From an uncultured Caulobacterales bacterium (lineage in GTDB: Bacteria > Pseudomonadota > Alphaproteobacteria > Caulobacterales > Caulobacteraceae), in contig CAIMFV010000047.1 in the NCBI GenBank assembly GCA_903840435.1, positions 62,001 to 126,000 of the forward strand: 64,000 bases of DNA, given 5' to 3'. Shown here one piece after another: positions 1-64,000 of the stretch; the stretch's first letter is position 1, and every line of letters begins with the position of its first letter. Below the pieces are notes generated by a model. It was not told the origin of the DNA. It ran no database searches and was given only the letters and a program-made list of their open reading frames with translations. Both the position numbers and the translations under genes were made by a program.

Positions 1-106
1 CTTCAGCCACGGCCTCGCGATGGGTCGCAACCTTAGCGGAGACATCGACCATCCGGGCGCGGCCGGTGCTGTCGAGGTGGGTCAGGGGTTCAGGGCCAGA
101 AGTCAT
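1..106 (-). CDS. moaC: MoaC, cyclic pyranopterin monophosphate synthase (N-terminal part only)
   Basis: Only the first 35 codons lie in the window; the gene runs off the left edge. The translation begins MTSGPEPLTHLDSTGRARMV and continues with a VDVSAK segment, which is the typical MoaC N-terminus. MoaC acts early in molybdenum cofactor synthesis, converting the GTP-derived cyclic intermediate to cyclic pyranopterin monophosphate in the cytoplasm. Its ATG overlaps the TGA of moaB by four bases (ATGA), so the two are probably translationally coupled in a moaE-moaB-moaC operon. Confidence 0.85.
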   Translation of the reverse strand, partial: MTSGPEPLTHLDSTGRARMVDVSAKVATHREAVAE

Positions 107-648
107 TTCTCGCCCAGTCTCGGCATCAGTTCGACCATGTTGCAAGGGCGGTGGCGGCTGTCGAGTTGGGCGGCGATCACCTTATCCCACCCATCCCGCA
201 CGGCACCATTTGAGCCTGGCAGGCAGAAGACGAACACCCCCTCGATAATCCCGGCCAGTGCACGCGATTGCAAGGTCGAGAGGCCGACGCTTTGATAGGA
301 GACGAGGTGAAACACCACGGAAAAGCCATCAATCGTTTTGTCGAACAAGGGCGAAAGGGCTTCTGGCGTCACGTCGCGACCGGTTAAGCCCGTTCCGCCT
401 GTGGTCAAGATGGCGTCCACCTCACCCGACCCGGTCCAAGCCTTCACCTTTTGGCGAATGTCCGTCACATCGTCGCGCACGACCGCGCGGTCTGCCAGGA
501 CGTGACCAGCGCCCTTCAGTCGGTCGATGAGAATTTGGCCTGAGGTGTCGCTCTCTTCATCACGGGTATCGGAGATGGTCAGGACAGCGATCCTTACCGG
601 TTGAAACCTCGCGCCTGTGTCCAGTTTGCCGCCAATTTCCAGGCCCAT
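103..648 (-). CDS. moaB: MoaB, molybdopterin adenylyltransferase family
   Basis: 181 residues, close to the usual length of the MoaB/MogA family, which activates molybdopterin by adenylation before metal insertion. Visible family features are the N-terminal strand and loop VRIAVLTISDTRD and the nucleotide-binding segment TGGTGLTGRDVTPEA, followed by a conserved FRxxSY-like stretch read here as FHLVSYQSVG. I chose the ATG at 648 (MGLEIGG). A longer open frame reaches 897, but it would overlap most of the moaE 3' end and adds no recognisable sequence. The gene sits 25 bases after moaE and overlaps moaC by four bases, consistent with one operon. Confidence 0.88.
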   Translation of the reverse strand: MGLEIGGKLDTGARFQPVRIAVLTISDTRDEESDTSGQILIDRLKGAGHVLADRAVVRDDVTDIRQKVKAWTGSGEVDAILTTGGTGLTGRDVTPEALSPLFDKTIDGFSVVFHLVSYQSVGLSTLQSRALAGIIEGVFVFCLPGSNGAVRDGWDKVIAAQLDSRHRPCNMVELMPRLGEK

Positions 649-673
649 TGCCCCGCTCTCCTCCTGCGCAGGT

Positions 674-1162
674 TCAGCTCTGGGCTGGTGCGCCTGCATC
701 CCAACGTCTGGCGTCGACATAGTCGGTGTCGCGCGGCGTAATCCAGCGGGCTTCGCCCTCGGTATAGCTTTTTTTCCAAAAGGGCGCCCGCGACTTGAGG
801 AAATCCATAATCTGGTCGGCCCCTTCAAAGGCTGCCCGGCGGTGGGGCGCCGCTGTGGCGACAAAGACGATGGTCTCTCCCACCGCAATGCGCCCAATTC
901 TATGAATGATGGCCACCGCGCTCAATCCGTGGCGGGCCTGGGCGGCTTGCGCCATCTCCATGATGTGCGTTTCGACAAAACCTTTATAGGTTTCAAGCTC
1001 TAAGGCCTGGGTGCTCCCGGCTTCGGATCTGACCCGCCCGGTGAAACTGACCACAGCGCCGCTCTCGCGCGATAAGCGAAGTTCAAAGGCACGCAAAGCT
1101 TCCGCGGCGTCAAAAGGCGCGTCCGTGATCTGCAAGTGGGGGCGACTGACGTCCATCCTCAC
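674..1162 (-). CDS. moaE: MoaE, molybdopterin synthase catalytic (large) subunit
   Basis: 162 residues, near the family's usual ~150. MoaE with MoaD transfers sulfur to precursor Z to form molybdopterin. Family features are GAVVSFTGRVR near residue 38, LELETYKGFVETH, the IIHRIGRIAVGE strand and the C-terminal segment APFWKKSYTEGEARW, which carries the conserved lysines of the active site. First gene of the moaE-moaB-moaC run on the minus strand. A moaD gene for the small sulfur-carrier subunit is not adjacent and must be elsewhere. Start at 1162 (MRMDVS); the ATG two codons later is equally possible. Confidence 0.9.
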   Translation of the reverse strand: MRMDVSRPHLQITDAPFDAAEALRAFELRLSRESGAVVSFTGRVRSEAGSTQALELETYKGFVETHIMEMAQAAQARHGLSAVAIIHRIGRIAVGETIVFVATAAPHRRAAFEGADQIMDFLKSRAPFWKKSYTEGEARWITPRDTDYVDARRWDAGAPAQS

Positions 1163-1267
1163 TAGATAGCATCGCCGCCCCGTTGTAACAGGGGGGGGAG
1201 AGGAGATAGAGGCCTTAGCCGATCATGCTAAGCTTTCGGGGTCGATTCGCAAACGAGGGGCGAAACC

Positions 1268-1750
1268 TTGAGACGAGGCGTGTGTCACGGCTGGCGGTCC
1301 CCTCGGGCGAGCTCTTTCCGAACCGCCCAGATCCGAGTGGGGCTTGGCCTGAGCCTGAGCCTTGTCTTGAGCGTCAACGTGATCGCGGCTGTGCCAAAGC
1401 TCCCGCCAGACCGCTTCGATTTGCAATGCAAGATCTCGCGCATCTTGCCGCGCGCCAAGCCGATGGGCGAGAAGCACTTCCGCATCGACTTGCAATCCAA
1501 GGCCTGGTGTGAGGATCGCTGCGAGGTGACGTCTGATCTCGTGCTGCAAGAAGATAATTTGGTGCTTAACCTCGCCGACGCGCCAGCGGGCCCAGCCCGT
1601 GTGCATCGGGTGATCAGCTTCAGTCGCCGCACCGCCGACCTGCGTGACGAGCGCACCACAACCCTTGACGGCGATCTGGTGGGCACAGAATTGCTCAGTG
1701 GTCGCTGCCGTCTCCGACCCTTTTCCGGCATCGGCAAGAAGCTGTTTTAG
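1268..1750 (+). CDS. Hypothetical exported protein
   Basis: About 160 residues from a TTG start; I do not recognise the family. The N-terminus has basic residues followed by a hydrophobic stretch (VGLGLSLSLVLSVNVIAA), suggesting a signal peptide, and the mature part is short with three cysteines in the middle. A GTG at 1337 just before the hydrophobic segment is an alternative start. It reads away from the moa operon and converges on the winged-helix gene downstream. The plus frame was preferred over a 150-residue minus-strand frame because its composition looks protein-like. Real gene likely, function unknown. Confidence 0.5.
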   Translation: MRRGVCHGWRSPRASSFRTAQIRVGLGLSLSLVLSVNVIAAVPKLPPDRFDLQCKISRILPRAKPMGEKHFRIDLQSKAWCEDRCEVTSDLVLQEDNLVLNLADAPAGPARVHRVISFSRRTADLRDERTTTLDGDLVGTELLSGRCRLRPFSGIGKKLF

Positions 1751-1771
1751 ACGCGCCTATCCGTCTTGGGC

Positions 1772-2167
1772 CTAGCTGTCCTGATCAATATCATCCGTCA
1801 TCCGACCAATGGCTTGCAGCACGGCGACGATCAAAGGATCGGATCGGTTGAGATGATAGAGCTTGCCGGGGTCTTGGATCACCGCCCCCAGATTGATCAT
1901 CCTTTGCAGCTTTCGACGCACGGTTTCGCGTGGGATATCCGTCATTTGCGAAATCGTGTGGGCGCTTGCCCCGCCAAGGCGACGGCTCTCGGATTTGACC
2001 AGAGCGTCCGCGTCAGCGACAAAGATCAGACAGAGGACCAAAAAAATCTCGTCAATCTCTACCTTGCATTTTGAGCGAATATCTCCGACAGACACAAAGA
2101 GGCGTCGAAGAAGTAGGTAGCTTTTACGTGTCCGATCTCCGTCGGAGTTCTTTTCAGCGTAATTCAT
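1772..2167 (-). CDS. Winged helix-turn-helix transcriptional regulator (MarR-like)
   Basis: 131 residues. The middle of the protein reads GGASAHTISQMTDIPRETVR followed by RKLQRMINLGAVIQD, a clear helix-turn-helix plus wing as in MarR and related small regulators. The N-terminal third is charged and helical and probably dimerises. No ligand-binding domain is present. It is transcribed away from the hybrid kinase gene; the roughly 180-base gap between them holds a short inverted repeat (2248-2266) that could be its operator. Target genes are not evident. Confidence 0.7.
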   Translation of the reverse strand: MNYAEKNSDGDRTRKSYLLLRRLFVSVGDIRSKCKVEIDEIFLVLCLIFVADADALVKSESRRLGGASAHTISQMTDIPRETVRRKLQRMINLGAVIQDPGKLYHLNRSDPLIVAVLQAIGRMTDDIDQDS

Positions 2168-2247
2168 ATTGACGCGCAGACTCGCAAGAATTGACTGGTG
2201 AAGAGATCGGGCTATGTTTAATTATTTGCAGGTGGTGTGCCATTTCA

Positions 2248-2266
2248 AACTTAACAACTGTAAGTT
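2248..2266. promoter_or_regulatory. Inverted repeat, candidate operator between regulator and kinase genes
   Basis: AACTTA and TAAGTT, separated by seven bases, form a symmetric 19-base site between the divergent winged-helix regulator and hybrid kinase genes. Its size suits a dimeric regulator. This is inference from position only. Confidence 0.35.
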
Positions 2267-2349
2267 ATGCTTGGACACGGGAGCGGAGTTAGTCAAGCCC
2301 ATTTTGGGCTGTTAAGTCTGAAAATGCAGTTTTTGCTTCGCCTTTAGGG

Positions 2350-3867
2350 TTGGCTAAGCAGGTTAGGGTAAGCGGGGTGGCGGAGTTGACCTCAGGGAAA
2401 CGAGACGTCAAAGCATTGTATTTGAGATATATTTTTGTCGACTCGCACTTGAACCTCTTGGCGGCGAGCCCAGAGTTTGGTGCGCTCTCCGACAATCCCA
2501 AGCTGAGCGACCTGTTCGTCGGGGCGCCGAGCTTTAGTCACTTAGTGCAAAATTCGGGCGCGAAGTTCGCGTTTGAGGGGCGAGCCCCGGGGCAAGATTT
2601 TAGCGCCCATGCGACACCGATTGGGGACGGTGTCTTGTTGATCGGCGCGGCCACCGGCGATGAGAGCGAAGAGTTGCGCCGGGCGCTTGAGCGGGAAACC
2701 GCTGCCAATCGCTTGAAGAGCGCGTTTCTAGCCGCCATGAGCCATGAATTGCGCGAGCCCTTGCTTGCGGTCATTGGCGTCGTTGATGCGCTGCGCATGG
2801 GCGGTCTGTCGTCGGAGCAAGGTGAACTTGTCGGATTGATCGAACAGTCCGGCGAAGCCTTAACGCGCGCCGTCGATGACATGCTCGATTTCGCCCGCAT
2901 GGAGGCGGGGGCGCTCACGCTCGCGGAGGAACCCTTTGATTTGCGCGGCGAACTGTTCGAGGCCGCGCGCCGGTTTGAGTCCGTGGCGGGTCAGGCAGGC
3001 CTTGCCTATAGCATTGAAATTTCGCCCCGCGTCTCTGGGGTTTTTCTTGGCGATGTGGCGCGCCTGAAGCAGGTCACCACCAGTCTGATCTCCAATGCTG
3101 TGCGCTATACGCAAAAAGGTCGCGTAACTGTTGCGATTGATCTCGAATTTGATGCAAGCCTGCCGCGCCTCGTGGTTGAGGTGACCGACACCGGACCCGA
3201 GCTTGCCGCGCGCGGTCCGCCAGAGCTGTTTGCCGGAGGATTGCCCGACGCAGGCGGTCCTGGCGCAACCTATGGCGTCGCAGGACTTGGGCTGGCCATT
3301 TCGCGTGGCCTGATCGAGCGGATGGGCGGTGGGATGTCTATCCAGGTTCGCCCGCGCCAAGGGGCTGCGTTCCGGGTTTGGGCCCCGATCAAACCGGCCA
3401 AGGTGAAGGCTCCGCGCCAAGGAACCGACCCCGCGCCGCCGACGGCTCTGCAAGACAGCCCCGCTGACCAACAGATTCGCTGCCTGGTGGCGGAGGACCA
3501 TCCGGCGAACCGACGGATCATTGAATTGATGTTGGCGCCGCTTGGCGTGCACGTCAGCTTGGTTTCCAACGGACAGGAAGCGGTTGACGCCTTCCGCAAC
3601 GGCCAATTTGGCATGGTCTTGCTCGACATGCAGATGCCTGTGCTGGATGGTGTTGAGGCGGCCAAGGCCATGCGGGACATCGAGCGGATCGAGCAGCGTC
3701 CGCGGACACCGATCGCCATGCTGACCGCCAATGTCTTGCCAAAGCACCGCAGCGAGGCCATGGGCGCGGGCGCCGACCTCTTCATCGCCAAGCCGGTTAC
3801 GCCCGCGACACTGGCGGCGAGCCTCGATGCACTGATCCGGGCGACAGACGCCTATGAGGGGCGCTAG
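2350..3867 (+). CDS. Soluble hybrid sensor histidine kinase with C-terminal receiver domain
   Basis: 505 residues with no transmembrane segments, so probably a cytoplasmic sensor. Residues ~20-100 form a short PAS-like region. A dimerisation/phosphoacceptor domain follows with SHELREPL (His ~132), then an ATPase domain with N249, a D-T-G box at 280-282 and GLGLAIS near 312. A proline-rich linker (~350-372) leads to a receiver domain with acidic residues at AEDH (~381-383), phosphoacceptor Asp ~426 in LLDMQMPVLDG, and the conserved Lys in FIAKPVT. The start is uncertain: no ATG exists in frame upstream, so TTG at 2350 or GTG at 2377 must serve. The signal and output partner are unknown. Confidence 0.88.
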   Translation: MAKQVRVSGVAELTSGKRDVKALYLRYIFVDSHLNLLAASPEFGALSDNPKLSDLFVGAPSFSHLVQNSGAKFAFEGRAPGQDFSAHATPIGDGVLLIGAATGDESEELRRALERETAANRLKSAFLAAMSHELREPLLAVIGVVDALRMGGLSSEQGELVGLIEQSGEALTRAVDDMLDFARMEAGALTLAEEPFDLRGELFEAARRFESVAGQAGLAYSIEISPRVSGVFLGDVARLKQVTTSLISNAVRYTQKGRVTVAIDLEFDASLPRLVVEVTDTGPELAARGPPELFAGGLPDAGGPGATYGVAGLGLAISRGLIERMGGGMSIQVRPRQGAAFRVWAPIKPAKVKAPRQGTDPAPPTALQDSPADQQIRCLVAEDHPANRRIIELMLAPLGVHVSLVSNGQEAVDAFRNGQFGMVLLDMQMPVLDGVEAAKAMRDIERIEQRPRTPIAMLTANVLPKHRSEAMGAGADLFIAKPVTPATLAASLDALIRATDAYEGR

Positions 3868-3906
3868 CTTAGGCTCTCTGTCAGGCAAGACGAAGCGAGG
3901 ACGACC

Positions 3907-4872
3907 ATGGGGAGCTCCCCTTTCATTCCGGTCATCGATTTAGCGCCGCTGCACAGCGCCGACCCCGACGCGCTCGGCAACGTGGCGGCGCAGGTGCGCC
4001 AGGCCTTTATCCAGTCGGGCTTCTGCTACATCAAAAACCACGGCATTGATGAGGTCGTGATCGGAGATGCTGTTCAGGCGGCGCGGCGGTTCTTTCACCG
4101 TCCACTGGACGAGAAGTTACGCTCGGCGCCAAAAGAGTCGGTGCGAGGCTTTAACGCCATCGGTCGGACCCAGATGTATGGCTCCAAGCACCCTGATTAT
4201 AAAGAATATTTCCAGATTGGCCTGGAATTGCCGCGCGACGATCCCGCCGTGCTCGCTGGCCAACCTCTGCGCGGACCAAACCAATGGCCGCAAGGAGACG
4301 CAGAGTTTGAGCGCGCCTTGATGGCCTATTTCCATGCAGTGGCCGATTGCGGACAAACCTTCTTGCGCGCCGTCGCCGTCTCGCTTGGGGTCCAGGCGAA
4401 TTTCTTCGCCGGAAAATACGACAAGCCGCTGCAGCGCACCCAATGCGTCTATTATCCGCCCCACCCTGCGGAGGCCGACGAAGACGTGTTCGGCGTGGCG
4501 CCGCATACCGATTACGGCTGTGTCACCCTCCTATGGCAAGATGAGGTTGGCGGCCTGGAGGTGCAGGACCGGACCGGTGGTTGGGTTGCCGCGCCGCCCA
4601 TCCCAGGAACCTTGGTGGTCAATATTGGCGATCTGCTCGCCCGCTGGTCGAATGATCTTTACGTCTCCACCCCGCATCGGGTCACCAACCGGTCTGGCCG
4701 CGAGCGGCTCTCCATCGCCACCTTCTATGATCCAGACTTTGTCGCCACCGTCGATGCGATGGATTTCGGCGTCACCCCGACGGATCGCAAATATCCGCCG
4801 ACCACGGCGGGAGACTATATTATCGGTCGAATCTCGACCTCGCAAAAGCTTGCCAAAGCCAGCGCGGGGTAG
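3907..4872 (+). CDS. 2-oxoglutarate/Fe(II)-dependent dioxygenase, isopenicillin N synthase-like family
   Basis: 321 residues. N-terminal DIOX_N-like region (IPVIDLAPL, then FCYIKNHGID) followed by the double-stranded beta-helix core. The iron triad is visible as H200-T-D202 in PHTDYG and H257 in STPHRVTN; the 2-oxoglutarate-binding R-x-S is R267-L-S269 in RERLSIATFYDPD. Such cytosolic enzymes hydroxylate or desaturate small molecules, but the substrate cannot be read from sequence. It lies 39 bases after the hybrid kinase on the same strand, so co-transcription is possible. It starts with ATG at 3907. Confidence 0.88.
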   Translation: MGSSPFIPVIDLAPLHSADPDALGNVAAQVRQAFIQSGFCYIKNHGIDEVVIGDAVQAARRFFHRPLDEKLRSAPKESVRGFNAIGRTQMYGSKHPDYKEYFQIGLELPRDDPAVLAGQPLRGPNQWPQGDAEFERALMAYFHAVADCGQTFLRAVAVSLGVQANFFAGKYDKPLQRTQCVYYPPHPAEADEDVFGVAPHTDYGCVTLLWQDEVGGLEVQDRTGGWVAAPPIPGTLVVNIGDLLARWSNDLYVSTPHRVTNRSGRERLSIATFYDPDFVATVDAMDFGVTPTDRKYPPTTAGDYIIGRISTSQKLAKASAG

Positions 4873-4896
4873 GGCTGGGTGCTGTTGCCACCACGC

Positions 4897-6315
4897 TTAT
4901 TTGGCATTGGCGTAGAGTTTCACCACGCGGAACAGATATTCCCGGCCCTCCATCAGCGACTGGACGGAGATATGTTCGTTGAGGCCGTGGATATTGCCGA
5001 GCGAGCGGTCGGAGAACATGCCCGTCAGGCCATAGGTCGGGATGCCGCCTGCATTCAGATAACTGCCATCGGTGGCGCCGGTGCTCATCATCGGCAAGAC
5101 GGGAACGCCGGGCCACATCTGATGGGCCACCGCCTCGGCCGGACCGAGCACCTTGTCGGTCAGGGGCGGCGCGGGCGGTGTTGGCGCCAGATCGCCAACG
5201 GCAGTGATGGACACCTTAGGGTCTGAAATGACCGTGGTCAGGGTGGCCTGCACCTGAGCCACCGACATGCCGGGGAAGATGCGACAATTGACATTGGCGG
5301 CCGCGCGTTGTGGCAGCGCATTGGCCGCGTGTCCGCCTTCCAACAGCGTGGCGACGCAGGTGGTGCGTAGCATGGAATGCCAAACCGGATCGCGCGAGAC
5401 GATGGCGTCGGCTTGCTTGTCGGCAGGATTGGCCACGAGAGCCAGCATCGCCTTGGCGGGATCGCCGCCCACCAGTCCAGCGGTGCGGGTAAAATAGGCC
5501 TTGGTCGTATCGCTCAGCTGGATCGGAAAGTCGAAGATCGCCAACCGGCCGAGCGCATTGGCGATGTGGTAGATGGCGTTGTCAGGGCGCGGCAGTGACG
5601 AGTGGCCGCCCGGATTGGTCGCTTCTAGGCGGAAGTCTTGATAGACCTTTTCGCCAGCCTGAATGCCCAGATAGCTGCGCTTGCCCGTATCGTCGAGACG
5701 CCCATCCGCGCCTTCATTCAAGGCAAATTCAGCATCGATCCAGTCCTTGTGTTGCTTCACCAACCACTCAGCACCGTCAAAGGCGAGCCCGCCATTTTCC
5801 TCGCCGCAGGTCAGGGCCAGTTTGATGTCACGACGGGGAGTAAAGCCTTGCTGCTTATAGCGGATCAGCAGGTCGGCGATCACCGCCGCCATGGCCTTAT
5901 CGTCCATCGTCCCGCGGCCATAGAAATATCCGCCTTCCTCGACCAGGGTGAAGGGGTCGCGGGTCCAGTCGGCGCGCTTGGCTTCCACCACGTCGAGATG
6001 GGCGAGAAGTAAGATGGCTTTGGCGCTGGGGTCTGTGCCGTGCAGCGTGGCCAGCAGGCCGCCCTCCTTGGGATGGCCGGGCGCGGTAAAGACCCGCACG
6101 TCGGGCTCGGCATAGCCCACCGCTTTTAAGCGCGTGGCGATCTGGGCTGCCGCCACGGTGCAGTCGCCCGATGACAAGGTGGTGTTTGTTTCGACGAGCT
6201 CCTTATAGAGGGCGCGGAAGGCCGGTTCGGTCGGATCGGCTGAGGGTTGGGCCACCGCACCGCTCGCCAGAGCCAAAACCACACCCGCCGCCACCAAGCT
6301 CAATCGCATCATCAC
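4897..6315 (-). CDS. Exported M20-family metallopeptidase
   Basis: 472 residues with a signal peptide (hydrophobic core VAAGVVLALASGAVA, cleavage near residue 23), so the enzyme is probably periplasmic. M20 metal-binding motifs appear in order: H106-L-D108 in LLLAHLDVVEA, D138/D139 in GRGTMDDK, and E172/E173 in CGEENGG; a dimerisation domain follows and the last metal histidine is probably in the C-terminal SDRSLGNIHGLNEH segment. Family members hydrolyse dipeptides or N-acyl amino acids; substrate unknown. It converges on the dioxygenase gene and is followed on the same strand by an exported phosphoesterase gene upstream. Confidence 0.88.
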   Translation of the reverse strand: MMMRLSLVAAGVVLALASGAVAQPSADPTEPAFRALYKELVETNTTLSSGDCTVAAAQIATRLKAVGYAEPDVRVFTAPGHPKEGGLLATLHGTDPSAKAILLLAHLDVVEAKRADWTRDPFTLVEEGGYFYGRGTMDDKAMAAVIADLLIRYKQQGFTPRRDIKLALTCGEENGGLAFDGAEWLVKQHKDWIDAEFALNEGADGRLDDTGKRSYLGIQAGEKVYQDFRLEATNPGGHSSLPRPDNAIYHIANALGRLAIFDFPIQLSDTTKAYFTRTAGLVGGDPAKAMLALVANPADKQADAIVSRDPVWHSMLRTTCVATLLEGGHAANALPQRAAANVNCRIFPGMSVAQVQATLTTVISDPKVSITAVGDLAPTPPAPPLTDKVLGPAEAVAHQMWPGVPVLPMMSTGATDGSYLNAGGIPTYGLTGMFSDRSLGNIHGLNEHISVQSLMEGREYLFRVVKLYANAK

Positions 6316-6371
6316 GCCGTCTCCAAACCCATCTTATCGCCCCGCGAACCGAGCATGAATTCGCCGCGGCT

Positions 6372-7775
6372 TCAATCAGAATGCGCAGCGATCCGGTCTG
6401 GGGTGCAGGCGAGCCGCCGCCCAATGATCTGGCAGGTCTGTAGAGGCTTGCCGAAGCGGTCGCGCACCTCCATCCGCCAGTGCGCGGCGCCTGTGCGGGT
6501 CAGGGTCAGAAAGCCAAACCCATCTATCCAGGAGGCCAGTTGGTCGACCTTGGCCCCGGGGGCGGGGTCCAGATCCATCGGCGGGGAGGTGGGCAGGGGC
6601 ACCTTGTCCTCGTCCGTGCCCGAAAAGCCTGCAACGATCTGTACGGGCAAGTCGGTCTTGAAGCTGACCGCCTCAAAGACATGCACATGGCCGCTGAGGA
6701 TCATATCGGCTGACGGCGGCGCCAATGCTGGGCTTTTTGAGGCAAAGGCGGAGATGAGGGCGGCATTGCCGCCATAGAGCGTCGGCTGGCCTGATTTCGA
6801 GGTTCCGGCAGCATAGGCGAGCCAGGGGTGGTGGTCGACCAGGATGGTATGGCCAGCCTTGGCGCTGAGCGATGTGATCGCCGCATAGGTAGCTTGTAAG
6901 CGCACCATCAGCGGATCGTCAGCGGCCAAGGGCTTATTTCCGGCCGCTGCGCTGTCAAACACCACGAGTTGGGTGTCGTGCCCCAGGGGGACGGCGAAGG
7001 GCGCCGAGGTGTCGCCATCGAGCCGGTTGGCGGGATCGTGACAATCGGTGCTTGGGCTGAGGGCGGCGATGTCGAGCAGGCGGCGATAGCCGGAGCCCGC
7101 ACGGGCGCAGTCTTCGTGATTACCACGGGCGGCGACCAGCGCCGCCGTGCGCAGCAAGGGCGCTGCCGGGTCGAAAAAATCGGCGCGCCAGGACGCCCAG
7201 CGATCGCCCGACGGGCTGCCAGCACAGCCCGTATTTCCAGCCGGACAGGGGCTCTCACGGTAGAGATAGTCGCCGACATGAATAACAAGGTCAGGCTTCC
7301 ACGCCGCCGCCGCCTTGGCGACTTGCGCGAAGGGATAGTCGTTGGGATCATTGCAGGCTTGGAACACGCCCCCATTGGCGCTCGCCTTCAAGCGACAGCC
7401 CGTATCGCCGATGACAACCAACCGCCTCATGGTGCGCGGCGGCAGGGGAAGGCGCACCCCGGCCAACCAGACCTGGCGGGCAGACCGTGGCAGTCTGGCC
7501 TCGCAGACGGAGATGTCAAAGCTCGCGCCCGAGGCAGAAGGCGCGCGCAGGCTCATGGGCAGATGATGTCGAGAACGCAGTCTGAGGCGCACGCTTAGGC
7601 TTGGGCAGGGCTGACCGTCCCCAACGGCGGTTCGCACAATGGGCGCGCCATCAGCGCCGAGCTCGACCCAAGCTGGGCCCGGCCCTGCGGCGAAGGAGGG
7701 TGTGGCGCTGAAGGCGGCGAGGAGGGCGGCCATGAGAAATATGGCGGGGCCGAACAGACGAAAAGGCGATTTCAC
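6372..7775 (-). CDS. Exported metallophosphoesterase (calcineurin-like)
   Basis: 467 residues from a GTG start, with a well-placed GGGAGA ribosome-binding site seven bases upstream. A signal peptide (GPAIFLMAALLAAFSATPSFA) sends it to the periplasm. The calcineurin-like metal ligands occur in order: VVIGDTGC, HVGDYLY, ARGNHEDC, VDHHPW and SGHVHVFEA. The ~100 residues before the first motif may be a beta-sandwich, as in purple acid phosphatase or PhoD-like enzymes. Likely hydrolyses phosphomono- or diesters; no phosphate-regulon site was recognised upstream. Only 56 bases separate it from the M20 gene, so the two may be co-transcribed. Confidence 0.85.
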   Translation of the reverse strand: MKSPFRLFGPAIFLMAALLAAFSATPSFAAGPGPAWVELGADGAPIVRTAVGDGQPCPSLSVRLRLRSRHHLPMSLRAPSASGASFDISVCEARLPRSARQVWLAGVRLPLPPRTMRRLVVIGDTGCRLKASANGGVFQACNDPNDYPFAQVAKAAAAWKPDLVIHVGDYLYRESPCPAGNTGCAGSPSGDRWASWRADFFDPAAPLLRTAALVAARGNHEDCARAGSGYRRLLDIAALSPSTDCHDPANRLDGDTSAPFAVPLGHDTQLVVFDSAAAGNKPLAADDPLMVRLQATYAAITSLSAKAGHTILVDHHPWLAYAAGTSKSGQPTLYGGNAALISAFASKSPALAPPSADMILSGHVHVFEAVSFKTDLPVQIVAGFSGTDEDKVPLPTSPPMDLDPAPGAKVDQLASWIDGFGFLTLTRTGAAHWRMEVRDRFGKPLQTCQIIGRRLACTPDRIAAHSD

Positions 7776-8092
7776 CGAGCAATCTCCCGCAATTTCAGGC
7801 CCTGCCTGTCTAGCCCCCTGCTATGCCAGAACAATGGGGGAAGCGGGTCGCAAATGTCCATATTAGGGACGAGATCGGCGCTTTCACCGTTTGGCCAGAC
7901 CGTATCCTCGGGCCGGAATTCGGGTCGCGCGCCCGAAAGGTCACCGCCATCCTCTCCAAACCTGAACGCCAGCTGAACGCGTCTTGCCAATTCTGTTCAG
8001 CTTCATTCGGCTAGGAATTTTTAAGGGGCTGAACAGCGTGGAAGGTTGCGCGGAGATCACGCGCGCACCTGCCAGACTTGGGAGGATCAGAA

Positions 8093-8554
8093 ATGCGCTT
8101 TAGTCGCAGGTTTGCTTTGATTAGCACGCTGGCCGCCCTGATGGCGCCGGCCGCCGCCCATGCACAATGGTGGGCGCAACACCCGGCCTATGTTCGGGCC
8201 ATGAGCAATCTGCGCCAAGCCAATTGGCTTTTGGCCCATCATGACAATTGGGACCAACCGGCGAATCAGGCTGAAGGGCGGGCCATGGCGGAAATTCGCG
8301 CCGCCTATCAGGAACTGAAAGGTGCGGCCATTCTCGATGAAAAAGATATCGACGATCCGCCGCCGCCGAGCTTTCCCTTTGGCGATCACCGGGGCCGGTT
8401 ACACCGGGCGATGGACCTGTTGAACCAGACCCACAGCGAAATCACCGCTGAAGAGGATAACCCCGCTGCGCGTGGCTTGCGCGACCGGGCGGTCAGCCAT
8501 GTGGATGCAGCTGGCCGCTGGACCCAAGCAGCGATCAATTTCTGGAATTACTAA
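8093..8554 (+). CDS. Small exported protein of unknown function
   Basis: 153 residues from the ATG at 8093, preceded by a GGGAGGA ribosome-binding site; an in-frame TTG fifteen bases earlier lies on that site and is less likely. The N-terminus MRFSRRFALISTLAALMAPA followed by AAHAQ is a standard Sec signal peptide. The mature part is helical, rich in His, Trp and Asn (QWWAQHPAYVRAMSNLRQAN, LLAHHDNWDQ) with a PPPPSFPF linker in the middle. I recognise no named domain. It stands alone, ending at a strong terminator, which fits a monocistronic periplasmic protein. Confidence 0.75.
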   Translation: MRFSRRFALISTLAALMAPAAAHAQWWAQHPAYVRAMSNLRQANWLLAHHDNWDQPANQAEGRAMAEIRAAYQELKGAAILDEKDIDDPPPPSFPFGDHRGRLHRAMDLLNQTHSEITAEEDNPAARGLRDRAVSHVDAAGRWTQAAINFWNY

Positions 8555-8574
8555 ATCGGGTCTTCCCACCTCAA

Positions 8575-8610
8575 AACCCATCTGCGGCGTGCTGCAGATG
8601 GGTTCTTTTT
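8575..8610 (+). terminator. Rho-independent terminator
   Basis: An 11-bp perfect stem (AACCCATCTGC with GCAGATGGGTT) and an 8-base loop, followed by CTTTTT. It lies 20 bases after the small exported protein gene and just before the end of the DUF1501 gene on the other strand. Confidence 0.88.
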
Positions 8611-8619
8611 CGCCTGAAT

Positions 8620-9834
8620 TCAGATCAGGGTGAGAGAGGGCTGCGGCGCACCGGGGAAGACGGTGTCAAGCGACTTGGCGCTTAGGCCATAGGCTTGGCG
8701 AAAGACACCGCCCAAGATGCTGCGATAATCATTCAAAACCGGTAGGTCGCGATTTTGGTTCAAGGTCCGTTCGGCGACCTGGACCTGTTCGCCGACCATG
8801 CGTCCGCCACGGACCGAGCCGCCCAAGACCCAATAGACACTGCCATGGCCATGGTCGGTGCCATTGTCGCCATTTTGCCGGAAGGTGCGGCCAAACTCGG
8901 AAATCACCACCACGGTCGTGTTCCGCCACAGGTCAGGCTTCATGTCCTGGGCGAAGCGCGCCAAGCCCTTGCCAAGCTCGGCTGCACGCTGGGCGAGCGT
9001 TCCTGTCGCCGCCCCCTGATTCACGTGAGTATCCCAGCCGCCCACATCGATAAAGCCCAAGGAATAGCCAAGCCGCATAAGCCGCGCGACCCGGCTCATG
9101 GCCAGCGCAAAGCCTGCCGGTTTGGGTGCAGTGGGGTCGGTGGGCCCACTGACCGCCTGCATGGCCTGTTCGCGAATATCAAAGCCTTGGCGCACGACGC
9201 CGGAGAGGGTGCCGGACCGGTACATGTTTTCGATCATGGCTTTTTGGCGCGGGTCCACGCCAGCGGCGCTGAGTGCTGCGACGCCGATATTGGGCACATC
9301 GCCCGCGCCGCGAAAGCTGGTCGGCAGGACATCGGTAAAGCTGATCGGCTTCGCGCCCGAGGCCTCGCGCGCCAAACGGCCCATAAATCCGGAGCTTAGC
9401 CCAGGTGACGCAGCCGATTCACCCCGCTCAATCCGGGCTTGGGTCTCAAAGTGGCTGCGTGACATGTCGTCAGTCCCGGCAAAGGGGATGAAGGCGACTT
9501 CCTTGGCCTGCCACAGGGGATAGATGCTGTCCTTCAATGCCGGGTGCAGGCTCCAGTCGGCGTCGAGCGGCAAGCTGGCGTTCGGGTCGCTTGGATCGGG
9601 CCTAGCGATTTGCAGCGTCGGGCGGGCTTGATAATAGAAATCAGATCCGGTGGGGATGACGATATTGGCCGCGTCATAGGCGCCGCGCAAGAAGACCACC
9701 AAGACCTTCTGATCCGACGCAGGCGTCGCATAGGCGCGCGCCGCAAACACAGGGGCGAGGGAGAAGGCCGGGGCGAGGGAGAGGCCTGGAGCGGCAAGAC
9801 CGCCAGCGGCCTGAAGCAGGGTGCGTCTATCCAT
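8620..9834 (-). CDS. DUF1501 domain protein, exported (sulfatase-like fold)
   Basis: 404 residues. The N-terminus MDRRTLLQAAGGLAAPGLSL resembles the signals of DUF1501 proteins, where RR precedes a hydrophobic stretch (Tat-like). Family landmarks are VFLRGAYDAANIVIP, GWDTHVNQG, VVVISEFGRTFRQNG and GTDHGHGSVYWVLGG, the last two carrying metal-binding residues of the alkaline-phosphatase-like fold. It is nine bases downstream of the DUF1800 gene. The two families are routinely paired in bacteria, but the job of the pair remains undefined. Confidence 0.9.
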   Translation of the reverse strand: MDRRTLLQAAGGLAAPGLSLAPAFSLAPVFAARAYATPASDQKVLVVFLRGAYDAANIVIPTGSDFYYQARPTLQIARPDPSDPNASLPLDADWSLHPALKDSIYPLWQAKEVAFIPFAGTDDMSRSHFETQARIERGESAASPGLSSGFMGRLAREASGAKPISFTDVLPTSFRGAGDVPNIGVAALSAAGVDPRQKAMIENMYRSGTLSGVVRQGFDIREQAMQAVSGPTDPTAPKPAGFALAMSRVARLMRLGYSLGFIDVGGWDTHVNQGAATGTLAQRAAELGKGLARFAQDMKPDLWRNTTVVVISEFGRTFRQNGDNGTDHGHGSVYWVLGGSVRGGRMVGEQVQVAERTLNQNRDLPVLNDYRSILGGVFRQAYGLSAKSLDTVFPGAPQPSLTLI

Positions 9835-9843
9835 GGGGGCGCC

Positions 9844-11484
9844 TCATCGAAAGCGGAAATCGGGGGAAGACAAATAGATGGCGTTCCAGTCTTGCTGCGA
9901 GACGGCCTGATCCAAAGCCGCGCGAGTCTCGGGCAGCAACAGGGGTTCCAAGGTGAGGAAGTAAAGCCGATTGGCCAGCACCGGAAAGCCGGGCAGGTCT
10001 GCGGGTTGCGGCGGCGGTGGCGGCGGGGCGGCCGGAGCGGTTTGAGATGAGGTTGCCGCTGTCGCCTGGCCCGCACCCCCGCTCGGTGTGACAGGGGGAA
10101 TGGTGAACGGCGAAGGGGGCGGTGGCGGGGGCGGTGCGGGGCGGAAAAGCCCGTTTGGTCCGCCGCCGATCTGGCGGGCAATTTCAAAAGATAGCGCGAT
10201 CTGGCCCGATGAATTCCAAGCGCTCGCCTCGAGCGGATAGCCGTCGGGCGTGTCGTGGCCATAAAGGCCCTCGCCCATGCGATTGATCCAGTTTTGCGCT
10301 GGCGCCGTATTGACGATCACCCGCTTGTCATAGGCGGCGCGCAAAGCCGACACCACGAAATGGACCGGGTCCTTGTATTTGTGCCCTAAGGAGCGACGAA
10401 ACGCGTCGGACTCGATCAAAACCTTCAGCACTTGGGCCATATCGCCATCAGTGGCCAAAAAGGTTCGGCTCATATGGTCGACCAAGTCCGGCGAGGGGGC
10501 GTCGGCCAGAAAATAGAGGGCGAGCCTTTGGCTGACATGGCGCGCTGTGGCGGGATTGCGCGACAGGAGATCAACCACCGCCTCCACCTCAGCAAAGCCG
10601 GAACCGCGAATATTATAGCCCAAAAAGACCTTGTCGCCGAAGTCGTGGCGGGCCGGGTTAAACTCAAACAGGCCCTGACGGACGTAAGCGTCGCGCAAAG
10701 CAGGCGGCAGGTTCGGTGGGCTCGGATTGGTGGAGACGCCGACGCCGGTCAGGATGCGCGCCAATTCCTGCACGTCCTTTTGGGTATAGCCCGAGCCGAC
10801 GCCCAGCGAATGGAGCTCCATAATCTCGCGCGCATAGTTCTCGTTGATGTGACCGTTGGCGTTTTGATCATTGTCGAGATAGCGCAGCATGGCGGGGTGG
10901 CGAAGCGTGGCTTCTAACAGGTCGCGAAAATGGCCAAGCGCGTGGGGACGAATAGCCTCATCTTCATAGGCGCCCGTCATTTGGCGAATGTCGCGCTTTT
11001 GGGCGAAGATGTTGAAATAATTGGTCCAAAACCAAGTCATCTGGGCGTTGAGCTGGTCTTTCGAATAGATGTCGCGCAAAAGACTGCGCATTTGGGCCTG
11101 ACGGTCTAGATCATTGAGGCGATCTTGGATGGCCTTTTGCGCGGCCTTTTTCAGTGCCGGGTCGGCAATTTGATTTTTCTCTTTGATCTCGGCCTGACTG
11201 TCGAAAACAATTTCTGCCAGACTTTTTTGCGAAATCGGTAGGGCGTCGATCTCGGCCTGAACAGCAGGAGGGAGGTCGCCATGCAGATCGGGGTGGAGTT
11301 GATGGGCCAGCCAAGCGTCGCGGCCCATGGCGTCGAAGCGCTCCACCTCGGAGGTCGAAATCCCAAAGGTCAGCCGATTGATCAGCGCCAAATCCGCCGG
11401 CGTCGCTGCCTGGGCGCTTGCCGTCAATCCGCCAGCCAAACTGGTCCAGCAGACGAGAGCCAAGAGACTTCGCCTAAACCGCAT
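9844..11484 (-). CDS. DUF1800 domain protein, exported
   Basis: 546 residues with a signal peptide (LLALVCWTSLAGGLTASAQA). DUF1800 hallmarks are visible: LALINRLTFGIS near the mature start, MTWFWTNYFNIF, RYLDNDQNANGHINENYARE, and ELHSLGVGSGYTQKDVQE. After ~residue 450 it departs from the core with a low-complexity proline run (APPPPPPPPSPF and APPPPPPQPADLPG), likely a flexible linker, before a short C-terminal part. First gene of a two-gene operon with DUF1501. Function unknown; probably extracytoplasmic. Confidence 0.9.
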   Translation of the reverse strand: MRFRRSLLALVCWTSLAGGLTASAQAATPADLALINRLTFGISTSEVERFDAMGRDAWLAHQLHPDLHGDLPPAVQAEIDALPISQKSLAEIVFDSQAEIKEKNQIADPALKKAAQKAIQDRLNDLDRQAQMRSLLRDIYSKDQLNAQMTWFWTNYFNIFAQKRDIRQMTGAYEDEAIRPHALGHFRDLLEATLRHPAMLRYLDNDQNANGHINENYAREIMELHSLGVGSGYTQKDVQELARILTGVGVSTNPSPPNLPPALRDAYVRQGLFEFNPARHDFGDKVFLGYNIRGSGFAEVEAVVDLLSRNPATARHVSQRLALYFLADAPSPDLVDHMSRTFLATDGDMAQVLKVLIESDAFRRSLGHKYKDPVHFVVSALRAAYDKRVIVNTAPAQNWINRMGEGLYGHDTPDGYPLEASAWNSSGQIALSFEIARQIGGGPNGLFRPAPPPPPPPSPFTIPPVTPSGGAGQATAATSSQTAPAAPPPPPPQPADLPGFPVLANRLYFLTLEPLLLPETRAALDQAVSQQDWNAIYLSSPDFRFR

Positions 11485-11877
11485 AAGGGTTCAACTCTTT
11501 GATACGAGGTTCATCCATGACGCCATCTTGAAAGGTCGATGATGAACGGCGGCTGAAGGCGAGGCCGCGAAAGTCAAAAAACCTCAAAATCTAGATCTTG
11601 CGGCATAAATACTGCCTTTACCCTGCGCCGGTCGGCAGGGAATGCGGCCGGGAATGCGTCAGGGCGTCCTTTCATATGCGGTGTTGGAGGGGCCAGACGG
11701 GCGGCCAGGATGCAGGTTAGCCGAAAACCGCGACCAATTGGAAAGCCAGCCCAAACCGCCTGCGGCTTTTCTGCCACTAGCTTTCCCAGCCCTGCCTCGG
11801 CATAACAACCTAAGGCCGTATAAATGGCTCTGTAAATCGCTTGAACTGTCTTCTTCATCTTGGGTCAGGAGCCCGCC
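11485..11877. other. Intergenic region between divergent genes, no supported gene
   Basis: Carries the promoters for the DUF1800 operon (minus) and the coiled-coil membrane protein (plus). A 94-codon minus-strand frame (11574-11858) begins plausibly but uses many codons that are rare in this genome and has no good ribosome-binding site, so I do not call it. A GCCTGCGGC stretch and a GGCCGTATAAATGGC stretch are unremarkable. Confidence 0.5.
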
Positions 11878-12543
11878 ATGGTCGCCGACACGCCTGCCTC
11901 TGCTGAGTTTTGGCTCTCGCTTTCGAACATGGTGCTGGTGGCGGGCCTGATCGCCACGGGGCTGGGGGCCTATGGGTCCTTGCGCATGAACGCCGCCCGG
12001 GCGCGCTTTGCGGAAATTGAGGCGGGTCGCACCGCGCTCGAAACCCAGAAGGCCAAGACGCAAGCCGCAGAAGCCGCAGCTCAGGCGGAAAGGTGGAAAC
12101 TCGACAGCTTGACCGCGCAAGAGCGGTTAATCGCCACCGAGCGGCGGTTGGAGGAGGAGCGGGCCGAACGCGAAAGGCGCGACGCGCTTGAGGCGCCCCG
12201 GCGTCTCAATGCCGATCAAAGGGCGCTAATCGCCCACACCCTGCAATCTGCCGCGCCTCCGCTCAAGGTGAGGATTTTCCTGTTTGACGACGCAGAAGCC
12301 CAAGGTTTTGGCGCCGCCATTGCCGAGGCCTTGAGGGCAGCGGGTGCGGAGGTGCGCACAGAGCATTTGAGCCCCGGCGCTAAGGTCTTACAAGGCCTGC
12401 GTCTGGCGCTAAAACCGGAAAGCGCCAATGCCGCCCTGTTGCGCCAAGCCTTTCGCGCCGCCAAGATCAAGACCTCGGCCGCCGCCGCCACCACCGCCGA
12501 ACCCGGCGAGGCCGATGCCACCTTAATCGTTGGGGTACGTTAG
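11878..12543 (+). CDS. Membrane-anchored coiled-coil protein of unknown function
   Basis: 221 residues from the ATG at 11878, with GGTCAGGAG upstream; an in-frame TTG lies earlier. One transmembrane helix at ~17-40 (LSNMVLVAGLIATGLGAYGS) is followed by a long charged heptad-like helix (~45-115, rich in A, E, R and Q), then a compact alpha/beta domain starting LKVRIFLFDDAEAQGFGAAI with alternating hydrophobic strands and an AALRAAGAEVRTEHL helix. The C-terminal domain may be a small-ligand or protein interaction module. I know no named family for this arrangement. Confidence 0.65.
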   Translation: MVADTPASAEFWLSLSNMVLVAGLIATGLGAYGSLRMNAARARFAEIEAGRTALETQKAKTQAAEAAAQAERWKLDSLTAQERLIATERRLEEERAERERRDALEAPRRLNADQRALIAHTLQSAAPPLKVRIFLFDDAEAQGFGAAIAEALRAAGAEVRTEHLSPGAKVLQGLRLALKPESANAALLRQAFRAAKIKTSAAAATTAEPGEADATLIVGVR

Positions 12544-12561
12544 AAAGCCACCTCTCTCTGC

Positions 12562-12954
12562 TTAAAAGGTCCTCATTACCGCCCCGCAGAGCGCAAGCCC
12601 GGTAAAATAGGTTCCCGACGCGCCGAGAAAACGGATCGGATTTGGCTTGGCCACGGTCGGAAACGCCACCATGCCAATGACGAACAGATAGCGGCAAAGC
12701 GTCGCAGCCACCATGGTCGCCACCACCCAACCGGGCGGAGTGTGCGCGCCGAGATAGAGAAACAACACAGCGAAAAACGCCGCATACTCGCCGGTATTTC
12801 CGTGCGCCCGCACCAGCTTATAAAGCCCATCCGCCGGGTCGACCTCGTGGCCGTAAAAGCGCTTGGCCAAAAACCGCACCATCGAAATCACCAAGCCCAA
12901 ACCAAACAGCAAGACCCCAAGCGCCGCCGTACAAACTATCGCCATCCCATTCAT
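12562..12954 (-). CDS. MAPEG family membrane protein
   Basis: 130 residues with about four hydrophobic helices (AIVCTAALGVLLFGLGLVI, EYAAFFAVLFLYLG, VVATMVAATLCRYLFVIGM, and the final GASGTYFTGLALCGAV). The loop after helix 1 reads LVRAHGNTGEYAAFF, the conserved MAPEG (membrane-associated eicosanoid and glutathione metabolism) motif. The ATG at 12954 is preceded by AGGAGGTGG. A longer frame from 13026 adds a proline-rich stretch without support. Function in bacteria is mostly unassigned; glutathione-linked membrane chemistry is the family precedent. It converges on the coiled-coil protein gene. Confidence 0.85.
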   Translation of the reverse strand: MNGMAIVCTAALGVLLFGLGLVISMVRFLAKRFYGHEVDPADGLYKLVRAHGNTGEYAAFFAVLFLYLGAHTPPGWVVATMVAATLCRYLFVIGMVAFPTVAKPNPIRFLGASGTYFTGLALCGAVMRTF

Positions 12955-13105
12955 AACCCACCTCCTCGATTGGGTGGCAAGTGTCGGGGGGAGAGGTGGG
13001 GGCGTCAATATCGCGCGAAAAGGCAATTATACCTTTGGCAAACTTGTAAGCCGCACACCGATTTCGCGTTGGGGCAGTAACGGCCCGCGACTTTGCTAAA
13101 TCGGC

Positions 13106-13195
13106 CTACTGTTCGGCGATTTTCCGATCAATCCAGGCTTGAGCTTCATCTTCACTTTCAAATGTCGGACCGCTGGTTTCCGGCCCATAACCCGG
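13106..13195 (-). pseudogene. Possible gene remnant (C-terminal fragment)
   Basis: An open stretch of 29 codons ends PTFESEDEAQAWIDRKIAEQ then stop. This looks like the C-terminal end of a small bacterial protein (Phe-x-Ser/Thr-x-x-Glu-Ala-x-x-Trp-Ile pattern), but a TAG directly precedes it and no start codon is available. It may be the tail of a truncated or frameshifted gene. The rest of 13027-13246 shows nothing I can support. Confidence 0.35.
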
Positions 13196-13246
13196 CTACG
13201 CAAAATGGGGATAATACGCAGTTCCAACTTTCAGTTGGCGAACGGA

Positions 13247-13390
13247 TCAAGAGCCTTGTAGCTGGTTGGGAGCTTTAGCCACCCAGATCACCGTTTCCTC
13301 GAAGCGCCCTTCGTCCCCGTCGCAGCCCAACTCGCGAGCGGTTTGGCGGAACTTGTCCGCTTGGGTTGAGTCGTGCTTTTGTTCGGCCAT
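13247..13390 (-). CDS. Small 47-residue conserved-type protein
   Basis: A complete small frame: the first residues are MAEQKHDSTQADKFRQTARE, then a C-D-G-D-E-G-R-F-E-E-T segment and a short V-A-K-A-P tail. The pattern DKFR..AREL..D..E.RF.E.....AKA resembles small uncharacterised alphaproteobacterial proteins of about 45 residues, so I consider it a real gene. Its start codon overlaps the start codon of the DUF3800 gene on the other strand (shared CATG at 13388-13391), so both cannot have normal untranslated leaders in place. Function unknown. Confidence 0.6.
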   Translation of the reverse strand: MAEQKHDSTQADKFRQTARELGCDGDEGRFEETVIWVAKAPNQLQGS

Positions 13391-14153
13391 GGCAAAGTTT
13401 CCCAAATTTCAATTCAACCGGCTGGGGGACTACGCGTCCTTTACTGACGAAAGTAGCATTTCCGGCCATAAATATATGGTCATTGGCGGGGTCACTTGCA
13501 GCACATCGTTTGTCGAACATGCGCATGACGCAGTTGAATATTTTAGATATAAATCAAAGTATCCAACCGATTCATTTCAATGGAAACATTATCGAGATGA
13601 TAAATGGCTCGATTACAAAAGACTTATTGATTGGTTTATTGAAAATAATACCACGCAAAATCTTGATTTCTCATGTATTGTTATAGACACAAAGGCGCTT
13701 GATCACAGTAAGCATAACGAAGGCGACGGAGAAACCTTTTTCCAAAAAATGGTTGGAGAACACGTTTACGCGATCGTCAGAAAGTATGAACCAGAGGTGG
13801 TTCGTCTATTTCACGGGCATAGAGAAAGTAAATATGATCTAGAACATGTAAAAAGTATAATTAATTCCACAATTGCAAAAAAACAGGGATTTCCCACCTA
13901 TCGGCCCTTGCGACAATTTGATTATCTTCGAGTAGAAGACTCAGGGCCTCATCAAATTGCAGATATTTTGCTTGGCTGTGTTTCATATTACTGGAACTCA
14001 GGCATGGTGAAATCTGGGAGTAGTCGCAAAAGAAAACTGGCCGAGTATGTCCATTCGGAATGTTGCGTCCCGACGCTTGCAAAGGCAACGCCGTATTCGT
14101 CGCGACAATTCAGCGTTTGGCCGTTTAAATTGCGAAGTGGCCCGCGGGCCTAG
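13389..14153 (+). CDS. DUF3800 domain protein
   Basis: 254 residues from the ATG at 13389. DUF3800 hallmarks are the N-terminal YASFTDESSISGHKYMVIGG (Asp-Glu-Ser), the mid-protein IVIDTKALD strand, and DYLRVEDSGPHQIADILLGC, where Asp residues follow the pattern of an RNase H-like fold proposed for this family. Base composition is visibly AT-richer than the flanking genes (AAA, AAT, ATA, GAT codons are common), suggesting horizontal acquisition. The upstream frame extends to 13266, but that part overlaps the small minus-strand gene and does not look coding. Members occur in variable genome regions; biochemical role unknown. Confidence 0.82.
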   Translation: MAKFPKFQFNRLGDYASFTDESSISGHKYMVIGGVTCSTSFVEHAHDAVEYFRYKSKYPTDSFQWKHYRDDKWLDYKRLIDWFIENNTTQNLDFSCIVIDTKALDHSKHNEGDGETFFQKMVGEHVYAIVRKYEPEVVRLFHGHRESKYDLEHVKSIINSTIAKKQGFPTYRPLRQFDYLRVEDSGPHQIADILLGCVSYYWNSGMVKSGSSRKRKLAEYVHSECCVPTLAKATPYSSRQFSVWPFKLRSGPRA

Positions 14154-14275
14154 GCCGAAGCCGTCCTGCAGCGATGTGAGGCACACCATCCGGTGTGTTT
14201 TCAGCCCGCGAGCAATTAAAGATAGCAGTGATTCGACGATTCGCCAAGCGGAAAATGCACCAAATGAGTTGGGAG

Positions 14276-14851
14276 TCAAGGCGTTATCGTTTCGTGAGGA
14301 TTTAGATATGTGAGGCGCTTACCAATGACGCTCCGCAGAGCGATTCCATACCTAGCCTGATCGTCCACACCAAGCGCAATCCGGAGCGTGTAACGGAAGT
14401 CGTATTCCGCCAATTATCGGTGCAGATGCTCATCGTAGCGACTATATTCTACCTTGCCGTTCACGAAGATCAGGGTCTGCTTGCCTAAAAAGGTCTCGTC
14501 CACCTCGAGGGTGAAACCCTTTCCACCCGTGGGGATCGTGAAGTTGTCCTTCATGGCCTCACTGATGCGGTGAGACAGGAACTATGCCGTTTTGTAGGTG
14601 CATTCCAGCACCCGCATGCGCTGGTGAGAGTGGATGCCCTTCTTGCTGGCGCACATCAGGTAGATCGCCTGAAGCCACTTATGCAACGGGAGGTGACCGT
14701 CCTCGAAGATCGTGCCGACCCGGACCGTGGACTGCTTCCGGCAATGGCCGCACTTCTTCAGACGTGTGCGGACCTTCCTTTCGGGTTTGGCTTGATAGAT
14801 CTGATCACACGCGCCGCAATGGGGGCAAGTCGGACCTTCCGCCCAGATCAT
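14276..14851 (-). pseudogene. Decayed IS1595-family (ISXO2-like) transposase
   Basis: Minus-strand fragments line up with an IS1595-type transposase in order. The first 89 codons carry the N-terminal zinc ribbon (CPHCGACDQIY ... KKCGHCRKQSTVRVGTIFED) and HLPLHKWLQAIYLMCASKKG. An in-frame TAG follows ECTYKTA; reading through gives FLSHRISEAMKDNF and the first catalytic Asp-Glu in FTLEVDETF. Then a frame change and a large internal deletion remove most of the DDE domain, leaving a C-terminal piece with HLHR, AEYDFRYTLRIALGVDD and GKRLTY. Clearly non-functional. A possible further N-terminal piece lies in another frame at ~14855-14927. I could not define terminal repeats. Confidence 0.85.
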
Positions 14852-14928
14852 CGCCCCACCAACCGGAAGGCTTCGGCTTTTTCGTCAAGATAGGCTTTGG
14901 CTGGAACAGATATGATTTCCCGCGAAAA

Positions 14929-14943
14929 GAACATATTGCGAAC
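14929..14943. promoter_or_regulatory. LexA/SOS box upstream of recA
   Basis: GAAC-ATATTGC-GAAC matches the alphaproteobacterial LexA operator GAAC-N7-GAAC (equivalently GTTC-N7-GTTC on the other strand). A further GAAC follows at 14947-14950. It lies about 100 bases before the recA ATG, consistent with SOS control of recA. Confidence 0.88.
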
Positions 14944-15041
14944 GGAGAACAAATGCGGTACATCGACTCTCGCCCGGCTGGAGCGCGTAAGTCCGCCGCC
15001 TGGGATTGGCGAGAATCGTGACACAAGGAGTTCAGGTTCCC

Positions 15042-16121
15042 ATGACACAGGCGGCATTGAGACTGGTGGCGAAAGAAGATTCTGACAAACAAAAGGCGCT
15101 TGAGGCGGCCTTGGCCCAGATCGATCGGGCGTTTGGCAAGGGCTCGGTGATGAAGCTCGGCGCCAAGGGCAAGGTGATGGAGATTGAGAGCGTCTCGACG
15201 GGCTCGCTCGGCCTCGATCTGGCGCTGGGCATTGGCGGTTTGCCGCGCGGCCGGGTGGTTGAGATCTATGGGCCAGAGAGCTCGGGCAAGACGACGCTGG
15301 CTCTGCACGTTGTGGCCGAGGTGCAGCGCAATGGCGGCACGGCGGCCTTTGTCGATGCCGAGCATGCGCTTGATCCGTCCTATGCCCAACGCTTGGGCGT
15401 CAATCTCGACGACTTACTCGTCTCCCAACCGGATACGGGCGAGCAGGCCTTGGAGATTACCGACACCTTGGTGCGCTCCAATGCGGTGGATATTGTCGTG
15501 GTCGACAGTGTCGCGGCCTTGACGCCACGGGCCGAGATCGAAGGCGATATGGGCGACAGCCTGCCGGGCTTGCAGGCGCGGTTGATGAGTCAGGCCCTGC
15601 GCAAGCTCACCGGCTCGATTTCCAAGTCCAAGTGCATCGTCATCTTCATCAACCAGATCCGCATGAAGATTGGCGTCATGTACGGCAGCCCCGAAACCAC
15701 CACGGGCGGCAATGCCCTGAAGTTCTATGCTTCGGTTCGGCTCGATATTCGGCGCACTGGCCAGATCAAACTTCGCGACGAGGTGGTCGGCAACAATGTC
15801 AAGGTCAAGGTGGTGAAGAACAAGGTCGCCCCACCGTTCCGCGAGGTTGAGTTCGACATCATGTATGGCGAGGGCATTTCCAAGCTCGGGGAGATTATCG
15901 ATCTCGGGGTCAAGGCGGGCCTGGTTGAAAAGTCCGGCTCTTGGTTTTCCTACAACAGTGTGCGGATCGGCCAAGGGCGCGAAAATGTCCGCGAATTCTT
16001 GAAGAAAAACCCTGACATGGCGGCTGAGATCGAAGCGGCCGTGCGCAAAAACGCCGTCAAGATTGCCGACCGCCTGTTGGGCGCGCCAGAACCTGACGAA
16101 GGACAAGACCTGGAGGAATAG
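15042..16121 (+). CDS. recA: RecA recombinase
   Basis: 359 residues. RecA polymerises on single-stranded DNA, drives strand exchange in recombinational repair and stimulates LexA self-cleavage in the SOS response. Walker A is GPESSGKTT at 77-85, followed by [10 protein letters not shown], the Walker B strand [14 protein letters not shown], and the L2-region segment [30 protein letters not shown]. The ATG at 15042 has AAGGAG 11 bases upstream; TTG at 15006 and GTG at 15018 are in frame but less likely. The SOS box at 14929 supports LexA control. The acidic C-terminus ([10 protein letters not shown]) is normal for RecA. Confidence 0.98.
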
Positions 16122-16174
16122 CGGCTCCGCAGGCTGCGGATCGCCCGCCGCAGCCTGCGCCCATTTCTCTCAGC

Positions 16175-16236
16175 GCCCGCCCGCCCCGGCTTGGCTCCCG
16201 CCCACGGAGTTTGGTCAAGGCGGGCGGGCTTTTTTT
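16175..16236 (+). terminator. Rho-independent terminator after recA
   Basis: GCCCGCCCGCC pairs perfectly with GGCGGGCGGGC across a 33-base loop, followed by seven T. It lies 53 bases after the recA stop and separates recA from alaS. The long loop is unusual, but the 11-bp GC stem and T tract are strong. Confidence 0.8.
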
Positions 16237-16382
16237 GGGGCTGAGAGGGGGCGCGTCTGTTGGCCTTTGCGAAAGCAGGCTTCGCAAACGGCGGATTTTC
16301 TATATGAGGCAGGGCTTGTCCCTTGCGTTTTTGCGCCCCCGCCGCAAAACCTCACGCTTGTTTTAGACCTTATGGAGCGGCC

Positions 16383-19037
16383 ATGCCGAGCCTGAACGCG
16401 ATCCGTTCGACCTTCCTCGACTATTTTGCCGGACGTGGCCACACCGTCGCCCCGTCGGCGCCCCTGGTGCCGCAGAACGATCCAACCCTGTTGTTCGTCA
16501 ATGCGGGCATGGTGCCGTTCAAGAACATTTTCACCGGCGCCGAGGCTCGCCCTTACCCGCGCGCCGCCACATCGCAAAAATGCGTCCGCGCGGGTGGCAA
16601 GCACAATGACCTGGACAATGTCGGCTACACGGCCCGCCACCACACCTTCTTCGAAATGCTCGGCAATTTCTCGTTCGGCGACTATTTTAAGCCTGAGGCG
16701 ATTGAGGCGGCTTGGACCCTGGTGACGAAGGAGTTCGGCCTTGATCGCGACAAGCTGTTGGTCACGGTCTATGCCGATGACGATGAGGCGCACGGCCTAT
16801 GGCGCAAGATTGCTGGCCTCCCCGACGACCGGATCATCCGCATCGCCACCTCCGACAATTTCTGGTCAATGGGCGATACCGGTCCGTGCGGCCCGTGCTC
16901 GGAAATCTTTTACGACCACGGCGAAGGAATTTTCGGCGGACCGCCGGGCTCAGCCGATCAGGACGGGGACCGGTTTATCGAGATTTGGAACCTCGTCTTC
17001 ATGCAGTACGAACAGCTCGCCTCGGGCGAGCGGGTGTCGCTGCCCAAGCCTTCCATTGACACGGGCATGGGGTTGGAGCGCATCGCCGCCGTCCTGCAAG
17101 GCGAGCACGATAATTACGACATTGACCTGTTTCGCGCCCTGATCGCGGCGTCGGTCGCCGAAACCGGCGTGGCGGCAGAGGGGGCGGCCAAGCCCTCGCA
17201 CCGGGTGATTGCCGATCATTTGCGCGCCTCATCCTTTTTGGTCGCCGATGGCGTCTCGCCCTCGAATGAAGGCCGGGGCTATGTCTTGCGCCGGATCATG
17301 CGCCGCGCCATGCGTCACGCCCACCTGATCGGGGCCGCCGAGCCCTTGATGTGGCGCCTTGTTCCGACCTTGGTTGCCGAAATGGGCGAGGCCTATCCCG
17401 AGCTGCGCCGGGCTGAGGCCCTGATCACCGAAACCCTTCGCCAAGAAGAAGATCGCTTCCGCCGCACCCTTGGCCGGGGCTTGGCGCTCTTGGATGAGGC
17501 GACCGCACAGCTAAGGTCTGGCGAGCAGCTTGAGGGTGAGGTGGCCTTCAAACTTTATGACACCTACGGCTTTCCCCTGGATCTGACCGAGGACGCCCTG
17601 CGCGCCCGGGGTCTGCGCGTCGATGTGGCCGGATATGAAGCGGCCATGGAGCGTCAAAGGGCAATGGCGCGCGAGAATTGGCAAGGTTCGGGCGATAAGG
17701 GCGGCGGCGCCATCTGGTTGCCGCTGCGCGATCGCTACGGCGCCACCGAATTCCTTGGCTATAGCGCCCTGGAGGCGGGCGCCGAAGTTCTGACCCTGGT
17801 TCATGATGGGGTCGAGGTTGAGGCGGCGGAAACCGGCGAGGTGGTCGAAATCTTGGTTGATCGCACGCCGCTCTATGCCGAAAGCGGCGGGCAGGCTTCC
17901 GACATTGGCGGGGTCGCCTTTGCGGGCGGCACGGCCGAACTCCTTGGCCTAACCAAGGAGGCGGGCGGTGATCTCTATGTTCACCGGCTAAGGCTGACCT
18001 CAGGGCGCCTCGTCAAGGGAGCACAGATTAAGCTTTTCGTCGACGCCGACCGGCGCGCCCGTACCCGCGCCAACCACTCGGCTGCCCATTTGTTGCACGC
18101 AGCTTTGAAACGGGTGCTTGGACCGCACGTGGCGCAAAAGGGTCAGTTGGTGGATGCGGAGCGCATGCGTTTCGACTTCAGCCATGGCGGCCCTTTAAGT
18201 CCAGATGAGCTCGACCGCATCGAAGCCGAGGTCAATGCCGTCATCCGCCAAAATGCGCCGACCGCGACCGAGGAAATGAGCCCGGACGCTGCCATTGCGG
18301 CTGGCGCTGTGGCGCTATTTGGCGAAAAATATGGCGAGACTGTTCGGGTACTGACGCTTGGTCAGGCCCTAGAGGGCGAGGGCGCCTATTCGGTCGAGCT
18401 GTGTGGCGGCACCCATGTGGCGCGCTCAGGCGATCTTGCTCTCTTCCGCATTGTCTCCGAACAGGGCGTGGCTGCGGGCGTGCGCCGGATCGAGGCCCTG
18501 ACCGGCGAAGCCGCCCGTCGGCATCTGCTCGATCAGGCGGGCGTCGCGAAAAGCTTGGCTGACCAGTTCAAGACCCCGGTGGCGGAGCTCGCCCAGCGGG
18601 TCGACCAGTTGGTCATTGACCGCAAGCGCTTGGAGAAGGAGTTGGACGACGCCAAGCGGCGCTTGGCCCTCGGTGGCGGCGGTGGCGTTGAAGCCCCCCC
18701 AGAAGATGTGGCCGGCACAGCCCTGATCGCGCGCACGCTCGCGGGCATTGACGGCAAGGGGCTAAGACCGGTGATCGAGGACCTGCGCAAGCGCATCGCA
18801 TCGGGCGTGGTCGCCGTGGTTGGCCTGCCAGAAGACGGCAAGGCGGCCATTGCGGTTGCCGTCACACCCGACCTTGTCGGGCGGTTCAGCGCCGCAGAGT
18901 TGGTCAAGGCCGCTGTTGCTGCCATGGGGGGGCAGGGCGGCGGCGGTAAGCCCGACTTCGCCCAGGGTGGCGCGCCGGATGCCGCGGGGGCGGAAGCCGG
19001 TCTGGCGGCGGTGCGGACGGCCCTGGCCAAGGGCTGA
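16383..19037 (+). CDS. alaS: Alanyl-tRNA synthetase
   Basis: 884 residues, the usual AlaRS length. It charges tRNA-Ala and hydrolyses mischarged Ser- or Gly-tRNA. The class II aminoacylation domain is N-terminal ([41 protein letters not shown]). The editing domain carries the [12 protein letters not shown] zinc motif and [11 protein letters not shown] (Cys-x-x-x-His) around residues 565-685. A C-terminal coiled coil and DHHA1-type glycine-rich region ([16 protein letters not shown]) follow. ATG at 16383 matches the conserved [15 protein letters not shown] start; an in-frame extension to 16323 is unsupported. The recA-alaS order is common in alphaproteobacteria. Confidence 0.97.
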
Positions 19038-19111
19038 TCGGGCGAAAAATGGCCGCAAGGCCCGGCCTCGCCTTGACCTGACCGGCCAAGCTCTTTAGGC
19101 CTCCTCCCTTG

Positions 19112-19150
19112 AACGGCGGACGGGGCATTGACGCTTCGCCCGCCGTTTTT
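19112..19150 (+). terminator. Rho-independent terminator after alaS
   Basis: AACGGCGG pairs with CCGCCGTT over a 20-base loop, ending in a run of T (to 19150). It lies 75 bases after the alaS stop and about 70 bases before carA, so alaS and carA are probably separate transcription units. Confidence 0.7.
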
Positions 19151-19216
19151 GCGCGCCTCGCGCAACAGTTTCGCCCCGTCCGCTTTCATCCGCCCACCGC
19201 TTAAGGGAGCCCCGCC

Positions 19217-20383
19217 TTGCGCCATCGTCTCATCCCCGGCTGCACCGGCGTCTTGGTCCTGGCCGATGGAACCGTGTTTCAAGGACAGGGGCAGGGGCAT
19301 GTGGGCGCTGCGCTCGGGGAAGTGTGTTTCAACACCGCCATGTCGGGCTATCAGGAAATCCTGACCGACCCCTCCTATATGAGCCAGATCGTCACCTTTA
19401 CCTTTCCCCACATTGGCAATGTGGGCGTGAATGGCTTGGACGTCGAACAGTTTGGCGATGGGGCGAAGACGGCGGCGCGCGGCGCTGTGTTTCGCGACGC
19501 CCCAACACCGCCTGCCAATTGGCGCGCCGATGGCGATCTGGATAGCTGGCTGAAGGGGCGGGGCGTTGTGGCGCTTTCCGGCATTGACACCCGCGCCCTG
19601 ACCCGCCGCATTCGCGACCAGGGCATGCCGCATGCGGTCATTGCCCACGCCCCGGATGGCAATTTCGATCTCGATGCGCTCGTCGCCGAGGCGGCTTCCT
19701 GGACGGGGCTCGAAGGGCTTGATCTCGCCAAGGACGCGACCTGCCGCCAAAGCTTCACCTTTGCAGAGAGCCTATGGCGCTGGCCGCATGGCTATGCGCA
19801 AGCCGCGACCCCACCGCGCTTTCATGTGGTGGTGATGGATTTTGGCGTGAAGCGAAACATTTTGCGCAGCCTTGTCTCCATGGGTGCGGCGGTGACAGTG
19901 GTCCCGGCGGACACGTCCGCCGAAGAGGTGTTGGCGCGCAAGCCCGATGGCGTGCTTTTGTCCAATGGACCGGGGGACCCCGCCGCCACGGGCGCCTATG
20001 CCGCACCGCAGATTCAAAAGCTGGTAGCGTCCGGCGTGCCCCTGTTCGGCATCTGTCTTGGCCACCAGATGTTGGCGCTCGCGCTCGGCGCCAAGACGGT
20101 GAAGATGGAGCAGGGCCACCACGGCGCCAATCACCCGGTCAAAGACCTAGCAACCGGCAAGGTCGAGATTGTCTCGATGAACCATGGCTTTACCGTCGAC
20201 CGCGACAGCCTCCCCGAAGGCGTTGTGGAAACCCATGTGTCCCTGTTTGATGGCACCAATGCCGGTCTGGCGGTTACGGGTAAAAACGTCTTCAGCGTCC
20301 AGCACCACCCAGAAGCCAGTCCCGGCCCGACCGATAGTCTCTATCTGTTTGACCGCTTTGCCGAGATGATGCTGCGCACCTAG
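19217..20383 (+). CDS. carA: Carbamoyl-phosphate synthase small (glutaminase) subunit
   Basis: 388 residues. CarA hydrolyses glutamine and channels ammonia to CarB for arginine and pyrimidine synthesis. The N-terminal half has [30 protein letters not shown] and [18 protein letters not shown]. The class I glutamine amidotransferase half has [10 protein letters not shown], the nucleophile in LFGICLGHQ (Cys ~280) and the His/Glu pair in [10 protein letters not shown]. No ATG is available near the conserved start; TTG at 19217 is preceded by AAGGGAG. carB is not adjacent: the next gene, pgk, converges on carA, with a repeat element filling the gap. Confidence 0.97.
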
Positions 20384-20411
20384 GGCTTGAAGGACGCTCG
20401 CGCCTCTTTGG

Positions 20412-20511
20412 CAAAATCCGATCTTATTGGATCGGAATTTGCTCATAACTCTATATAAATGGGGCATTTTCTGGGACGAACCGGCCTCCACTTCGTCGGA
20501 AAATGCCCTAG
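20412..20511. repeat. Palindromic repeat element, copy 1 (carA-pgk gap)
   Basis: Two stem-loops fill the gap between convergent carA and pgk. The first pairs CAAAATCCGATC with GATCGGAATTTG across six bases (20412-20441). The second pairs GGGCATTTTC with GAAAATGCCC (20462-20508). Its right edge CGGAAAATGCCCTAG (20497-20511) is repeated exactly, inverted, at 63918-63932, and resembles 23761-23785. The CTAG supplies the TAG stop of pgk. It may also act as a bidirectional transcript end. Confidence 0.75.
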
Positions 20512-21707
20512 CCGATTTTCAGCGCGTCGACGCCGGGCAGGGGCTTGCCCTCCATCCACTCCAAGAAAGCCCCGCCTGCGGTCGAGACAAAGCTAAAGTC
20601 CTGGGCGACGCCTGCGGCATTGAGGGCCGCCACCGTGTCGCCGCCGCCTGCCACGGCAATGATCGAGCCTGCCTTGGCGAGGCTGGCCGTATGCCGCGCC
20701 ACGGCGACCGTCGCGGCGTCAAAGGGCGGCACCTCAAACACGCCCAAGGGCCCGTTCCAGATCACCGTCGCCACGGAATCGATGACCGATGTCAGCCGCG
20801 CGGCGGAGAGGGGGCCTGCGTCAAAAATCTTGTCTTGCTCTGCGACCTCATCAACTCGGCGAACGACGCTGAGGACCCCGGACTTGAGCTCCTCGGCGCA
20901 GACGAGGTCGATGGGCAAGAGGATTTCACAGCCCTTAGCCTTGGCGGCGGCCAAGATATCGCGCGCCGTCTCCGCTAGGTCCTTCTCGCACAGCGAGGCT
21001 CCGATCGGATGGCCCTGGGCGTAAAGAAAGGTATTGGCCATGCCGCCGCCAATGGCGAGCTTATCAAGTTTGTCGATCAGGTTGCGCAACAGATCAAGCT
21101 TGGTCGAGACCTTGGATCCGCCGACAATCCCCAGCACCGGACGCCGGGGCGTGCCGAGCGCTGCGTCCAAGGCCGCCAGCTCGCGCGACATGGAAAGCCC
21201 TGGATAGGCGCGCAGCTTGCGGGCCACGCCTTCCGTCGAGGCATGGGCCCGGTGGGCGGCGGAAAAGGCGTCATTGACATAGATGTGGCCCAGCGCTGCC
21301 AGCTGGCTGACGAAATCGGGATCGTTTTCCTCTTCGCCTGGATGAAAGCGCACATTTTCCAGCAAGGCCACACCGCCGGGCTTTAGGCCATCGAGCACCA
21401 AGCGGGCCGGTTCGCCGATGCAGTCGACCGCAAAGGCGACGGGATGACCGAGCAGGGCTTCCAGAGGCGCAACTATGGGCCGCAAGCTCATTTCCGGCAC
21501 GATCTTGCCTTTCGGCCGGTCGAAATGGGCCAGTAAGGCAACCTTCGCTCCCTTGGCCGACAATAATTTGATCGTCGGCAGAGCCGATCTCAGACGTGTG
21601 TCGTCGCTGACCCGCCCATTCTCCATCGGCACGTTGAAATCAACGCGCACAAGCGCGGTTTGACCCGTCAGGTCGTTCAAAATATCGAGACTGCGAAAAC
21701 TGGACAC
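20508..21707 (-). CDS. pgk: Phosphoglycerate kinase
   Basis: 399 residues, standard PGK length. It transfers phosphate between 1,3-bisphosphoglycerate and ADP in glycolysis. N-terminal ALVRVDFNVPMENGRVSDDT carries substrate-binding residues, followed by LLAHFDRPKG, LLENVRFHPGEE, and the nucleotide-binding GGSKVSTKLDLL and ATVIWNGPLGVFE, ending with IIAVAGGGDTVAAL. The start is GTG at 21707; no in-frame ATG precedes the conserved region. Lies 39 bases downstream of gap on the same strand, a common glycolytic pair. Its TAG stop belongs to a repeat element. Confidence 0.97.
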   Translation of the reverse strand: MSSFRSLDILNDLTGQTALVRVDFNVPMENGRVSDDTRLRSALPTIKLLSAKGAKVALLAHFDRPKGKIVPEMSLRPIVAPLEALLGHPVAFAVDCIGEPARLVLDGLKPGGVALLENVRFHPGEEENDPDFVSQLAALGHIYVNDAFSAAHRAHASTEGVARKLRAYPGLSMSRELAALDAALGTPRRPVLGIVGGSKVSTKLDLLRNLIDKLDKLAIGGGMANTFLYAQGHPIGASLCEKDLAETARDILAAAKAKGCEILLPIDLVCAEELKSGVLSVVRRVDEVAEQDKIFDAGPLSAARLTSVIDSVATVIWNGPLGVFEVPPFDAATVAVARHTASLAKAGSIIAVAGGGDTVAALNAAGVAQDFSFVSTAGGAFLEWMEGKPLPGVDALKIG

Positions 21708-21746
21708 GGCGCATGGGCCTCTTCGGCGATCAACGAATTCCGGAAA

Positions 21747-22754
21747 TTAAAGCAGGCGACCCATGGCCAAGGCTGTGTCGGCCATGCGGGTGGAGAAGCC
21801 CCACTCATTATCGTACCAGGCCAAGACCCGGGCCAATTGGCCGTCAATCACCTGGGTCTGGGCCAAGGCTGCCGTCGACGAGGCGGCGATATGATTGAAA
21901 TCGATGGAGACCAGCGGTTCTTCAGTCACCGCCAAAACGCCTTTGAGTGGACCCATGGCGGCCTCGGTCAAGGCGGCATTGATCTCCTCGCGGGTCACGG
22001 CGCGCGACGGCACGACCTTTAAATCCACCACTGAGACATTGGCGGTTGGCACGCGGATCGACGAGCCATCGAGCTTGCCTTTCAGTTCCGGCAAGACCAG
22101 CCCCACCGCCTTAGCAGCACCGGTCGAGGTTGGGATCATCGAGCTTGCCGCAGCCCTTGCCCGATAAAGGTCCTTGTGCATCTGATCGAGCGAGGGTTGG
22201 TCATTGGTATAGGCGTGGATGGTGGTCATATAGCCGCGCTCAATGCCGAACAGCCCATGCAGCACTTGCGCCACCGGTGCGAGGCAATTGGTAGTGCACG
22301 ACGCATTGGAGACGACAAGGTCGTCCGCTGTTAGGCTCGCATGGTTGACGCCATAGACGATGGTCTTGTCAGCATTGTCGCATGGCGCAGAGACCAGCAC
22401 CCGCTTGGCGCCAGCGGCCAAATGGGCGGCAGCCTTGTCCTTGGTGGTGAAAATACCAGTACATTCAAAGGCAATATCGACACCAAGCGCCTCGTGCGGC
22501 AGCTTGGACGGGTCGCGCTCGGCCGTGACCTTAATGGGGCCTCGGCCGACATCCAGCGTATCGCCATTGACTTGGACAAGACCCGGAAACCGACCGTGGG
22601 TGCTGTCATAGCGCAGGAGGTGGGCGTTGGTTTCAATTGGGCCCAGATCGTTGATCGCCACCACTTCGATGTCGCTGCGCCCATGCTCGACGATGGAGCG
22701 CAAGACTAAACGGCCGATCCGGCCAAACCCATTGATAGCGACACGAAGGGCCAT
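21747..22754 (-). CDS. gap: Glyceraldehyde-3-phosphate dehydrogenase, type I
   Basis: 335 residues. The NAD-binding start reads VAINGFGRIGRLVLRS, the catalytic cysteine is ~C153 in SNASCTTNCLAP, and the C-terminus has WYDNEWGFSTRMADTA. It converts glyceraldehyde-3-phosphate to 1,3-bisphosphoglycerate, feeding PGK encoded next door. The ATG at 22754 has a good CAGGAG site upstream. An aspartate after the nucleotide-binding strand (AINDLG) fits NAD rather than NADP preference. Divergent from the DUF4164-zapA pair. Confidence 0.97.
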   Translation of the reverse strand: MALRVAINGFGRIGRLVLRSIVEHGRSDIEVVAINDLGPIETNAHLLRYDSTHGRFPGLVQVNGDTLDVGRGPIKVTAERDPSKLPHEALGVDIAFECTGIFTTKDKAAAHLAAGAKRVLVSAPCDNADKTIVYGVNHASLTADDLVVSNASCTTNCLAPVAQVLHGLFGIERGYMTTIHAYTNDQPSLDQMHKDLYRARAAASSMIPTSTGAAKAVGLVLPELKGKLDGSSIRVPTANVSVVDLKVVPSRAVTREEINAALTEAAMGPLKGVLAVTEEPLVSIDFNHIAASSTAALAQTQVIDGQLARVLAWYDNEWGFSTRMADTALAMGRLL

Positions 22755-22989
22755 GGTTGACGTCTCCTGGTTTGCGCAAAGGGATGATCACATCCGGTGC
22801 CGCGCCATGGTCTGGCGGCCTGCGTCCGATCCCGTTGGAGGGGGGTTGTGGCGCGGAAGCGCTCGAAGTCAACCCCATTTCGGCGATTTCTGGCGCTTAA
22901 GCGCGGCTTGCGCTCCCGCATTTCGTCACAAGGCTTTGGCCTCAGCCAAGTTGAGGTCTATAGAGTGAAATCAAGAGCTAAGAGACGAG

Positions 22990-23349
22990 ATGGCGATGAA
23001 CGGGCCTATGGAAGGCGAGATGGAGTCGAGACCCGAAGGGGCTTTGGAACAGGCGGCGCGGCGGCTTGACCAGGCGCTGGGGCGGCTCGATGCGCGGATC
23101 GCCGCGCGCGCCAATACCGACCTGTCGGGCGACGCTTTTGCCGATGATCGTGCGCGCCTGGCGGCGGAACTCGACGCGGCAAGGTCGCGGGAAAAGGCGC
23201 TCGAGCGCTTGGCCTCAGAAGCGTCGGCCGCCCTTGGCCGCGCCGCCGACGAGGTGCGCGCCGCTCTGGAAGCCGAGCGCCGCCCCGAGACACCTCTCGA
23301 CACAGCGCCAGAAGCCGAACACGGCGATGACCCTGAGGCGGAGGTCTAG
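22990..23349 (+). CDS. Small coiled-coil protein, DUF4164-like, upstream of zapA
   Basis: 119 residues, almost entirely charged and alanine-rich helix with heptad character (ALEQAARRLDQALGRLDARI, then DDRARLAAELDAARSREKAL), and an acidic tail (PEAEHGDDPEAEV). Short coiled-coil genes of this kind commonly precede zapA in alphaproteobacteria and are annotated DUF4164. Two bases separate its stop from zapA, so it is in the same transcript and may act with ZapA in septum assembly; that role is inferred from neighbourhood only. Confidence 0.75.
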   Translation: MAMNGPMEGEMESRPEGALEQAARRLDQALGRLDARIAARANTDLSGDAFADDRARLAAELDAARSREKALERLASEASAALGRAADEVRAALEAERRPETPLDTAPEAEHGDDPEAEV

Positions 23350-23351
23350 GC

Positions 23352-23693
23352 ATGGCGACGGTGATGATCGAGGTCAATGGTCGCCAATATTCCATCGGCT
23401 GCGAAGATGGTCAGGAGGCGCATGTGGCGCACCTCGCGCGCCAATATGACCGTCAGGTGCGCGAGGTTTCCCAAGCTGTCGGCCAGGTCGGCGAATTGCG
23501 GCTGTTCCTCATGGCCGCCTTGCTGGCCGCTGATGAGGCCTTTGATGCACGTCACCGTTTGGCGGAGGCGCAAGCCGAGATCGCCAAGCTGCGCGACAGT
23601 CACACAGCCGTCGAAGCTGCGGCCGCGCGCGCCGTGACAGCGGCGGCCTTGCGGATCGAAGATATGGTGAAAAGCTTAGGCGAGGAGGCCTAA
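23352..23693 (+). CDS. zapA: Cell division protein ZapA
   Basis: 113 residues. ZapA binds FtsZ and promotes protofilament bundling at the Z-ring. The N-terminal beta-hairpin VMIEVNGRQYSIGCEDGQEA and helix HVAHLARQYDRQVREV are typical, followed by LFLMAALLAADEAFDA and a C-terminal coiled coil. Translationally close to the preceding coiled-coil gene (two-base gap). No 6S RNA-sized gap follows: only 88 bases separate it from the convergent apaG, and these are repeat sequence. Confidence 0.92.
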   Translation: MATVMIEVNGRQYSIGCEDGQEAHVAHLARQYDRQVREVSQAVGQVGELRLFLMAALLAADEAFDARHRLAEAQAEIAKLRDSHTAVEAAAARAVTAAALRIEDMVKSLGEEA

Positions 23694-23698
23694 CGATC

Positions 23699-23785
23699 AG
23701 GGGTGCAAATGTCGGAACAGGACCCCTAGAGTATCCGTGATGGTCAAGCCGCCTTTTGTGTCCACTTGGTCGGGAAAGGTTCTAG
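23699..23785. repeat. Palindromic repeat element, copy 2 (zapA-apaG gap)
   Basis: The gap between convergent zapA and apaG holds an AGGGGT/ACCCCT inverted pair (23699-23727) and TCCACTTGGTCGGGAAAGGT followed by TCTAG (23761-23785). The last 25 bases match the corresponding part of the carA-pgk element at 20 of 25 positions. As there, the terminal CTAG provides the stop codon of the minus-strand gene, here apaG. Confidence 0.6.
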
Positions 23786-24198
23786 TTGACCACCCGCGCA
23801 GCGCCGGGCAGGTCAAGGCTGAAGGGCGGGATTTCTGCCTCAAAGGCATCTCCCAAAGCGGTCACCATGTGATAGGCGCCCGCCATAACACCGGAGGGCG
23901 TTTGTAAGGGACAGCCTGAGGTATAGCGAAAGGTCTCGCCGGGTTTCAGCGTTGGCTGTTCTCCAACCACCCCATCGCCCTGAACTTCTTCCACCCGGCC
24001 TAGCGCATCGGTGATGATCCAATGGCGCGACACCAACCGCACAGTGTCCTCGCCCTTGTTCTCAATTTCCACCGCATAGGCCCAAACCCATTGCCGCTCC
24101 TCGGGACTGGATTGGTCGGGCAGAAAATAGGGCCGCACCCGAACCACGACGCCACGGGTTTCGGCGCTGTACGGCGTAGAGGCGCGAGACGTGGCCAT
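23782..24198 (-). CDS. apaG: ApaG family protein
   Basis: 138 residues from the ATG at 24198, preceded by TGAGG six bases upstream; a GTG at 24210 overlapping the metZ stop is an alternative. ApaG has an immunoglobulin-like beta fold and is linked by genetics to Co2+/Mg2+ resistance, though its biochemical role is unclear. Family features are YAVEIENKGEDTVRLVSRHW, GVVGEQPTLKPGETFRYTSG and MAGAYHMVTALGDAFEAEIP. Directly downstream of metZ with a one-gene-after-another layout, so probably co-transcribed. The stop lies in a repeat element. Confidence 0.92.
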   Translation of the reverse strand: MATSRASTPYSAETRGVVVRVRPYFLPDQSSPEERQWVWAYAVEIENKGEDTVRLVSRHWIITDALGRVEEVQGDGVVGEQPTLKPGETFRYTSGCPLQTPSGVMAGAYHMVTALGDAFEAEIPPFSLDLPGAARVVN

Positions 24199-24206
24199 GC
24201 GGGACC

Positions 24207-25403
24207 TCACACCAGGGCCAGGGCGCGTGAGAGATCGCGCGAAAGGTCTTCGACATCTTCCAGCCCCACTGAGAGCCGCACCCAGCCGTCGGTGAGGCCG
24301 ATCTTCAGCCGCTCCGCCTCTGCCATGGCGCGATGGGTGGTGGTGGGCGGATGGACCGCCATCGACTTGGCGTCGCCCAAATTGTTGGAAATGTCGATCA
24401 GTTGCAGCGCGTTGAGGAAGCGAAACGCCTTGGCGGCCTCGCCCAGGTCAAAGGCCACCAGGTTTGAGCCGCCGCTCATCTGCCGCCGCGCCACCTCATA
24501 TTGCGGATGGTCTTTGCGCAAGGGATACCGGGTGCTGCGTGCCTTGCCGCTGTCGGCGATCAGATCCGCGAGCCGGGCTGCGGTGTCGCTCTGGCGGCGC
24601 ACACGAAGGTCGAGGGTTTCCAAACCCTTTAACAAAACCCAAGCATTGAAGGGCGACAGCGCCGGCCCCGTATGACGCAAAAGGTCGCGATAGCTTTCCT
24701 CAAGCAGAGCCGCTGGACCCAAGATCGCGCCGCCCATGACCCGCCCTTGGCCGTCTATATGCTTGGTGGCGGAATAGACGACGATGTCGGCGCCTAAGGT
24801 CAAAGGCTTTTGGAAAATCGGCGTGGCGAAAACATTGTCGACCACGACCCTGGCTCCTGCCGCGTGGGCGAGTTGGCAGATCGCCGCCACATCGACGACT
24901 TCCAACAGGGGATTGGCCGGGCTCTCAATCAAGACGACCTTGGTGTTGGGGCGAAACCCGTGTTCCCATTGGGCCAGGTCTGGCCCGTCAACCGTGGTGG
25001 TCTCAACGCCGAACCGCGGAAAATACTCGGTCAGCAACCAGCGACAGGAACCGAACAGGGCCCGGCTCGCCAAAATATGATCGCCGGTCCGGACAAGGCC
25101 GTTGAGCGCCATGAAGATGGCCGCCATGCCCGAGGCGGCCGTGCGACAGGCCTCGGCGCCTTCGAGAAGGGCGAGCCGGTCCTCAAACATTTTAACCGTT
25201 GGGTTGGCGTAGCGCGAATAGACAAAGCCTGGATCATCGCCAGCAAAGCGCGCATCCGCCCCTTCGGCGCTGTCATAGACAAAGCTTTGGGTCAGGTAGA
25301 GGGCTTCAGAGGTTTCGCCGAACGGGCTGCGCATCAGGCCACCGCGAATGGCTTGGGTGGCAGGTGCCCAGTCCTTGGGATCTTCGCTATTTGAGTGCGA
25401 CAT
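24207..25403 (-). CDS. metZ: O-succinylhomoserine sulfhydrylase
   Basis: 398 residues of the Cys/Met metabolism PLP-enzyme family. It condenses O-succinylhomoserine with sulfide to give homocysteine for methionine synthesis. Features are the substrate loop FVYSRYANPTVKMFEDRLA, EACRTAASGMAAIF, VVLIESPANPLLEVVD and the PLP-lysine segment YSATKHIDGQGRVMGG. The opening TQAIRGGLMRSPFGETSEAL is characteristic of MetZ. Close paralogues such as cystathionine gamma-synthase cannot be fully excluded. A hairpin-bearing leader of about 130 bases separates it from dut. Confidence 0.88.
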   Translation of the reverse strand: MSHSNSEDPKDWAPATQAIRGGLMRSPFGETSEALYLTQSFVYDSAEGADARFAGDDPGFVYSRYANPTVKMFEDRLALLEGAEACRTAASGMAAIFMALNGLVRTGDHILASRALFGSCRWLLTEYFPRFGVETTTVDGPDLAQWEHGFRPNTKVVLIESPANPLLEVVDVAAICQLAHAAGARVVVDNVFATPIFQKPLTLGADIVVYSATKHIDGQGRVMGGAILGPAALLEESYRDLLRHTGPALSPFNAWVLLKGLETLDLRVRRQSDTAARLADLIADSGKARSTRYPLRKDHPQYEVARRQMSGGSNLVAFDLGEAAKAFRFLNALQLIDISNNLGDAKSMAVHPPTTTHRAMAEAERLKIGLTDGWVRLSVGLEDVEDLSRDLSRALALV

Positions 25404-25481
25404 GGTTTCGGCTTTCCGAATGGAGGATGGGGCTTAAGGCTCCTTCCGCCTGCCGGTCAAGTCTGATTGCAAGGTCACAGC

Positions 25482-25508
25482 CTGTCAGCTTCGAGCTGAA
25501 GCCGACAG
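25482..25508 (-). promoter_or_regulatory. Stem-loop in the dut-metZ intergenic leader
   Basis: CTGTC-A-GCTTC pairs with GAAGC-C-GACAG around a five-base loop, with one mismatch. It lies about 80 bases before the metZ start and is not followed by a T run on the transcribed (minus) strand, so it is more likely a leader structure than a terminator. The region does not match the SAM-II consensus. Confidence 0.4.
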
Positions 25509-25531
25509 ACGGCACTTATCCTAAGCGAACT

Positions 25532-26011
25532 CTAGCGCCCGGTTGATCCAAATCCGCCATCGCCGCGCGAGGTTTCGGGCAGGTGATCGGCTTCCACCAG
25601 ATGGGCCTGGGTGACCGGGGCAATGACCATCTGGGCGATGCGCTCACCGCGTTGGATGACAAAGTCCGCATCACCATGGTTGATCAGGATGATCTTGGCC
25701 TCGCCGCGATAGTCGCTGTCGAGCGTGCCGGGTGAATTCAAACAGGTAATCCCGTGCTTGGCGGCAAGGCCAGATCGCGGTCGAATCTGGGCCTCATAGC
25801 CTTCAGGCACGGCAAAGGCGAGACCCGTGGGCACCATGGCGCGTGCGCCCGGCGCCAAGGTGATCGGCGCATCTTCGGGGACGGCCGCCCGCAGGTCCAT
25901 GCCGGCAGCGCCAGGGGTTTCATAGGCGGGCAGCGGCAATCCCTCGGCATGGGCGAGGCGGCGACAGGGCACGCGGAGCTGGGAGGGGGCGGGGGATGTT
26001 GTCATGGACAA
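25532..26011 (-). CDS. dut: Deoxyuridine 5'-triphosphate nucleotidohydrolase (dUTPase)
   Basis: 159 residues. It converts dUTP to dUMP, keeping uracil out of DNA. The five trimeric dUTPase motifs are visible: [35 protein letters not shown], and the C-terminal arm [11 protein letters not shown]. Start at 26011 (MSMTTSP) with an alternative at 26005. It is 27 bases downstream of coaBC; the coaBC-dut pairing is widespread in proteobacteria. Confidence 0.97.
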
Positions 26012-26038
26012 ACCTTGCCCGATTCGGTGCCGGAGCGG

Positions 26039-27250
26039 CTAGTCTGGGGACGGACCGAGCTTGGCGAAATAATCGGCAATGTCGTCTGCGAGGCGGCGGG
26101 CGAGTTCAACCTTGTCAAGCCGTGGCCAGGGCTTGGCCACCTCGCCCTTGATCAAGAGGATGGAATTTTCATCCCCGCCCATTACATCCCCGCTCACATC
26201 ATTGGCGACGATCCAGTCGCAGCCTTTGCGCTGGCGTTTGGCGCGGGCATGGGCTTCGAGCGCGTCGGTTTCTGCGGCAAATCCGATCACTAGGCGCGGG
26301 CGGCGCGGCCCAGGGGCCGACACGGTTTTCAAGATGTCCGGATTTTCGACCAGAGCGAAAGTCGGTGGAGCTGCATCGGCCGCTTTCTTCACCTTGCGTG
26401 CGGCGGGCGCGGCCAAGCGCCAGTCGGCAACCGCTGCCACCATCACCGCTGCGTCGACCGGCAAGACCTCGTCGACCGCTGCCGCCATTTCGAGGGCCGT
26501 CTCGACCCGGACAAACTGCACGCCAGACGGTGGTGGCAAGCTGGTGGGGCCAGAGACCAAATGAACCTCTGCGCCCAGAGCCGCTAAGGCCGCCGCAATG
26601 GCATAGCCCTGCTTGCCGGACGAGCGGTTGGCAATATAGCGCACCGGATCAATCGCCTCGTGGGTGGGGCCCGCGGTGACCAAAACCCTTCGTCCGGCGA
26701 GGCGCGGTTCGGCAGGGGCAAGGCGGCGAAGAATCTCCCGAACCAAGCTTTCAGGCTCCGCCATCCGCCCGGGCCCGTATTCGCCACAGGCCATCTCACC
26801 GTCCTCGGGTCCGATCATGGTGACGCCGTCGGCCAAAAGTTGCGCAACATTGCGCGCCGTCGCTGGGTGACGCCACATCCGGACATTCATGGCAGGCGCC
26901 ATCAAGACCGGTTTGTCGGAGGCGAGCAGCGCGGTGCTGGCTAAGTCGGGGGCGAGCCCGTGGGCGGCCTTGGCCATGAGGTCGGCGGTTGCTGGCGCAA
27001 CGACAATCAGGTCAGCTTGGCGGGACAGTTGGATGTGCCCCATCTCCGCCTCGTCATTCAGGTCGAAAAGATCGCGGTAAACCTTTTCGCCCGATAGGGC
27101 GGCGATGCTCAGAGGCGTGACAAACCTCGCCCCGGCTTCGGTGAGAATGACCCGTACGGCGACGCCAGCCTTGCGCAGACACCTAATCACCTCCAGTGAC
27201 TTATAGGCCGCGACCCCGCCGCCAATCACCAACAACACCCGCTTGGACAT
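26039..27250 (-). CDS. coaBC: Bifunctional phosphopantothenoylcysteine decarboxylase / phosphopantothenate-cysteine ligase
   Basis: 403 residues. The N-terminal CoaC flavoprotein domain (VLLVIGGGVAAYKSLEVIRC, APATADLMAKAAHGLAPDL, and VLMAPAMNVRMW) decarboxylates phosphopantothenoylcysteine. The C-terminal CoaB domain (VLVTAGPTHEAIDPVRYIAN, RSSGKQGYAIA, and DWIVANDVSG) joins 4'-phosphopantothenate to cysteine. Both are steps of coenzyme A synthesis. Standard fused length. First gene of a coaBC-dut-metZ-apaG run on the minus strand. Confidence 0.96.
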   Translation of the reverse strand: MSKRVLLVIGGGVAAYKSLEVIRCLRKAGVAVRVILTEAGARFVTPLSIAALSGEKVYRDLFDLNDEAEMGHIQLSRQADLIVVAPATADLMAKAAHGLAPDLASTALLASDKPVLMAPAMNVRMWRHPATARNVAQLLADGVTMIGPEDGEMACGEYGPGRMAEPESLVREILRRLAPAEPRLAGRRVLVTAGPTHEAIDPVRYIANRSSGKQGYAIAAALAALGAEVHLVSGPTSLPPPSGVQFVRVETALEMAAAVDEVLPVDAAVMVAAVADWRLAAPAARKVKKAADAAPPTFALVENPDILKTVSAPGPRRPRLVIGFAAETDALEAHARAKRQRKGCDWIVANDVSGDVMGGDENSILLIKGEVAKPWPRLDKVELARRLADDIADYFAKLGPSPD

Positions 27251-27378
27251 GCAAGCTCCCCTTGGTCAAGAGGCGCGCCCTGCGTCCCCTTGTCTCGCCC
27301 CTAGCCATAGCAAGCCGGAAGACAGGCGCGAAGAGTTTCGCTAGCTTCACGCCTATAAATTGCAATAGGGGCGATAAA

Positions 27379-27930
27379 ATGCGTGGAAAAAACGAAAATT
27401 GGGCCGTGGACCGCCCAATGCGCTTGGCCATCCTTATGACAAGCCTGGTGGCGCTCGGCCTTTCGGCCTGCGGCGAGCGCAATCGCCATGCGGAAGGGGC
27501 GCCACCTTCGACACCCGGCGCGCGGGGGAATTCCGCCAACCCAACTGCGGCTCCGGCAGAGCGATCAGGCGCAAGGGCGCCGACCCCGCGCTTTCACGGC
27601 GAGCCGCTTTGGGCGGAAAATCGGCGCGGCACTGCCGAGGAGAATGCCAAGTACCAGTTCGAACGTCGCGGCGGTGATGTCGGCGCCCACTCGCTCGATG
27701 ACTATTTGACCAAGGTGCACGCCTTTTTCGATCATCCGCCAGCAGGGGCCGAAATCGCCACGCGGGCCCGAAATGGCGACCGGCTCATCTATGACCCGAA
27801 ATCCAACCTGTTTGGCGTCCAGCGAAAGGACGGCGCGCCACGACTCTTGATGGTGGCACCCACCGGGCGCAGTTATTGGGAAGCGCAAAAGAGCGAAATT
27901 CAGTCTTCGACCCCGAGCGAAGGGCGCTAA
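27379..27930 (+). CDS. Lipoprotein with a BECR/CdiA-C-like nuclease-fold domain
   Basis: 183 residues. A hydrophobic stretch (LAILMTSLVALG) ends in the lipobox LSAC, with the acylated Cys at ~31; a low-complexity Pro/Ala/Gly linker follows. The C-terminal ~80 residues read YQFERRGGDVGAHSLDDYL, then a helix AFFDHPPAG, ARNGDRLIYDPKSNLFGV and RKDGAPRLLMVAPTG. This order (charged-x-x-Gly, Tyr helix, D/N-G, YDPxxNxFGV, dG) resembles the BECR-fold RNase toxin domains at CdiA C-termini. Whether it is catalytic is unknown. No immunity-like gene is adjacent. ATG at 27379 has GGGG upstream; the ATG at 27418 would give a shorter signal. Confidence 0.6.
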   Translation: MRGKNENWAVDRPMRLAILMTSLVALGLSACGERNRHAEGAPPSTPGARGNSANPTAAPAERSGARAPTPRFHGEPLWAENRRGTAEENAKYQFERRGGDVGAHSLDDYLTKVHAFFDHPPAGAEIATRARNGDRLIYDPKSNLFGVQRKDGAPRLLMVAPTGRSYWEAQKSEIQSSTPSEGR

Positions 27931-27960
27931 GCGGCGTATCAACTCAATCTTCATCTGTTT

Positions 27961-27982
27961 TTACGACACTTATGCGTCGTAA
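27961..27982. promoter_or_regulatory. Inverted repeat upstream of receiver gene
   Basis: TTACGAC and GTCGTAA flank eight bases, 16 bases before the receiver-protein start. It could be an operator or a leader hairpin; no T run follows. Position is the only support. Confidence 0.35.
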
Positions 27983-27998
27983 CAGGGGAAGCGTGACG

Positions 27999-28517
27999 AT
28001 GTCGTCTACGATGATGCCGAGCAAAAACCCGGCGCTCGCCAAGCTCTCTTGCGTTCTTGTGATGGACCCCAACCCGAACGGCGCACGGTTTCTGGTAGAG
28101 ATCTTCAAAGGACTTGGCGTCAGGTCGGTTATACCTCTTACGCGCACCAGTGACAGCTTGGAGCCGATCCAACGTTATAATCCCGATCTGATCGTCACCG
28201 AGATCAAGGGTGAGGATTTCGACGGTTTCGCCACTGTGCGCGCCTTGCGACGCAGCGCCTTGCCGCTTCGCGCCGTGCCGGTGGTGGTGGTGTCTGCCGA
28301 GGCGACGGTCGAAACCATTCGCGGTGCTCGCGACAGCGGCGCCCACGAGTTTTTGCGTAAACCGTTTTCTTTGCGCGATATGGAAAAGCGGCTGGAGGTC
28401 GTTTTGACCAAGCCGCGTGCCTGGGTCGCGACCTCGGTCTATACCGGGCCAGATCGGCGCCGCTTCAATAGCAAGGACTATGCGGGCCCCAAAAAGCGCC
28501 GGGTCGACGCGGCTTAG
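27999..28517 (+). CDS. Single-domain receiver protein with Glu at the phosphorylation site
   Basis: 172 residues from the ATG at 27999 with AGGGGAA upstream. A receiver fold is recognisable: VLVMDPNPNGARFL (Asp23 but Pro24 in place of the second acidic residue), PDLIVTEIKGEDFDG, VPVVVVSAEA (Ser99) and EFLRKPF (Lys121). The phosphoacceptor position in strand 3 reads Glu68 rather than Asp, so normal phosphorylation is not expected; a constitutively active-like state or a non-phospho role is possible. The basic tail (GPDRRRFNSKDYAGPKKRRV) may bind nucleic acid or a partner. Preceded by a short inverted repeat. Confidence 0.8.
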   Translation: MSSTMMPSKNPALAKLSCVLVMDPNPNGARFLVEIFKGLGVRSVIPLTRTSDSLEPIQRYNPDLIVTEIKGEDFDGFATVRALRRSALPLRAVPVVVVSAEATVETIRGARDSGAHEFLRKPFSLRDMEKRLEVVLTKPRAWVATSVYTGPDRRRFNSKDYAGPKKRRVDAA

Positions 28518-28606
28518 GCTAGGTTGGGAGCGAAACGAATACCGCCAGTTTCCGCCTAAAAGCTCCTGTTCAGCCCCTCCGTTTCTTGGAAGGAGATTAC
28601 CTAACC

Positions 28607-29086
28607 ATGGCCGACATCCAAAGTCCCAATCGCATGGGTAGCGGCGCGCGCGTGGTGAAAAATGCGGTTGGCAGTTTTTTGGCGGGGGCAGGCTGGGCGA
28701 TAGTGCTTGGCTCTTTCGTCGTGCAAGCGCACTGGGTCAGTCTGGCTCCACAAACACCTGATGTTCCCCACGGCTTCGTTTATCGCCAGAATGAGCACGG
28801 GTCATTCACCTACTTCACGGCTTACCAAAACGCCGCCCACATCTTGATGCTGTTTGGCGGCGTGGCGCTCGCAATCCTTGCCGTAAGTGCCTTGCCAAAA
28901 CGCCACATCGTGCTAACTACGACCTTCATTTCCTGGAACATGCGCTTCGAGCCCGATGATCCCGAGGGCGTGCGTTACAGGTTTATGGCCGTGGGGGTCC
29001 TTGCTGGCACCGCCGCTGCCTGTGGCATCGACCCTTCGGGATTAGAGTGGTGCTTTGAACAGTTGCGCAACCTCCTGAGGCTTTAG
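28607..29086 (+). CDS. Small membrane protein of unknown function
   Basis: 159 residues from ATG 28607, with AAGGAG 11 bases upstream. Hydrophobic helices occur at ~23-42 (GSFLAGAGWAIVLGSFVVQA), ~75-95 (HILMLFGGVALAILAVSAL) and ~120-140 (FMAVGVLAGTAAACGI), suggesting two or three transmembrane spans. A soluble loop before helix 2 is acidic and aromatic (FVYRQNEHGSFTYFTAYQ). I recognise no family. It stands 89 bases after the receiver gene in the same direction. Confidence 0.65.
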   Translation: MADIQSPNRMGSGARVVKNAVGSFLAGAGWAIVLGSFVVQAHWVSLAPQTPDVPHGFVYRQNEHGSFTYFTAYQNAAHILMLFGGVALAILAVSALPKRHIVLTTTFISWNMRFEPDDPEGVRYRFMAVGVLAGTAAACGIDPSGLEWCFEQLRNLLRL

Positions 29087-29169
29087 GACTGAAGCGTCCC
29101 GGTGGAGGATCTATCCTTGCCCGCGAGATTGAAGCGAAAGCCGATTGGCTGATTGCAGCCATAATCCGC

Positions 29170-29688
29170 CTATTTCTTCACCGTCACCGAGACCAGTTCG
29201 ATGTCGAAGACGAGGTCGGCGTTTGGCGGAATCGGGCCTGCGCCCTTTTCGCCATAGGCCAAATAGGCGGGCACATAGACCTGCCATTCGTCGCCCGGTC
29301 GCATCAATTGCACCGTCGCCACCCAGCCCGGGATCAAGCGGCTCAAGGGGAAGGTGTCGAGGCCGTTCTTGTCGGCCTTTGAGCTGTCAAACACCTTGCC
29401 ATCGAGCAACCGCCCCTCATAGCGCACGACAATATCGTCTGATCGCTTGGGGTGGATGCCCTTGTCGGAACCGCTTTTGATAATTTTGTAGCGCACCCCT
29501 TGCAGGGCCACCACGCCGGGTGCCCCTGGCGCCCAGGGGTCGACGGGTTTGGCGGGCGTCGCCGCCCGGACCTGTGGGCCGTCGAGCGGCTGGGGCGTGA
29601 TGTCGGAGCAGGCGGTTACCGCCAAGGCGCTGGTCAGCGCTAGCAGGGCCAAGCCGCAGCGACGGGCAGAGTCCAGGGAGGGCGTCAT
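29170..29688 (-). CDS. FKBP-type peptidyl-prolyl isomerase, predicted lipoprotein
   Basis: 172 residues. The FKBP core shows VVRYEGRLLDGKVFDSS, the LSRLIPGWVATVQLM segment, WQVYVPAYLAYGEKGAGPIP and ADLVFDIELVSV. A signal with lipobox AVTAC (Cys ~27) suggests export and membrane anchoring, so it probably assists folding of envelope proteins. The start is unclear among three ATGs; ATG 29688 lies ten bases from a GGAGG site, whereas 29694 is only four bases away and 29712 lies upstream of the site. A short spacer rich in Pro/Ala follows the lipobox. Confidence 0.88.
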   Translation of the reverse strand: MTPSLDSARRCGLALLALTSALAVTACSDITPQPLDGPQVRAATPAKPVDPWAPGAPGVVALQGVRYKIIKSGSDKGIHPKRSDDIVVRYEGRLLDGKVFDSSKADKNGLDTFPLSRLIPGWVATVQLMRPGDEWQVYVPAYLAYGEKGAGPIPPNADLVFDIELVSVTVKK

Positions 29689-29747
29689 CGGCATCAAGCC
29701 TCCAAAAAACACGGCGCGAACCCGACGCCGCCGCGCGGGATTTGCGT

Positions 29748-30020
29748 CTAGGCTTCCTCCGGCGTCAAGGCGCGAATCGAAAGGGCGTGAACGGGGCCGG
29801 CCAATTCTTCAGCCAAGGCGGCATTTATTCGCCTTTGACGCTCAATGCGCGACAGTCCTCTAAAGGATTGTGAAACCAAAGTGACTGTGAAATGGGTCTC
29901 GCCCCCCTCACGGGCGCCGACATGTCCCTTGTGACGGTCGGAATCATCCACCACTTCCAGGCTTTCGGGTGCGAAGGCCCGTTTGAGTTTTTCTTCGATC
30001 GTGCGACTGACAAGACCCAT
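29748..30020 (-). CDS. bolA: BolA family protein
   Basis: 90 residues, the family's normal size. BolA proteins form complexes with monothiol glutaredoxins and regulate morphology or Fe-S metabolism. The beta-alpha core has LEVVDDSDRHKGHVGAR, THFTVTLVSQSFRGLSRIER and RINAALAEELAGPVHALSI. The conserved His in the HKGH segment could take part in Fe-S ligation. Divergent from the J-domain gene, with about 87 bases between starts. Exact subgroup is not determined. Confidence 0.93.
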   Translation of the reverse strand: MGLVSRTIEEKLKRAFAPESLEVVDDSDRHKGHVGAREGGETHFTVTLVSQSFRGLSRIERQRRINAALAEELAGPVHALSIRALTPEEA

Positions 30021-30107
30021 GCTTAAGAACCGCCCACTTTACGCTCGCTCAAGCGACGGGAAGGACCCCGCCCTTGATTTTATGTCTCTGGACCCCAGTA
30101 TGCCCCG

Positions 30108-30758
30108 ATGAGCAACAGCTTTAAATACCGGCCACGCTTTGTCGACATCCGGGTGCGTCCTCCTGGCAAGGAAGAACCGGTTGAGACGACAGAGGATGTC
30201 TTGCGCCTCAAGCCCGGGGAAAAGCCGTGCGAATGGCCAGACTGTCGCGCCGCCGCGACCGCCAAGGCGCCGAAATCCCGCGACATGTTAAACGAGCACT
30301 ATATGTTCTGTCAGGCCCATGCCTCAGAATATAATCGCAATTGGAACTTCTTCGCCGGTATGAGCGAAGCGCAGATTCGGGCGGCCCATGAAGCGCGGCT
30401 GACCGGCGAGCGTCCCACCTGGCAGTTCAAGGCTTCGCGCTTTTCGCGTGAAGCGGCGAGCTTTACCGCCAAGGGCGGCGCGACCCAAGCCACAGCCGAT
30501 CCCTTTGGAATTTTTGGCGGCGATGCTGGCCGCACCGAAGCCAAACCCGCCCGCCGTCTTGGCAGCTTGGAGCGGAAAGCTCTGGCCGAACTGGACCTTG
30601 ACGAGGCCGCCGACGCCAATGCCATTCGGGTTCGCTATCTCGAACTGGTCAAACGGTGCCACCCGGATTCCAATGGCGGCGACCGCTCGACAGAGGCCAA
30701 ACTGCAAAAAGTGTTGAAGGCCTATAAGACCCTCAAAGGGTCGGGAATGGTCAGTTGA
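30108..30758 (+). CDS. DnaJ-domain (J-domain) protein
   Basis: 216 residues. A C-terminal J domain occupies about residues 155-215: ALAELDLDEAADANAIRVRY, then ELVKRCHPDSNGG with the Hsp70-activating HPD at 185-187, and KLQKVLKAYKTLKGS. The N-terminal 150 residues are not a zinc-finger type but carry conserved CEWPDC and MFCQAHASEYNRNWNFFAG segments (cysteine/histidine-containing). J-domain proteins of this layout often lie next to cobS in alphaproteobacteria. It is a co-chaperone by family; substrates unknown. Confidence 0.88.
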   Translation: MSNSFKYRPRFVDIRVRPPGKEEPVETTEDVLRLKPGEKPCEWPDCRAAATAKAPKSRDMLNEHYMFCQAHASEYNRNWNFFAGMSEAQIRAAHEARLTGERPTWQFKASRFSREAASFTAKGGATQATADPFGIFGGDAGRTEAKPARRLGSLERKALAELDLDEAADANAIRVRYLELVKRCHPDSNGGDRSTEAKLQKVLKAYKTLKGSGMVS

Positions 30759-30770
30759 CCTTAGGGACGG

Positions 30771-30830
30771 ATGATTTTCGCCGCGCCTGACCGTTTTCAA
30801 ACGCTTCATCTTGCTCTAAGCGAAAATCAT
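30771..30830. repeat. Inverted repeat overlapping the cobS start codon
   Basis: ATGATTTTCGC (30771-30781) and GCGAAAATCAT (30820-30830) are perfect 11-bp inverted copies 38 bases apart. The right arm covers the first two bases of the cobS ATG. It looks like a dispersed palindromic element or a leader hairpin that could mask the start codon. I cannot tell which from one copy. Confidence 0.55.
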
Positions 30831-31827
30831 GTCCGCATCAGAACCCCTTGATCCCTTGCTCGCGCTCGCACCCGATACCACCGTCTCGGTCCGCGAGGTT
30901 TTTGGCGTCGATAGCGATATGATGGCGCCCGCCTTTTCAACGCGCGATTCCCACGTGCCCGATATCGACCCGTCCTACCGGTTCGATCCCCAAACGACCC
31001 TCGCCATCTGTGCGGGCTTCGCCTATGACCGCCGGGTCATGGTGCAGGGCTATCACGGCACCGGAAAATCCACCCATATTGAACAGGTGGCGGCACGGCT
31101 CAATTGGCCGCTGATCCGCATCAACCTGGACAGCCATGTCAGCCGCATTGATCTCGTGGGCAAGGACGCCATCGTCTTGAAAGACGGTCGTCAGGTGACC
31201 GAATTCCGCGAAGGCATGTTGCCCTGGGCCTTGCAGCGTCCGATTGCGCTGGTTTTCGATGAATATGACGCGGGCCGCCCAGATGTGATGTTCGTCATTC
31301 AGCGCGTCCTGGAGGTGCAGGGCCGTTTGACCCTACTCGACCAAAATCGTGTCATCCGCCCAAATCCGTTTTTCCGGCTGTTCTCCACCACCAACACCAT
31401 TGGTCTCGGCGACACCACCGGGCTTTATCACGGCACGCAACAGATCAACCAAGGCCAGATGGACCGGTGGTCAATTGTCACCACGCTCAACTATTTGAGC
31501 CACGACGCCGAAGTCGAGATCGTGCTGGCGAAGGTGCCGAGCTTTGACAGTGTCGAGGGCAAGCGCACCCTGAACGCCATGGTCAGGGTCGCCGATATGA
31601 GCCGCAACGCTTTCATGAACGGTGACATCTCAACCGTTATGAGCCCGCGAACCGTGATCACCTGGGCGCAGAACAGCGAAATCTTTGCGGGCGACCTCGG
31701 CCTCGCCTTCCGGCTGACCTTCCTCAACAAGTGCGATGAGTTGGAGCGTCCGACCGTGGCGGAATTCTATCAGCGCGCTTTTGGTGAAGACCTGCCAGAG
31801 AGTGCGGCCCGGGTGAAAGTGGCTTGA
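30829..31827 (+). CDS. cobS: Cobaltochelatase subunit CobS
   Basis: 332 residues of the AAA+ MoxR-like superfamily. CobS with CobT and CobN inserts cobalt into hydrogenobyrinic acid a,c-diamide in aerobic cobalamin synthesis. Walker A is GYHGTGKST at 74-82; Walker B and neighbours are [20 protein letters not shown]; the sensor region has [20 protein letters not shown]. These strings match CobS closely. The usual partner gene cobT is not downstream; instead an amidohydrolase begins at the stop codon (TGATG). No cobalamin riboswitch was found upstream. Confidence 0.95.
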
Positions 31828-33881
31828 TGCGGGGCGCATGGCGCATGGCCGGCAAGCCCCTCAGCCTAGTCGTCTGCCTTGGGCTGATGTTGGCAGGGGC
31901 CGCCCAGGCCGCCGAGCCCGCCGACATGGTGTTACTGCACGGCAAGATCACCACGGAAGACGCAGCACATCCGCAGGCGGAAGCCCTGGCGGTCAAGGAC
32001 GGCAAGCTGGTCTATGTTGGTGACGATGCAGGCGCCAAAGCCTTTATCGGTCCAGGCGTCAAGGTGGTTGATGCAGCGGGCGGGCGGGTGCTGCCCGGAC
32101 TGGTCGACGCCCATATCCATCCGCTCGGCATAGCAGACCTGCCCGGCTGCAATCTCGATAGCCGCGCCGTCAGCCTCGACGATATGGCGCCCTTTATTCA
32201 AGAGTGCATTCACCGTTTGAATATCAAGCCGGGCCAGTGGCTGGGCGTCGAGCAATGGAATTTTACCGCGGGCAATACGCCCAGCGACCGTGCCCCCAAC
32301 CTGCGCGCCGCCTTGGACTTGGCGAGCAAGGACGTCCCTATCGCGCTCCTTGGCAATGACGGCCATCATGGGGCCTTCAATAGCGCCGCCTTGGCGCTGG
32401 CGAAAACCGCCGATGGGCGGCGGATCGGCTTTTCTCGGGCGACGCTGGGCCAGGAATTTCGCGACTTTACCAAGTTGATCGGGGTCGATGCCTCGGGCGA
32501 GCCGGATGGAACCGTCAATGAGGACGCGCGCGAGTCAATGGGCGCCCCCGACATGTTGACCGTCGGCGTGCCGGAGCTCCTCAAAGCTCCGGAAAAGGTG
32601 CCGAAGCGTTTGGCGAGCCTTGGCATTACCGCAGTGCAGGACGCTTGGGTCGTGCCAGAAATGTTGCCGCTCTACAGCCTGTTGAAGGCGCGGGGACAAC
32701 TGACCCTGCGCGTCAATCTGATGCAACTCTATAATCCTGAAGACTTTCGCAAATCCGATGGGTCGATTGACTATGCGGCGGCGGTCGCCAAGGCCGCAGC
32801 GGTGCGGGCACGCTTTGCGGGCGATGATTTGATCCGGGCTGAGGCGGTGAAAATTTTTGCCGATGGCGTGCTCGAGGGAAACCCCAATGCGGTTCCACCG
32901 ACCCTGCCCGAAAGTCCGAGCCTTAAGCCCTATTTGCAGCCGATTTTTGCCAAGGACGCAGGCGGCAAGTTGACCGTCAAGGGCTATGTCGACACGGCGT
33001 CGGCGGTCTGCGTCGCGGTCAGGGCCCACCCTGAGCGCACCTCTGACCTTGAGGCGGTTAAGGCTTTCATGGCGACGAACGGTTTTCATCCGGCCCAGTG
33101 CGCCCTGTCGTCCGGCAAGCTGCAACATGACCGGCAGGTGATTTTAGACTATGCCAAGGCGGCGCATTTGGCGGGCTTTACCCTGCACATCCACGCCATC
33201 GGCGATGCCGCGGTGCGCACAGCGGTCGATGCGATTGAGGGGGCTCGTGCGGCGGACGGGGATACCAGCCATCCCGACACCATCGCTCACCTGCAAGTGG
33301 TGTCGCCTGAGGACGTCGCCCGCATTGGCAAGGATCACCTCTTCCTTGCCTATACCTATAGCTGGGCCAATGCCGACCCTGAGTATGACATTGCCGTGGT
33401 GCCATTTTTCGAGCGGGTCAGTGGCAATGACCATGCCGCCTATCACGGCCAGCCCACCTATTATGAGCGCCAATTCTATCCGGTCCGCCAGACCAAGGCG
33501 GCGGGCGCCATCCTTGTCGCAGGCTCGGATGCACCGGTGAACACCCGCGACCCGCAACCCTTCGTCAATATGCAGTTCGCCGTCACGCGGGCCTTGCCGG
33601 GCTTGCCACCCGCCAATCCGGCTGAGCAGATCAGCCTTGATGAAGTGGTTCAGGCCTATACGCTGAACGGGGCCAAGGCCATGGGACGGGATAAGGAGTT
33701 CGGCTCGCTGAGTATCGGTAAATCTGCCGATTTCATTCTGCTCGACCGCGATATTTTCGCCCTGGCCGCTGGCGGAAGGATCGGCGAGGTGGGTGCCACA
33801 AAGGTCCTGACGACGTGGTTCAAGGGGCAAGTGGTTTACGGCGCGTCGCCATCCCAACCCGCTTCGCACACCATCCCTTGA
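31827..33881 (+). CDS. Exported amidohydrolase, YtcJ-like
   Basis: 684 residues. A signal peptide (PLSLVVCLGLMLAGAAQA) precedes the composite beta domain and the TIM-barrel. Metal ligands are visible in LPGLVDAHIHPLG, HIHAIGDAAVRTAVD and VAGSDAPVNTRDPQ; the C-terminus has GKSADFILLDRDIFAL. YtcJ-like enzymes hydrolyse amide or related bonds in varied small molecules; substrate unknown. The ATG at 31827 shares a base with the cobS stop (TGATG); ATG 31845 or TTG 31824 are alternatives. The tight link to cobS suggests co-transcription, but no functional relation is evident. Confidence 0.88.
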   Translation: MRGAWRMAGKPLSLVVCLGLMLAGAAQAAEPADMVLLHGKITTEDAAHPQAEALAVKDGKLVYVGDDAGAKAFIGPGVKVVDAAGGRVLPGLVDAHIHPLGIADLPGCNLDSRAVSLDDMAPFIQECIHRLNIKPGQWLGVEQWNFTAGNTPSDRAPNLRAALDLASKDVPIALLGNDGHHGAFNSAALALAKTADGRRIGFSRATLGQEFRDFTKLIGVDASGEPDGTVNEDARESMGAPDMLTVGVPELLKAPEKVPKRLASLGITAVQDAWVVPEMLPLYSLLKARGQLTLRVNLMQLYNPEDFRKSDGSIDYAAAVAKAAAVRARFAGDDLIRAEAVKIFADGVLEGNPNAVPPTLPESPSLKPYLQPIFAKDAGGKLTVKGYVDTASAVCVAVRAHPERTSDLEAVKAFMATNGFHPAQCALSSGKLQHDRQVILDYAKAAHLAGFTLHIHAIGDAAVRTAVDAIEGARAADGDTSHPDTIAHLQVVSPEDVARIGKDHLFLAYTYSWANADPEYDIAVVPFFERVSGNDHAAYHGQPTYYERQFYPVRQTKAAGAILVAGSDAPVNTRDPQPFVNMQFAVTRALPGLPPANPAEQISLDEVVQAYTLNGAKAMGRDKEFGSLSIGKSADFILLDRDIFALAAGGRIGEVGATKVLTTWFKGQVVYGASPSQPASHTIP

Positions 33882-34035
33882 ACTGGCTGCAACACAGAAT
33901 TGCCAGCGGCCCTCCTGCGGCCTCAATCCGCCCCCCGACGCGCAGATCAGAAATTTCTCGCTTCAAACCCGGAGCGGACCGCGCTACTTGAAACGTCGCG
34001 CAAACCCGCGCCTGCCTTTCCAGCCGTTAGAATCC

Positions 34036-34272
34036 ATGTCCGATACGCCGCCCGATCGCCTTTCCGTCAATCCCAACAGTCCCTTCTATGATCAAGCCAT
34101 CTTGGCGCGCGGTGTCGGCGTGCGCTTCAAGGGTCAGGAAAAGACCAATGTCGATGAATATTGCATTTCCGAAGGTTGGGTGAGGTTGACCGTCGGAAAG
34201 CAAATGGATCGTAAGGGTAACGCCTTGACTGTCAAATTAAACGGAGAGGTCGAGCCCTATTTTCAATCTTAG
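34036..34272 (+). CDS. DUF3297 family protein
   Basis: 78 residues from ATG 34036. The whole length matches the family pattern: PPDRLSVNPNSPFYDQAILA, then GVGVRFKGQEKTNVDEYCIS, EGWVRLTV, and DRKGNALTVKLNGEVEPYF. These small cytosolic proteins are widespread in proteobacteria and have no assigned function. Starts earlier in the frame would add an unrelated basic stretch. The ~160 bases after it are AT-rich and hold no gene; a weak GGTAT/ATACC inverted pair is present near 34288. Confidence 0.88.
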   Translation: MSDTPPDRLSVNPNSPFYDQAILARGVGVRFKGQEKTNVDEYCISEGWVRLTVGKQMDRKGNALTVKLNGEVEPYFQS

Positions 34273-34434
34273 TTCGAAATTTTCCTTCGGTATGCTTATA
34301 GTATACCATAATTAACTCAGAATATTTTGTAGTAAATCGAATTGCAACGCTGATTTTAGAGCTGACGTTTACGATGCGTCGGTTATCGCCTCGGTCGAGG
34401 GCGAAGTGCGCCCAGTTTGAACCGGGGGCTTTTC

Positions 34435-35709
34435 GTGTCGAATTCTGATTTCCGCGGGATGGGACAGAAAATCCATCGCGCATTTGGACCCAAGGTCCTG
34501 ACGGGATTGTGGGTGGGTGCGACCCTTTCCGCGAGCCTGGTTGCGGGCCTGGCCAGCGCCCAGCCGGGTGGGCTTCCTCCGATCCCCAACACCATTCACG
34601 CCGCCAATGGCTCAAACCCGAGCGGGAGTTGGAAGGGCAAGTCGATCACGCTGCCCCATTCCCGCTATGACCTGACCCTGTTGAGCGCCGCTGCGGCCAC
34701 AGGTCAAACCGTACCCTTTTGGACGGCAACGGTGACGTCGCCGGTGGATACGCGATCCTATTCCATGTCGATGGTTGGCTCGAGCCCGTTTGCCGCGAAG
34801 CCAACGCCGACCACAATCACCTATGTGCCAATTGTCCTGCGCCTGCACGTCAGCAATGGATCGACAGTCGCTGTGCTCGATCCGACCAAGCCCGCCTGCG
34901 GCGATACGGTCCCCATCGCGACGCGGTTCTTCAATTCGCCCCTGTTCCAAAAGGTGACCTATATTTCCAACGGTCAAAACGTCACCGAGGGCGTCAGCGG
35001 CGCCCAATTGGTCAGCGCCTTCCAGCGGGCCAATTTTTGGAGTTATGTCAAATCGACCCAATACGGCGTCAATCTTACACCTTCTACGGCCACGCCGATT
35101 GTGGTCGACGCCAATGTGACGGGCGCGCTCTACACCATTGGGTGCAAGTCCGGCAAAACCGCAACGCTCGCTGCAATCGACATCAATACCTTTGATGCGG
35201 TGATGCAGTCCTTGACCTACAAATATGCGACGGCATCGCAATTGCCGACCATTTTGACCTATAATGCGGTTCAGACCGAAAGCGGCGGCTGCTGTATTCT
35301 CGGCTATCACAATGCCATGATGACCCCGAAGGGCGTTCAGACCTATGCCGTCGGTGCCTATATCGACTCTGGCGTCTTTTCCGGTGTCGATGACATTTCC
35401 ACCTGGAGCCACGAGTTGGCCGAATGGATGGATGACCCCTTCGTGCAGGCCTCTGTTCCGGGCGGTGGCAATGATGACCTAACCCCATCTTGGGGAAACG
35501 TCGGTCAGGTGCAAGGTTGCCAGAATAATCTCGAAGTGGGCGACCCTTTGTCAGGTACAGAATTCGCCATTACCGGCACAGGCGGCTTTGTCTACCACTA
35601 TCAGGACCTCGCCTTCCACGATTGGTTTTACCGCACGCCATCGAAAGGCTCGGGCGGAAGGTATTCTTTCGCCGGAACATTCACCTCATCTCAATCTACG
35701 GTGTGCTGA
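34435..35709 (+). CDS. Secreted protein with an HExxE motif, family not recognised
   Basis: 424 residues from a GTG at 34435 (GGGGGC upstream); ATG 34459 also fits. A signal peptide ends near SAQ (residue ~43). The mature protein is rich in Ser, Thr and Val, suggesting beta structure. Near the C-terminus ISTWSHELAEWMDDPF gives H326-E327-x-x-E330 and an Asp-Pro, and about 45 residues later comes NNLEVGDPLSG. An H-E-x-x-E followed by a downstream E-x-G-D resembles a signature in some uncharacterised secreted bacterial proteins, perhaps a metallopeptidase, but HExxH itself is absent. Four cysteines could form disulfides. Confidence 0.6.
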   Translation: MSNSDFRGMGQKIHRAFGPKVLTGLWVGATLSASLVAGLASAQPGGLPPIPNTIHAANGSNPSGSWKGKSITLPHSRYDLTLLSAAAATGQTVPFWTATVTSPVDTRSYSMSMVGSSPFAAKPTPTTITYVPIVLRLHVSNGSTVAVLDPTKPACGDTVPIATRFFNSPLFQKVTYISNGQNVTEGVSGAQLVSAFQRANFWSYVKSTQYGVNLTPSTATPIVVDANVTGALYTIGCKSGKTATLAAIDINTFDAVMQSLTYKYATASQLPTILTYNAVQTESGGCCILGYHNAMMTPKGVQTYAVGAYIDSGVFSGVDDISTWSHELAEWMDDPFVQASVPGGGNDDLTPSWGNVGQVQGCQNNLEVGDPLSGTEFAITGTGGFVYHYQDLAFHDWFYRTPSKGSGGRYSFAGTFTSSQSTVC

Positions 35710-35779
35710 TATCGCGCCGCGCGCCAGGACACGTCCGCGAGCGCACGGTTGGCGGACGTGACCCCGTGGAGGCAAAAAA

Positions 35780-37339
35780 ATGAACCGACGCGGTTGCACC
35801 TTGGCGACGCCCCCCCGGTGGTGGGGCCTTGTCATGGGCCTATTGGCTCTGGTCTTGAGTGAGACCCTGCCCCTAAATGCGGTTGCGCAGGGCGCGCCCC
35901 CGAGCGTGGCGGTCACCAACCTCAATCTGGCGTCGATCAGCGGGGTTGAGGATCGGCTTGCCCTGACCTTCAATGGGCTCTTGCCGATCTATTCGGTGAC
36001 AGCCAACGACCAATCGACCGTGTCGATTGCCATTGCGGGCGCAGTCAGAGCCCCTTCCGCCGTTGCCGCGCCGAGCCCAGGGGGGCTCCTCAGAGCGGTC
36101 GATTTCAGTCAGGACGGTCAGGTCCTGACCATTTCCCTGACCGGCCTAGGACCGCTGCATATCGAAACCACACCGCTTTCTGCCAAGGCGGTGGTGGTGC
36201 GGATTACTAGGTCGGCCAGTCCAAAAATTCCGGTGGCCGAAGCGCCGCAGGCCTTGGGGGCCCACAGGCTGCCCCTGCTCGCCGAGGACGGCTTTGTTGT
36301 GGTGCCGCTGAAATATGCCGATGTCAGCGAAGTGGTCGGCCTGTTGACCACAGATCGCAGCGTAAAGCCCAACGATTCCTTCATCCCGCAAGAACCAGCC
36401 TTTGGCTCGGTCGGGTCGAATAACGGCTATGGCGCGACCGGCGCCAATCTCAATCCAGGTCAGCAAACGCCGCCGAACGATCAGTCGGTGGGCCAGTCGA
36501 TTGATGACGCCATTGGCGTCGACCGACGCTTGAACGCCATTATTCTGCACGGCCCGCCCGATCTGGTCGCACGCCTGCGCGCCAAGATTGATTTGATCGA
36601 TCAACCGGTAGAAAGCGTTATTCTCGAAACCGTGTTTGTCGAATTGACCAGCAGCGCCGCTCGCAATGTCGGCCTTGATTTCAATAATGCAGCCGGGCAG
36701 ATTGCCACGGCGGTCTATCAAACCGGACCCTTCATCACCGCCGTAAACGGCTCGGGCAAGGGGGTGTCCCTACAGGCGGCGATCTCGGCCCAGGTACAGC
36801 AGGGCCAAGGCCGCATCCTGTCCAAGCCGCGCATTTCCGCCCAAAGCGGCTCAACGGCCAAGATCATCACCGGCGATGCCTTGCCCATCCTGACCTCGAT
36901 CACGCTCTCAGGCGTTAATGGCGTCTCGCAGCAAGTGCAATATGTCAATGTGGGCGTCACGCTGCAGATTGCGCCGCGCGTTACTGAAGACGGATTTGTC
37001 ACCAGCCACATTTTTTGCGTCGTCTCGTCGGTGACCGGGTCAAGCCAGGGCTATCCGACCATCAGCCAGAGGGAGGCCTCGACCTCGGCAACCGTGCGCG
37101 ACGGCGAGAGCTTTATAATTGGCGGCTTGAGCCAGGAATCGAAGCTGAGCACCGATTCGAAAATCCCATTGCTCGGCGATGTGCCAGGACTTGGGTTGAT
37201 CGGGCGAAGCGCTACCGGATCAAGTTCAAAGACCGATCTCTATATCGTGGTTACGCCCCATATTGTCCGGGTCGGCCATCCCCTGCCCAAGGTGGCGATC
37301 GAAGCGCCCGGCCTCAATGGCGCGCTTGCCCCCTGGTGA
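35780..37339 (+). CDS. Secretin-type outer membrane protein
   Basis: 519 residues with a signal peptide (MGLLALVLSETLPLNAVAQ). An N-terminal AMIN-like beta domain (LALTFNGLLPIYSVTANDQS...) precedes an N1-like segment PLKYADVSEVVGLLT and the secretin core: ILETVFVELTSSAARNVGLD, QGQGRILSKPRISAQSGSTA, VQYVNVGVTLQIAPRV and GESFIIGGLSQESKLSTDSK, PLLGDVPGLG, TDLYIVVTPHIV. It resembles PilQ or GspD-like secretins, which form an outer membrane gate. No other type II secretion or pilus genes are nearby, so its machine is unknown. Confidence 0.85.
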   Translation: MNRRGCTLATPPRWWGLVMGLLALVLSETLPLNAVAQGAPPSVAVTNLNLASISGVEDRLALTFNGLLPIYSVTANDQSTVSIAIAGAVRAPSAVAAPSPGGLLRAVDFSQDGQVLTISLTGLGPLHIETTPLSAKAVVVRITRSASPKIPVAEAPQALGAHRLPLLAEDGFVVVPLKYADVSEVVGLLTTDRSVKPNDSFIPQEPAFGSVGSNNGYGATGANLNPGQQTPPNDQSVGQSIDDAIGVDRRLNAIILHGPPDLVARLRAKIDLIDQPVESVILETVFVELTSSAARNVGLDFNNAAGQIATAVYQTGPFITAVNGSGKGVSLQAAISAQVQQGQGRILSKPRISAQSGSTAKIITGDALPILTSITLSGVNGVSQQVQYVNVGVTLQIAPRVTEDGFVTSHIFCVVSSVTGSSQGYPTISQREASTSATVRDGESFIIGGLSQESKLSTDSKIPLLGDVPGLGLIGRSATGSSSKTDLYIVVTPHIVRVGHPLPKVAIEAPGLNGALAPW

Positions 37340-37349
37340 ACCTAAACGC

Positions 37350-38333
37350 CTAAGCCTTTAGATTGAGCGCCGTCGCGAGGCTCGCGAGACGGTGCTCATA
37401 GGTGTGTGATGCCAGGACCCGCGTCTGAGCCCGTTCCGCCACTTGGCGCGCCCATTGCGGCTCTCGGATCAGTCTTTGCTGCACATCGGCCAAGTCTTCA
37501 GCACCGCTATAGGTCACGACCTCTGTACCCGGCTCAAAACACTGGCAAAGATCAGATTGCAGGTCGCTGACCACGGCGGCGCCGGCTAGCGGCGGGGCAA
37601 AATGGCGTTGATTGAGGCCATTAATGACGTTCAGCTCATGGCGAATATTTAACACGGCAAGGTGACGGCGATAGAGCGCGCCAAGTTGATCGGGTCCCAC
37701 CCGCTCTGCGTGCACATCGTGTGGCGTCAAGGCCGAGACATTGTTCCAATCGCGACCATAGAGACTAACGGGACGGGAGAGCGACCGCAGCAGGTCCAGT
37801 CGGTGATCGGTGCGCGAGGCGACGAAGAGAAGCCGGGGGTCGCGGGTGGTGGCGGTCTCTGGGCGGTTTTGCAAGCCACCGGCAGGATCGGCGGCCAGGG
37901 GCAGGTAGACGGCTTCAGCGCGAAACTGAAACTGCTTGTGCAGGTCGACGAGACCCGTATCGGTATAGGCGATCAGGTCGAAGAGGTTGGCGTGGGGGGC
38001 CGCGTCTGGGCCAAACCTATCGCCGATCCAAGCCACCATGGGAGGGCGATCCGCGAGCTGTCGCAGGCGCGAAAACACCGCCAGCGGTAGCCAGTGAAAC
38101 GGCCCAATACCCAGGATAAGGTCGGGTCGGTCGCGGCGCACCTGGCTTGCCGCCAAGGCCGCATAGGGCTCGCCGAGCCAAGGGGCCATCAAGAGGGGTT
38201 CAAGCCGCTTCTTGAGTGCTGTGTCGCGATAGGCGAAAAGTCTCACCCCGACACCACAGGCCCGCCACGCCGCTGCAGCCTCTTCGGTCAGGCGGGTGAC
38301 TGTGCGGGTTTTGCCAAATAAAAACAGTTTCAT
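37350..38333 (-). CDS. Glycosyltransferase, CgeB-like
   Basis: About 327 residues from ATG 38333 (MKLFLFGKT); a longer frame begins at 38369. The N-terminal half has a Rossmann-type domain (LILGIGPFHWLPLAVFSRL, MVAWIGDRFG). The C-terminal half has RLLFVASRTDHRLDLLRSLS, VSLYGRDWNNV, ALYRRHLAVLNIRHE, NGLNQRHFAPPLAGAAVVSD and TYSGAEDLADVQQRL, the pattern of the CgeB/GT1-type family. Substrate unknown. Next gene on the opposite strand is a methyltransferase, and a shared role in cell-surface glycan or modified sugar synthesis is possible. Confidence 0.78.
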   Translation of the reverse strand: MKLFLFGKTRTVTRLTEEAAAAWRACGVGVRLFAYRDTALKKRLEPLLMAPWLGEPYAALAASQVRRDRPDLILGIGPFHWLPLAVFSRLRQLADRPPMVAWIGDRFGPDAAPHANLFDLIAYTDTGLVDLHKQFQFRAEAVYLPLAADPAGGLQNRPETATTRDPRLLFVASRTDHRLDLLRSLSRPVSLYGRDWNNVSALTPHDVHAERVGPDQLGALYRRHLAVLNIRHELNVINGLNQRHFAPPLAGAAVVSDLQSDLCQCFEPGTEVVTYSGAEDLADVQQRLIREPQWARQVAERAQTRVLASHTYEHRLASLATALNLKA

Positions 38334-38531
38334 CGCAAACGACACAGTTCCAGGCGCCGTCACGCGCATGCGCGGTCTGTTATCCGGTTTTAACGTCTAA
38401 CGCCATGTGCCTGTTCACAGGCAACTTTCACCCACCAAGCTCTGGCCACCACCAAACTCTAGTCGCGCGCCTCTGGCTTCGCTATGCCAGACGGGTGCAG
38501 CCCCTCCGGGCGTGGTGAGGATGTTCGCGCC

Positions 38532-39605
38532 ATGGTTAGACCGCCCCCGTGGCCTGAGGCGGGGTTAGAACACCTCAACGCCTGCCCGGTCTGCGGAGAG
38601 ACGGGGCGGGCCTTGCTGTTCGATGCGCTGTCAGACGGCCTCTTTGGCGCGCCGGGGCTTTGGCAAATGTGGACCTGCCACGGCTGTCGCGCCGCGTATC
38701 TCGATCCAAGGCCAACGGTCAGCACCATCAGTTTGGCCTATCAGGCCTATTACACCCACGCTCCTTTGCACCCTAAACGCCTGCCGACCGCCCGACGGGG
38801 TTTTAAGGCCTTGGTCGCCAATGGCTATTTGAACCATGAGTTCGGCTATGGGTTGGGTTACGCCCTGCCCAAGGTCCTGGCGAGGGTCCTGTGCGACCCC
38901 GGCCTTGCTTTGAAGGAGGCCTATCGTATTCGCCATTTGCCACCGCCAAAGCCGGGGGCGCGGCTGTTAGACCTCGGCTGCGGCAATGGCAATTTTTTGA
39001 GTGTCGCGCGCGATCTTGGCTATCAGGTCACCGGACTTGAGCCCGATCCCAAGGCGGTGGAGATTGGTCGGGCAGCGGGGCTTGAGATTTTTACGGGCGG
39101 CCTGCCCAATCCCGCTCTGACCCCCGCAAGTTTTGATCAGGCGACGGCCAGCCATGTGATCGAGCATCTGCATGATCCGAAGGCGGCGCTTCAGGCAATT
39201 TTCGATCTCCTAAAGCCTGGGGGCCGGGTGTGGATTTCGCAGCCCAACCTCGCCGCGCTCGGCCTTGCGCGGTTTGGCAAGTTTTGGCGCGGCTTGGAGC
39301 CGCCGCGCCACTTGACCCTGTTTGATCGGCAAGGCCTGACGCGCCTACTCGAAGCGGTGGGATTTCACCAGGTGAGCCTCCTCCCTGCAGATCGGGCGGC
39401 GGGCTTTTACTTTCGCCAGAGTGCGGCCTTGGCAGCAGGCCAAGACCCCAATGGTGGCCAAAACACACCGTCCCCCCGCGTGGATCGCGAGGCTCGCCGC
39501 GCCGACCGCCGGGCGCGCGGGGCGCCTGAGCTTTGCGAAAGCTTGACCCTGATCGCCTTTCGCCCCCTGGCTGACCATAGCCAAGCGTCAGGGGTTCAGC
39601 GATAA
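38532..39605 (+). CDS. Class I SAM-dependent methyltransferase with N-terminal zinc ribbon
   Basis: 357 residues from ATG 38532, with GAGG upstream; ATG 38484 would add 16 residues. An N-terminal zinc ribbon is formed by CPVCG and CHGC. The methyltransferase core begins at ARLLDLGCGNGNFLSVARDL (motif I), then YQVTGLEPDPKAVE and ATASHVIEHLHDPKAALQAI. The SHVIEHL signature occurs in small-molecule and sugar methyltransferases. Substrate unknown. It is divergent from the glycosyltransferase and ends 35 bases before hutC, but no hut relation is expected. Confidence 0.85.
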   Translation: MVRPPPWPEAGLEHLNACPVCGETGRALLFDALSDGLFGAPGLWQMWTCHGCRAAYLDPRPTVSTISLAYQAYYTHAPLHPKRLPTARRGFKALVANGYLNHEFGYGLGYALPKVLARVLCDPGLALKEAYRIRHLPPPKPGARLLDLGCGNGNFLSVARDLGYQVTGLEPDPKAVEIGRAAGLEIFTGGLPNPALTPASFDQATASHVIEHLHDPKAALQAIFDLLKPGGRVWISQPNLAALGLARFGKFWRGLEPPRHLTLFDRQGLTRLLEAVGFHQVSLLPADRAAGFYFRQSAALAAGQDPNGGQNTPSPRVDREARRADRRARGAPELCESLTLIAFRPLADHSQASGVQR

Positions 39606-39640
39606 GGCGGTGACGCTCCTGAAGGTTTCATCGCGGTTCC

Positions 39641-40363
39641 ATGTCTGAGACGTCCCAGCGCCCCACCTCCCGAAAAGGCGAGATTCGCACGGAAATCTTG
39701 TCGCGGATCACCCGTGGCGATTGGCCGCCCGGCGCGCGAGTTTCATCCGAACACGAATTGATGGCTCAGTTCGGTGTCAGCCGCATGACCGCCCACGCCG
39801 CCTTGGCCGAGTTGGCCCGCGAAGGCGTGTTGCGGCGGGTCAAGGGCTTGGGAAGCTTTGTCGCACCACCCCTGGCGCACCTGACGGTGATGAATGTCGG
39901 TGACCCGGCTGAGGAGATCGCTGCCCGGGGCGCCCTCCACCGTGCCGAAGTCATCTTGGCGGCTGAGCGTCCGGCCACGGCGGCTGAGGCCCTGGTGTTT
40001 CGCCTTTCAGAAGGGGCGAGCCTCTTTCATCTCGTTATCCGACATTTTGAGAATGACGCCCCGGTGGTGCTGGAAGACCGACTGGTCAATCCAAAGGCAG
40101 CGCCGGATTTTCTAAACCAAGACTTCAGCCGCCAAACCGCGTTTGCCTATTTGATGGCGCTGGCCCCTTACCCGCAAGGCCGCCATATCATCCGCGCCAC
40201 CGAGGCGACGGAGCGGCTTCGGGCGCTGCTCCACTTGCAACCGAACGAACCCTGCCTCGAAATTGAACGGACCACCTGGACCGCGACCTGTGTCGTCACC
40301 CAAGTGCGTCTCTCCCATCCGGGCCAGCGCTTCGCACTGATTGGCGCCATCGAGCCCCGTTAG
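39641..40363 (+). CDS. hutC: Histidine utilisation repressor HutC (GntR family)
   Basis: 240 residues. The N-terminal GntR winged helix-turn-helix shows ILSRITRGDWPPGARVSSEH, ELMAQFGVSRMTAHAALAEL and GVLRRVKGLGSFVAPP; a UTRA ligand domain follows (VFRLSEGASLFHLVIRHFEN, DRLVNPKAAPDFLNQDFSRQ, and FAYLMALAPYPQG). HutC represses hut genes and is released by urocanate. The hutI, hutF, hutU, hutG and hutH genes downstream and two matching palindromes make the assignment secure. The glucoamylase gene between it and hutI is unusual. Confidence 0.93.
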   Translation: MSETSQRPTSRKGEIRTEILSRITRGDWPPGARVSSEHELMAQFGVSRMTAHAALAELAREGVLRRVKGLGSFVAPPLAHLTVMNVGDPAEEIAARGALHRAEVILAAERPATAAEALVFRLSEGASLFHLVIRHFENDAPVVLEDRLVNPKAAPDFLNQDFSRQTAFAYLMALAPYPQGRHIIRATEATERLRALLHLQPNEPCLEIERTTWTATCVVTQVRLSHPGQRFALIGAIEPR

Positions 40364-40368
40364 CCTGC

Positions 40369-40391
40369 GGGCGAGGGGGCGACCTCGCCCC
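40369..40391 (+). terminator. GC-rich hairpin after hutC, possible terminator
   Basis: GGGCGAGG pairs with CCTCGCCC across six bases, starting six bases after the hutC stop. Only CTTC follows, so it is a weak intrinsic terminator at best, but it may separate hutC from the glucoamylase gene. Confidence 0.4.
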
Positions 40392-40547
40392 TTCAACAGC
40401 CAAGCGCGGTTTGGGCAATTCTCGTCTGGTCGCGCTTGACGCGGCGCCGGTCCGCCGTCCAAGGTTGCGCGGTTGCTCGAAAGCTTCCCGACCCTTGACC
40501 CAAGGGTCGCAGAGGCCACACCCCTCATCAGCAGAGTCACAGCCATC

Positions 40548-42857
40548 GTGATCCGCCCTCTCTATGCGCTTGCCCTCGTCTTGAGCCTTGTCGCGACAAG
40601 TCTCGCCCCCGTCATCGCCCACGGCCAAACCCCCACCTGGGCCCCGTCGACGAAGGAGGGCGTGGGAACGGCCTACGCGCCTTACGGGCCTGGACGCGAC
40701 CGGTCCAAGGTATGGTTCTCTCTGGCCCAGGGCATGTTGACCGAGACCGAGTACGGCCTGATCCATCAAGCCCAAATCAAGACGGCCCGCATCGCTGTGG
40801 TGACAGAGACGGGCCTTGTCATCGAAGGGCGCGACACGACCGACACGGTAAGCTTTCTTGCGGTGGATGAGGCTGGCCGACCGCTCGCCCCTGCCTATCG
40901 GTTGACGACCCGCGACCGCGGGGGACGGGTCGAGATCGTCAAGGACATTTTCACCGACCCAGATCACAATGTGGTCTTTGTCCGCGTCACCGTGCGGGCC
41001 CTGCATGGCAAAGCGACGCCCTATCTTTTGGTTGAGCCGCACATGGACAATGTGGCGACGGCCAATCTTGGCTTTGCTAGTCGCGACCGGCTGAGCGCCC
41101 ACCAGTCGCAGGCCTTTGTCTCCGTCCTCGCCAACGCCCCCTTTCTGGCCGCGAGCGCCGACCCGCTTGGGTCCAATGATGCCGAAGCCCAGTTGCAGCG
41201 CACCAAGGCCTTGTCGGCGCCGCATGCAAATTCAGGAGATCCTGGCGCCGTCGTCCTGGGCGCCCAGTTGGGGCCGGCAACCGATCAAGTCGCAAGTTAT
41301 GACCTCGCCTTTGGCTTTGGCGCTACGGATGCGCAAAGTGTCTCCGAGGCCAGGGCGAGTTTGAAGGCAGGCTACGCGGCTGTGTTGGCGGCCTATGTCC
41401 GGGGTTGGAGCCAGTATCTTAGCGGATTAAGCCAATTGCCGCGTTTGGCGGCTCAGGCGACCGACGGCGGTAAGCTCGCCTTTGCCAGTGCGCTCGCCTT
41501 GAAGGTCCAGGAAGACAAGACCTATCCCGGCGCCCTGATCGCATCGCTGTCCAACCCTTGGGGCGATACGGTCCGCGCCACCCAAGCCTCTACCGGCTAT
41601 AAGGCGGTCTGGCCGCGCGATTTTTATCAATGCGCCATGGCGTTGGCGGCGCTGGGCGATACCGAGACGCCGGTCGCGGCCGTCCGCTATCTCAAGTCTG
41701 TCCAGGTGGCGGCAAAACCGGACGCGGTCGGCGGCTGGTTCCAACAGAAGTCCCATGTGGACGGCACGCCCGAGTGGTTCGGTGTGCAAATGGACCAAAC
41801 CGCCATGCCCATCATGCTGGCCTGGAAGCTCAACCATCTTGGGCTGATCAGCGATGCGGAGCTTCGACGGACGTGGGAAGGGTCATTGCGGCCCGCGGCT
41901 GATTTCCTGGTTCAGGGCGGCGAGGTGCGGCTTGGGACCAATCACCGGGTGATCCATCCTCCGGCGACGGAGATGGAAAGGTGGGAAGAAAAGGCAGGCT
42001 ATTCCCCCTCGACCATGGCAGCGGAAATCACCGGGCTTGTGCTGGCTGGCGACCTTGCGGCGCGATTTGGTGAGCCGGACCGCGCCAAGCTCTATAGCCA
42101 AACCGCCAAGGCTTACTCGGACAGCCTGGAAGGCCGCACCGCAGTTCGTCGCGGGGCCTTGGCCGACCACCCCTATTATCTGCGCATTGTCGATGCCGAG
42201 CGGGCAGATTTGGCGCCGGTCATTCCTCCCCACAACGGCCTTGGACCCTTGCCCGCCGATCAGATGGTCGATGCAGGCTTTTTGGAGTTGGTCCGTTATG
42301 GTGTGAGGCGGGCAGATGATCCCTTGGTGGTCGACAGTTTGAAAGTGATCGATGACCAATCCCGCGCCGACGACCTGCGGGTGCGCTACGACTTTCACCT
42401 TCCTGGCGATCCGGCCACCCTTCCGGGGTTTCGCCGCTATGGCCATGATGGCTATGGCGAAGATCAGGTCACAGGCGAGGGTTATGCCGCCCATGATGGC
42501 GTCAATAGTCCGAACCAACGTGGGCGGGTCTGGCCGCTCCTGACCGGTGAGCGCGGCCATTACGAACTGGCGCTCGCCCTGGTGCAGCCGGGGGATCGGG
42601 CGGCGAGGTTTGCCGCCGTGCGCCAGACCTATGTGCATGCCATGGAAAGGTTTGCCAATGCCGGGCTGATGCTGCCCGAGCAGGTCTATGACGGGGTGGG
42701 AAGCCCGCTTCCCTCCACAGCCCTGCCGGGCCAGGGCACCGATTCCGCCACACCGCTCAGCTGGGCCCACGCGGAATATGTCAAGCTGTTGCGCTCCTTG
42801 GCCGACAAGGCGGTGTTCGACGCCTATCCGCCCGTCGGTGCGCTGCTGGCCAAATAG
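40548..42857 (+). CDS. Glucoamylase (glucan 1,4-alpha-glucosidase), GH15
   Basis: About 769 residues from GTG 40548; an in-frame TTG at 40473 would add 25 residues before the signal peptide. The signal peptide is LYALALVLSLVATSLAPVIA. An N-terminal beta-sandwich (GVGTAYAPYGPGRDRSKVWF) is typical of bacterial GH15 and is followed by the (alpha/alpha)6 barrel: TGYKAVWPRDFYQCAMALAA, GWFQQKSHVDGTPEWFGVQM, and LPEQVYDGVG near the end. It releases glucose from starch and maltodextrin ends, in the periplasm or outside. Embedded between hutC and hutI, but functionally allied with the amylase locus at 50934-63089. Confidence 0.9.
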   Translation: MIRPLYALALVLSLVATSLAPVIAHGQTPTWAPSTKEGVGTAYAPYGPGRDRSKVWFSLAQGMLTETEYGLIHQAQIKTARIAVVTETGLVIEGRDTTDTVSFLAVDEAGRPLAPAYRLTTRDRGGRVEIVKDIFTDPDHNVVFVRVTVRALHGKATPYLLVEPHMDNVATANLGFASRDRLSAHQSQAFVSVLANAPFLAASADPLGSNDAEAQLQRTKALSAPHANSGDPGAVVLGAQLGPATDQVASYDLAFGFGATDAQSVSEARASLKAGYAAVLAAYVRGWSQYLSGLSQLPRLAAQATDGGKLAFASALALKVQEDKTYPGALIASLSNPWGDTVRATQASTGYKAVWPRDFYQCAMALAALGDTETPVAAVRYLKSVQVAAKPDAVGGWFQQKSHVDGTPEWFGVQMDQTAMPIMLAWKLNHLGLISDAELRRTWEGSLRPAADFLVQGGEVRLGTNHRVIHPPATEMERWEEKAGYSPSTMAAEITGLVLAGDLAARFGEPDRAKLYSQTAKAYSDSLEGRTAVRRGALADHPYYLRIVDAERADLAPVIPPHNGLGPLPADQMVDAGFLELVRYGVRRADDPLVVDSLKVIDDQSRADDLRVRYDFHLPGDPATLPGFRRYGHDGYGEDQVTGEGYAAHDGVNSPNQRGRVWPLLTGERGHYELALALVQPGDRAARFAAVRQTYVHAMERFANAGLMLPEQVYDGVGSPLPSTALPGQGTDSATPLSWAHAEYVKLLRSLADKAVFDAYPPVGALLAK

Positions 42858-42859
42858 GC

Positions 42860-44080
42860 TTAAACCGAAAGGCCGCCGACCACCCGGCGGCAGGCGGGCG
42901 CGCGGCCAAGATTGCTCATAATGTGTAAGGGGTGGTCGGCCTCCCAAATGGCGAGATCGCAGAGATGGCCGGGCGCCAAACAGCCAAGATGATCGTCGAG
43001 GCCCAAGGCCTTGGCCGCAATCGTGGTTGCACCGGCAAAGGCTTCCTGCGGCGTCAAACCAAACAGGGTGCAGGCCAGATGCAGGGCAAGTCTTAGGCTG
43101 GCAAGGGGCGAGGTGCCGGGATTGCAGTCAGACGCTACGGCCATGGCAAGCCCTGCCTGGCGCATGGCCGCAACGGGCGGGGCGGTTTTCTCGCGCAGCA
43201 CATAATAGGCGCCTGGCAGCAAGACGCCCACAACCCCCGCCTCAGCCATGGCGGCCAGCCCCTCTGGGTTTGCGAATTCGAGATGGTCAGCGCTCAAGGC
43301 CCCAAACCGCGCGGCGAGGGCGGCGCCGCCGCTGTCGCTCAACTGGTCGGCATGCAGCTTGACCCGCAAACCCAATCGCGTTGCCGCAGCAAAGAGGTGG
43401 GCCACCTCTTCGGGGCCAAAGGCGATGGTCTCGCAAAAGGCGTCGACGGCGTCGGCAAGGCCAGCCTTCGCCGCCGCCGGAAGAATCTGATCGGTAATAT
43501 AGGCGAGATAGGTCTTTCGGTCGTCGCGATATTCCGGCGGCACGGCATGTGCGGCGAGCAGGGTGGTGCGAATGCGCACCGGACGCAAGGTGCCTAGCTG
43601 TCGGGCGACGCGCAACATTTTCAGCTCATCATCGAGCGTGAGGCCATAGCCGGACTTGATTTCGAGGGTTGTCACGCCATCGGCCAAAAGACTGTCGAGG
43701 CGAGGGAGGGCAGAGGCGATGAGCTCGGCTTCCGAAGCTCCGCGCGTGGCCGTGACTGTGGAGAGGATGCCGCCACCCGCTCGGGCGATCTCGGCATAGG
43801 GCGCGCCCTCTAGACGCATGGCCCATTCGCTCGCCCGATCTCCGCCAAACACCAGATGGGTATGGCAATCAATCAGGCCCGGTGTGACAAGCCGCCCGGC
43901 GAGATCATAGGTTTCAGCAGTCGTGTCGAACAGGTCGCTTGGAACGCGTGCCGCCGCGCCGACATAGACGATCCGTTCGCCGCGCGCGACGATGACGCCG
44001 TCAGCAATGCGGCCAAAATCTCTCCCGACGCCGGTCGCCACGGGACCGCCGCGCCACACCCGCAAGGTCTGATCTTGCAT
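42860..44080 (-). CDS. hutI: Imidazolonepropionase
   Basis: 406 residues from ATG 44080, the family's usual length; a longer frame to 44167 overlaps the promoter and operator region. HutI opens imidazolone-5-propionate to N-formimidoyl-L-glutamate, the third step of histidine degradation. Metal-dependent amidohydrolase features are LVTPGLIDCHTHLVFGGDRA, LEIKSGYGLTLDDELKMLR, VKLHADQLSDSGGAALAARF and the C-terminal VASDCNPGTSPLASLRLALH. Divergent from hutF with a HutC-like palindrome between them. Confidence 0.96.
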   Translation of the reverse strand: MQDQTLRVWRGGPVATGVGRDFGRIADGVIVARGERIVYVGAAARVPSDLFDTTAETYDLAGRLVTPGLIDCHTHLVFGGDRASEWAMRLEGAPYAEIARAGGGILSTVTATRGASEAELIASALPRLDSLLADGVTTLEIKSGYGLTLDDELKMLRVARQLGTLRPVRIRTTLLAAHAVPPEYRDDRKTYLAYITDQILPAAAKAGLADAVDAFCETIAFGPEEVAHLFAAATRLGLRVKLHADQLSDSGGAALAARFGALSADHLEFANPEGLAAMAEAGVVGVLLPGAYYVLREKTAPPVAAMRQAGLAMAVASDCNPGTSPLASLRLALHLACTLFGLTPQEAFAGATTIAAKALGLDDHLGCLAPGHLCDLAIWEADHPLHIMSNLGRAPACRRVVGGLSV

Positions 44081-44152
44081 GTCGCCATCCTTACCTGACG
44101 CGCGCCCATCGCCCCTGACGGTCGCGCTTGGCAAGTCGAACGGATTTGGACT

Positions 44153-44170
44153 AACTTGTCTAGACATATT
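44153..44170. promoter_or_regulatory. HutC operator candidate, hutI-hutF intergenic
   Basis: AACTTGTCTAGACATATT, containing the perfect palindrome TGTCTAGACA (44157-44166). It lies 12 bases before the hutF start and about 70 before hutI. It shares 13 of 18 positions with the site at 45533-45550 and resembles HutC sites known from other proteobacteria (TTGT...ACAA type). Confidence 0.75.
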
Positions 44171-44181
44171 GGGGGGCTTTT

Positions 44182-45534
44182 ATGAGCGCACTGTGGTTTG
44201 AAGAGGCGCGCCTTGAAACCGGTTGGGCACCTGCGGTGCGCCTCGAGACCGACAGCCAAGGGTGTATTTCGCACCTCGTCTCCCATGCTGCCCCGGACGG
44301 CGCCGAAGTCATCCGAGGTGCAGCCATTCCGGCCCTGGCCAATCTGCACAGCCATGCCTTTCAACGCGCTTTTGCCGGACGGGCGGAGGCCTCCGACGGC
44401 GGACCCGATGACTTCTGGGGCTGGCGCGAACAGATGTATGGCTTTGTGGCGCGCCTCGACGTCGACGATGTGGAGGCAATCGCTGCGCAAGCCTATATGG
44501 AAATGCTCAAGGGCGGCTATGGGGCCGTGGCCGAGTTTCACTATCTGCATCGGCAGATGGACGGGGCTTGGGGCGCCGACAAGGCTGAAATGGCCCTGGC
44601 AGTGGCGCGCGGCGCCGATGCTGCGGGCATAGGGTTACGGCTCCTTCCGGTGGTCTATCTGACAGCCGGGTTTGACGGGGCCGGGCTGTCTGATCGCCAA
44701 AAGCGTTTTAACGCCACAGGTGAGGACGTGGCCGATATTCGCCAGGCATTGGAGCGGCACGGCGTTGCCACCGGACTTGCCTTGCACAGCCTGCGCGCTG
44801 TCCCTCCAGACGCGATTTTGCGGGCGCTCGACCTTGCACCTCAGGGCCCGATCCATATTCACATTGCCGAGCAAACCGCTGAGGTCGAGGCCTGCCTTGC
44901 AGTCACAGGGCGCCGTCCGGTTGCGCGGCTGTTTGAGCTCGCAGAGGTCGATGCGCGCTGGTGTCTGGTCCACGCCACCCACATGACCGCCGATGAGATC
45001 GCTGAAGCGGCGCAGTCGGGCGCTGTCGCCGGGCTATGTCCGACCACGGAGGCCGATCTTGGCGATGGCTTTTTTCCATTGGCTGACTGGGAGGCGGCGG
45101 GCGGGCGGTTGGGCGTTGGCTCAGACAGCCATGTGGTGATTGACGCAGCTGAAGAGGTGCGGCTGTTGGACTATGGCCTGAGACTGGGTCACCGCCGCCG
45201 CTTCGTTGGAACCGGCCAAGGGTCGCGCGGCGCGCGGCTGTGGGCGGCCGCCAGTGCAGGCGGGCGCCAGGCCTGGTCTGGCGAGGGCCTCGCTCCGGCT
45301 TGGCTTAGTCTTGGCCAGCGGGCTGATCTTGTCGCGCTGGATGTGCAACACCCGTCCCTTGCGGAGCAAAAGGGCGATGCCCGCTTTGATGGCCTGGTGT
45401 TTTGCAATCATGGGCGGCCCTTCGAAACCGTCATCTCCGGCGGCGTTATTCAGGTTAGGCAAGGCCGCCACGTGCGCGAGGACGCCATCCAACAGCGCTA
45501 CCGCAAAACCCTCGCCAAGCTCTGCCGCTCGTAA
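44182..45534 (+). CDS. hutF: Formimidoylglutamate deiminase
   Basis: 450 residues. HutF deaminates N-formimidoyl-L-glutamate to N-formyl-L-glutamate, so this organism uses the five-enzyme hut route rather than direct HutG-type formiminoglutamase. Amidohydrolase metal motifs are IPALANLHSHAFQRAFAGRA, GAVAEFHYLH, GPIHIHIAEQ, CLVHATHMTADE and GRLGVGSDSHVVI. Divergent from hutI; its start lies just after a HutC-like palindrome, so repression probably acts at this promoter. Confidence 0.94.
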   Translation: MSALWFEEARLETGWAPAVRLETDSQGCISHLVSHAAPDGAEVIRGAAIPALANLHSHAFQRAFAGRAEASDGGPDDFWGWREQMYGFVARLDVDDVEAIAAQAYMEMLKGGYGAVAEFHYLHRQMDGAWGADKAEMALAVARGADAAGIGLRLLPVVYLTAGFDGAGLSDRQKRFNATGEDVADIRQALERHGVATGLALHSLRAVPPDAILRALDLAPQGPIHIHIAEQTAEVEACLAVTGRRPVARLFELAEVDARWCLVHATHMTADEIAEAAQSGAVAGLCPTTEADLGDGFFPLADWEAAGGRLGVGSDSHVVIDAAEEVRLLDYGLRLGHRRRFVGTGQGSRGARLWAAASAGGRQAWSGEGLAPAWLSLGQRADLVALDVQHPSLAEQKGDARFDGLVFCNHGRPFETVISGGVIQVRQGRHVREDAIQQRYRKTLAKLCRS

Positions 45535-45550
45535 GTTGCCTATACAAGTT
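45533..45550. promoter_or_regulatory. HutC operator candidate, hutF-hutU intergenic
   Basis: AAGTTGCCTATACAAGTT begins in the hutF stop codon and ends 63 bases before hutU. It matches the hutI-hutF site at 13 of 18 positions (shared pattern AAnTTGnCTAnACAnnTT). It suggests that hutU-hutG-hutH has its own HutC-controlled promoter. Confidence 0.68.
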
Positions 45551-45612
45551 AGTCGCGCTAGTCTGCCAACTCTCCAGGCTCATTTCGCTTAGGCTCGCAC
45601 CGGATCCCTGCC

Positions 45613-47319
45613 ATGACCGCTTCCCCGCCAGATCGCCTTGCCAATAGCCGCGTCGTCCGCGCCGCTCGCGGCCCGACCCTGATCGCCAAGACCTGGGTGG
45701 CGGAAGCTGCCATGCGCATGCTGATGAACAACCTCGATCCTGAGGTGGCCGAAAAGCCAGACGAGCTTGTGGTCTATGGAGGCATTGGTCGGGCGGCGCG
45801 GGATTGGAACGCCTTTGACGTCATGGTCTCGACCTTGAAACGGCTGGAGGGCGATGAAACCCTGCTCGTCCAGTCAGGCAAGCCCGTGGGTGTCTTTCGC
45901 ACCCATGCCGACGCGCCCAGGGTCTTGATCGCCAATTCCAATCTCGTGCCGCATTGGGCGACCTGGGACCATTTCAACCATCTCGATCGCCTGGGCCTGA
46001 TGATGTACGGCCAGATGACGGCGGGCTCTTGGATCTATATTGGCAGCCAAGGCATCGTTCAGGGCACGTTCGAAACCTTTGTCGAAGCTGCGCGCCAGCA
46101 CTATGGCGGCTCCTGGGCGGGGCGGTGGATCTTGACCGCGGGCCTTGGCGGCATGGGCGGAGCGCAGCCCTTGGCGGCGACCCTGGCGGGGGCGTCCTGT
46201 CTGGCGGTCGAATGCCGACCCTCCTCCATTCAAAAGCGTCTCGACACCCGCTATCTCGACCGCACAACAGACGACCTCGACCTAGCCCTGACTTGGATCG
46301 ATGAGGCTTGCAAAACAGGTCAGCCGATCTCGGTTGGCCTGTTGGGCAATGCCGCTGAGGTTTATCCCGAACTCGTTCGGCGTGGCGTGCGACCCGATCT
46401 GGTCACAGATCAGACCTCGGCCCATGACCCGATCAATGGCTATCTGCCGAAGGGCTGGAGCCTGAACGACTGGGACGCGCGCCGCACCGCCCAGCCAAAC
46501 CAGGTGTCGGAAGCGGCCAAGATTTCCATGGCCGAGCATGTGCGCGCCATGCTGGCCTTTCAAAAGATGGGCGTGCCGGTCGTCGATTATGGCAACAATA
46601 TCCGCCAAATGGCCAAGGAGACAGGCGTGGCGGATGCCTTTGATTTTCCAGGCTTTGTTCCGGCCTATATTCGCCCGCTCTTTTGCGAGGGCAAGGGACC
46701 TTTCCGCTGGGTGGCGCTGTCAGGCGACCCTGAGGATATCGCCAAGACGGATCAGCGCGTCCGCGAATTGATGCCCCACGACGCCCATCTGCAAACCTGG
46801 CTCGACATGGCCAAGACCCGCATCGCCTATCAGGGTTTGCCCGCGCGAATTTGCTGGCTGGGACTTGGCGACCGCCACCGCATCGGCCTCGCCTTTAACG
46901 AGATGGTACGCAATGGCGAGGTGTCGGCGCCGATCGTCATCGGCCGGGATCATCTGGACACCGGCTCGGTCGCCAGCCCGAACCGCGAAACCGAGGCCAT
47001 GCGCGACGGCTCTGACGCCGTGTCCGACTGGCCCTTGCTCAACGCGCTCCTGTCCACCTCGGGCGGCGCCAGTTGGGTGTCCTTGCACCATGGCGGCGGG
47101 GTCGGCATGGGCTTTTCGCAACATGCTGGCATGGTCATCGTTGCCGATGGCACGCCAGAGGCCGACCGCCGCCTGGAGCGGGTCCTGTGGAACGACCCGG
47201 CGATTGGCGTCCTGCGCCATGCTGATGCGGGCTATGAGGTGGCGAGGGCCTGTGCGGACAGACACGGGCTTGACCTGCCAATGTTGGCCAAACCGGTGAT
47301 GGCGCAAGGTCGCCCATGA
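45613..47319 (+). CDS. hutU: Urocanate hydratase
   Basis: 568 residues, typical length. HutU uses tightly bound NAD+ to hydrate urocanate to imidazolonepropionate, the second step of histidine breakdown. Family stretches are [74 protein letters not shown] and [21 protein letters not shown] HutC-like site precedes it, and hutG overlaps its end by four bases (ATGA). Confidence 0.97.
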
Positions 47320-48113
47320 GCGCGGCTTTTCGCTTCCAGCCGGGGCATTTGCCGCTGATTGTGTCGGTTCCCCATGCCGGATTGTCGATCCCGGAAGATA
47401 TCGCCGCCGCCTTGACCGAGGTGGCCTTGGATCAGCCCGATGCCGATCATGCGGTCGATCAGCTGTATGATTTTGCAACCGATCTTGGCGCAAGCCTCAT
47501 CGCTGCGAACCTGTCGCGCTATGTGGTAGATCTCAACCGACCGCCCAATGATGAAAGCCTGTATCCGGGGCAGGTGGGTAGCGGGCTTGTGCCGACCGAA
47601 ACCTTTGATGGCGCGCCGCTCTATCGCAGCGCCTGCCCAAGCGCCGCTGAGGTCGCACGCCGGGTGGCGCTGTACTGGCGTCCCTATCATGCCGCCTTGA
47701 GCGCCGAAATCGCCAGGATCCGCGCCCGGTTCGGCTATTGTCTCCTGTGGGACGCCCATTCCATCACCCCGGTCGAGCCCCGTCTGTTTGAGGGACGCCT
47801 GCCTGACCTCAATCTTGGCAGTTTTGACGGCCGCGCCGCGCCACGGGCCCTCGCAGATGCCGTGCTGGCCGCCGCCGACGGGGCCTATAGCCGCGTGGTG
47901 GATGGGCGTTTCAAGGGCGGCTACATCACCCGCGCCTATGGCGACCCGCAGGCTTTCGTCTTTGCCCTGCAAATGGAGCTCGCCCAATCGACCTATCTGA
48001 CGGAAGGGGCGCGTCTGCCCGACCCTCTGCTCAGCGGCCAGCTTAGGTCCTGCCTGAAAACCCTGCTCATGACCTTTCTTTCTGAGGCGCCGTCCTATGT
48101 CCGACAAACATGA
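47316..48113 (+). CDS. hutG: N-formylglutamate deformylase
   Basis: 265 residues of the FGase family, which hydrolyses N-formyl-L-glutamate to glutamate and formate, the final step after HutF. Visible features are [40 protein letters not shown] followed by [26 protein letters not shown], and [20 protein letters not shown]. The zinc ligands should lie in the PHAG, DLNR and WDAHS segments. The start overlaps the hutU stop, and the end overlaps hutH by 17 bases, so tight coupling is expected. Confidence 0.94.
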
Positions 48114-49623
48114 TTTGACCCCCGGCGAGATCGACCTCGCCACCTTGCGCCACCTCTATCGCCATGGCGGATCGGTGCAGGTGGTGGAAGGCGCCTATGC
48201 CAAGGTTGAGGCGGCTGCGGCGTGCGTTGCCAAGGCGGCGGCGGGCGCTGAGGCGGTCTATGGCGTCAATACAGGCTTTGGGCTCCTCGCCCGCGAACGC
48301 ATTGCACCCGACGCGCTTCTGCGCCTGCAAACCAATCTGGTGCTCAGCCATGCGGCAGGCACTGGCGCCTTGCTCGACGATGCTGTGGTCAGGCTGATGA
48401 TGGCCTTGAAGATCAACAGTCTGGCGCGCGGCTTTTCCGGCGTCCGGCCAAGCGTCATTCGCCACCTGATCGCCGCGCTCGAGCGCAACCTTCTGCCCGC
48501 CATTCCTGGCCAAGGCAGTGTCGGCGCATCCGGCGATCTGGCGCCGCTCGCCCATATGACAGCGGGATTGATGGGGGTGGGGGAGGCAAGGCTCGAAGGA
48601 CGCTTGATGCCTGCCGCCGAGGCGCTGGCCAAGGTCGGGCTTTCGCCTTTGGAGCTTGCGGCCAAGGAAGGCTTGGCGCTGCTGAATGGCACTCAAACCT
48701 CGACGGCGCTTGCCTTGGCGGGGCTGTTTGAAACCGAGCTTGCCTTTGATGCCGCGGTGCTGATCGGCGCCATGTCAGTTGACGCAGCGCGCGGCTCCGA
48801 TGCGCCGTTTGATGCGCGCATCCACAGGGTGCGCGGCCATCAGGGACAGATCGATGCGGCGTCCGCCTATCGCCAGCTGTTGCACGGCAGCGCTATTCGC
48901 GACAGCCACCGCGACTGTGAGCGGGTCCAAGACCCCTATTGCCTAAGGTGTCAGCCCCAGGTCATGGGGGCCGCCCTGGACTTGATGCGCCAGGCCGCCG
49001 CCGTGCTGACGCGCGAGGCCAATGCGGTCACCGACAATCCTTTGGTGTTTGCCGACGAAGGGGAGATCCTGTCTGGCGGTAACTTCCACGCCGAACCTGT
49101 GGCCTTCGCCGCCGACCAGTTGGCGCTTGCCCTTGCCGAGATCGGCAATATGAGCGAGCGGCGCATGGCCATGTTGATCGACCCCCATCATAATGGCGGC
49201 CTGCCCGCCTTTCTGGTGCGGCAGGGCGGTGAAAACTCCGGCTTTATGATTGCGCAGGTCACCGCTGCGGCGCTGGCATCGGAAAATAAGGGTCTTGCCC
49301 ACCCGGCCAGCATCGACACCATTCCGACGAGCGCCAATCAAGAAGACCACGTCAGCATGGCCGCCTGGGCCGCACGACGTCTGGGCGCCATGGCGGACAA
49401 TCTGCGCGCCATTCTCAGCCTCGAATGGATCGCCGCCGCCCAAGCCCTCGACTTTCACCGACCGCTTTGCAGCTCGGAACCCTTGGAGACAGCCCACGCT
49501 GTTTTGCGCACCCGCGTTGCCTTTTGGGACAAGGACCGCTTTTTTGCCCCAGATCTCGCGGCGGCGAAGGCCTTGGTTGAGGCGGAACGCCTGCGCACCC
49601 AAATCGACTGGCTGGGGGTTTAG
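48097..49623 (+). CDS. hutH: Histidine ammonia-lyase
   Basis: 508 residues, the usual length. HutH removes ammonia from histidine to give urocanate, the inducer of the pathway. The self-formed MIO cofactor comes from Ala144-Ser145-Gly146 in [17 protein letters not shown]. Other landmarks are [29 protein letters not shown] and [20 protein letters not shown]. Its ATG lies within the last codons of hutG and its stop overlaps the stop of the convergent lacI-type gene. Confidence 0.97.
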
Positions 49624-50642
49624 GCTCCGCAGGATTTCCGCTGCACGATGCGCACCGGCAGGAGACAGGACTGGACCGGCTCGCCATGGATCAGCCGGAT
49701 CAAGGTTTCGACCAAAACCGCCCCCGCATGGGCGGCGTCCTGAGCCACTGTGGTCAAGGGCGGGCTGGTGAAATTGGCGGCCAAGATGTCGTCAAAGCCG
49801 GTGACCGCCACCTGGTCCGGAACCGTAACGCCTCGCTCATGCAAGGCCCGCATGGCGCCGATGGCGATCAAATCGCTCGCCGCCACGACCCCATCGAGCG
49901 CCTGGCCTCGGTCGAGGATTTCCAGCATGGCGGTATGGCCGTCCTCCTCAGACGATAGGGCATCGGCCTGCAGGGCTTTGTCGACCCGAAGGCCCGCCTC
50001 GGTCAAGGCCGTGCAATATCCTGTATGGCGGTCGAGAAACTCAGGAAAGCCCTTATGGGCCGAGCCGAGAAAGGCGATCTGCCGACGCCCCTGGCGCAGG
50101 AGGTGGTGGGTGATTTCCAAGCCGCCGCGCACATTGTCGCAACCGACCGTCAGGCCGGGCTCTTCGGGTTTGACCGAGCCCCAGCGGATGAAATGGGCGC
50201 CATTGGCCACCATGCGATCGAGCCGGGCGCGATAGGCCTCATAGTCGCCATAACCGAGCAGGATCATGCCGTCCGCCTTGCCCGCATCCTCATAATCGAG
50301 GCGCCAGTCGGACTCCAGTTTTTGGAAGGAAATCAGCAGATCATAGCCGCGTCGGGCGCAGTTGCGGGTGATCGAGCCCAGCATGGCCAGGAAAAACGGA
50401 TTGATTGACGAGGAGTCTGGTGACGGGTCCTCGAACAGCAATAGGGCCAAGGTCTTGGTGTGTTGCGAGCGAAGGTTGGAGGCGTTTTTGTCGACGGTAT
50501 AGTTGAGCTCGCGCGCGATGGCTTCAATGCGCAGACGGGTCGCTTCCGACACGGTGGGGCTGCCACGCAGGGCACGACTGACCGTCGGCTGGCTAACGCC
50601 GGCGCGCAATGCAATATCGAATGAGGTCGGTCGGGGTTGCAT
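49620..50642 (-). CDS. LacI-family transcriptional regulator
   Basis: 340 residues. The N-terminal LacI helix-turn-helix is [20 protein letters not shown], with the hinge helix around [12 protein letters not shown]. The sugar-binding domain follows, ending with [20 protein letters not shown]. It is divergent from the TonB-dependent receptor gene with two palindromes between them, so it probably represses the receptor and perhaps its neighbours until a sugar such as a maltodextrin is bound. The effector is inferred from context, not from sequence. Confidence 0.92.
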
Positions 50643-50765
50643 CCGCCGCCGTGTCCCTTACGTCCTAAGGCCTTCCAAGGGCGAAATCTAACGCCGCCTT
50701 TTCAGAAGGCCACTTCCCGCCAAACCGGAAACCTTACGCGGAGGCCGGTCATGAAAACGATTGTG

Positions 50766-50807
50766 CATACGTATGCTCACCATTTGAATACGTATGCGCA
50801 CCATTTG
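50766..50807. promoter_or_regulatory. Tandem palindromes, candidate LacI-type operators
   Basis: CATACGTATGCTCACCATTT and ATACGTATGCGCACCATTTG form two copies of a repeat, with ATACGTAT cores centred 21 bases apart (about two helical turns). The left core extends to the 12-bp palindrome GCATACGTATGC (50765-50776). The central CG is typical of LacI-family operators. A possible promoter (TTGTCC at 50805, TACAGT at 50827) lies beside the right copy. Confidence 0.75.
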
Positions 50808-50933
50808 TCCAGTCGCGACGCAGCGTTACAGTGAGGAAAGACGCTGGCGCAATGACTGGCGTAGCTTTCGATCTCGTCCAACTTGTCCAAGACCTGACGC
50901 CGTGAGCCTCAGGTCCTCATAGGGGGAATTCAC

Positions 50934-53849
50934 ATGAAATCCACTTGCGATAGCCGCAAGGAGAATATGGCTGTTCGTCTTTCGCGCTCCGCAAGCGTCC
51001 ACGTCCTCAGCCTCGCCCTCATCGCGGGCATGGCCGGTGTGGCGCACGCTGAAGCCGATGCGGCAGCCGCGCCCGCCAGCGCGGCGTCGACGAGTGACGA
51101 TGCGGTCCAAGCGGTTGTCGTAACGGGCTATGCGCGCTCGATCCAAAACGCGACCATCGCGAAGAAGAATTCCAACGAAATCATCGAATCCATTTCGGCT
51201 GAAGACATCGGCAAGCTGCCGGACGTGTCGATTGCCGACGCGCTGTCGCGCCTGACCGGCGTCGCGGTTCAGCAAGCGTCTGGACGGGCGAAATACATCT
51301 CGATTCGTGGCTTTGGCCCGGACTACACCACAGCGACCTTGAACGGGCGCACCATTGCAACGGTCGATGACAATCGCCGTTTCGACTATGGCCAATATCC
51401 GGGCGACCTCTTCCAAGAAATCGACGTGATCAAGACCCCGTCAGCCGACCTGCTCAATGCGGGTCTGGCGGGAACGGTCAACCTGCAGACCTATGATCCA
51501 CTGAAGCAGAAAAATTCACTGGCGATCAACGTGCAAGGCGAAGTTGGTCAGTATAAGGCGCTAAATCCAGAAGCCGACAACCAAGGCTATAAGGTTTCGC
51601 TTCTCTATGTGCACAAGTTTGCCGACGACACGGTCGGCGTCTCCGCAGGCTTCTCAGCGCTGAAGGACCCAACCCAGGACTATCACTGGGCCACCGGCGG
51701 CGGCAACGGCAACTATTACGGCCCAACCAGCAGAGATTCGCTCGGAAATATTGGCCCGGATGACATTCAAAACTACGCCAACTCGAATACCCTGACCCGG
51801 CAGTCAGGTTTCGGCCACATCGTTTATCGGCCGAACAGCCAGTTTGAAATGTCTCTGGACGCGCTCTACACCAAGAGCCAAACCCGCGAATATTCTCGGG
51901 GCTGGGAAATGCCACTGGCGAGCTGGAGCCATGATACCCAAGTTGCGGGCTCGGAAAAGTCGCAGAATGGCTATGTGACCAGCGAGCAGTGGTTGGTCAA
52001 TCCGGTGCTGCGTAACGACTTTAATACCTCGGACGCGACCACCAAGGCGGTCGGCTGGAACGGCCAATACCACTTCAACGATTCGCTCAAGCTGATGGTC
52101 GACGCGAACTACTCGCGCGCCACCCGCCACGACAACACCTATGAAATCTATATGGGCACGTCGTTCCAAAACCTCGTCGGCAGCGGCGGTACGGTGACCC
52201 CAGCAACTGCCACCATCACCCGCCAGTCGGATGGGACCTATGGGGTGAATATTTCGGGCTCCAACTATGCCAGCCCAACCCAGGTCACCCTGACCGATCC
52301 GCAAGGCTGGGGTCAGGTGGGCTTCAACAACGTGCCGGACTTCCGTGACACGGTGAAGGGGCTGCGCGCTGAACTGGATGGGGAAACCCACTGGGATGTG
52401 GTCAAGAGCTGGGAGATCGGCGTCAATTATGGCGACGAGACCAAGGTCTCTAACTATTCGGGCTATTTCATCTGTCTGCCCGGAGCGCCGGGGACGGTCA
52501 CGGTGGCAGGCTGCGGAAACTGGCCTGGCACCAATGGCGGCGCGAACAGTGTTGCTATTCCTGCCTCGCTGATTACGGGAGCGGTGACGCCCTATGGCGT
52601 AACGGGAACCCAGATCCTGGCCCTCAATCCGATTGGGGCGCAGAACATCCTGCGGACGGCCCAGCAGTCCGTTTCGAGTGACACGGCCCGCGATTGGACT
52701 GTGGAAGAAAAGATCACTACGGCCTATCTGCAAGCCAATATCGACACCGCGATCTCGGGCATGCCGCTTCGTGGGAATGTTGGCACGCAGATCGTTCATA
52801 CCGATCAATCCTCGACCGGCTTTGTCGCGCTGAATTCCACCACCACGGCTCCCTCTAAGGGCGGTACGACCTATACCGATGTCCTGCCGAGCTTGAACCT
52901 GGCTTTGGAGCCCCAAAAGGACTTCCTGGTTCGATTGGGCCTGAGCCGCACACTGGCGCGCTCCACTCTTGATGACGAGAACGCCTCCTTTTCGGTCAAC
53001 TATTGCGGCGCCCAAGGGTGCACGACAGTGCCGAAAATTAATGGGAAGACCCCCATTTTTGAAGGCAATGGTGGCAACCCCTTGGTTCGCCCCTACTATG
53101 CGAACAATTATGACCTTTCCCTCGAAAAGTACTTCTTCAATAACCAGGGTAAGATCACAATCGCGGGTTACTATAAGACGATCTCAAACTTCACGACCCA
53201 GAATTCAAATCTGAATACGGGCAATATCAATAGCGGTGGACCGACCACGCAGGCCGTGTACACCTACGACTTCTCAAGCTATTCGTCATTGGCCAATGGG
53301 TCGCCCCTGCTGTCAAACTCGGCTTACACCACGCAAGGGTGGGCCACTGCGCCGACCAATGATGGTCGTGGCCATGTGGCAGGATATGAAATCAGCTCGA
53401 TCGTGCCCTTGAAAATGGTGGCGCCATGGCTGGACGGCTTCAGCGTCATTGGCAACTATGCCAATACCGCGAGCAAGATCACCTTCTCGAACGGCTCGAA
53501 GATCACCTTGCCGGGGCTGTCGCGATATGTCTATCAGCTGCAAATTTTCTATGAGAAGTACGGCTTCAACGCCCGTGCGTCCTATACCAATCGCGGCAAC
53601 TACCTCGGCGACTATCAGCTGTTTAGCGCTCAGGTCACCGCGAACCTTACCCAGTCGCAAGACACCTTGGACGCCCAAATTGGCTATGACTTCAAGTCGG
53701 GTCAGCTGAAGGGCCTGTCCCTTTATCTGCAAGGGCACAACCTGACCAACAGCCCGACCATTTCCTACGTCAATGGCGATCCGCGGGAGGTCAATATCCG
53801 CGATCAGTACGGCGCGACCTACTTTGCAGGCGCCACCTATAAGTTCTGA
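50934..53849 (+). CDS. TonB-dependent outer membrane receptor
   Basis: 971 residues with a signal peptide (VLSLALIAGMAGVAHA, cleavage near 39) and a short TonB-box-like AVVVTGYARS at ~61-70. The plug domain has KLPDVSIADALSRLTGVAVQ, AKYISIRGFGPDYTTATLNG and YPGDLFQEIDVIKTPSADLL; the barrel ends in a C-terminal Phe (TYFAGATYKF). The receptor imports large ligands through the outer membrane using TonB energy. Neighbouring amylase and transporter genes and the LacI regulator suggest maltodextrins. An internal ATG at 50967 gives the shorter signal MAVRLSRSAS...; AAGGAG precedes it too closely. Confidence 0.93.
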   Translation: MKSTCDSRKENMAVRLSRSASVHVLSLALIAGMAGVAHAEADAAAAPASAASTSDDAVQAVVVTGYARSIQNATIAKKNSNEIIESISAEDIGKLPDVSIADALSRLTGVAVQQASGRAKYISIRGFGPDYTTATLNGRTIATVDDNRRFDYGQYPGDLFQEIDVIKTPSADLLNAGLAGTVNLQTYDPLKQKNSLAINVQGEVGQYKALNPEADNQGYKVSLLYVHKFADDTVGVSAGFSALKDPTQDYHWATGGGNGNYYGPTSRDSLGNIGPDDIQNYANSNTLTRQSGFGHIVYRPNSQFEMSLDALYTKSQTREYSRGWEMPLASWSHDTQVAGSEKSQNGYVTSEQWLVNPVLRNDFNTSDATTKAVGWNGQYHFNDSLKLMVDANYSRATRHDNTYEIYMGTSFQNLVGSGGTVTPATATITRQSDGTYGVNISGSNYASPTQVTLTDPQGWGQVGFNNVPDFRDTVKGLRAELDGETHWDVVKSWEIGVNYGDETKVSNYSGYFICLPGAPGTVTVAGCGNWPGTNGGANSVAIPASLITGAVTPYGVTGTQILALNPIGAQNILRTAQQSVSSDTARDWTVEEKITTAYLQANIDTAISGMPLRGNVGTQIVHTDQSSTGFVALNSTTTAPSKGGTTYTDVLPSLNLALEPQKDFLVRLGLSRTLARSTLDDENASFSVNYCGAQGCTTVPKINGKTPIFEGNGGNPLVRPYYANNYDLSLEKYFFNNQGKITIAGYYKTISNFTTQNSNLNTGNINSGGPTTQAVYTYDFSSYSSLANGSPLLSNSAYTTQGWATAPTNDGRGHVAGYEISSIVPLKMVAPWLDGFSVIGNYANTASKITFSNGSKITLPGLSRYVYQLQIFYEKYGFNARASYTNRGNYLGDYQLFSAQVTANLTQSQDTLDAQIGYDFKSGQLKGLSLYLQGHNLTNSPTISYVNGDPREVNIRDQYGATYFAGATYKF

Positions 53850-53884
53850 GCCTCTGGTTTGAGGCGAGGCTAAAGCCTAGAATT

Positions 53885-53920
53885 GCGGCGGGCCCGACAC
53901 CGGACCCGCCGCTTTTTTTT
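53885..53920 (+). terminator. Rho-independent terminator after the TonB-dependent receptor
   Basis: GCGGCGGG pairs with CCCGCCGC, followed by eight T (53913-53920). It begins 36 bases after the receptor stop and ends 26 bases before the halogenase start, so read-through would be needed for co-transcription, unless a promoter overlaps it. Confidence 0.88.
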
Positions 53921-53946
53921 GGTCGTTGGAAGGTCAAGGTGAGCGA

Positions 53947-55446
53947 ATGGCCGGAGATCAACCCTATCGGATCGTCATTGTCGGCGGAGGGACGGCGGGA
54001 TGGATGGCGGCGGCGGTACTTGCCCGCTTTCTGACGCCGTCGCATTACACCCTCACCTTGGTGGAATCCGATGCGATCGGCACGGTTGGGGTCGGCGAGG
54101 CGACCATCCCCCAATTGCAATTACTGAACGCGAACTTGGGCTTGGATGAGTTCGCCTTCATGCGTCAAACCCAGGCCACCTATAAGCTCGGCATTGAATT
54201 TGTCGGCTGGGGCGCATCGGACAGTCGCTACATCCATGCCTTTGGCGGCGTTGGACGCCAGATCGGCCAAACGCCATTTCATCATTATTGGTTGCGCGGC
54301 CTCAGCTTGGGTGAAACGGCGCCGCTTGACGCCTATTCTGTCAATGCCGCCGCCGCCTATGGCGGAAAATTCCAGCGCGCTAAGCCGCAAGCGCCACAAC
54401 CTCATGACCTCGCCCACGCCTTCCATTTCGATGCCAGCCTCTATGCCCGCTTCCTCGGCGGCTTTGCGCAAAGCCGGGGTGTTAAGCGGCTCGAGGGTGA
54501 AGTGAAGGCGGCGCACATTGACGGACAAACGGGCCATGTGACCCACCTCAGCCTTGATGAAGACCGGACGGTTGCCGGTGATCTCTTTATCGACTGTTCC
54601 GGCTTTCGCGGCCTGCTGATCGAGGGGGCGGTCAAGGCTGGCTATGAGAGCTGGACCCACTGGCTGCCCTGTGACCGGGCCCTGGCGGTCCCCTGCGCGT
54701 CGGTCGAGGCCTTGACCCCCTATACCCGGTCGACCGCCCATCGGGCGGGGTGGCAGTGGCGCATCCCCCTGCAACATCGGACCGGCAATGGTCACGTCTA
54801 TTGCTCAAGCCATGTCAGCGACGACGAAGCCGCGGCGGTGCTCCTCAACCATCTCGACGGCGCGGTGCTTGGCGATCCTCGGCCCATTCGCTTCACCACC
54901 GGTCGCCGCAAGGCGTTTTGGCGGCACAATGTCGTGGCTTTAGGCTTGGCGGCTGGCTTCTTAGAGCCTTTGGAATCGACCAGTATTCATTTGGTCCAAT
55001 CCGCCATTGAACGGGTGTTGAAGTTCTTGCCCAAGGGCGCAATCCAGGCTGTCGACGTTGCCGCCTATAATGCCCAGACGATCTTCGAGTGGGAAAGGGT
55101 GCGCGATTTCATCATCTTGCACTATCACGTCAATTCCCGGTCTGAGCCCTTTTGGCGTGATTGTGCGGCCATGGCGGTGCCGGACAGCTTGACCGAAAAG
55201 CTCGACCTTTTCCGCGCCAATGGCCGCATTACCCGCTTTAACGAGGAACTCTTTGCCGAACCGGGCTGGCTGCAGGTGATGGTCGGTCAAGGCCTCATTC
55301 CGGAGGGCTACCACCCCCTGGCCGATAGCGAGAAGGCACAAGAGGTTCGCGAGCTATTGGGGCTGGTGCGCCGCAGTGTCACCAAGCGGGTCGCTGAGAT
55401 GCCGAGCCATGACCGGTTCATCGCTGACAACTGTCAGGCCGCCTAG
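53947..55446 (+). CDS. Flavin-dependent (tryptophan-type) halogenase 1
   Basis: 499 residues from ATG 53947, with AAGG upstream. FAD-binding GGGTAGW at ~13-19, the catalytic lysine at ~K80 (TYKLGIEFVGWG, equivalent to K79 of PrnA/RebH), the halogenase WxWxIP motif in WQWRIPLQHR, and the EPLESTS segment that carries the conserved glutamate are all present. With reduced flavin and halide, such enzymes chlorinate or brominate indoles and other aromatics, but members beside TonB receptors have no known physiological substrate. It converges on the DUF6445-like gene with a four-base overlap of ends. Confidence 0.9.
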   Translation: MAGDQPYRIVIVGGGTAGWMAAAVLARFLTPSHYTLTLVESDAIGTVGVGEATIPQLQLLNANLGLDEFAFMRQTQATYKLGIEFVGWGASDSRYIHAFGGVGRQIGQTPFHHYWLRGLSLGETAPLDAYSVNAAAAYGGKFQRAKPQAPQPHDLAHAFHFDASLYARFLGGFAQSRGVKRLEGEVKAAHIDGQTGHVTHLSLDEDRTVAGDLFIDCSGFRGLLIEGAVKAGYESWTHWLPCDRALAVPCASVEALTPYTRSTAHRAGWQWRIPLQHRTGNGHVYCSSHVSDDEAAAVLLNHLDGAVLGDPRPIRFTTGRRKAFWRHNVVALGLAAGFLEPLESTSIHLVQSAIERVLKFLPKGAIQAVDVAAYNAQTIFEWERVRDFIILHYHVNSRSEPFWRDCAAMAVPDSLTEKLDLFRANGRITRFNEELFAEPGWLQVMVGQGLIPEGYHPLADSEKAQEVRELLGLVRRSVTKRVAEMPSHDRFIADNCQAA

Positions 55447-56123
55447 CTCGGTCCAATCAAAAACGTATTGACCGTCAACCGGCCAAGATGCGGATCAGGC
55501 GATAGGCTGGCGGCGTCCGTAAGGTCGGAGCAGTGCAAGAGGTGACTGCGATAGATCAGCACACGGTTTGGGCGCGCCGGCACCCGACCGATTTGTGCGA
55601 ATATCGCCGTATCGCCAGCAATATAGGCTGGCGGTGGCAAGCCATGGGTAGCGACGTCACGGTGCAGGGCGGCGTCGTAGGCGCGGTGGCGCGACGCGGT
55701 GATGGTTTCAAAGCCTGTGCTGCGATGACGATAAAAGGCGGTGCCCCCCTGATCGTCCTCGCTGAGGAAATGGACCATGGCGATACGCTCAGCTTCCAGA
55801 CCGTCGAAATGGGGTAGGCGCTGGATCGGTGTCAGGTGTTCCGGCGGGGTTGTGACGATGGAATAGAAGGACTCGATCAGGGCTGGCGCCGCCGAGAGCC
55901 CAAAGGTTTCGACGATCAAGGCCTCAATCGGTGCGAGGAATTGCTTCACGGTGGTTTCGGGCACGGCGGCGCGTATGCCAGGATAGTGCCCCCTCAGGGC
56001 GCGAAACACGCTTGCACGGGCCTCAGCGCGGATCGCGGCGATATCGGGTACAAAATCATCAATGACGACAACCAGTTGGCCTTCCTCGCCAAACCGCGCG
56101 ATCTGGATTTGGGGCAAAGTCAC
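55443..56123 (-). CDS. DUF6445-like protein (probable 2OG-Fe(II) oxygenase fold)
   Basis: 226 residues from GTG 56123, seven bases after the halogenase 2 stop; ATGs at 56174 and 56204 lie inside that gene and are less likely. Features are QLVVVIDDFVPDIAAIRAEA, PHFDGLEAERIAMVHFLSED with H105-x-D107, GGTAFYRHRSTGFETI, and LIYRSHLLHCSDL, the latter offering a third metal ligand. The layout fits a jelly-roll oxygenase. Proteins like this commonly accompany halogenase genes in TonB-receptor loci. The reaction is unknown. Confidence 0.7.
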   Translation of the reverse strand: MTLPQIQIARFGEEGQLVVVIDDFVPDIAAIRAEARASVFRALRGHYPGIRAAVPETTVKQFLAPIEALIVETFGLSAAPALIESFYSIVTTPPEHLTPIQRLPHFDGLEAERIAMVHFLSEDDQGGTAFYRHRSTGFETITASRHRAYDAALHRDVATHGLPPPAYIAGDTAIFAQIGRVPARPNRVLIYRSHLLHCSDLTDAASLSPDPHLGRLTVNTFLIGPS

Positions 56124-56130
56124 TGCGGCG

Positions 56131-57642
56131 CTAGCCAAGGGCGGGCGCACGGCAGACCTGCGCCAAATAGTCATCGTGGGTGGGAAAGGTTGCCGCTGCG
56201 TCATGCATCAGGGTGCGTAACTTACGCAACTGTTCAGCTGCATCAATAGCTGGGCGGGCGTCAGCCAGAACGTCGTATCGGTCGGGAACAAGGCCCTGCC
56301 CAAGATAAACGGCGAGCCAACTTGGGTTGCGGAATAGCTCATCTTGCGGCGAAACCAGTCTCCCGCTCCCGATAAAATGCTTGATTTTATAGGCGAGCTC
56401 GTCGGGGATCGCCATATTCGCGCAAGCCTGCCAGAAGGGCTCTGGCCGTGTATTGGCATAGTAATGCAGAATAATAAAATCGCGAATGCGATCAAACTCG
56501 GCCGAGGTGGCGCGATTATATTCTTCGGCGTTTAAGGGGTCGTGGCTGCGGTCGGGGAGCAGGCGAAGCAGGCGTTCGACGCCGGTTTGGATCAGGTGCA
56601 GGCTGGTGGATTCCAAAGGCTCGAGGAAGCCGCCCGCAAGCCCGATACTGACGCAATTCTTGCTCCAGGCCACCTTACGCCGTCCGGCCTTGAACTTCAA
56701 AAACCTGGGTTCCGCCAGCGGCGCGCTCTCCAAATTTTCGGTCAACACCGCTGCGGCCTCGTCATCACTGACAAATTCGGAGCAGTAGACATGGCCGTTG
56801 CCCTGCCGGTGCTGCAAGGGGATGCGCCATTGCCAGCCCGCCGCTCGCGCCGTGGATCGGGTATAGGGCGTGATTGGTCCTGAATTCGCCGAAGGTGCGG
56901 CGACGGCGCGGTCGCACGGCAACCAATGGGACCAATCCTCGAAGCCAATGCCAAGCGCACCGTCAAGCAAAAGCGCCCGAAACCCGGAACAATCGACAAA
57001 GAAGTCGCCGGCGATTTCACGCCCATCGGCCAAGATGAGGTGAGACACATTTCCAGATAGGCTCTCTCGTCGCGCCTCAAGGATCTTACCTTCCACACGC
57101 ACGACGCCGCGATCTTCGCTGTATCGACGCAGGAAGCGGGCATAGAGACCCGCATCAAAATGATAGGCGTAGGCATGGGTCGAGCGGACATCGCGAGGAT
57201 TGTCTACCGGCGGTCCAAACCGGTTGGTGCGCGCCAGAGCCCAGCACATGGAATAGTCATCGATCGGGGTCTTATCGCCCGCCAATCGCTCGCGCAGCCA
57301 GTAATGATAGAGCGACACCCGATCAAAATCCGCGCCATAGGTGCCAAAGGGATGAAAATATCGGCTTTCTGCGGCGCCCCAGCCAACGAATTGAATGCCT
57401 AGCTTAAAGCTGCCTCGGGTGGCGGCGACAAATTCGGCCTCGGAGATGCCGAGCAGAGCATTGAAGGCTTTGATCGGTGGGATCGTTGCTTCACCGACGC
57501 CGACCGTGCCGATTTCCTCGGATTCGACCACCGTAATGGCGATGGACTTTCCGACCGCATTGGCGAGGGCGGCCGCTGTCATCCATCCGGCAGAGCCGCC
57601 GCCGACCACCACGATGCGCTCGATCAATCCCGCGTTCATCAC
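56131..57642 (-). CDS. Flavin-dependent (tryptophan-type) halogenase 2
   Basis: 503 residues from ATG 57642 (or 57639). GGGSAGW, the catalytic-type lysine ~K80 (SFKLGIQFVGWG), GWQWRIPLQHRQGNGHVYCS and GGFLEPLESTSLHL are all intact, so it should be active. It is clearly related to halogenase 1 (long identical stretches such as VGVGEATIP and SDDEAAAVL) but on the opposite strand, in an operon with the DUF6445-like gene. Two such enzymes in one locus may act on different sites or substrates. Confidence 0.9.
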   Translation of the reverse strand: MMNAGLIERIVVVGGGSAGWMTAAALANAVGKSIAITVVESEEIGTVGVGEATIPPIKAFNALLGISEAEFVAATRGSFKLGIQFVGWGAAESRYFHPFGTYGADFDRVSLYHYWLRERLAGDKTPIDDYSMCWALARTNRFGPPVDNPRDVRSTHAYAYHFDAGLYARFLRRYSEDRGVVRVEGKILEARRESLSGNVSHLILADGREIAGDFFVDCSGFRALLLDGALGIGFEDWSHWLPCDRAVAAPSANSGPITPYTRSTARAAGWQWRIPLQHRQGNGHVYCSEFVSDDEAAAVLTENLESAPLAEPRFLKFKAGRRKVAWSKNCVSIGLAGGFLEPLESTSLHLIQTGVERLLRLLPDRSHDPLNAEEYNRATSAEFDRIRDFIILHYYANTRPEPFWQACANMAIPDELAYKIKHFIGSGRLVSPQDELFRNPSWLAVYLGQGLVPDRYDVLADARPAIDAAEQLRKLRTLMHDAAATFPTHDDYLAQVCRAPALG

Positions 57643-58021
57643 CCGCTCCCGAGCCCGCGTGAGGCCGATATGCCATTAGACTTGGTGCGATGGAGCCTTA
57701 GCCTTGCAATGTCAAATTCATCAGCGCCCGGTGCGGGTCACCGTCAGAAAGGGCGTTGATGCGCAAGACACTTTCACCGCAGATAGGAGCTTAACGGAAG
57801 GCTTTGTCGCACTCAATCGTCGAGTTGCCTGGGTCCTGGCACAGGGTCGGACGAGGCCGGAGTTTCCACCATCGGGGCGCCTCGCCTTCGATCTGTGCTT
57901 GACATCAATGCGCGAGCATGGCTTCCCCAAATTGACCGAGATATATTGCGCGTGAAGCCAGACGAATTCAGGGTTTCGCGGGACCTAACACTGATCAAGA
58001 AGAGGCGTCCGCCTCGAGCCC
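57643..58021. other. Intergenic region, halogenase 2 / amylase divergent promoter region
   Basis: About 380 bases without a supported gene. A TTGACA occurs at 57899-57904, but no good -10 lies at the expected distance. An 83-codon plus frame at 57704-57955 has no ribosome-binding site that I trust and no recognisable sequence. The ATACGTAT operator core seen at 50766 is not found here. Confidence 0.5.
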
Positions 58022-59884
58022 ATGGAGAGGATGGACGTGGCGACAAAGCCTCTTCGGCTGGCGGCGGCCCTATTGGCTGTAGGCCTCGGCGCTCCGCTCG
58101 TGACGCCCGCAAGCGCCGTGACGCCCGCCGCGGCACAACCCCTCTCCCCGGACTATCGCACTCGCGCTGCCGAAGACGAGGTGGTCTATTTTCTCTTGCC
58201 GGATCGGTTCGCCAATGGCGATCCGCGCAATGACACGGGCGGCCTGAGCGGAGACCGGTTGGCCACAGGCTTCGATCCGACCTCCAAGGCCTTCTATAAT
58301 GGCGGCGACCTCAAGGGCGTGCTTGACCATTTAGACTATATTCAAGGCCTCGGGGCCACGGCGATATGGCTGGCGCCAGTGTTTAAAAATAAGCCTGTCC
58401 AGGGCGAGCCCGGTCAAGAAAGCGCTGGCTATCACGGCTATTGGATCACGGACTTTACCGATATTGATCCGCATTTTGGTACCCGCGCCGAGTTCAAGGC
58501 CCTGGTCGACGCGGCCCATGCACGGGGCATGAAGGTCTATATGGATATTGTCGCCAATCACACGGCCGACATTATCCGCTATAAGGAATGTCCGAAAAAC
58601 GACTGCGCATATCGGTCGAAGGCAGACTTTCCCGCATCGCGACGGGGCGGGGTCGCGGGAGAAGCGATCAATCCAGGCTTTGGCGGGGAAGAGGTTGAAA
58701 CGGCGGAAAACTTCGCCAAGCTAATCCGACCCGACTATGCCTATACCCCCTATGTGCCACCGCAAGAGGCCCACGCCAAGGTTCCAGACTGGCTGAACGA
58801 CCCGATCTATTATCACAATCGCGGAAACTCCACCTATCGTGGCGAAAGCGCCACGTTCGGCGATTTTGCGGGCCTCGACGATCTCATGACCGAAAACCCC
58901 AAGGTGGTGCAGGGCTTTATCGATATCTACGGCGCCTGGATCGACGCCTATCATGTTGATGGGTTTCGCATCGATACGGTGAAGCACGTCAATGAGGGGT
59001 TTTGGCGGGTCTTCGTGCCGGCCATATTGGCCCGGGCCAAGGCCGATGGCGTGCCGAACTTCCACATATTTGGCGAGGTCTTTGATCCCGATCCCGCCTT
59101 CCTCGCCCATTGGACGAAGTCTGCGGGCCTGCCAGCCGTGCTCGATTTCGGCTTCCAGGCGGCGGTGCGCGACGTGGTGGCCGAGGGCAAGCCGCCCAGC
59201 CGGTTTGAGCATCTCTTCGCCGCCGATGTGGATTTTGCCGAGGGCGAGGCGGGGGCGCGGCGTTTGCCGACCTTCCTATCGAACCACGATATGGGACGCT
59301 TCGCCCTCTTCATTCGCAGGGCCCAGCCCAAGGCCAGCGATGATGACATCCTTCGCCGGTTGATCTTGGCTGAGGCGATGAGCTTCTTTCTGCGCGGTCA
59401 GCCGGTAATCTATTATGGCGATGAGCAGGGCTTTGTCGGACGGGGGGATGATCAAGAGGCCCGCCAGTCGATGTTTGCCAGCCAGGTCGCGGCCTATAAT
59501 CAGCAGGCGCTGATTGGGACCTCGGCGACCACGGCGAGCGATTCTTATCATCCCGATCATCCGCTTTATCGCGCCATCCGCACCCTGGCCGATGTGCGGG
59601 CCGCCCATGTCGCGCTGCGTCGCGGATCACAGCAGATCTTGGCCGCTGCCGAGACGCCTGGCCTATTGGCGCTTTGGCGCGAGAGCGGTGGCGAGGGCGC
59701 CCTGGTGGTCTTCAATACGGCCGATGCACCGATCAGCGCCCGGATCGCCGTTCCCTATTCCGTCACCCATTTGACGAGCGCCTTAGGCGCTTGCCCGAAA
59801 GCTGTTGATGCGCCGGGTTCCGTCTTTGTCACCGTGCCGCCGCTCGGCTATCTTGTTTGCACCTCTTCGGCGAAGTCCCCATGA
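58022..59884 (+). CDS. Exported alpha-amylase family enzyme, GH13
   Basis: 620 residues. A signal peptide-like stretch (LRLAAALLAVGLGAPLVTPASA) sends it to the periplasm or outside. The four GH13 regions are present: DIVANHT, GFRIDTVKHV with the nucleophile Asp, FGEVFD with the acid/base Glu, and FLSNHDMGRF. Strands FLLPDRFANGDPRNDT and ATAIWLAPVFKNKPV confirm a (beta/alpha)8 barrel; a C-terminal beta domain ends the chain. It probably cuts alpha-1,4 glucans or cyclodextrins. The stop overlaps the start of the next GH13 gene by four bases (ATGA). Confidence 0.93.
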   Translation: MERMDVATKPLRLAAALLAVGLGAPLVTPASAVTPAAAQPLSPDYRTRAAEDEVVYFLLPDRFANGDPRNDTGGLSGDRLATGFDPTSKAFYNGGDLKGVLDHLDYIQGLGATAIWLAPVFKNKPVQGEPGQESAGYHGYWITDFTDIDPHFGTRAEFKALVDAAHARGMKVYMDIVANHTADIIRYKECPKNDCAYRSKADFPASRRGGVAGEAINPGFGGEEVETAENFAKLIRPDYAYTPYVPPQEAHAKVPDWLNDPIYYHNRGNSTYRGESATFGDFAGLDDLMTENPKVVQGFIDIYGAWIDAYHVDGFRIDTVKHVNEGFWRVFVPAILARAKADGVPNFHIFGEVFDPDPAFLAHWTKSAGLPAVLDFGFQAAVRDVVAEGKPPSRFEHLFAADVDFAEGEAGARRLPTFLSNHDMGRFALFIRRAQPKASDDDILRRLILAEAMSFFLRGQPVIYYGDEQGFVGRGDDQEARQSMFASQVAAYNQQALIGTSATTASDSYHPDHPLYRAIRTLADVRAAHVALRRGSQQILAAAETPGLLALWRESGGEGALVVFNTADAPISARIAVPYSVTHLTSALGACPKAVDAPGSVFVTVPPLGYLVCTSSAKSP

Positions 59885-61518
59885 ATGTTCAAAATAAGCC
59901 GGTATCGCCGGACGCGTCGCTTTCGACCCCCTGGTGGAAGGGTGCGGTCATCTATCAAATCTATCCGCGCAGCTTTGCCGATCTGAACGGTGACGGCGTC
60001 GGGGACCTGCCGGGCATTGTCGCCCACCTCGAGCATGTGGCCTCGCTCGGCGTCGACGGCATTTGGCTATCACCCTTCTTCACCTCGCCAATGGCCGATT
60101 TCGGCTATGACATTTCTGACTATTGCGATGTCGATCCTATATTTGGAACCTTGGCGGATTTCGACCGTTTGGTTGAAAAGGCCCACGCCCTTGGACTTAA
60201 GGTCATTATTGATCAGGTCTATTGCCACACCTCCGACCAACACGCCTGGTTTCAGGAAAGTCGGCAAAGCCGCACCAATTCCAAGGCGGACTGGTATGTT
60301 TGGGCCGACTCAAAACCGGATGGCTCGCCGCCCTCCAACTGGCAATCGGTGTTCGGCGGTCCGTCATGGACATGGGATGCGCGGCGCGGCCAATACTACC
60401 TGCACAATTTCCTCAACCAACAACCCGACTTGAATGTGCATAATCCCGAGGTGCAGGACGCGCTTTTGGCCACGGGCAAGTTCTGGTTGGATCGCGGCGT
60501 CGACGGGTTTCGACTGGATGCGATCAATTTCAGCATGCACGATCCCAGCCTGACGGATAATCCGGCGGTGAAGGCGCCCGGCAAGCGCACGCGGTCATTT
60601 GACTTTCAGCACCACCTTCATAACCAGTCCCACGCTGATATTCCGAAGTTTTTGGGACGCATTCACGACCTCCTCGCCTCCTATGGCGCCGACCGTTTTA
60701 CCGTTGCTGAGGTCGGCGGTGAGCAGGCCGATGCGGAGATGAAACTCTACACAGCCGGAAATAACCGGCTGAACAGCGCTTATGGCTTTACCTTCCTCTA
60801 TGCCGATCAGCTCGACGCGGCGCTGGCGGCAGAAACCTTTTCCACCTGGCAGGGTGGGCCCGCGGAAGGGTGGCCAAGCTGGGCCTTTTCCAACCATGAC
60901 GCGCCGAGGGCCGTGTCGCGCTGGGCCAAGCCCGAAGATCGTGCCGCCATGGCGCGGCTCAACCTCCTCCTGTTGATGTGCTTGCGTGGCAACGCCTTTA
61001 TCTATCAGGGCGAGGAACTCGGGCTTCCACAAGCCGACGTGCCGTTTGAGCGTTTGCAAGACCCTGAAGCCATTGCCAATTGGCCGCAAACCCTCGGACG
61101 GGATGGCGCGCGCACCCCCATGCCGTGGACCCGCACAGCACCCTGGGCCGGATTTTCGACGGTTGAGCCTTGGCTACCGATGAGCCCTGCGCATGTGCCG
61201 CTGTCGGTCGCCGCGCAAGAGGCCGATCCGGCCTCGGTGCTCCAGTCGGCCCGGCGGCTAATCGCACTGCGCAAGACCCACAAGCCGCTCCGTTGGGGCG
61301 ATGTGACAGAGGTGCGCGCCAACGGGGCTGAGCTCAGTTTTCGGCGCAGCTTTGGCAATGAAACCGTGGTCTGTGTGTTTAATCTTGGACCCGAACCGAT
61401 TAGGCCCCAGGTTGAAGCGGCCTGGCTGACCGAGGCAGAGCGGATCGCTGATCTTGGCCAGATCGATGTCGGTTCGGGTGTCTTTGGGCCCTATGCCGCC
61501 CTTGTCGCCCGCCTCTAA
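59881..61518 (+). CDS. Alpha-glucosidase, GH13
   Basis: 545 residues from ATG 59881, overlapping the preceding stop. No signal peptide, so probably cytoplasmic. Barrel regions are WWKGAVIYQIYPRSFADLNG, DQVYCHTSDQHAWF (region I), GFRLDAINF (nucleophile Asp), VAEVGGE (acid/base Glu) and FSNHDAPRAVSR. FIYQGEELGLPQADVPFERL is characteristic of alpha-glucosidases rather than endo-amylases. It should release glucose from maltose and short maltodextrins after uptake. The GH13-GH13-MFS order is a typical maltodextrin utilisation cluster. Confidence 0.93.
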   Translation: MNVQNKPVSPDASLSTPWWKGAVIYQIYPRSFADLNGDGVGDLPGIVAHLEHVASLGVDGIWLSPFFTSPMADFGYDISDYCDVDPIFGTLADFDRLVEKAHALGLKVIIDQVYCHTSDQHAWFQESRQSRTNSKADWYVWADSKPDGSPPSNWQSVFGGPSWTWDARRGQYYLHNFLNQQPDLNVHNPEVQDALLATGKFWLDRGVDGFRLDAINFSMHDPSLTDNPAVKAPGKRTRSFDFQHHLHNQSHADIPKFLGRIHDLLASYGADRFTVAEVGGEQADAEMKLYTAGNNRLNSAYGFTFLYADQLDAALAAETFSTWQGGPAEGWPSWAFSNHDAPRAVSRWAKPEDRAAMARLNLLLLMCLRGNAFIYQGEELGLPQADVPFERLQDPEAIANWPQTLGRDGARTPMPWTRTAPWAGFSTVEPWLPMSPAHVPLSVAAQEADPASVLQSARRLIALRKTHKPLRWGDVTEVRANGAELSFRRSFGNETVVCVFNLGPEPIRPQVEAAWLTEAERIADLGQIDVGSGVFGPYAALVARL

Positions 61519-61553
61519 GCTCGCGAAACCCGGATCGTCACAAAGGAAGCGCC

Positions 61554-63089
61554 ATGGCTAAGGCCAAGATGAGTTTCGGCCAAATCTGCAATATGTGCTT
61601 CGGATTTTTTGGCATCCAGATCGGCTTTGCGCTGCAAAACGCCAATTCCAGCCGCATCTTTCAAACTCTGGGGGCCAATCTCGACGCCCTGCCCATCCTG
61701 TGGATCGCCGCCCCGGTGACGGGCCTCTTGGTGCAGCCTGTGATCGGCTATCTGTCGGACCGCACCTGGGGACCCCTGGGACGGCGCAGGCCCTATTTCG
61801 TTGTCGGCGCGGCTCTGACGACCGCAGCCCTGATCTTCATGCCCAATGCGCCGGTGTTGTGGGCCGCCGCCATCGGGCTTTGGCTCATGGATGCGGCGAT
61901 CAATGTGACCATGGAGCCCTTTCGCGCCTTTGTCGGCGATCTCCTGCCCGATGAACAGCGCACGGCGGGGTTTGCCATGCAGAGCGTCTTTATCGGTCTT
62001 GGTGCAGTCTTGGCTGGCGCCTTGCCGATGATCCTGACCCAAGGATTTGGCGTCGCCAATGTCGCTCCCGCTGGCCACATTCCGCCGACGGTCAAACTCT
62101 CCTTTTTAATTGGTGCGGTGGCCTTGGCGACGGCGGTGATGTGGACCGTCTTGACCACGCGCGAATATCCGCCCGACGCTGTGGCGGCGCAAGCCGCCGA
62201 AGAGCCGAAACGCCAGGTGACGCTGGGTGTCCGTGATCGGGCGCTTAGTGACTATTGGCGCGGTGGCGCGCTTTTCTTGGCCCTTGGCCTCTTGGGCGCC
62301 TTGGCGATCCGCCTGACGCCGAACGCGAAGCAAGAGCTCTATGTGCTAGCGGGCATGGTGGCGCTGTTCGGTCTGTTGCAATTTATCGCAGGGGCCTTGC
62401 GCGCCAGCGGTCGGGCGGCGAACGGCGTCACTGAAATTGTCGATGATCTCTTCGCCATGCCCAAGTTGATGCTGCAATTGGCGGTGGTGCAGTTCTTTTC
62501 CTGGTTTGGCCTCTTTGCCATGTGGATCTACACGACGCCTGCGGTGACGCGGGTGCATTTCCACGCCACCGATGTTGCCTCAGCCGCCTATAATGACGGG
62601 GCCAACTATGTCGGTCTGATGTTTGGGCTCTATAACGGCGTGGCGGCCTTGGCCGCATTTGGCTTGCCGATCTTGGCCGCCCGCATTGGCCGGAAGGAAA
62701 CCCATGCTGTGGCGCTTGCTTGCGGTGCGCTGGGCCTGATTTCCATCGCATTGGTGCGCGAGCCCCCGTTTTTGCTCTGCGCCATGGTTGGCGTCGGCAT
62801 TGCCTGGGCCTCGATCCTGGCGACGCCCTATTCCATTCTTTCAGGTTCGCTGCCGACCCAGAAAATGGGCGTCTATATGGGCATCTTCAACATTTTCATC
62901 GTCGTGCCCCAGATCTTGGCCGCCACGCTTCTGGGCGCCATGGTGCAAGGCCTCTTCGGCGGCCAGCCCCTGGCAGCGGTGGCGGTGGGTGGCGGGTCCT
63001 TGGCGGTGGGCGCGCTGGCCAGCATGGCGCTTCAGGACGCCGCTGATCCCCTAAAGCGCAAAGCTGGTGGAGCGACTGTGCGCCCCTAA
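61554..63089 (+). CDS. MFS sugar transporter (GPH/maltose-type symporter)
   Basis: 511 residues with about 12 hydrophobic helices. It has the MFS/GPH signatures IGYLSDRTWGPLGRRRPYFV (loop 2-3), WLMDAAINVTMEPFRAFVGD and LPDEQRTAGFAMQSVFIGLG. Similar to the sucrose/maltose transporters of gram-negative bacteria. It probably imports maltose or maltodextrins across the inner membrane for the cytoplasmic alpha-glucosidase. It follows that gene by 35 bases. The stop overlaps the stop of the convergent suhB-like gene. Confidence 0.88.
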   Translation: MAKAKMSFGQICNMCFGFFGIQIGFALQNANSSRIFQTLGANLDALPILWIAAPVTGLLVQPVIGYLSDRTWGPLGRRRPYFVVGAALTTAALIFMPNAPVLWAAAIGLWLMDAAINVTMEPFRAFVGDLLPDEQRTAGFAMQSVFIGLGAVLAGALPMILTQGFGVANVAPAGHIPPTVKLSFLIGAVALATAVMWTVLTTREYPPDAVAAQAAEEPKRQVTLGVRDRALSDYWRGGALFLALGLLGALAIRLTPNAKQELYVLAGMVALFGLLQFIAGALRASGRAANGVTEIVDDLFAMPKLMLQLAVVQFFSWFGLFAMWIYTTPAVTRVHFHATDVASAAYNDGANYVGLMFGLYNGVAALAAFGLPILAARIGRKETHAVALACGALGLISIALVREPPFLLCAMVGVGIAWASILATPYSILSGSLPTQKMGVYMGIFNIFIVVPQILAATLLGAMVQGLFGGQPLAAVAVGGGSLAVGALASMALQDAADPLKRKAGGATVRP

Positions 63090-63880
63090 GCCGCGGTGAG
63101 ACGTTCGAGCACCAAGGGGTGCAGTTCGAGATTGGCGGCGAGGACCGTGGTTGAGGCGCTGGTAAAGGGGGCGCCGTCGACTGTGGTGATCTTGCCACCC
63201 GCTTCCGTGATCAGAAGCGCGCCCGCCGCCATGTCCCAAGGTTTTAGGTCCCGCTCCCAAAAGCCGTCAAAGCGGCCGGCGGCCACATAGGCCAAATCAA
63301 GCGCTGCCGAGCCAAACCGCCGGATGCCCGCCACTCTTTGCGCCACCTGATGCAGTTCTCTCAAAAACTGGCCATGGCCTGGCTTGCCCAAAAACGGCAC
63401 GCCGGTGGCGATTACGGCGTCATCCAAGCGACGGCGCGCGGCGACGCGTAAGCGCTTTTCAGTATTAAGGAAGGCCCCCTTGCCCCGCTCGGCCCAAAAG
63501 GTTTCGGCGGTGATCGGGTTCATGACCACGCCTGCAACAATCTCGCCCTCGCGCTCCAAGGCGAGCGAAATGGCGAAATGGGGAATGGCATGCAAAAAGT
63601 TGGTGGTTCCGTCCAAGGGATCGATGATCCAGCGATGGGTCTTATCGCTACCTTCAATCACCCCGCTTTCTTCAGCAAGGAAGCCATAGCCCGGACGGAC
63701 CTTGGCAAGCTCTTCAATCAAGACCTGTTCAGCCTTGGTATCGGCAGCGGAGACAAAATCGGCGGGACCCTTGCGGGACACTTGCAACTCGCCCACCTCG
63801 CCAAAATCGCGCGACAGCTTCCGGCCAGCTTTCCGCGCCGCGTCTATCATCAATTGGACAAGTGTGGTCGGTGTCGACAT
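63086..63880 (-). CDS. Inositol monophosphatase family protein (SuhB-like)
   Basis: 264 residues from ATG 63880 (MSTPTTLVQLMID); an in-frame extension to 63976 runs through a repeat and is not believable. Motifs are FLAEESGV, WIIDPLDGTTNFLHAIPHFA with the metal-binding DPLDGTTN, and LKPWDMAAGALLITEAGG. It dephosphorylates inositol monophosphate or related compounds; some homologues also act as rRNA/transcription antitermination factors (SuhB), and this cannot be separated by sequence alone. Convergent with the MFS gene. Confidence 0.92.
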   Translation of the reverse strand: MSTPTTLVQLMIDAARKAGRKLSRDFGEVGELQVSRKGPADFVSAADTKAEQVLIEELAKVRPGYGFLAEESGVIEGSDKTHRWIIDPLDGTTNFLHAIPHFAISLALEREGEIVAGVVMNPITAETFWAERGKGAFLNTEKRLRVAARRRLDDAVIATGVPFLGKPGHGQFLRELHQVAQRVAGIRRFGSAALDLAYVAAGRFDGFWERDLKPWDMAAGALLITEAGGKITTVDGAPFTSASTTVLAANLELHPLVLERLTAA

Positions 63881-63917
63881 GGGCCTTCGGGGTCGGGACG
63901 GCGTAAGGGCGCGGACC

Positions 63918-63965
63918 CTAGGGCATTTTCCGAAAAGTGGGAACCGGCTTTCGGTCAAAAATGCC
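63918..63965. repeat. Palindromic repeat element, copy 3
   Basis: CTAGGGCATTTTCCG (63918-63932) is the exact reverse complement of 20497-20511. The rest, with AAAGTGGGAACCGGCTTTCGG and a terminal AAAAATGCC, forms a stem-loop like the second hairpin of copy 1. It lies upstream of the suhB-like gene, with the rest of its right neighbourhood outside the window. Confidence 0.72.
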
Positions 63966-64000
63966 GGCGGCCGCACCTGAGGCTTTGGCTGGATACCGGC

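Follow-up and report, generated by a model that had tools for sequence, protein, structure and literature searches.

The window, as the whole 64,000-nucleotide stretch from genome G000 is termed here, contains a gene for a likely exported protein with an HExxE motif and, directly after it, an orphan secretin gene. The features under discussion are:

34435..35709, + strand: HExxE family gene, 424 aa from GTG 34435 or 416 aa from ATG 34459
34459..34560, + strand: likely Sec signal peptide, ending ...LASA (judged by eye from the sequence)
35308..35310, + strand: codon of H292 in LGYHNA, a candidate ligand kept in 57 of 58 homologues
35410..35439, + strand: HELAEWMDDP motif (H326, E327, E330, D334, P335), located on a predicted helix
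35530..35547, + strand: LEVGDP motif (E367, G369, D370, P371)
35710..35779, no strand: gap of 70 bp between the HExxE gene and the secretin gene, with no + strand terminator-like site
35780..37339, + strand: orphan secretin, 519 aa, with Secretin_N at residues 173-278 and Secretin at 339-497

Both GTG 34435 and ATG 34459 are possible starts. From the latter the N-terminus reads MGQKIHRAFGPKVLTGLWVGATLSASLVAGLASA, which by eye has the look of a signal peptide and agrees with the exported protein proposed in the preliminary description of this DNA. The SHELAEWMDDP and NNLEVGDP segments pointed out there are both present in the translation of 34435-35709 (the codon of H326 starts at 35410 and that of E367 at 35533); HExxH is indeed absent from it, and the secretin gene adjoins as described, starting 70 bp after the HExxE stop. 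The upstream region (34270-34430) has an A+T-rich look and contains a single weak promoter-like site at 34274.

No Pfam or NCBIfam family fits the window protein or its relatives, which supports the suggestion of a possible new family, and the HExxE-family profile has no sequence match in the PDB. Hits of the window protein to Peptidase_A25 (E 0.32) and to a ribosomal S1 model (0.24) in Pfam/NCBIfam were dismissed as chance, as were the PDB sequence matches of this single protein, the profile giving none. The same description had called the protein an orphan, and this label has to be given up: the protein has many relatives across phyla and is remotely connected with PF04674. Scanning named genomes by pattern yielded 58 HExxE-family loci, many of them in Acidobacteriota and Caulobacteraceae and others in Eremiobacterota, Binatota, Rokubacteria and elsewhere. 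The family is present in 3 of 41 near genomes (G000 itself included), there in up to three copies, and in 10 of the 390 genomes of the Caulobacteraceae set; G000 was the sole bearer among the 398 genomes of a phylum-wide search, so the family is rare there. Two copies stand at several loci, and the open frame that holds one copy in G457 (L135) is very long, at 1226 aa. C-terminal repeats of Ig-like, ASH or Big_3_5 type are present in some members (L019:5782-8226, L023:2996-5722, L028:47-1183).

The alignment of 58 sequences (A2) omits six of the scanned loci, namely L008 and L010, which are the same genes as L003 and L004, as well as L037 (broken frame) and L061-L063 (cut by contig ends), and includes the degenerate L064. 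Its near-invariant columns are H292 (57), H326 (57), E327 (57), E330 (58) and D334 (58), together with P335 (58), E367 (58), G369 (54) and D370 (57); H388 is kept in only 37. The HExxE pattern is not chance: H326, E327, E330, D334, E367 and D370 are each retained in 57-58 of the 58. A lack of conservation of the His and Glu residues among homologues had been named beforehand as the outcome that would refute the proposal, and since H326, E327, E330 and E367 are near-invariant this outcome does not occur. L064:5674-6900 retains much of the fold core with H326, E327 and D370 all replaced, and from its sequence would be a natural candidate for an inactive family member.

EXORDIUM proteins promote plant growth, and it is their family, PF04674 (Phi_1, phosphate-induced protein 1), that sequence comparison identifies as the nearest relative found. 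Measured by the Pfam threshold, the window protein falls outside this family: PF04674 gave no match to it at E 10, nor to the 58 members at E 1. PF04674 proteins and near-threshold relatives from HExxE-bearing genomes, 4 of 27 of which hold a PF04674 protein over the Pfam cut-off, nevertheless display the same core, namely GYH or GWH, HExxExx(T/S)DP, W, E.GD and a late Q. Comparison of the two profiles with hhalign gave probabilities of 92.1 and 90.7 over 85 and 83 columns spanning GYH, HExxE, DP and E.GD, the PF04674-side alignment (A3) having three of its seven rows below the Pfam cut-off; the same rows were used in A4. The profile link scored 53.9, whereas none of 100 column shuffles exceeded 23.5 and the reversed profile reached 18.0. 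The PF04674 profile has no PDB relative (best E 0.94). The window protein differs in being longer, with the detected similarity limited to its last third. To judge from profiles, these data indicate a distant relationship of the HExxE family to EXORDIUM of plants via bacterial PF04674 members.

The HExxE protein was modeled using AlphaFold2 (pLDDT 90.3, pTM 0.89). Foldseek found no PDB match at E <= 0.001 for this model or for that of PF04674. In a second look with VIA, ranks 1-46 for the HExxE model were all zincin folds, mostly metzincins, including ulilysin, fragilysin, TACE, ADAM, venom peptidases, InhA2, OgpA and 6o38 chain C, which we take to be the secreted peptidase CpaA. The best match was proulilysin (Z 9.0, rmsd 4.2 over 209 residues), followed by profragilysin (8.3) and TACE (8.1), with Z falling from 5.8 to 4.6 where unrelated chains begin; best Z values of 7-8 are common in such searches and a Z of this size is not proof. 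For the weaker PF04674 model (11 sequences, pLDDT 67) zincin-type folds occupied all of the best 50 matches listed (best Z 7.6), and the two separately built models thus agree on a predicted zincin-type fold. The structure prediction called for at the outset came out zincin-like, and on our reading the succession of strands and helices that leads up to the HExxE helix in the model suits the N-terminal half of a metzincin. Metzincins are characterized by the HExxHxxGxxH/D zinc motif and the methionine of the Met-turn. The HExxE protein resembles ulilysin, fragilysin, ADAM/TACE and the adamalysins in its predicted fold, in the predicted order of strands and active-site helix, and in the HE at the start of the motif, but it lacks HExxHxxGxxH/D and has E330 (58 of 58) where His is expected, and in its family none of the invariant or nearly invariant columns is a Met.

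We surmise, at roughly even odds (about 0.5), that the gene encodes a Sec-exported metzincin-like metallohydrolase for which the secretin encoded 70 bp downstream would be the dedicated pore of exit through the outer membrane; the steps that we infer are the binding of metal, catalysis and passage through the secretin. On this reading the HExxE family and PF04674 (EXORDIUM) would be two branches of one superfamily. The protein would be a metal-dependent hydrolase, most likely a peptidase, in which the HExxH helix of a metzincin-like fold reads HExxE. Metal would be held by H326 and E330 plus a downstream acid (E367, D370 or D334) and perhaps H292, with E327 as the putative general base. Alternatively, the fold may be metzincin-like and the conserved acidic/His site may bind a structural metal such as calcium, or another ligand, in a surface binding or adhesion protein that is no enzyme, and EXORDIUM perhaps likewise. 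The site is rich in acids with few His, and the C-terminal Ig/ASH repeats of some relatives would suit such a role; Ig-type repeats are, however, also found on secreted enzymes, and 57 of 58 homologues retain E327, the putative general base. In the part of the literature source that we cite, plant EXO is an apoplastic protein whose conserved PHI1 region is described as resembling no other known domain (PMC3691544), which is compatible with a binding protein. This explanation is credible in outline and, on balance, rather unlikely.

Returning to the exported metallohydrolase and its proposed pore, the secretin has a clear domain match (PF00263, 9.6e-40). It shares Secretin and Secretin_N domains with GspD and PilQ but scores far below both cut-offs (166.5 bits with the GspD model, cut-off 351), is paired with a single exported protein, and belongs to a genome with neither a GspE-type ATPase (E <= 1e-40) nor GspG. 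G000 has two secretins, the second of which adjoins an ATPase that we read as Tad-type. In Caulobacteraceae the subfamily of the window secretin numbers 20 copies in 19 of 390 genomes (E <= 1e-60).

With G428 added, 21 neighborhoods of the subfamily were examined using a simple self-made ORF picker on genomes that are related to one another, and in 15 of the 21 an exported hydrolase or similar gene stands beside the secretin (HExxE, PF04674, sedolisin-like, GH11 or S8). The HExxE gene is directly upstream in four (G000, G024, G428, G468), and in G464 one PEP-CTERM protein gene (L117:396-1073) intervenes; the co-occurrence that was to be checked is accordingly seen in five genomes. A PF04674 gene lies directly upstream in three places (G003, G004, G005), although just 2 of the 385 genomes sampled from the class contain PF04674; this position is a further likeness between the two families. 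G482 has a GH11 xylanase gene directly upstream of an orphan secretin (L123:7291-7962, - strand), and in G609, G022 and G157 an S8 subtilase is found downstream. Three mutually similar exported proteins, directly upstream in G004 (C5), G014 and G809, are presumably sedolisin-like by their GTSA and E..LD motifs; those scanned gave nothing convincing in Pfam, NCBIfam or PDB, so this label is a guess. The remaining six places comprise unplaced or RcnB-like exported proteins (G808, G810), no evident cargo neighbor (G467 and G765, in the latter of which a TonB receptor follows) and neighborhoods limited by contig ends (G457, G001). In the secretin tree, PF04674-linked and S8-linked secretins each fall inside a supported clade; 10 of its 19 inner branches are open, too many for counting changes of cargo. 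The pairing of the HExxE gene with the secretin suggests a small enzyme-plus-exit-pore unit.

The distribution of type II secretion system (T2SS) components was also compared. Of 20 genomes with a subfamily secretin, eight have GspE (E <= 1e-40) and the same eight have GspG; neither is found in the five with linkage of HExxE gene and secretin (G000, G024, G428, G464, G468). GspE is present in five of the six HExxE genomes without linkage (G457, G459, G462, G469, G472) and absent in G002 (88% complete), where three HExxE genes and no secretin were found. Fisher's test, calculated by hand for these 11 genomes, gives 6/462 = 0.013, a value that ignores relatedness. The GspE search also matches the B. 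subtilis and Synechococcus controls, and therefore a PilB-type ATPase should have shown. Most simply, the HExxE protein would be a type II-like cargo that leaves through the T2SS in genomes possessing one and through a dedicated pore elsewhere. In G000 the enzyme would fold in the periplasm and then exit via the secretin, which would replace the missing T2SS.

It is also conceivable that the protein is an enzyme that does not exit through the secretin, the two genes having nothing but regulation in common, or the secretin serving a Tad pilus or another filament. In favor of this, neither GspE nor GspG is found in G000, which leaves it with no dedicated motor, and a Tad-type ATPase adjoins its other secretin. 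Against it, unrelated exported hydrolases take up an equivalent position next to secretins of this subfamily, as expected of cargo more than of pilus parts, and we regard it as unlikely. A gene order due to chance or hitch-hiking, together with a motif that is a functionless feature of the fold core, is highly improbable: the simple ORF picker and the related genomes allow for it, yet linkage occurs in five genomes despite the rarity of both the family (10/390) and the secretin (19/390).

If the enzyme-and-pore interpretation is extended, the superfamily of the HExxE family and EXORDIUM would as a whole be one of metzincin-like HExxE metallohydrolases, and an orphan secretin plus one exported hydrolase would constitute a minimal exit unit with swappable cargo, operating without a dedicated secretion ATPase or pseudopilus. 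This extension is tentative, and taken as a whole we consider it possible rather than probable. Plant EXORDIUM would then be an apoplastic metalloenzyme.

In the excerpts of published work to which we refer, a single bacterial EXORDIUM homologue was known in 2009 (PMC2661892), a complete type II system adjoined by a cargo gene is described for C. crescentus (PMC2996285), and HEXXE is used in one paper for fungal M35 peptidases (PMC7215534). Within the portions of open-licence PMC articles retrieved, nothing was found that describes the HExxE family, assigns EXORDIUM to the metzincins or pairs orphan secretins with a single cargo. The metzincin-like reading singles out particular residues for mutation in members from plants and bacteria. 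The pairing with the secretin raises the question of whether a secretin in the outer membrane could let an enzyme out when the motor of type II secretion is missing.

Elsewhere in the window, positions 39641-48113 presumably represent a histidine utilisation region by look, with what we take to be a GntR/HutC-type regulator at 39641.
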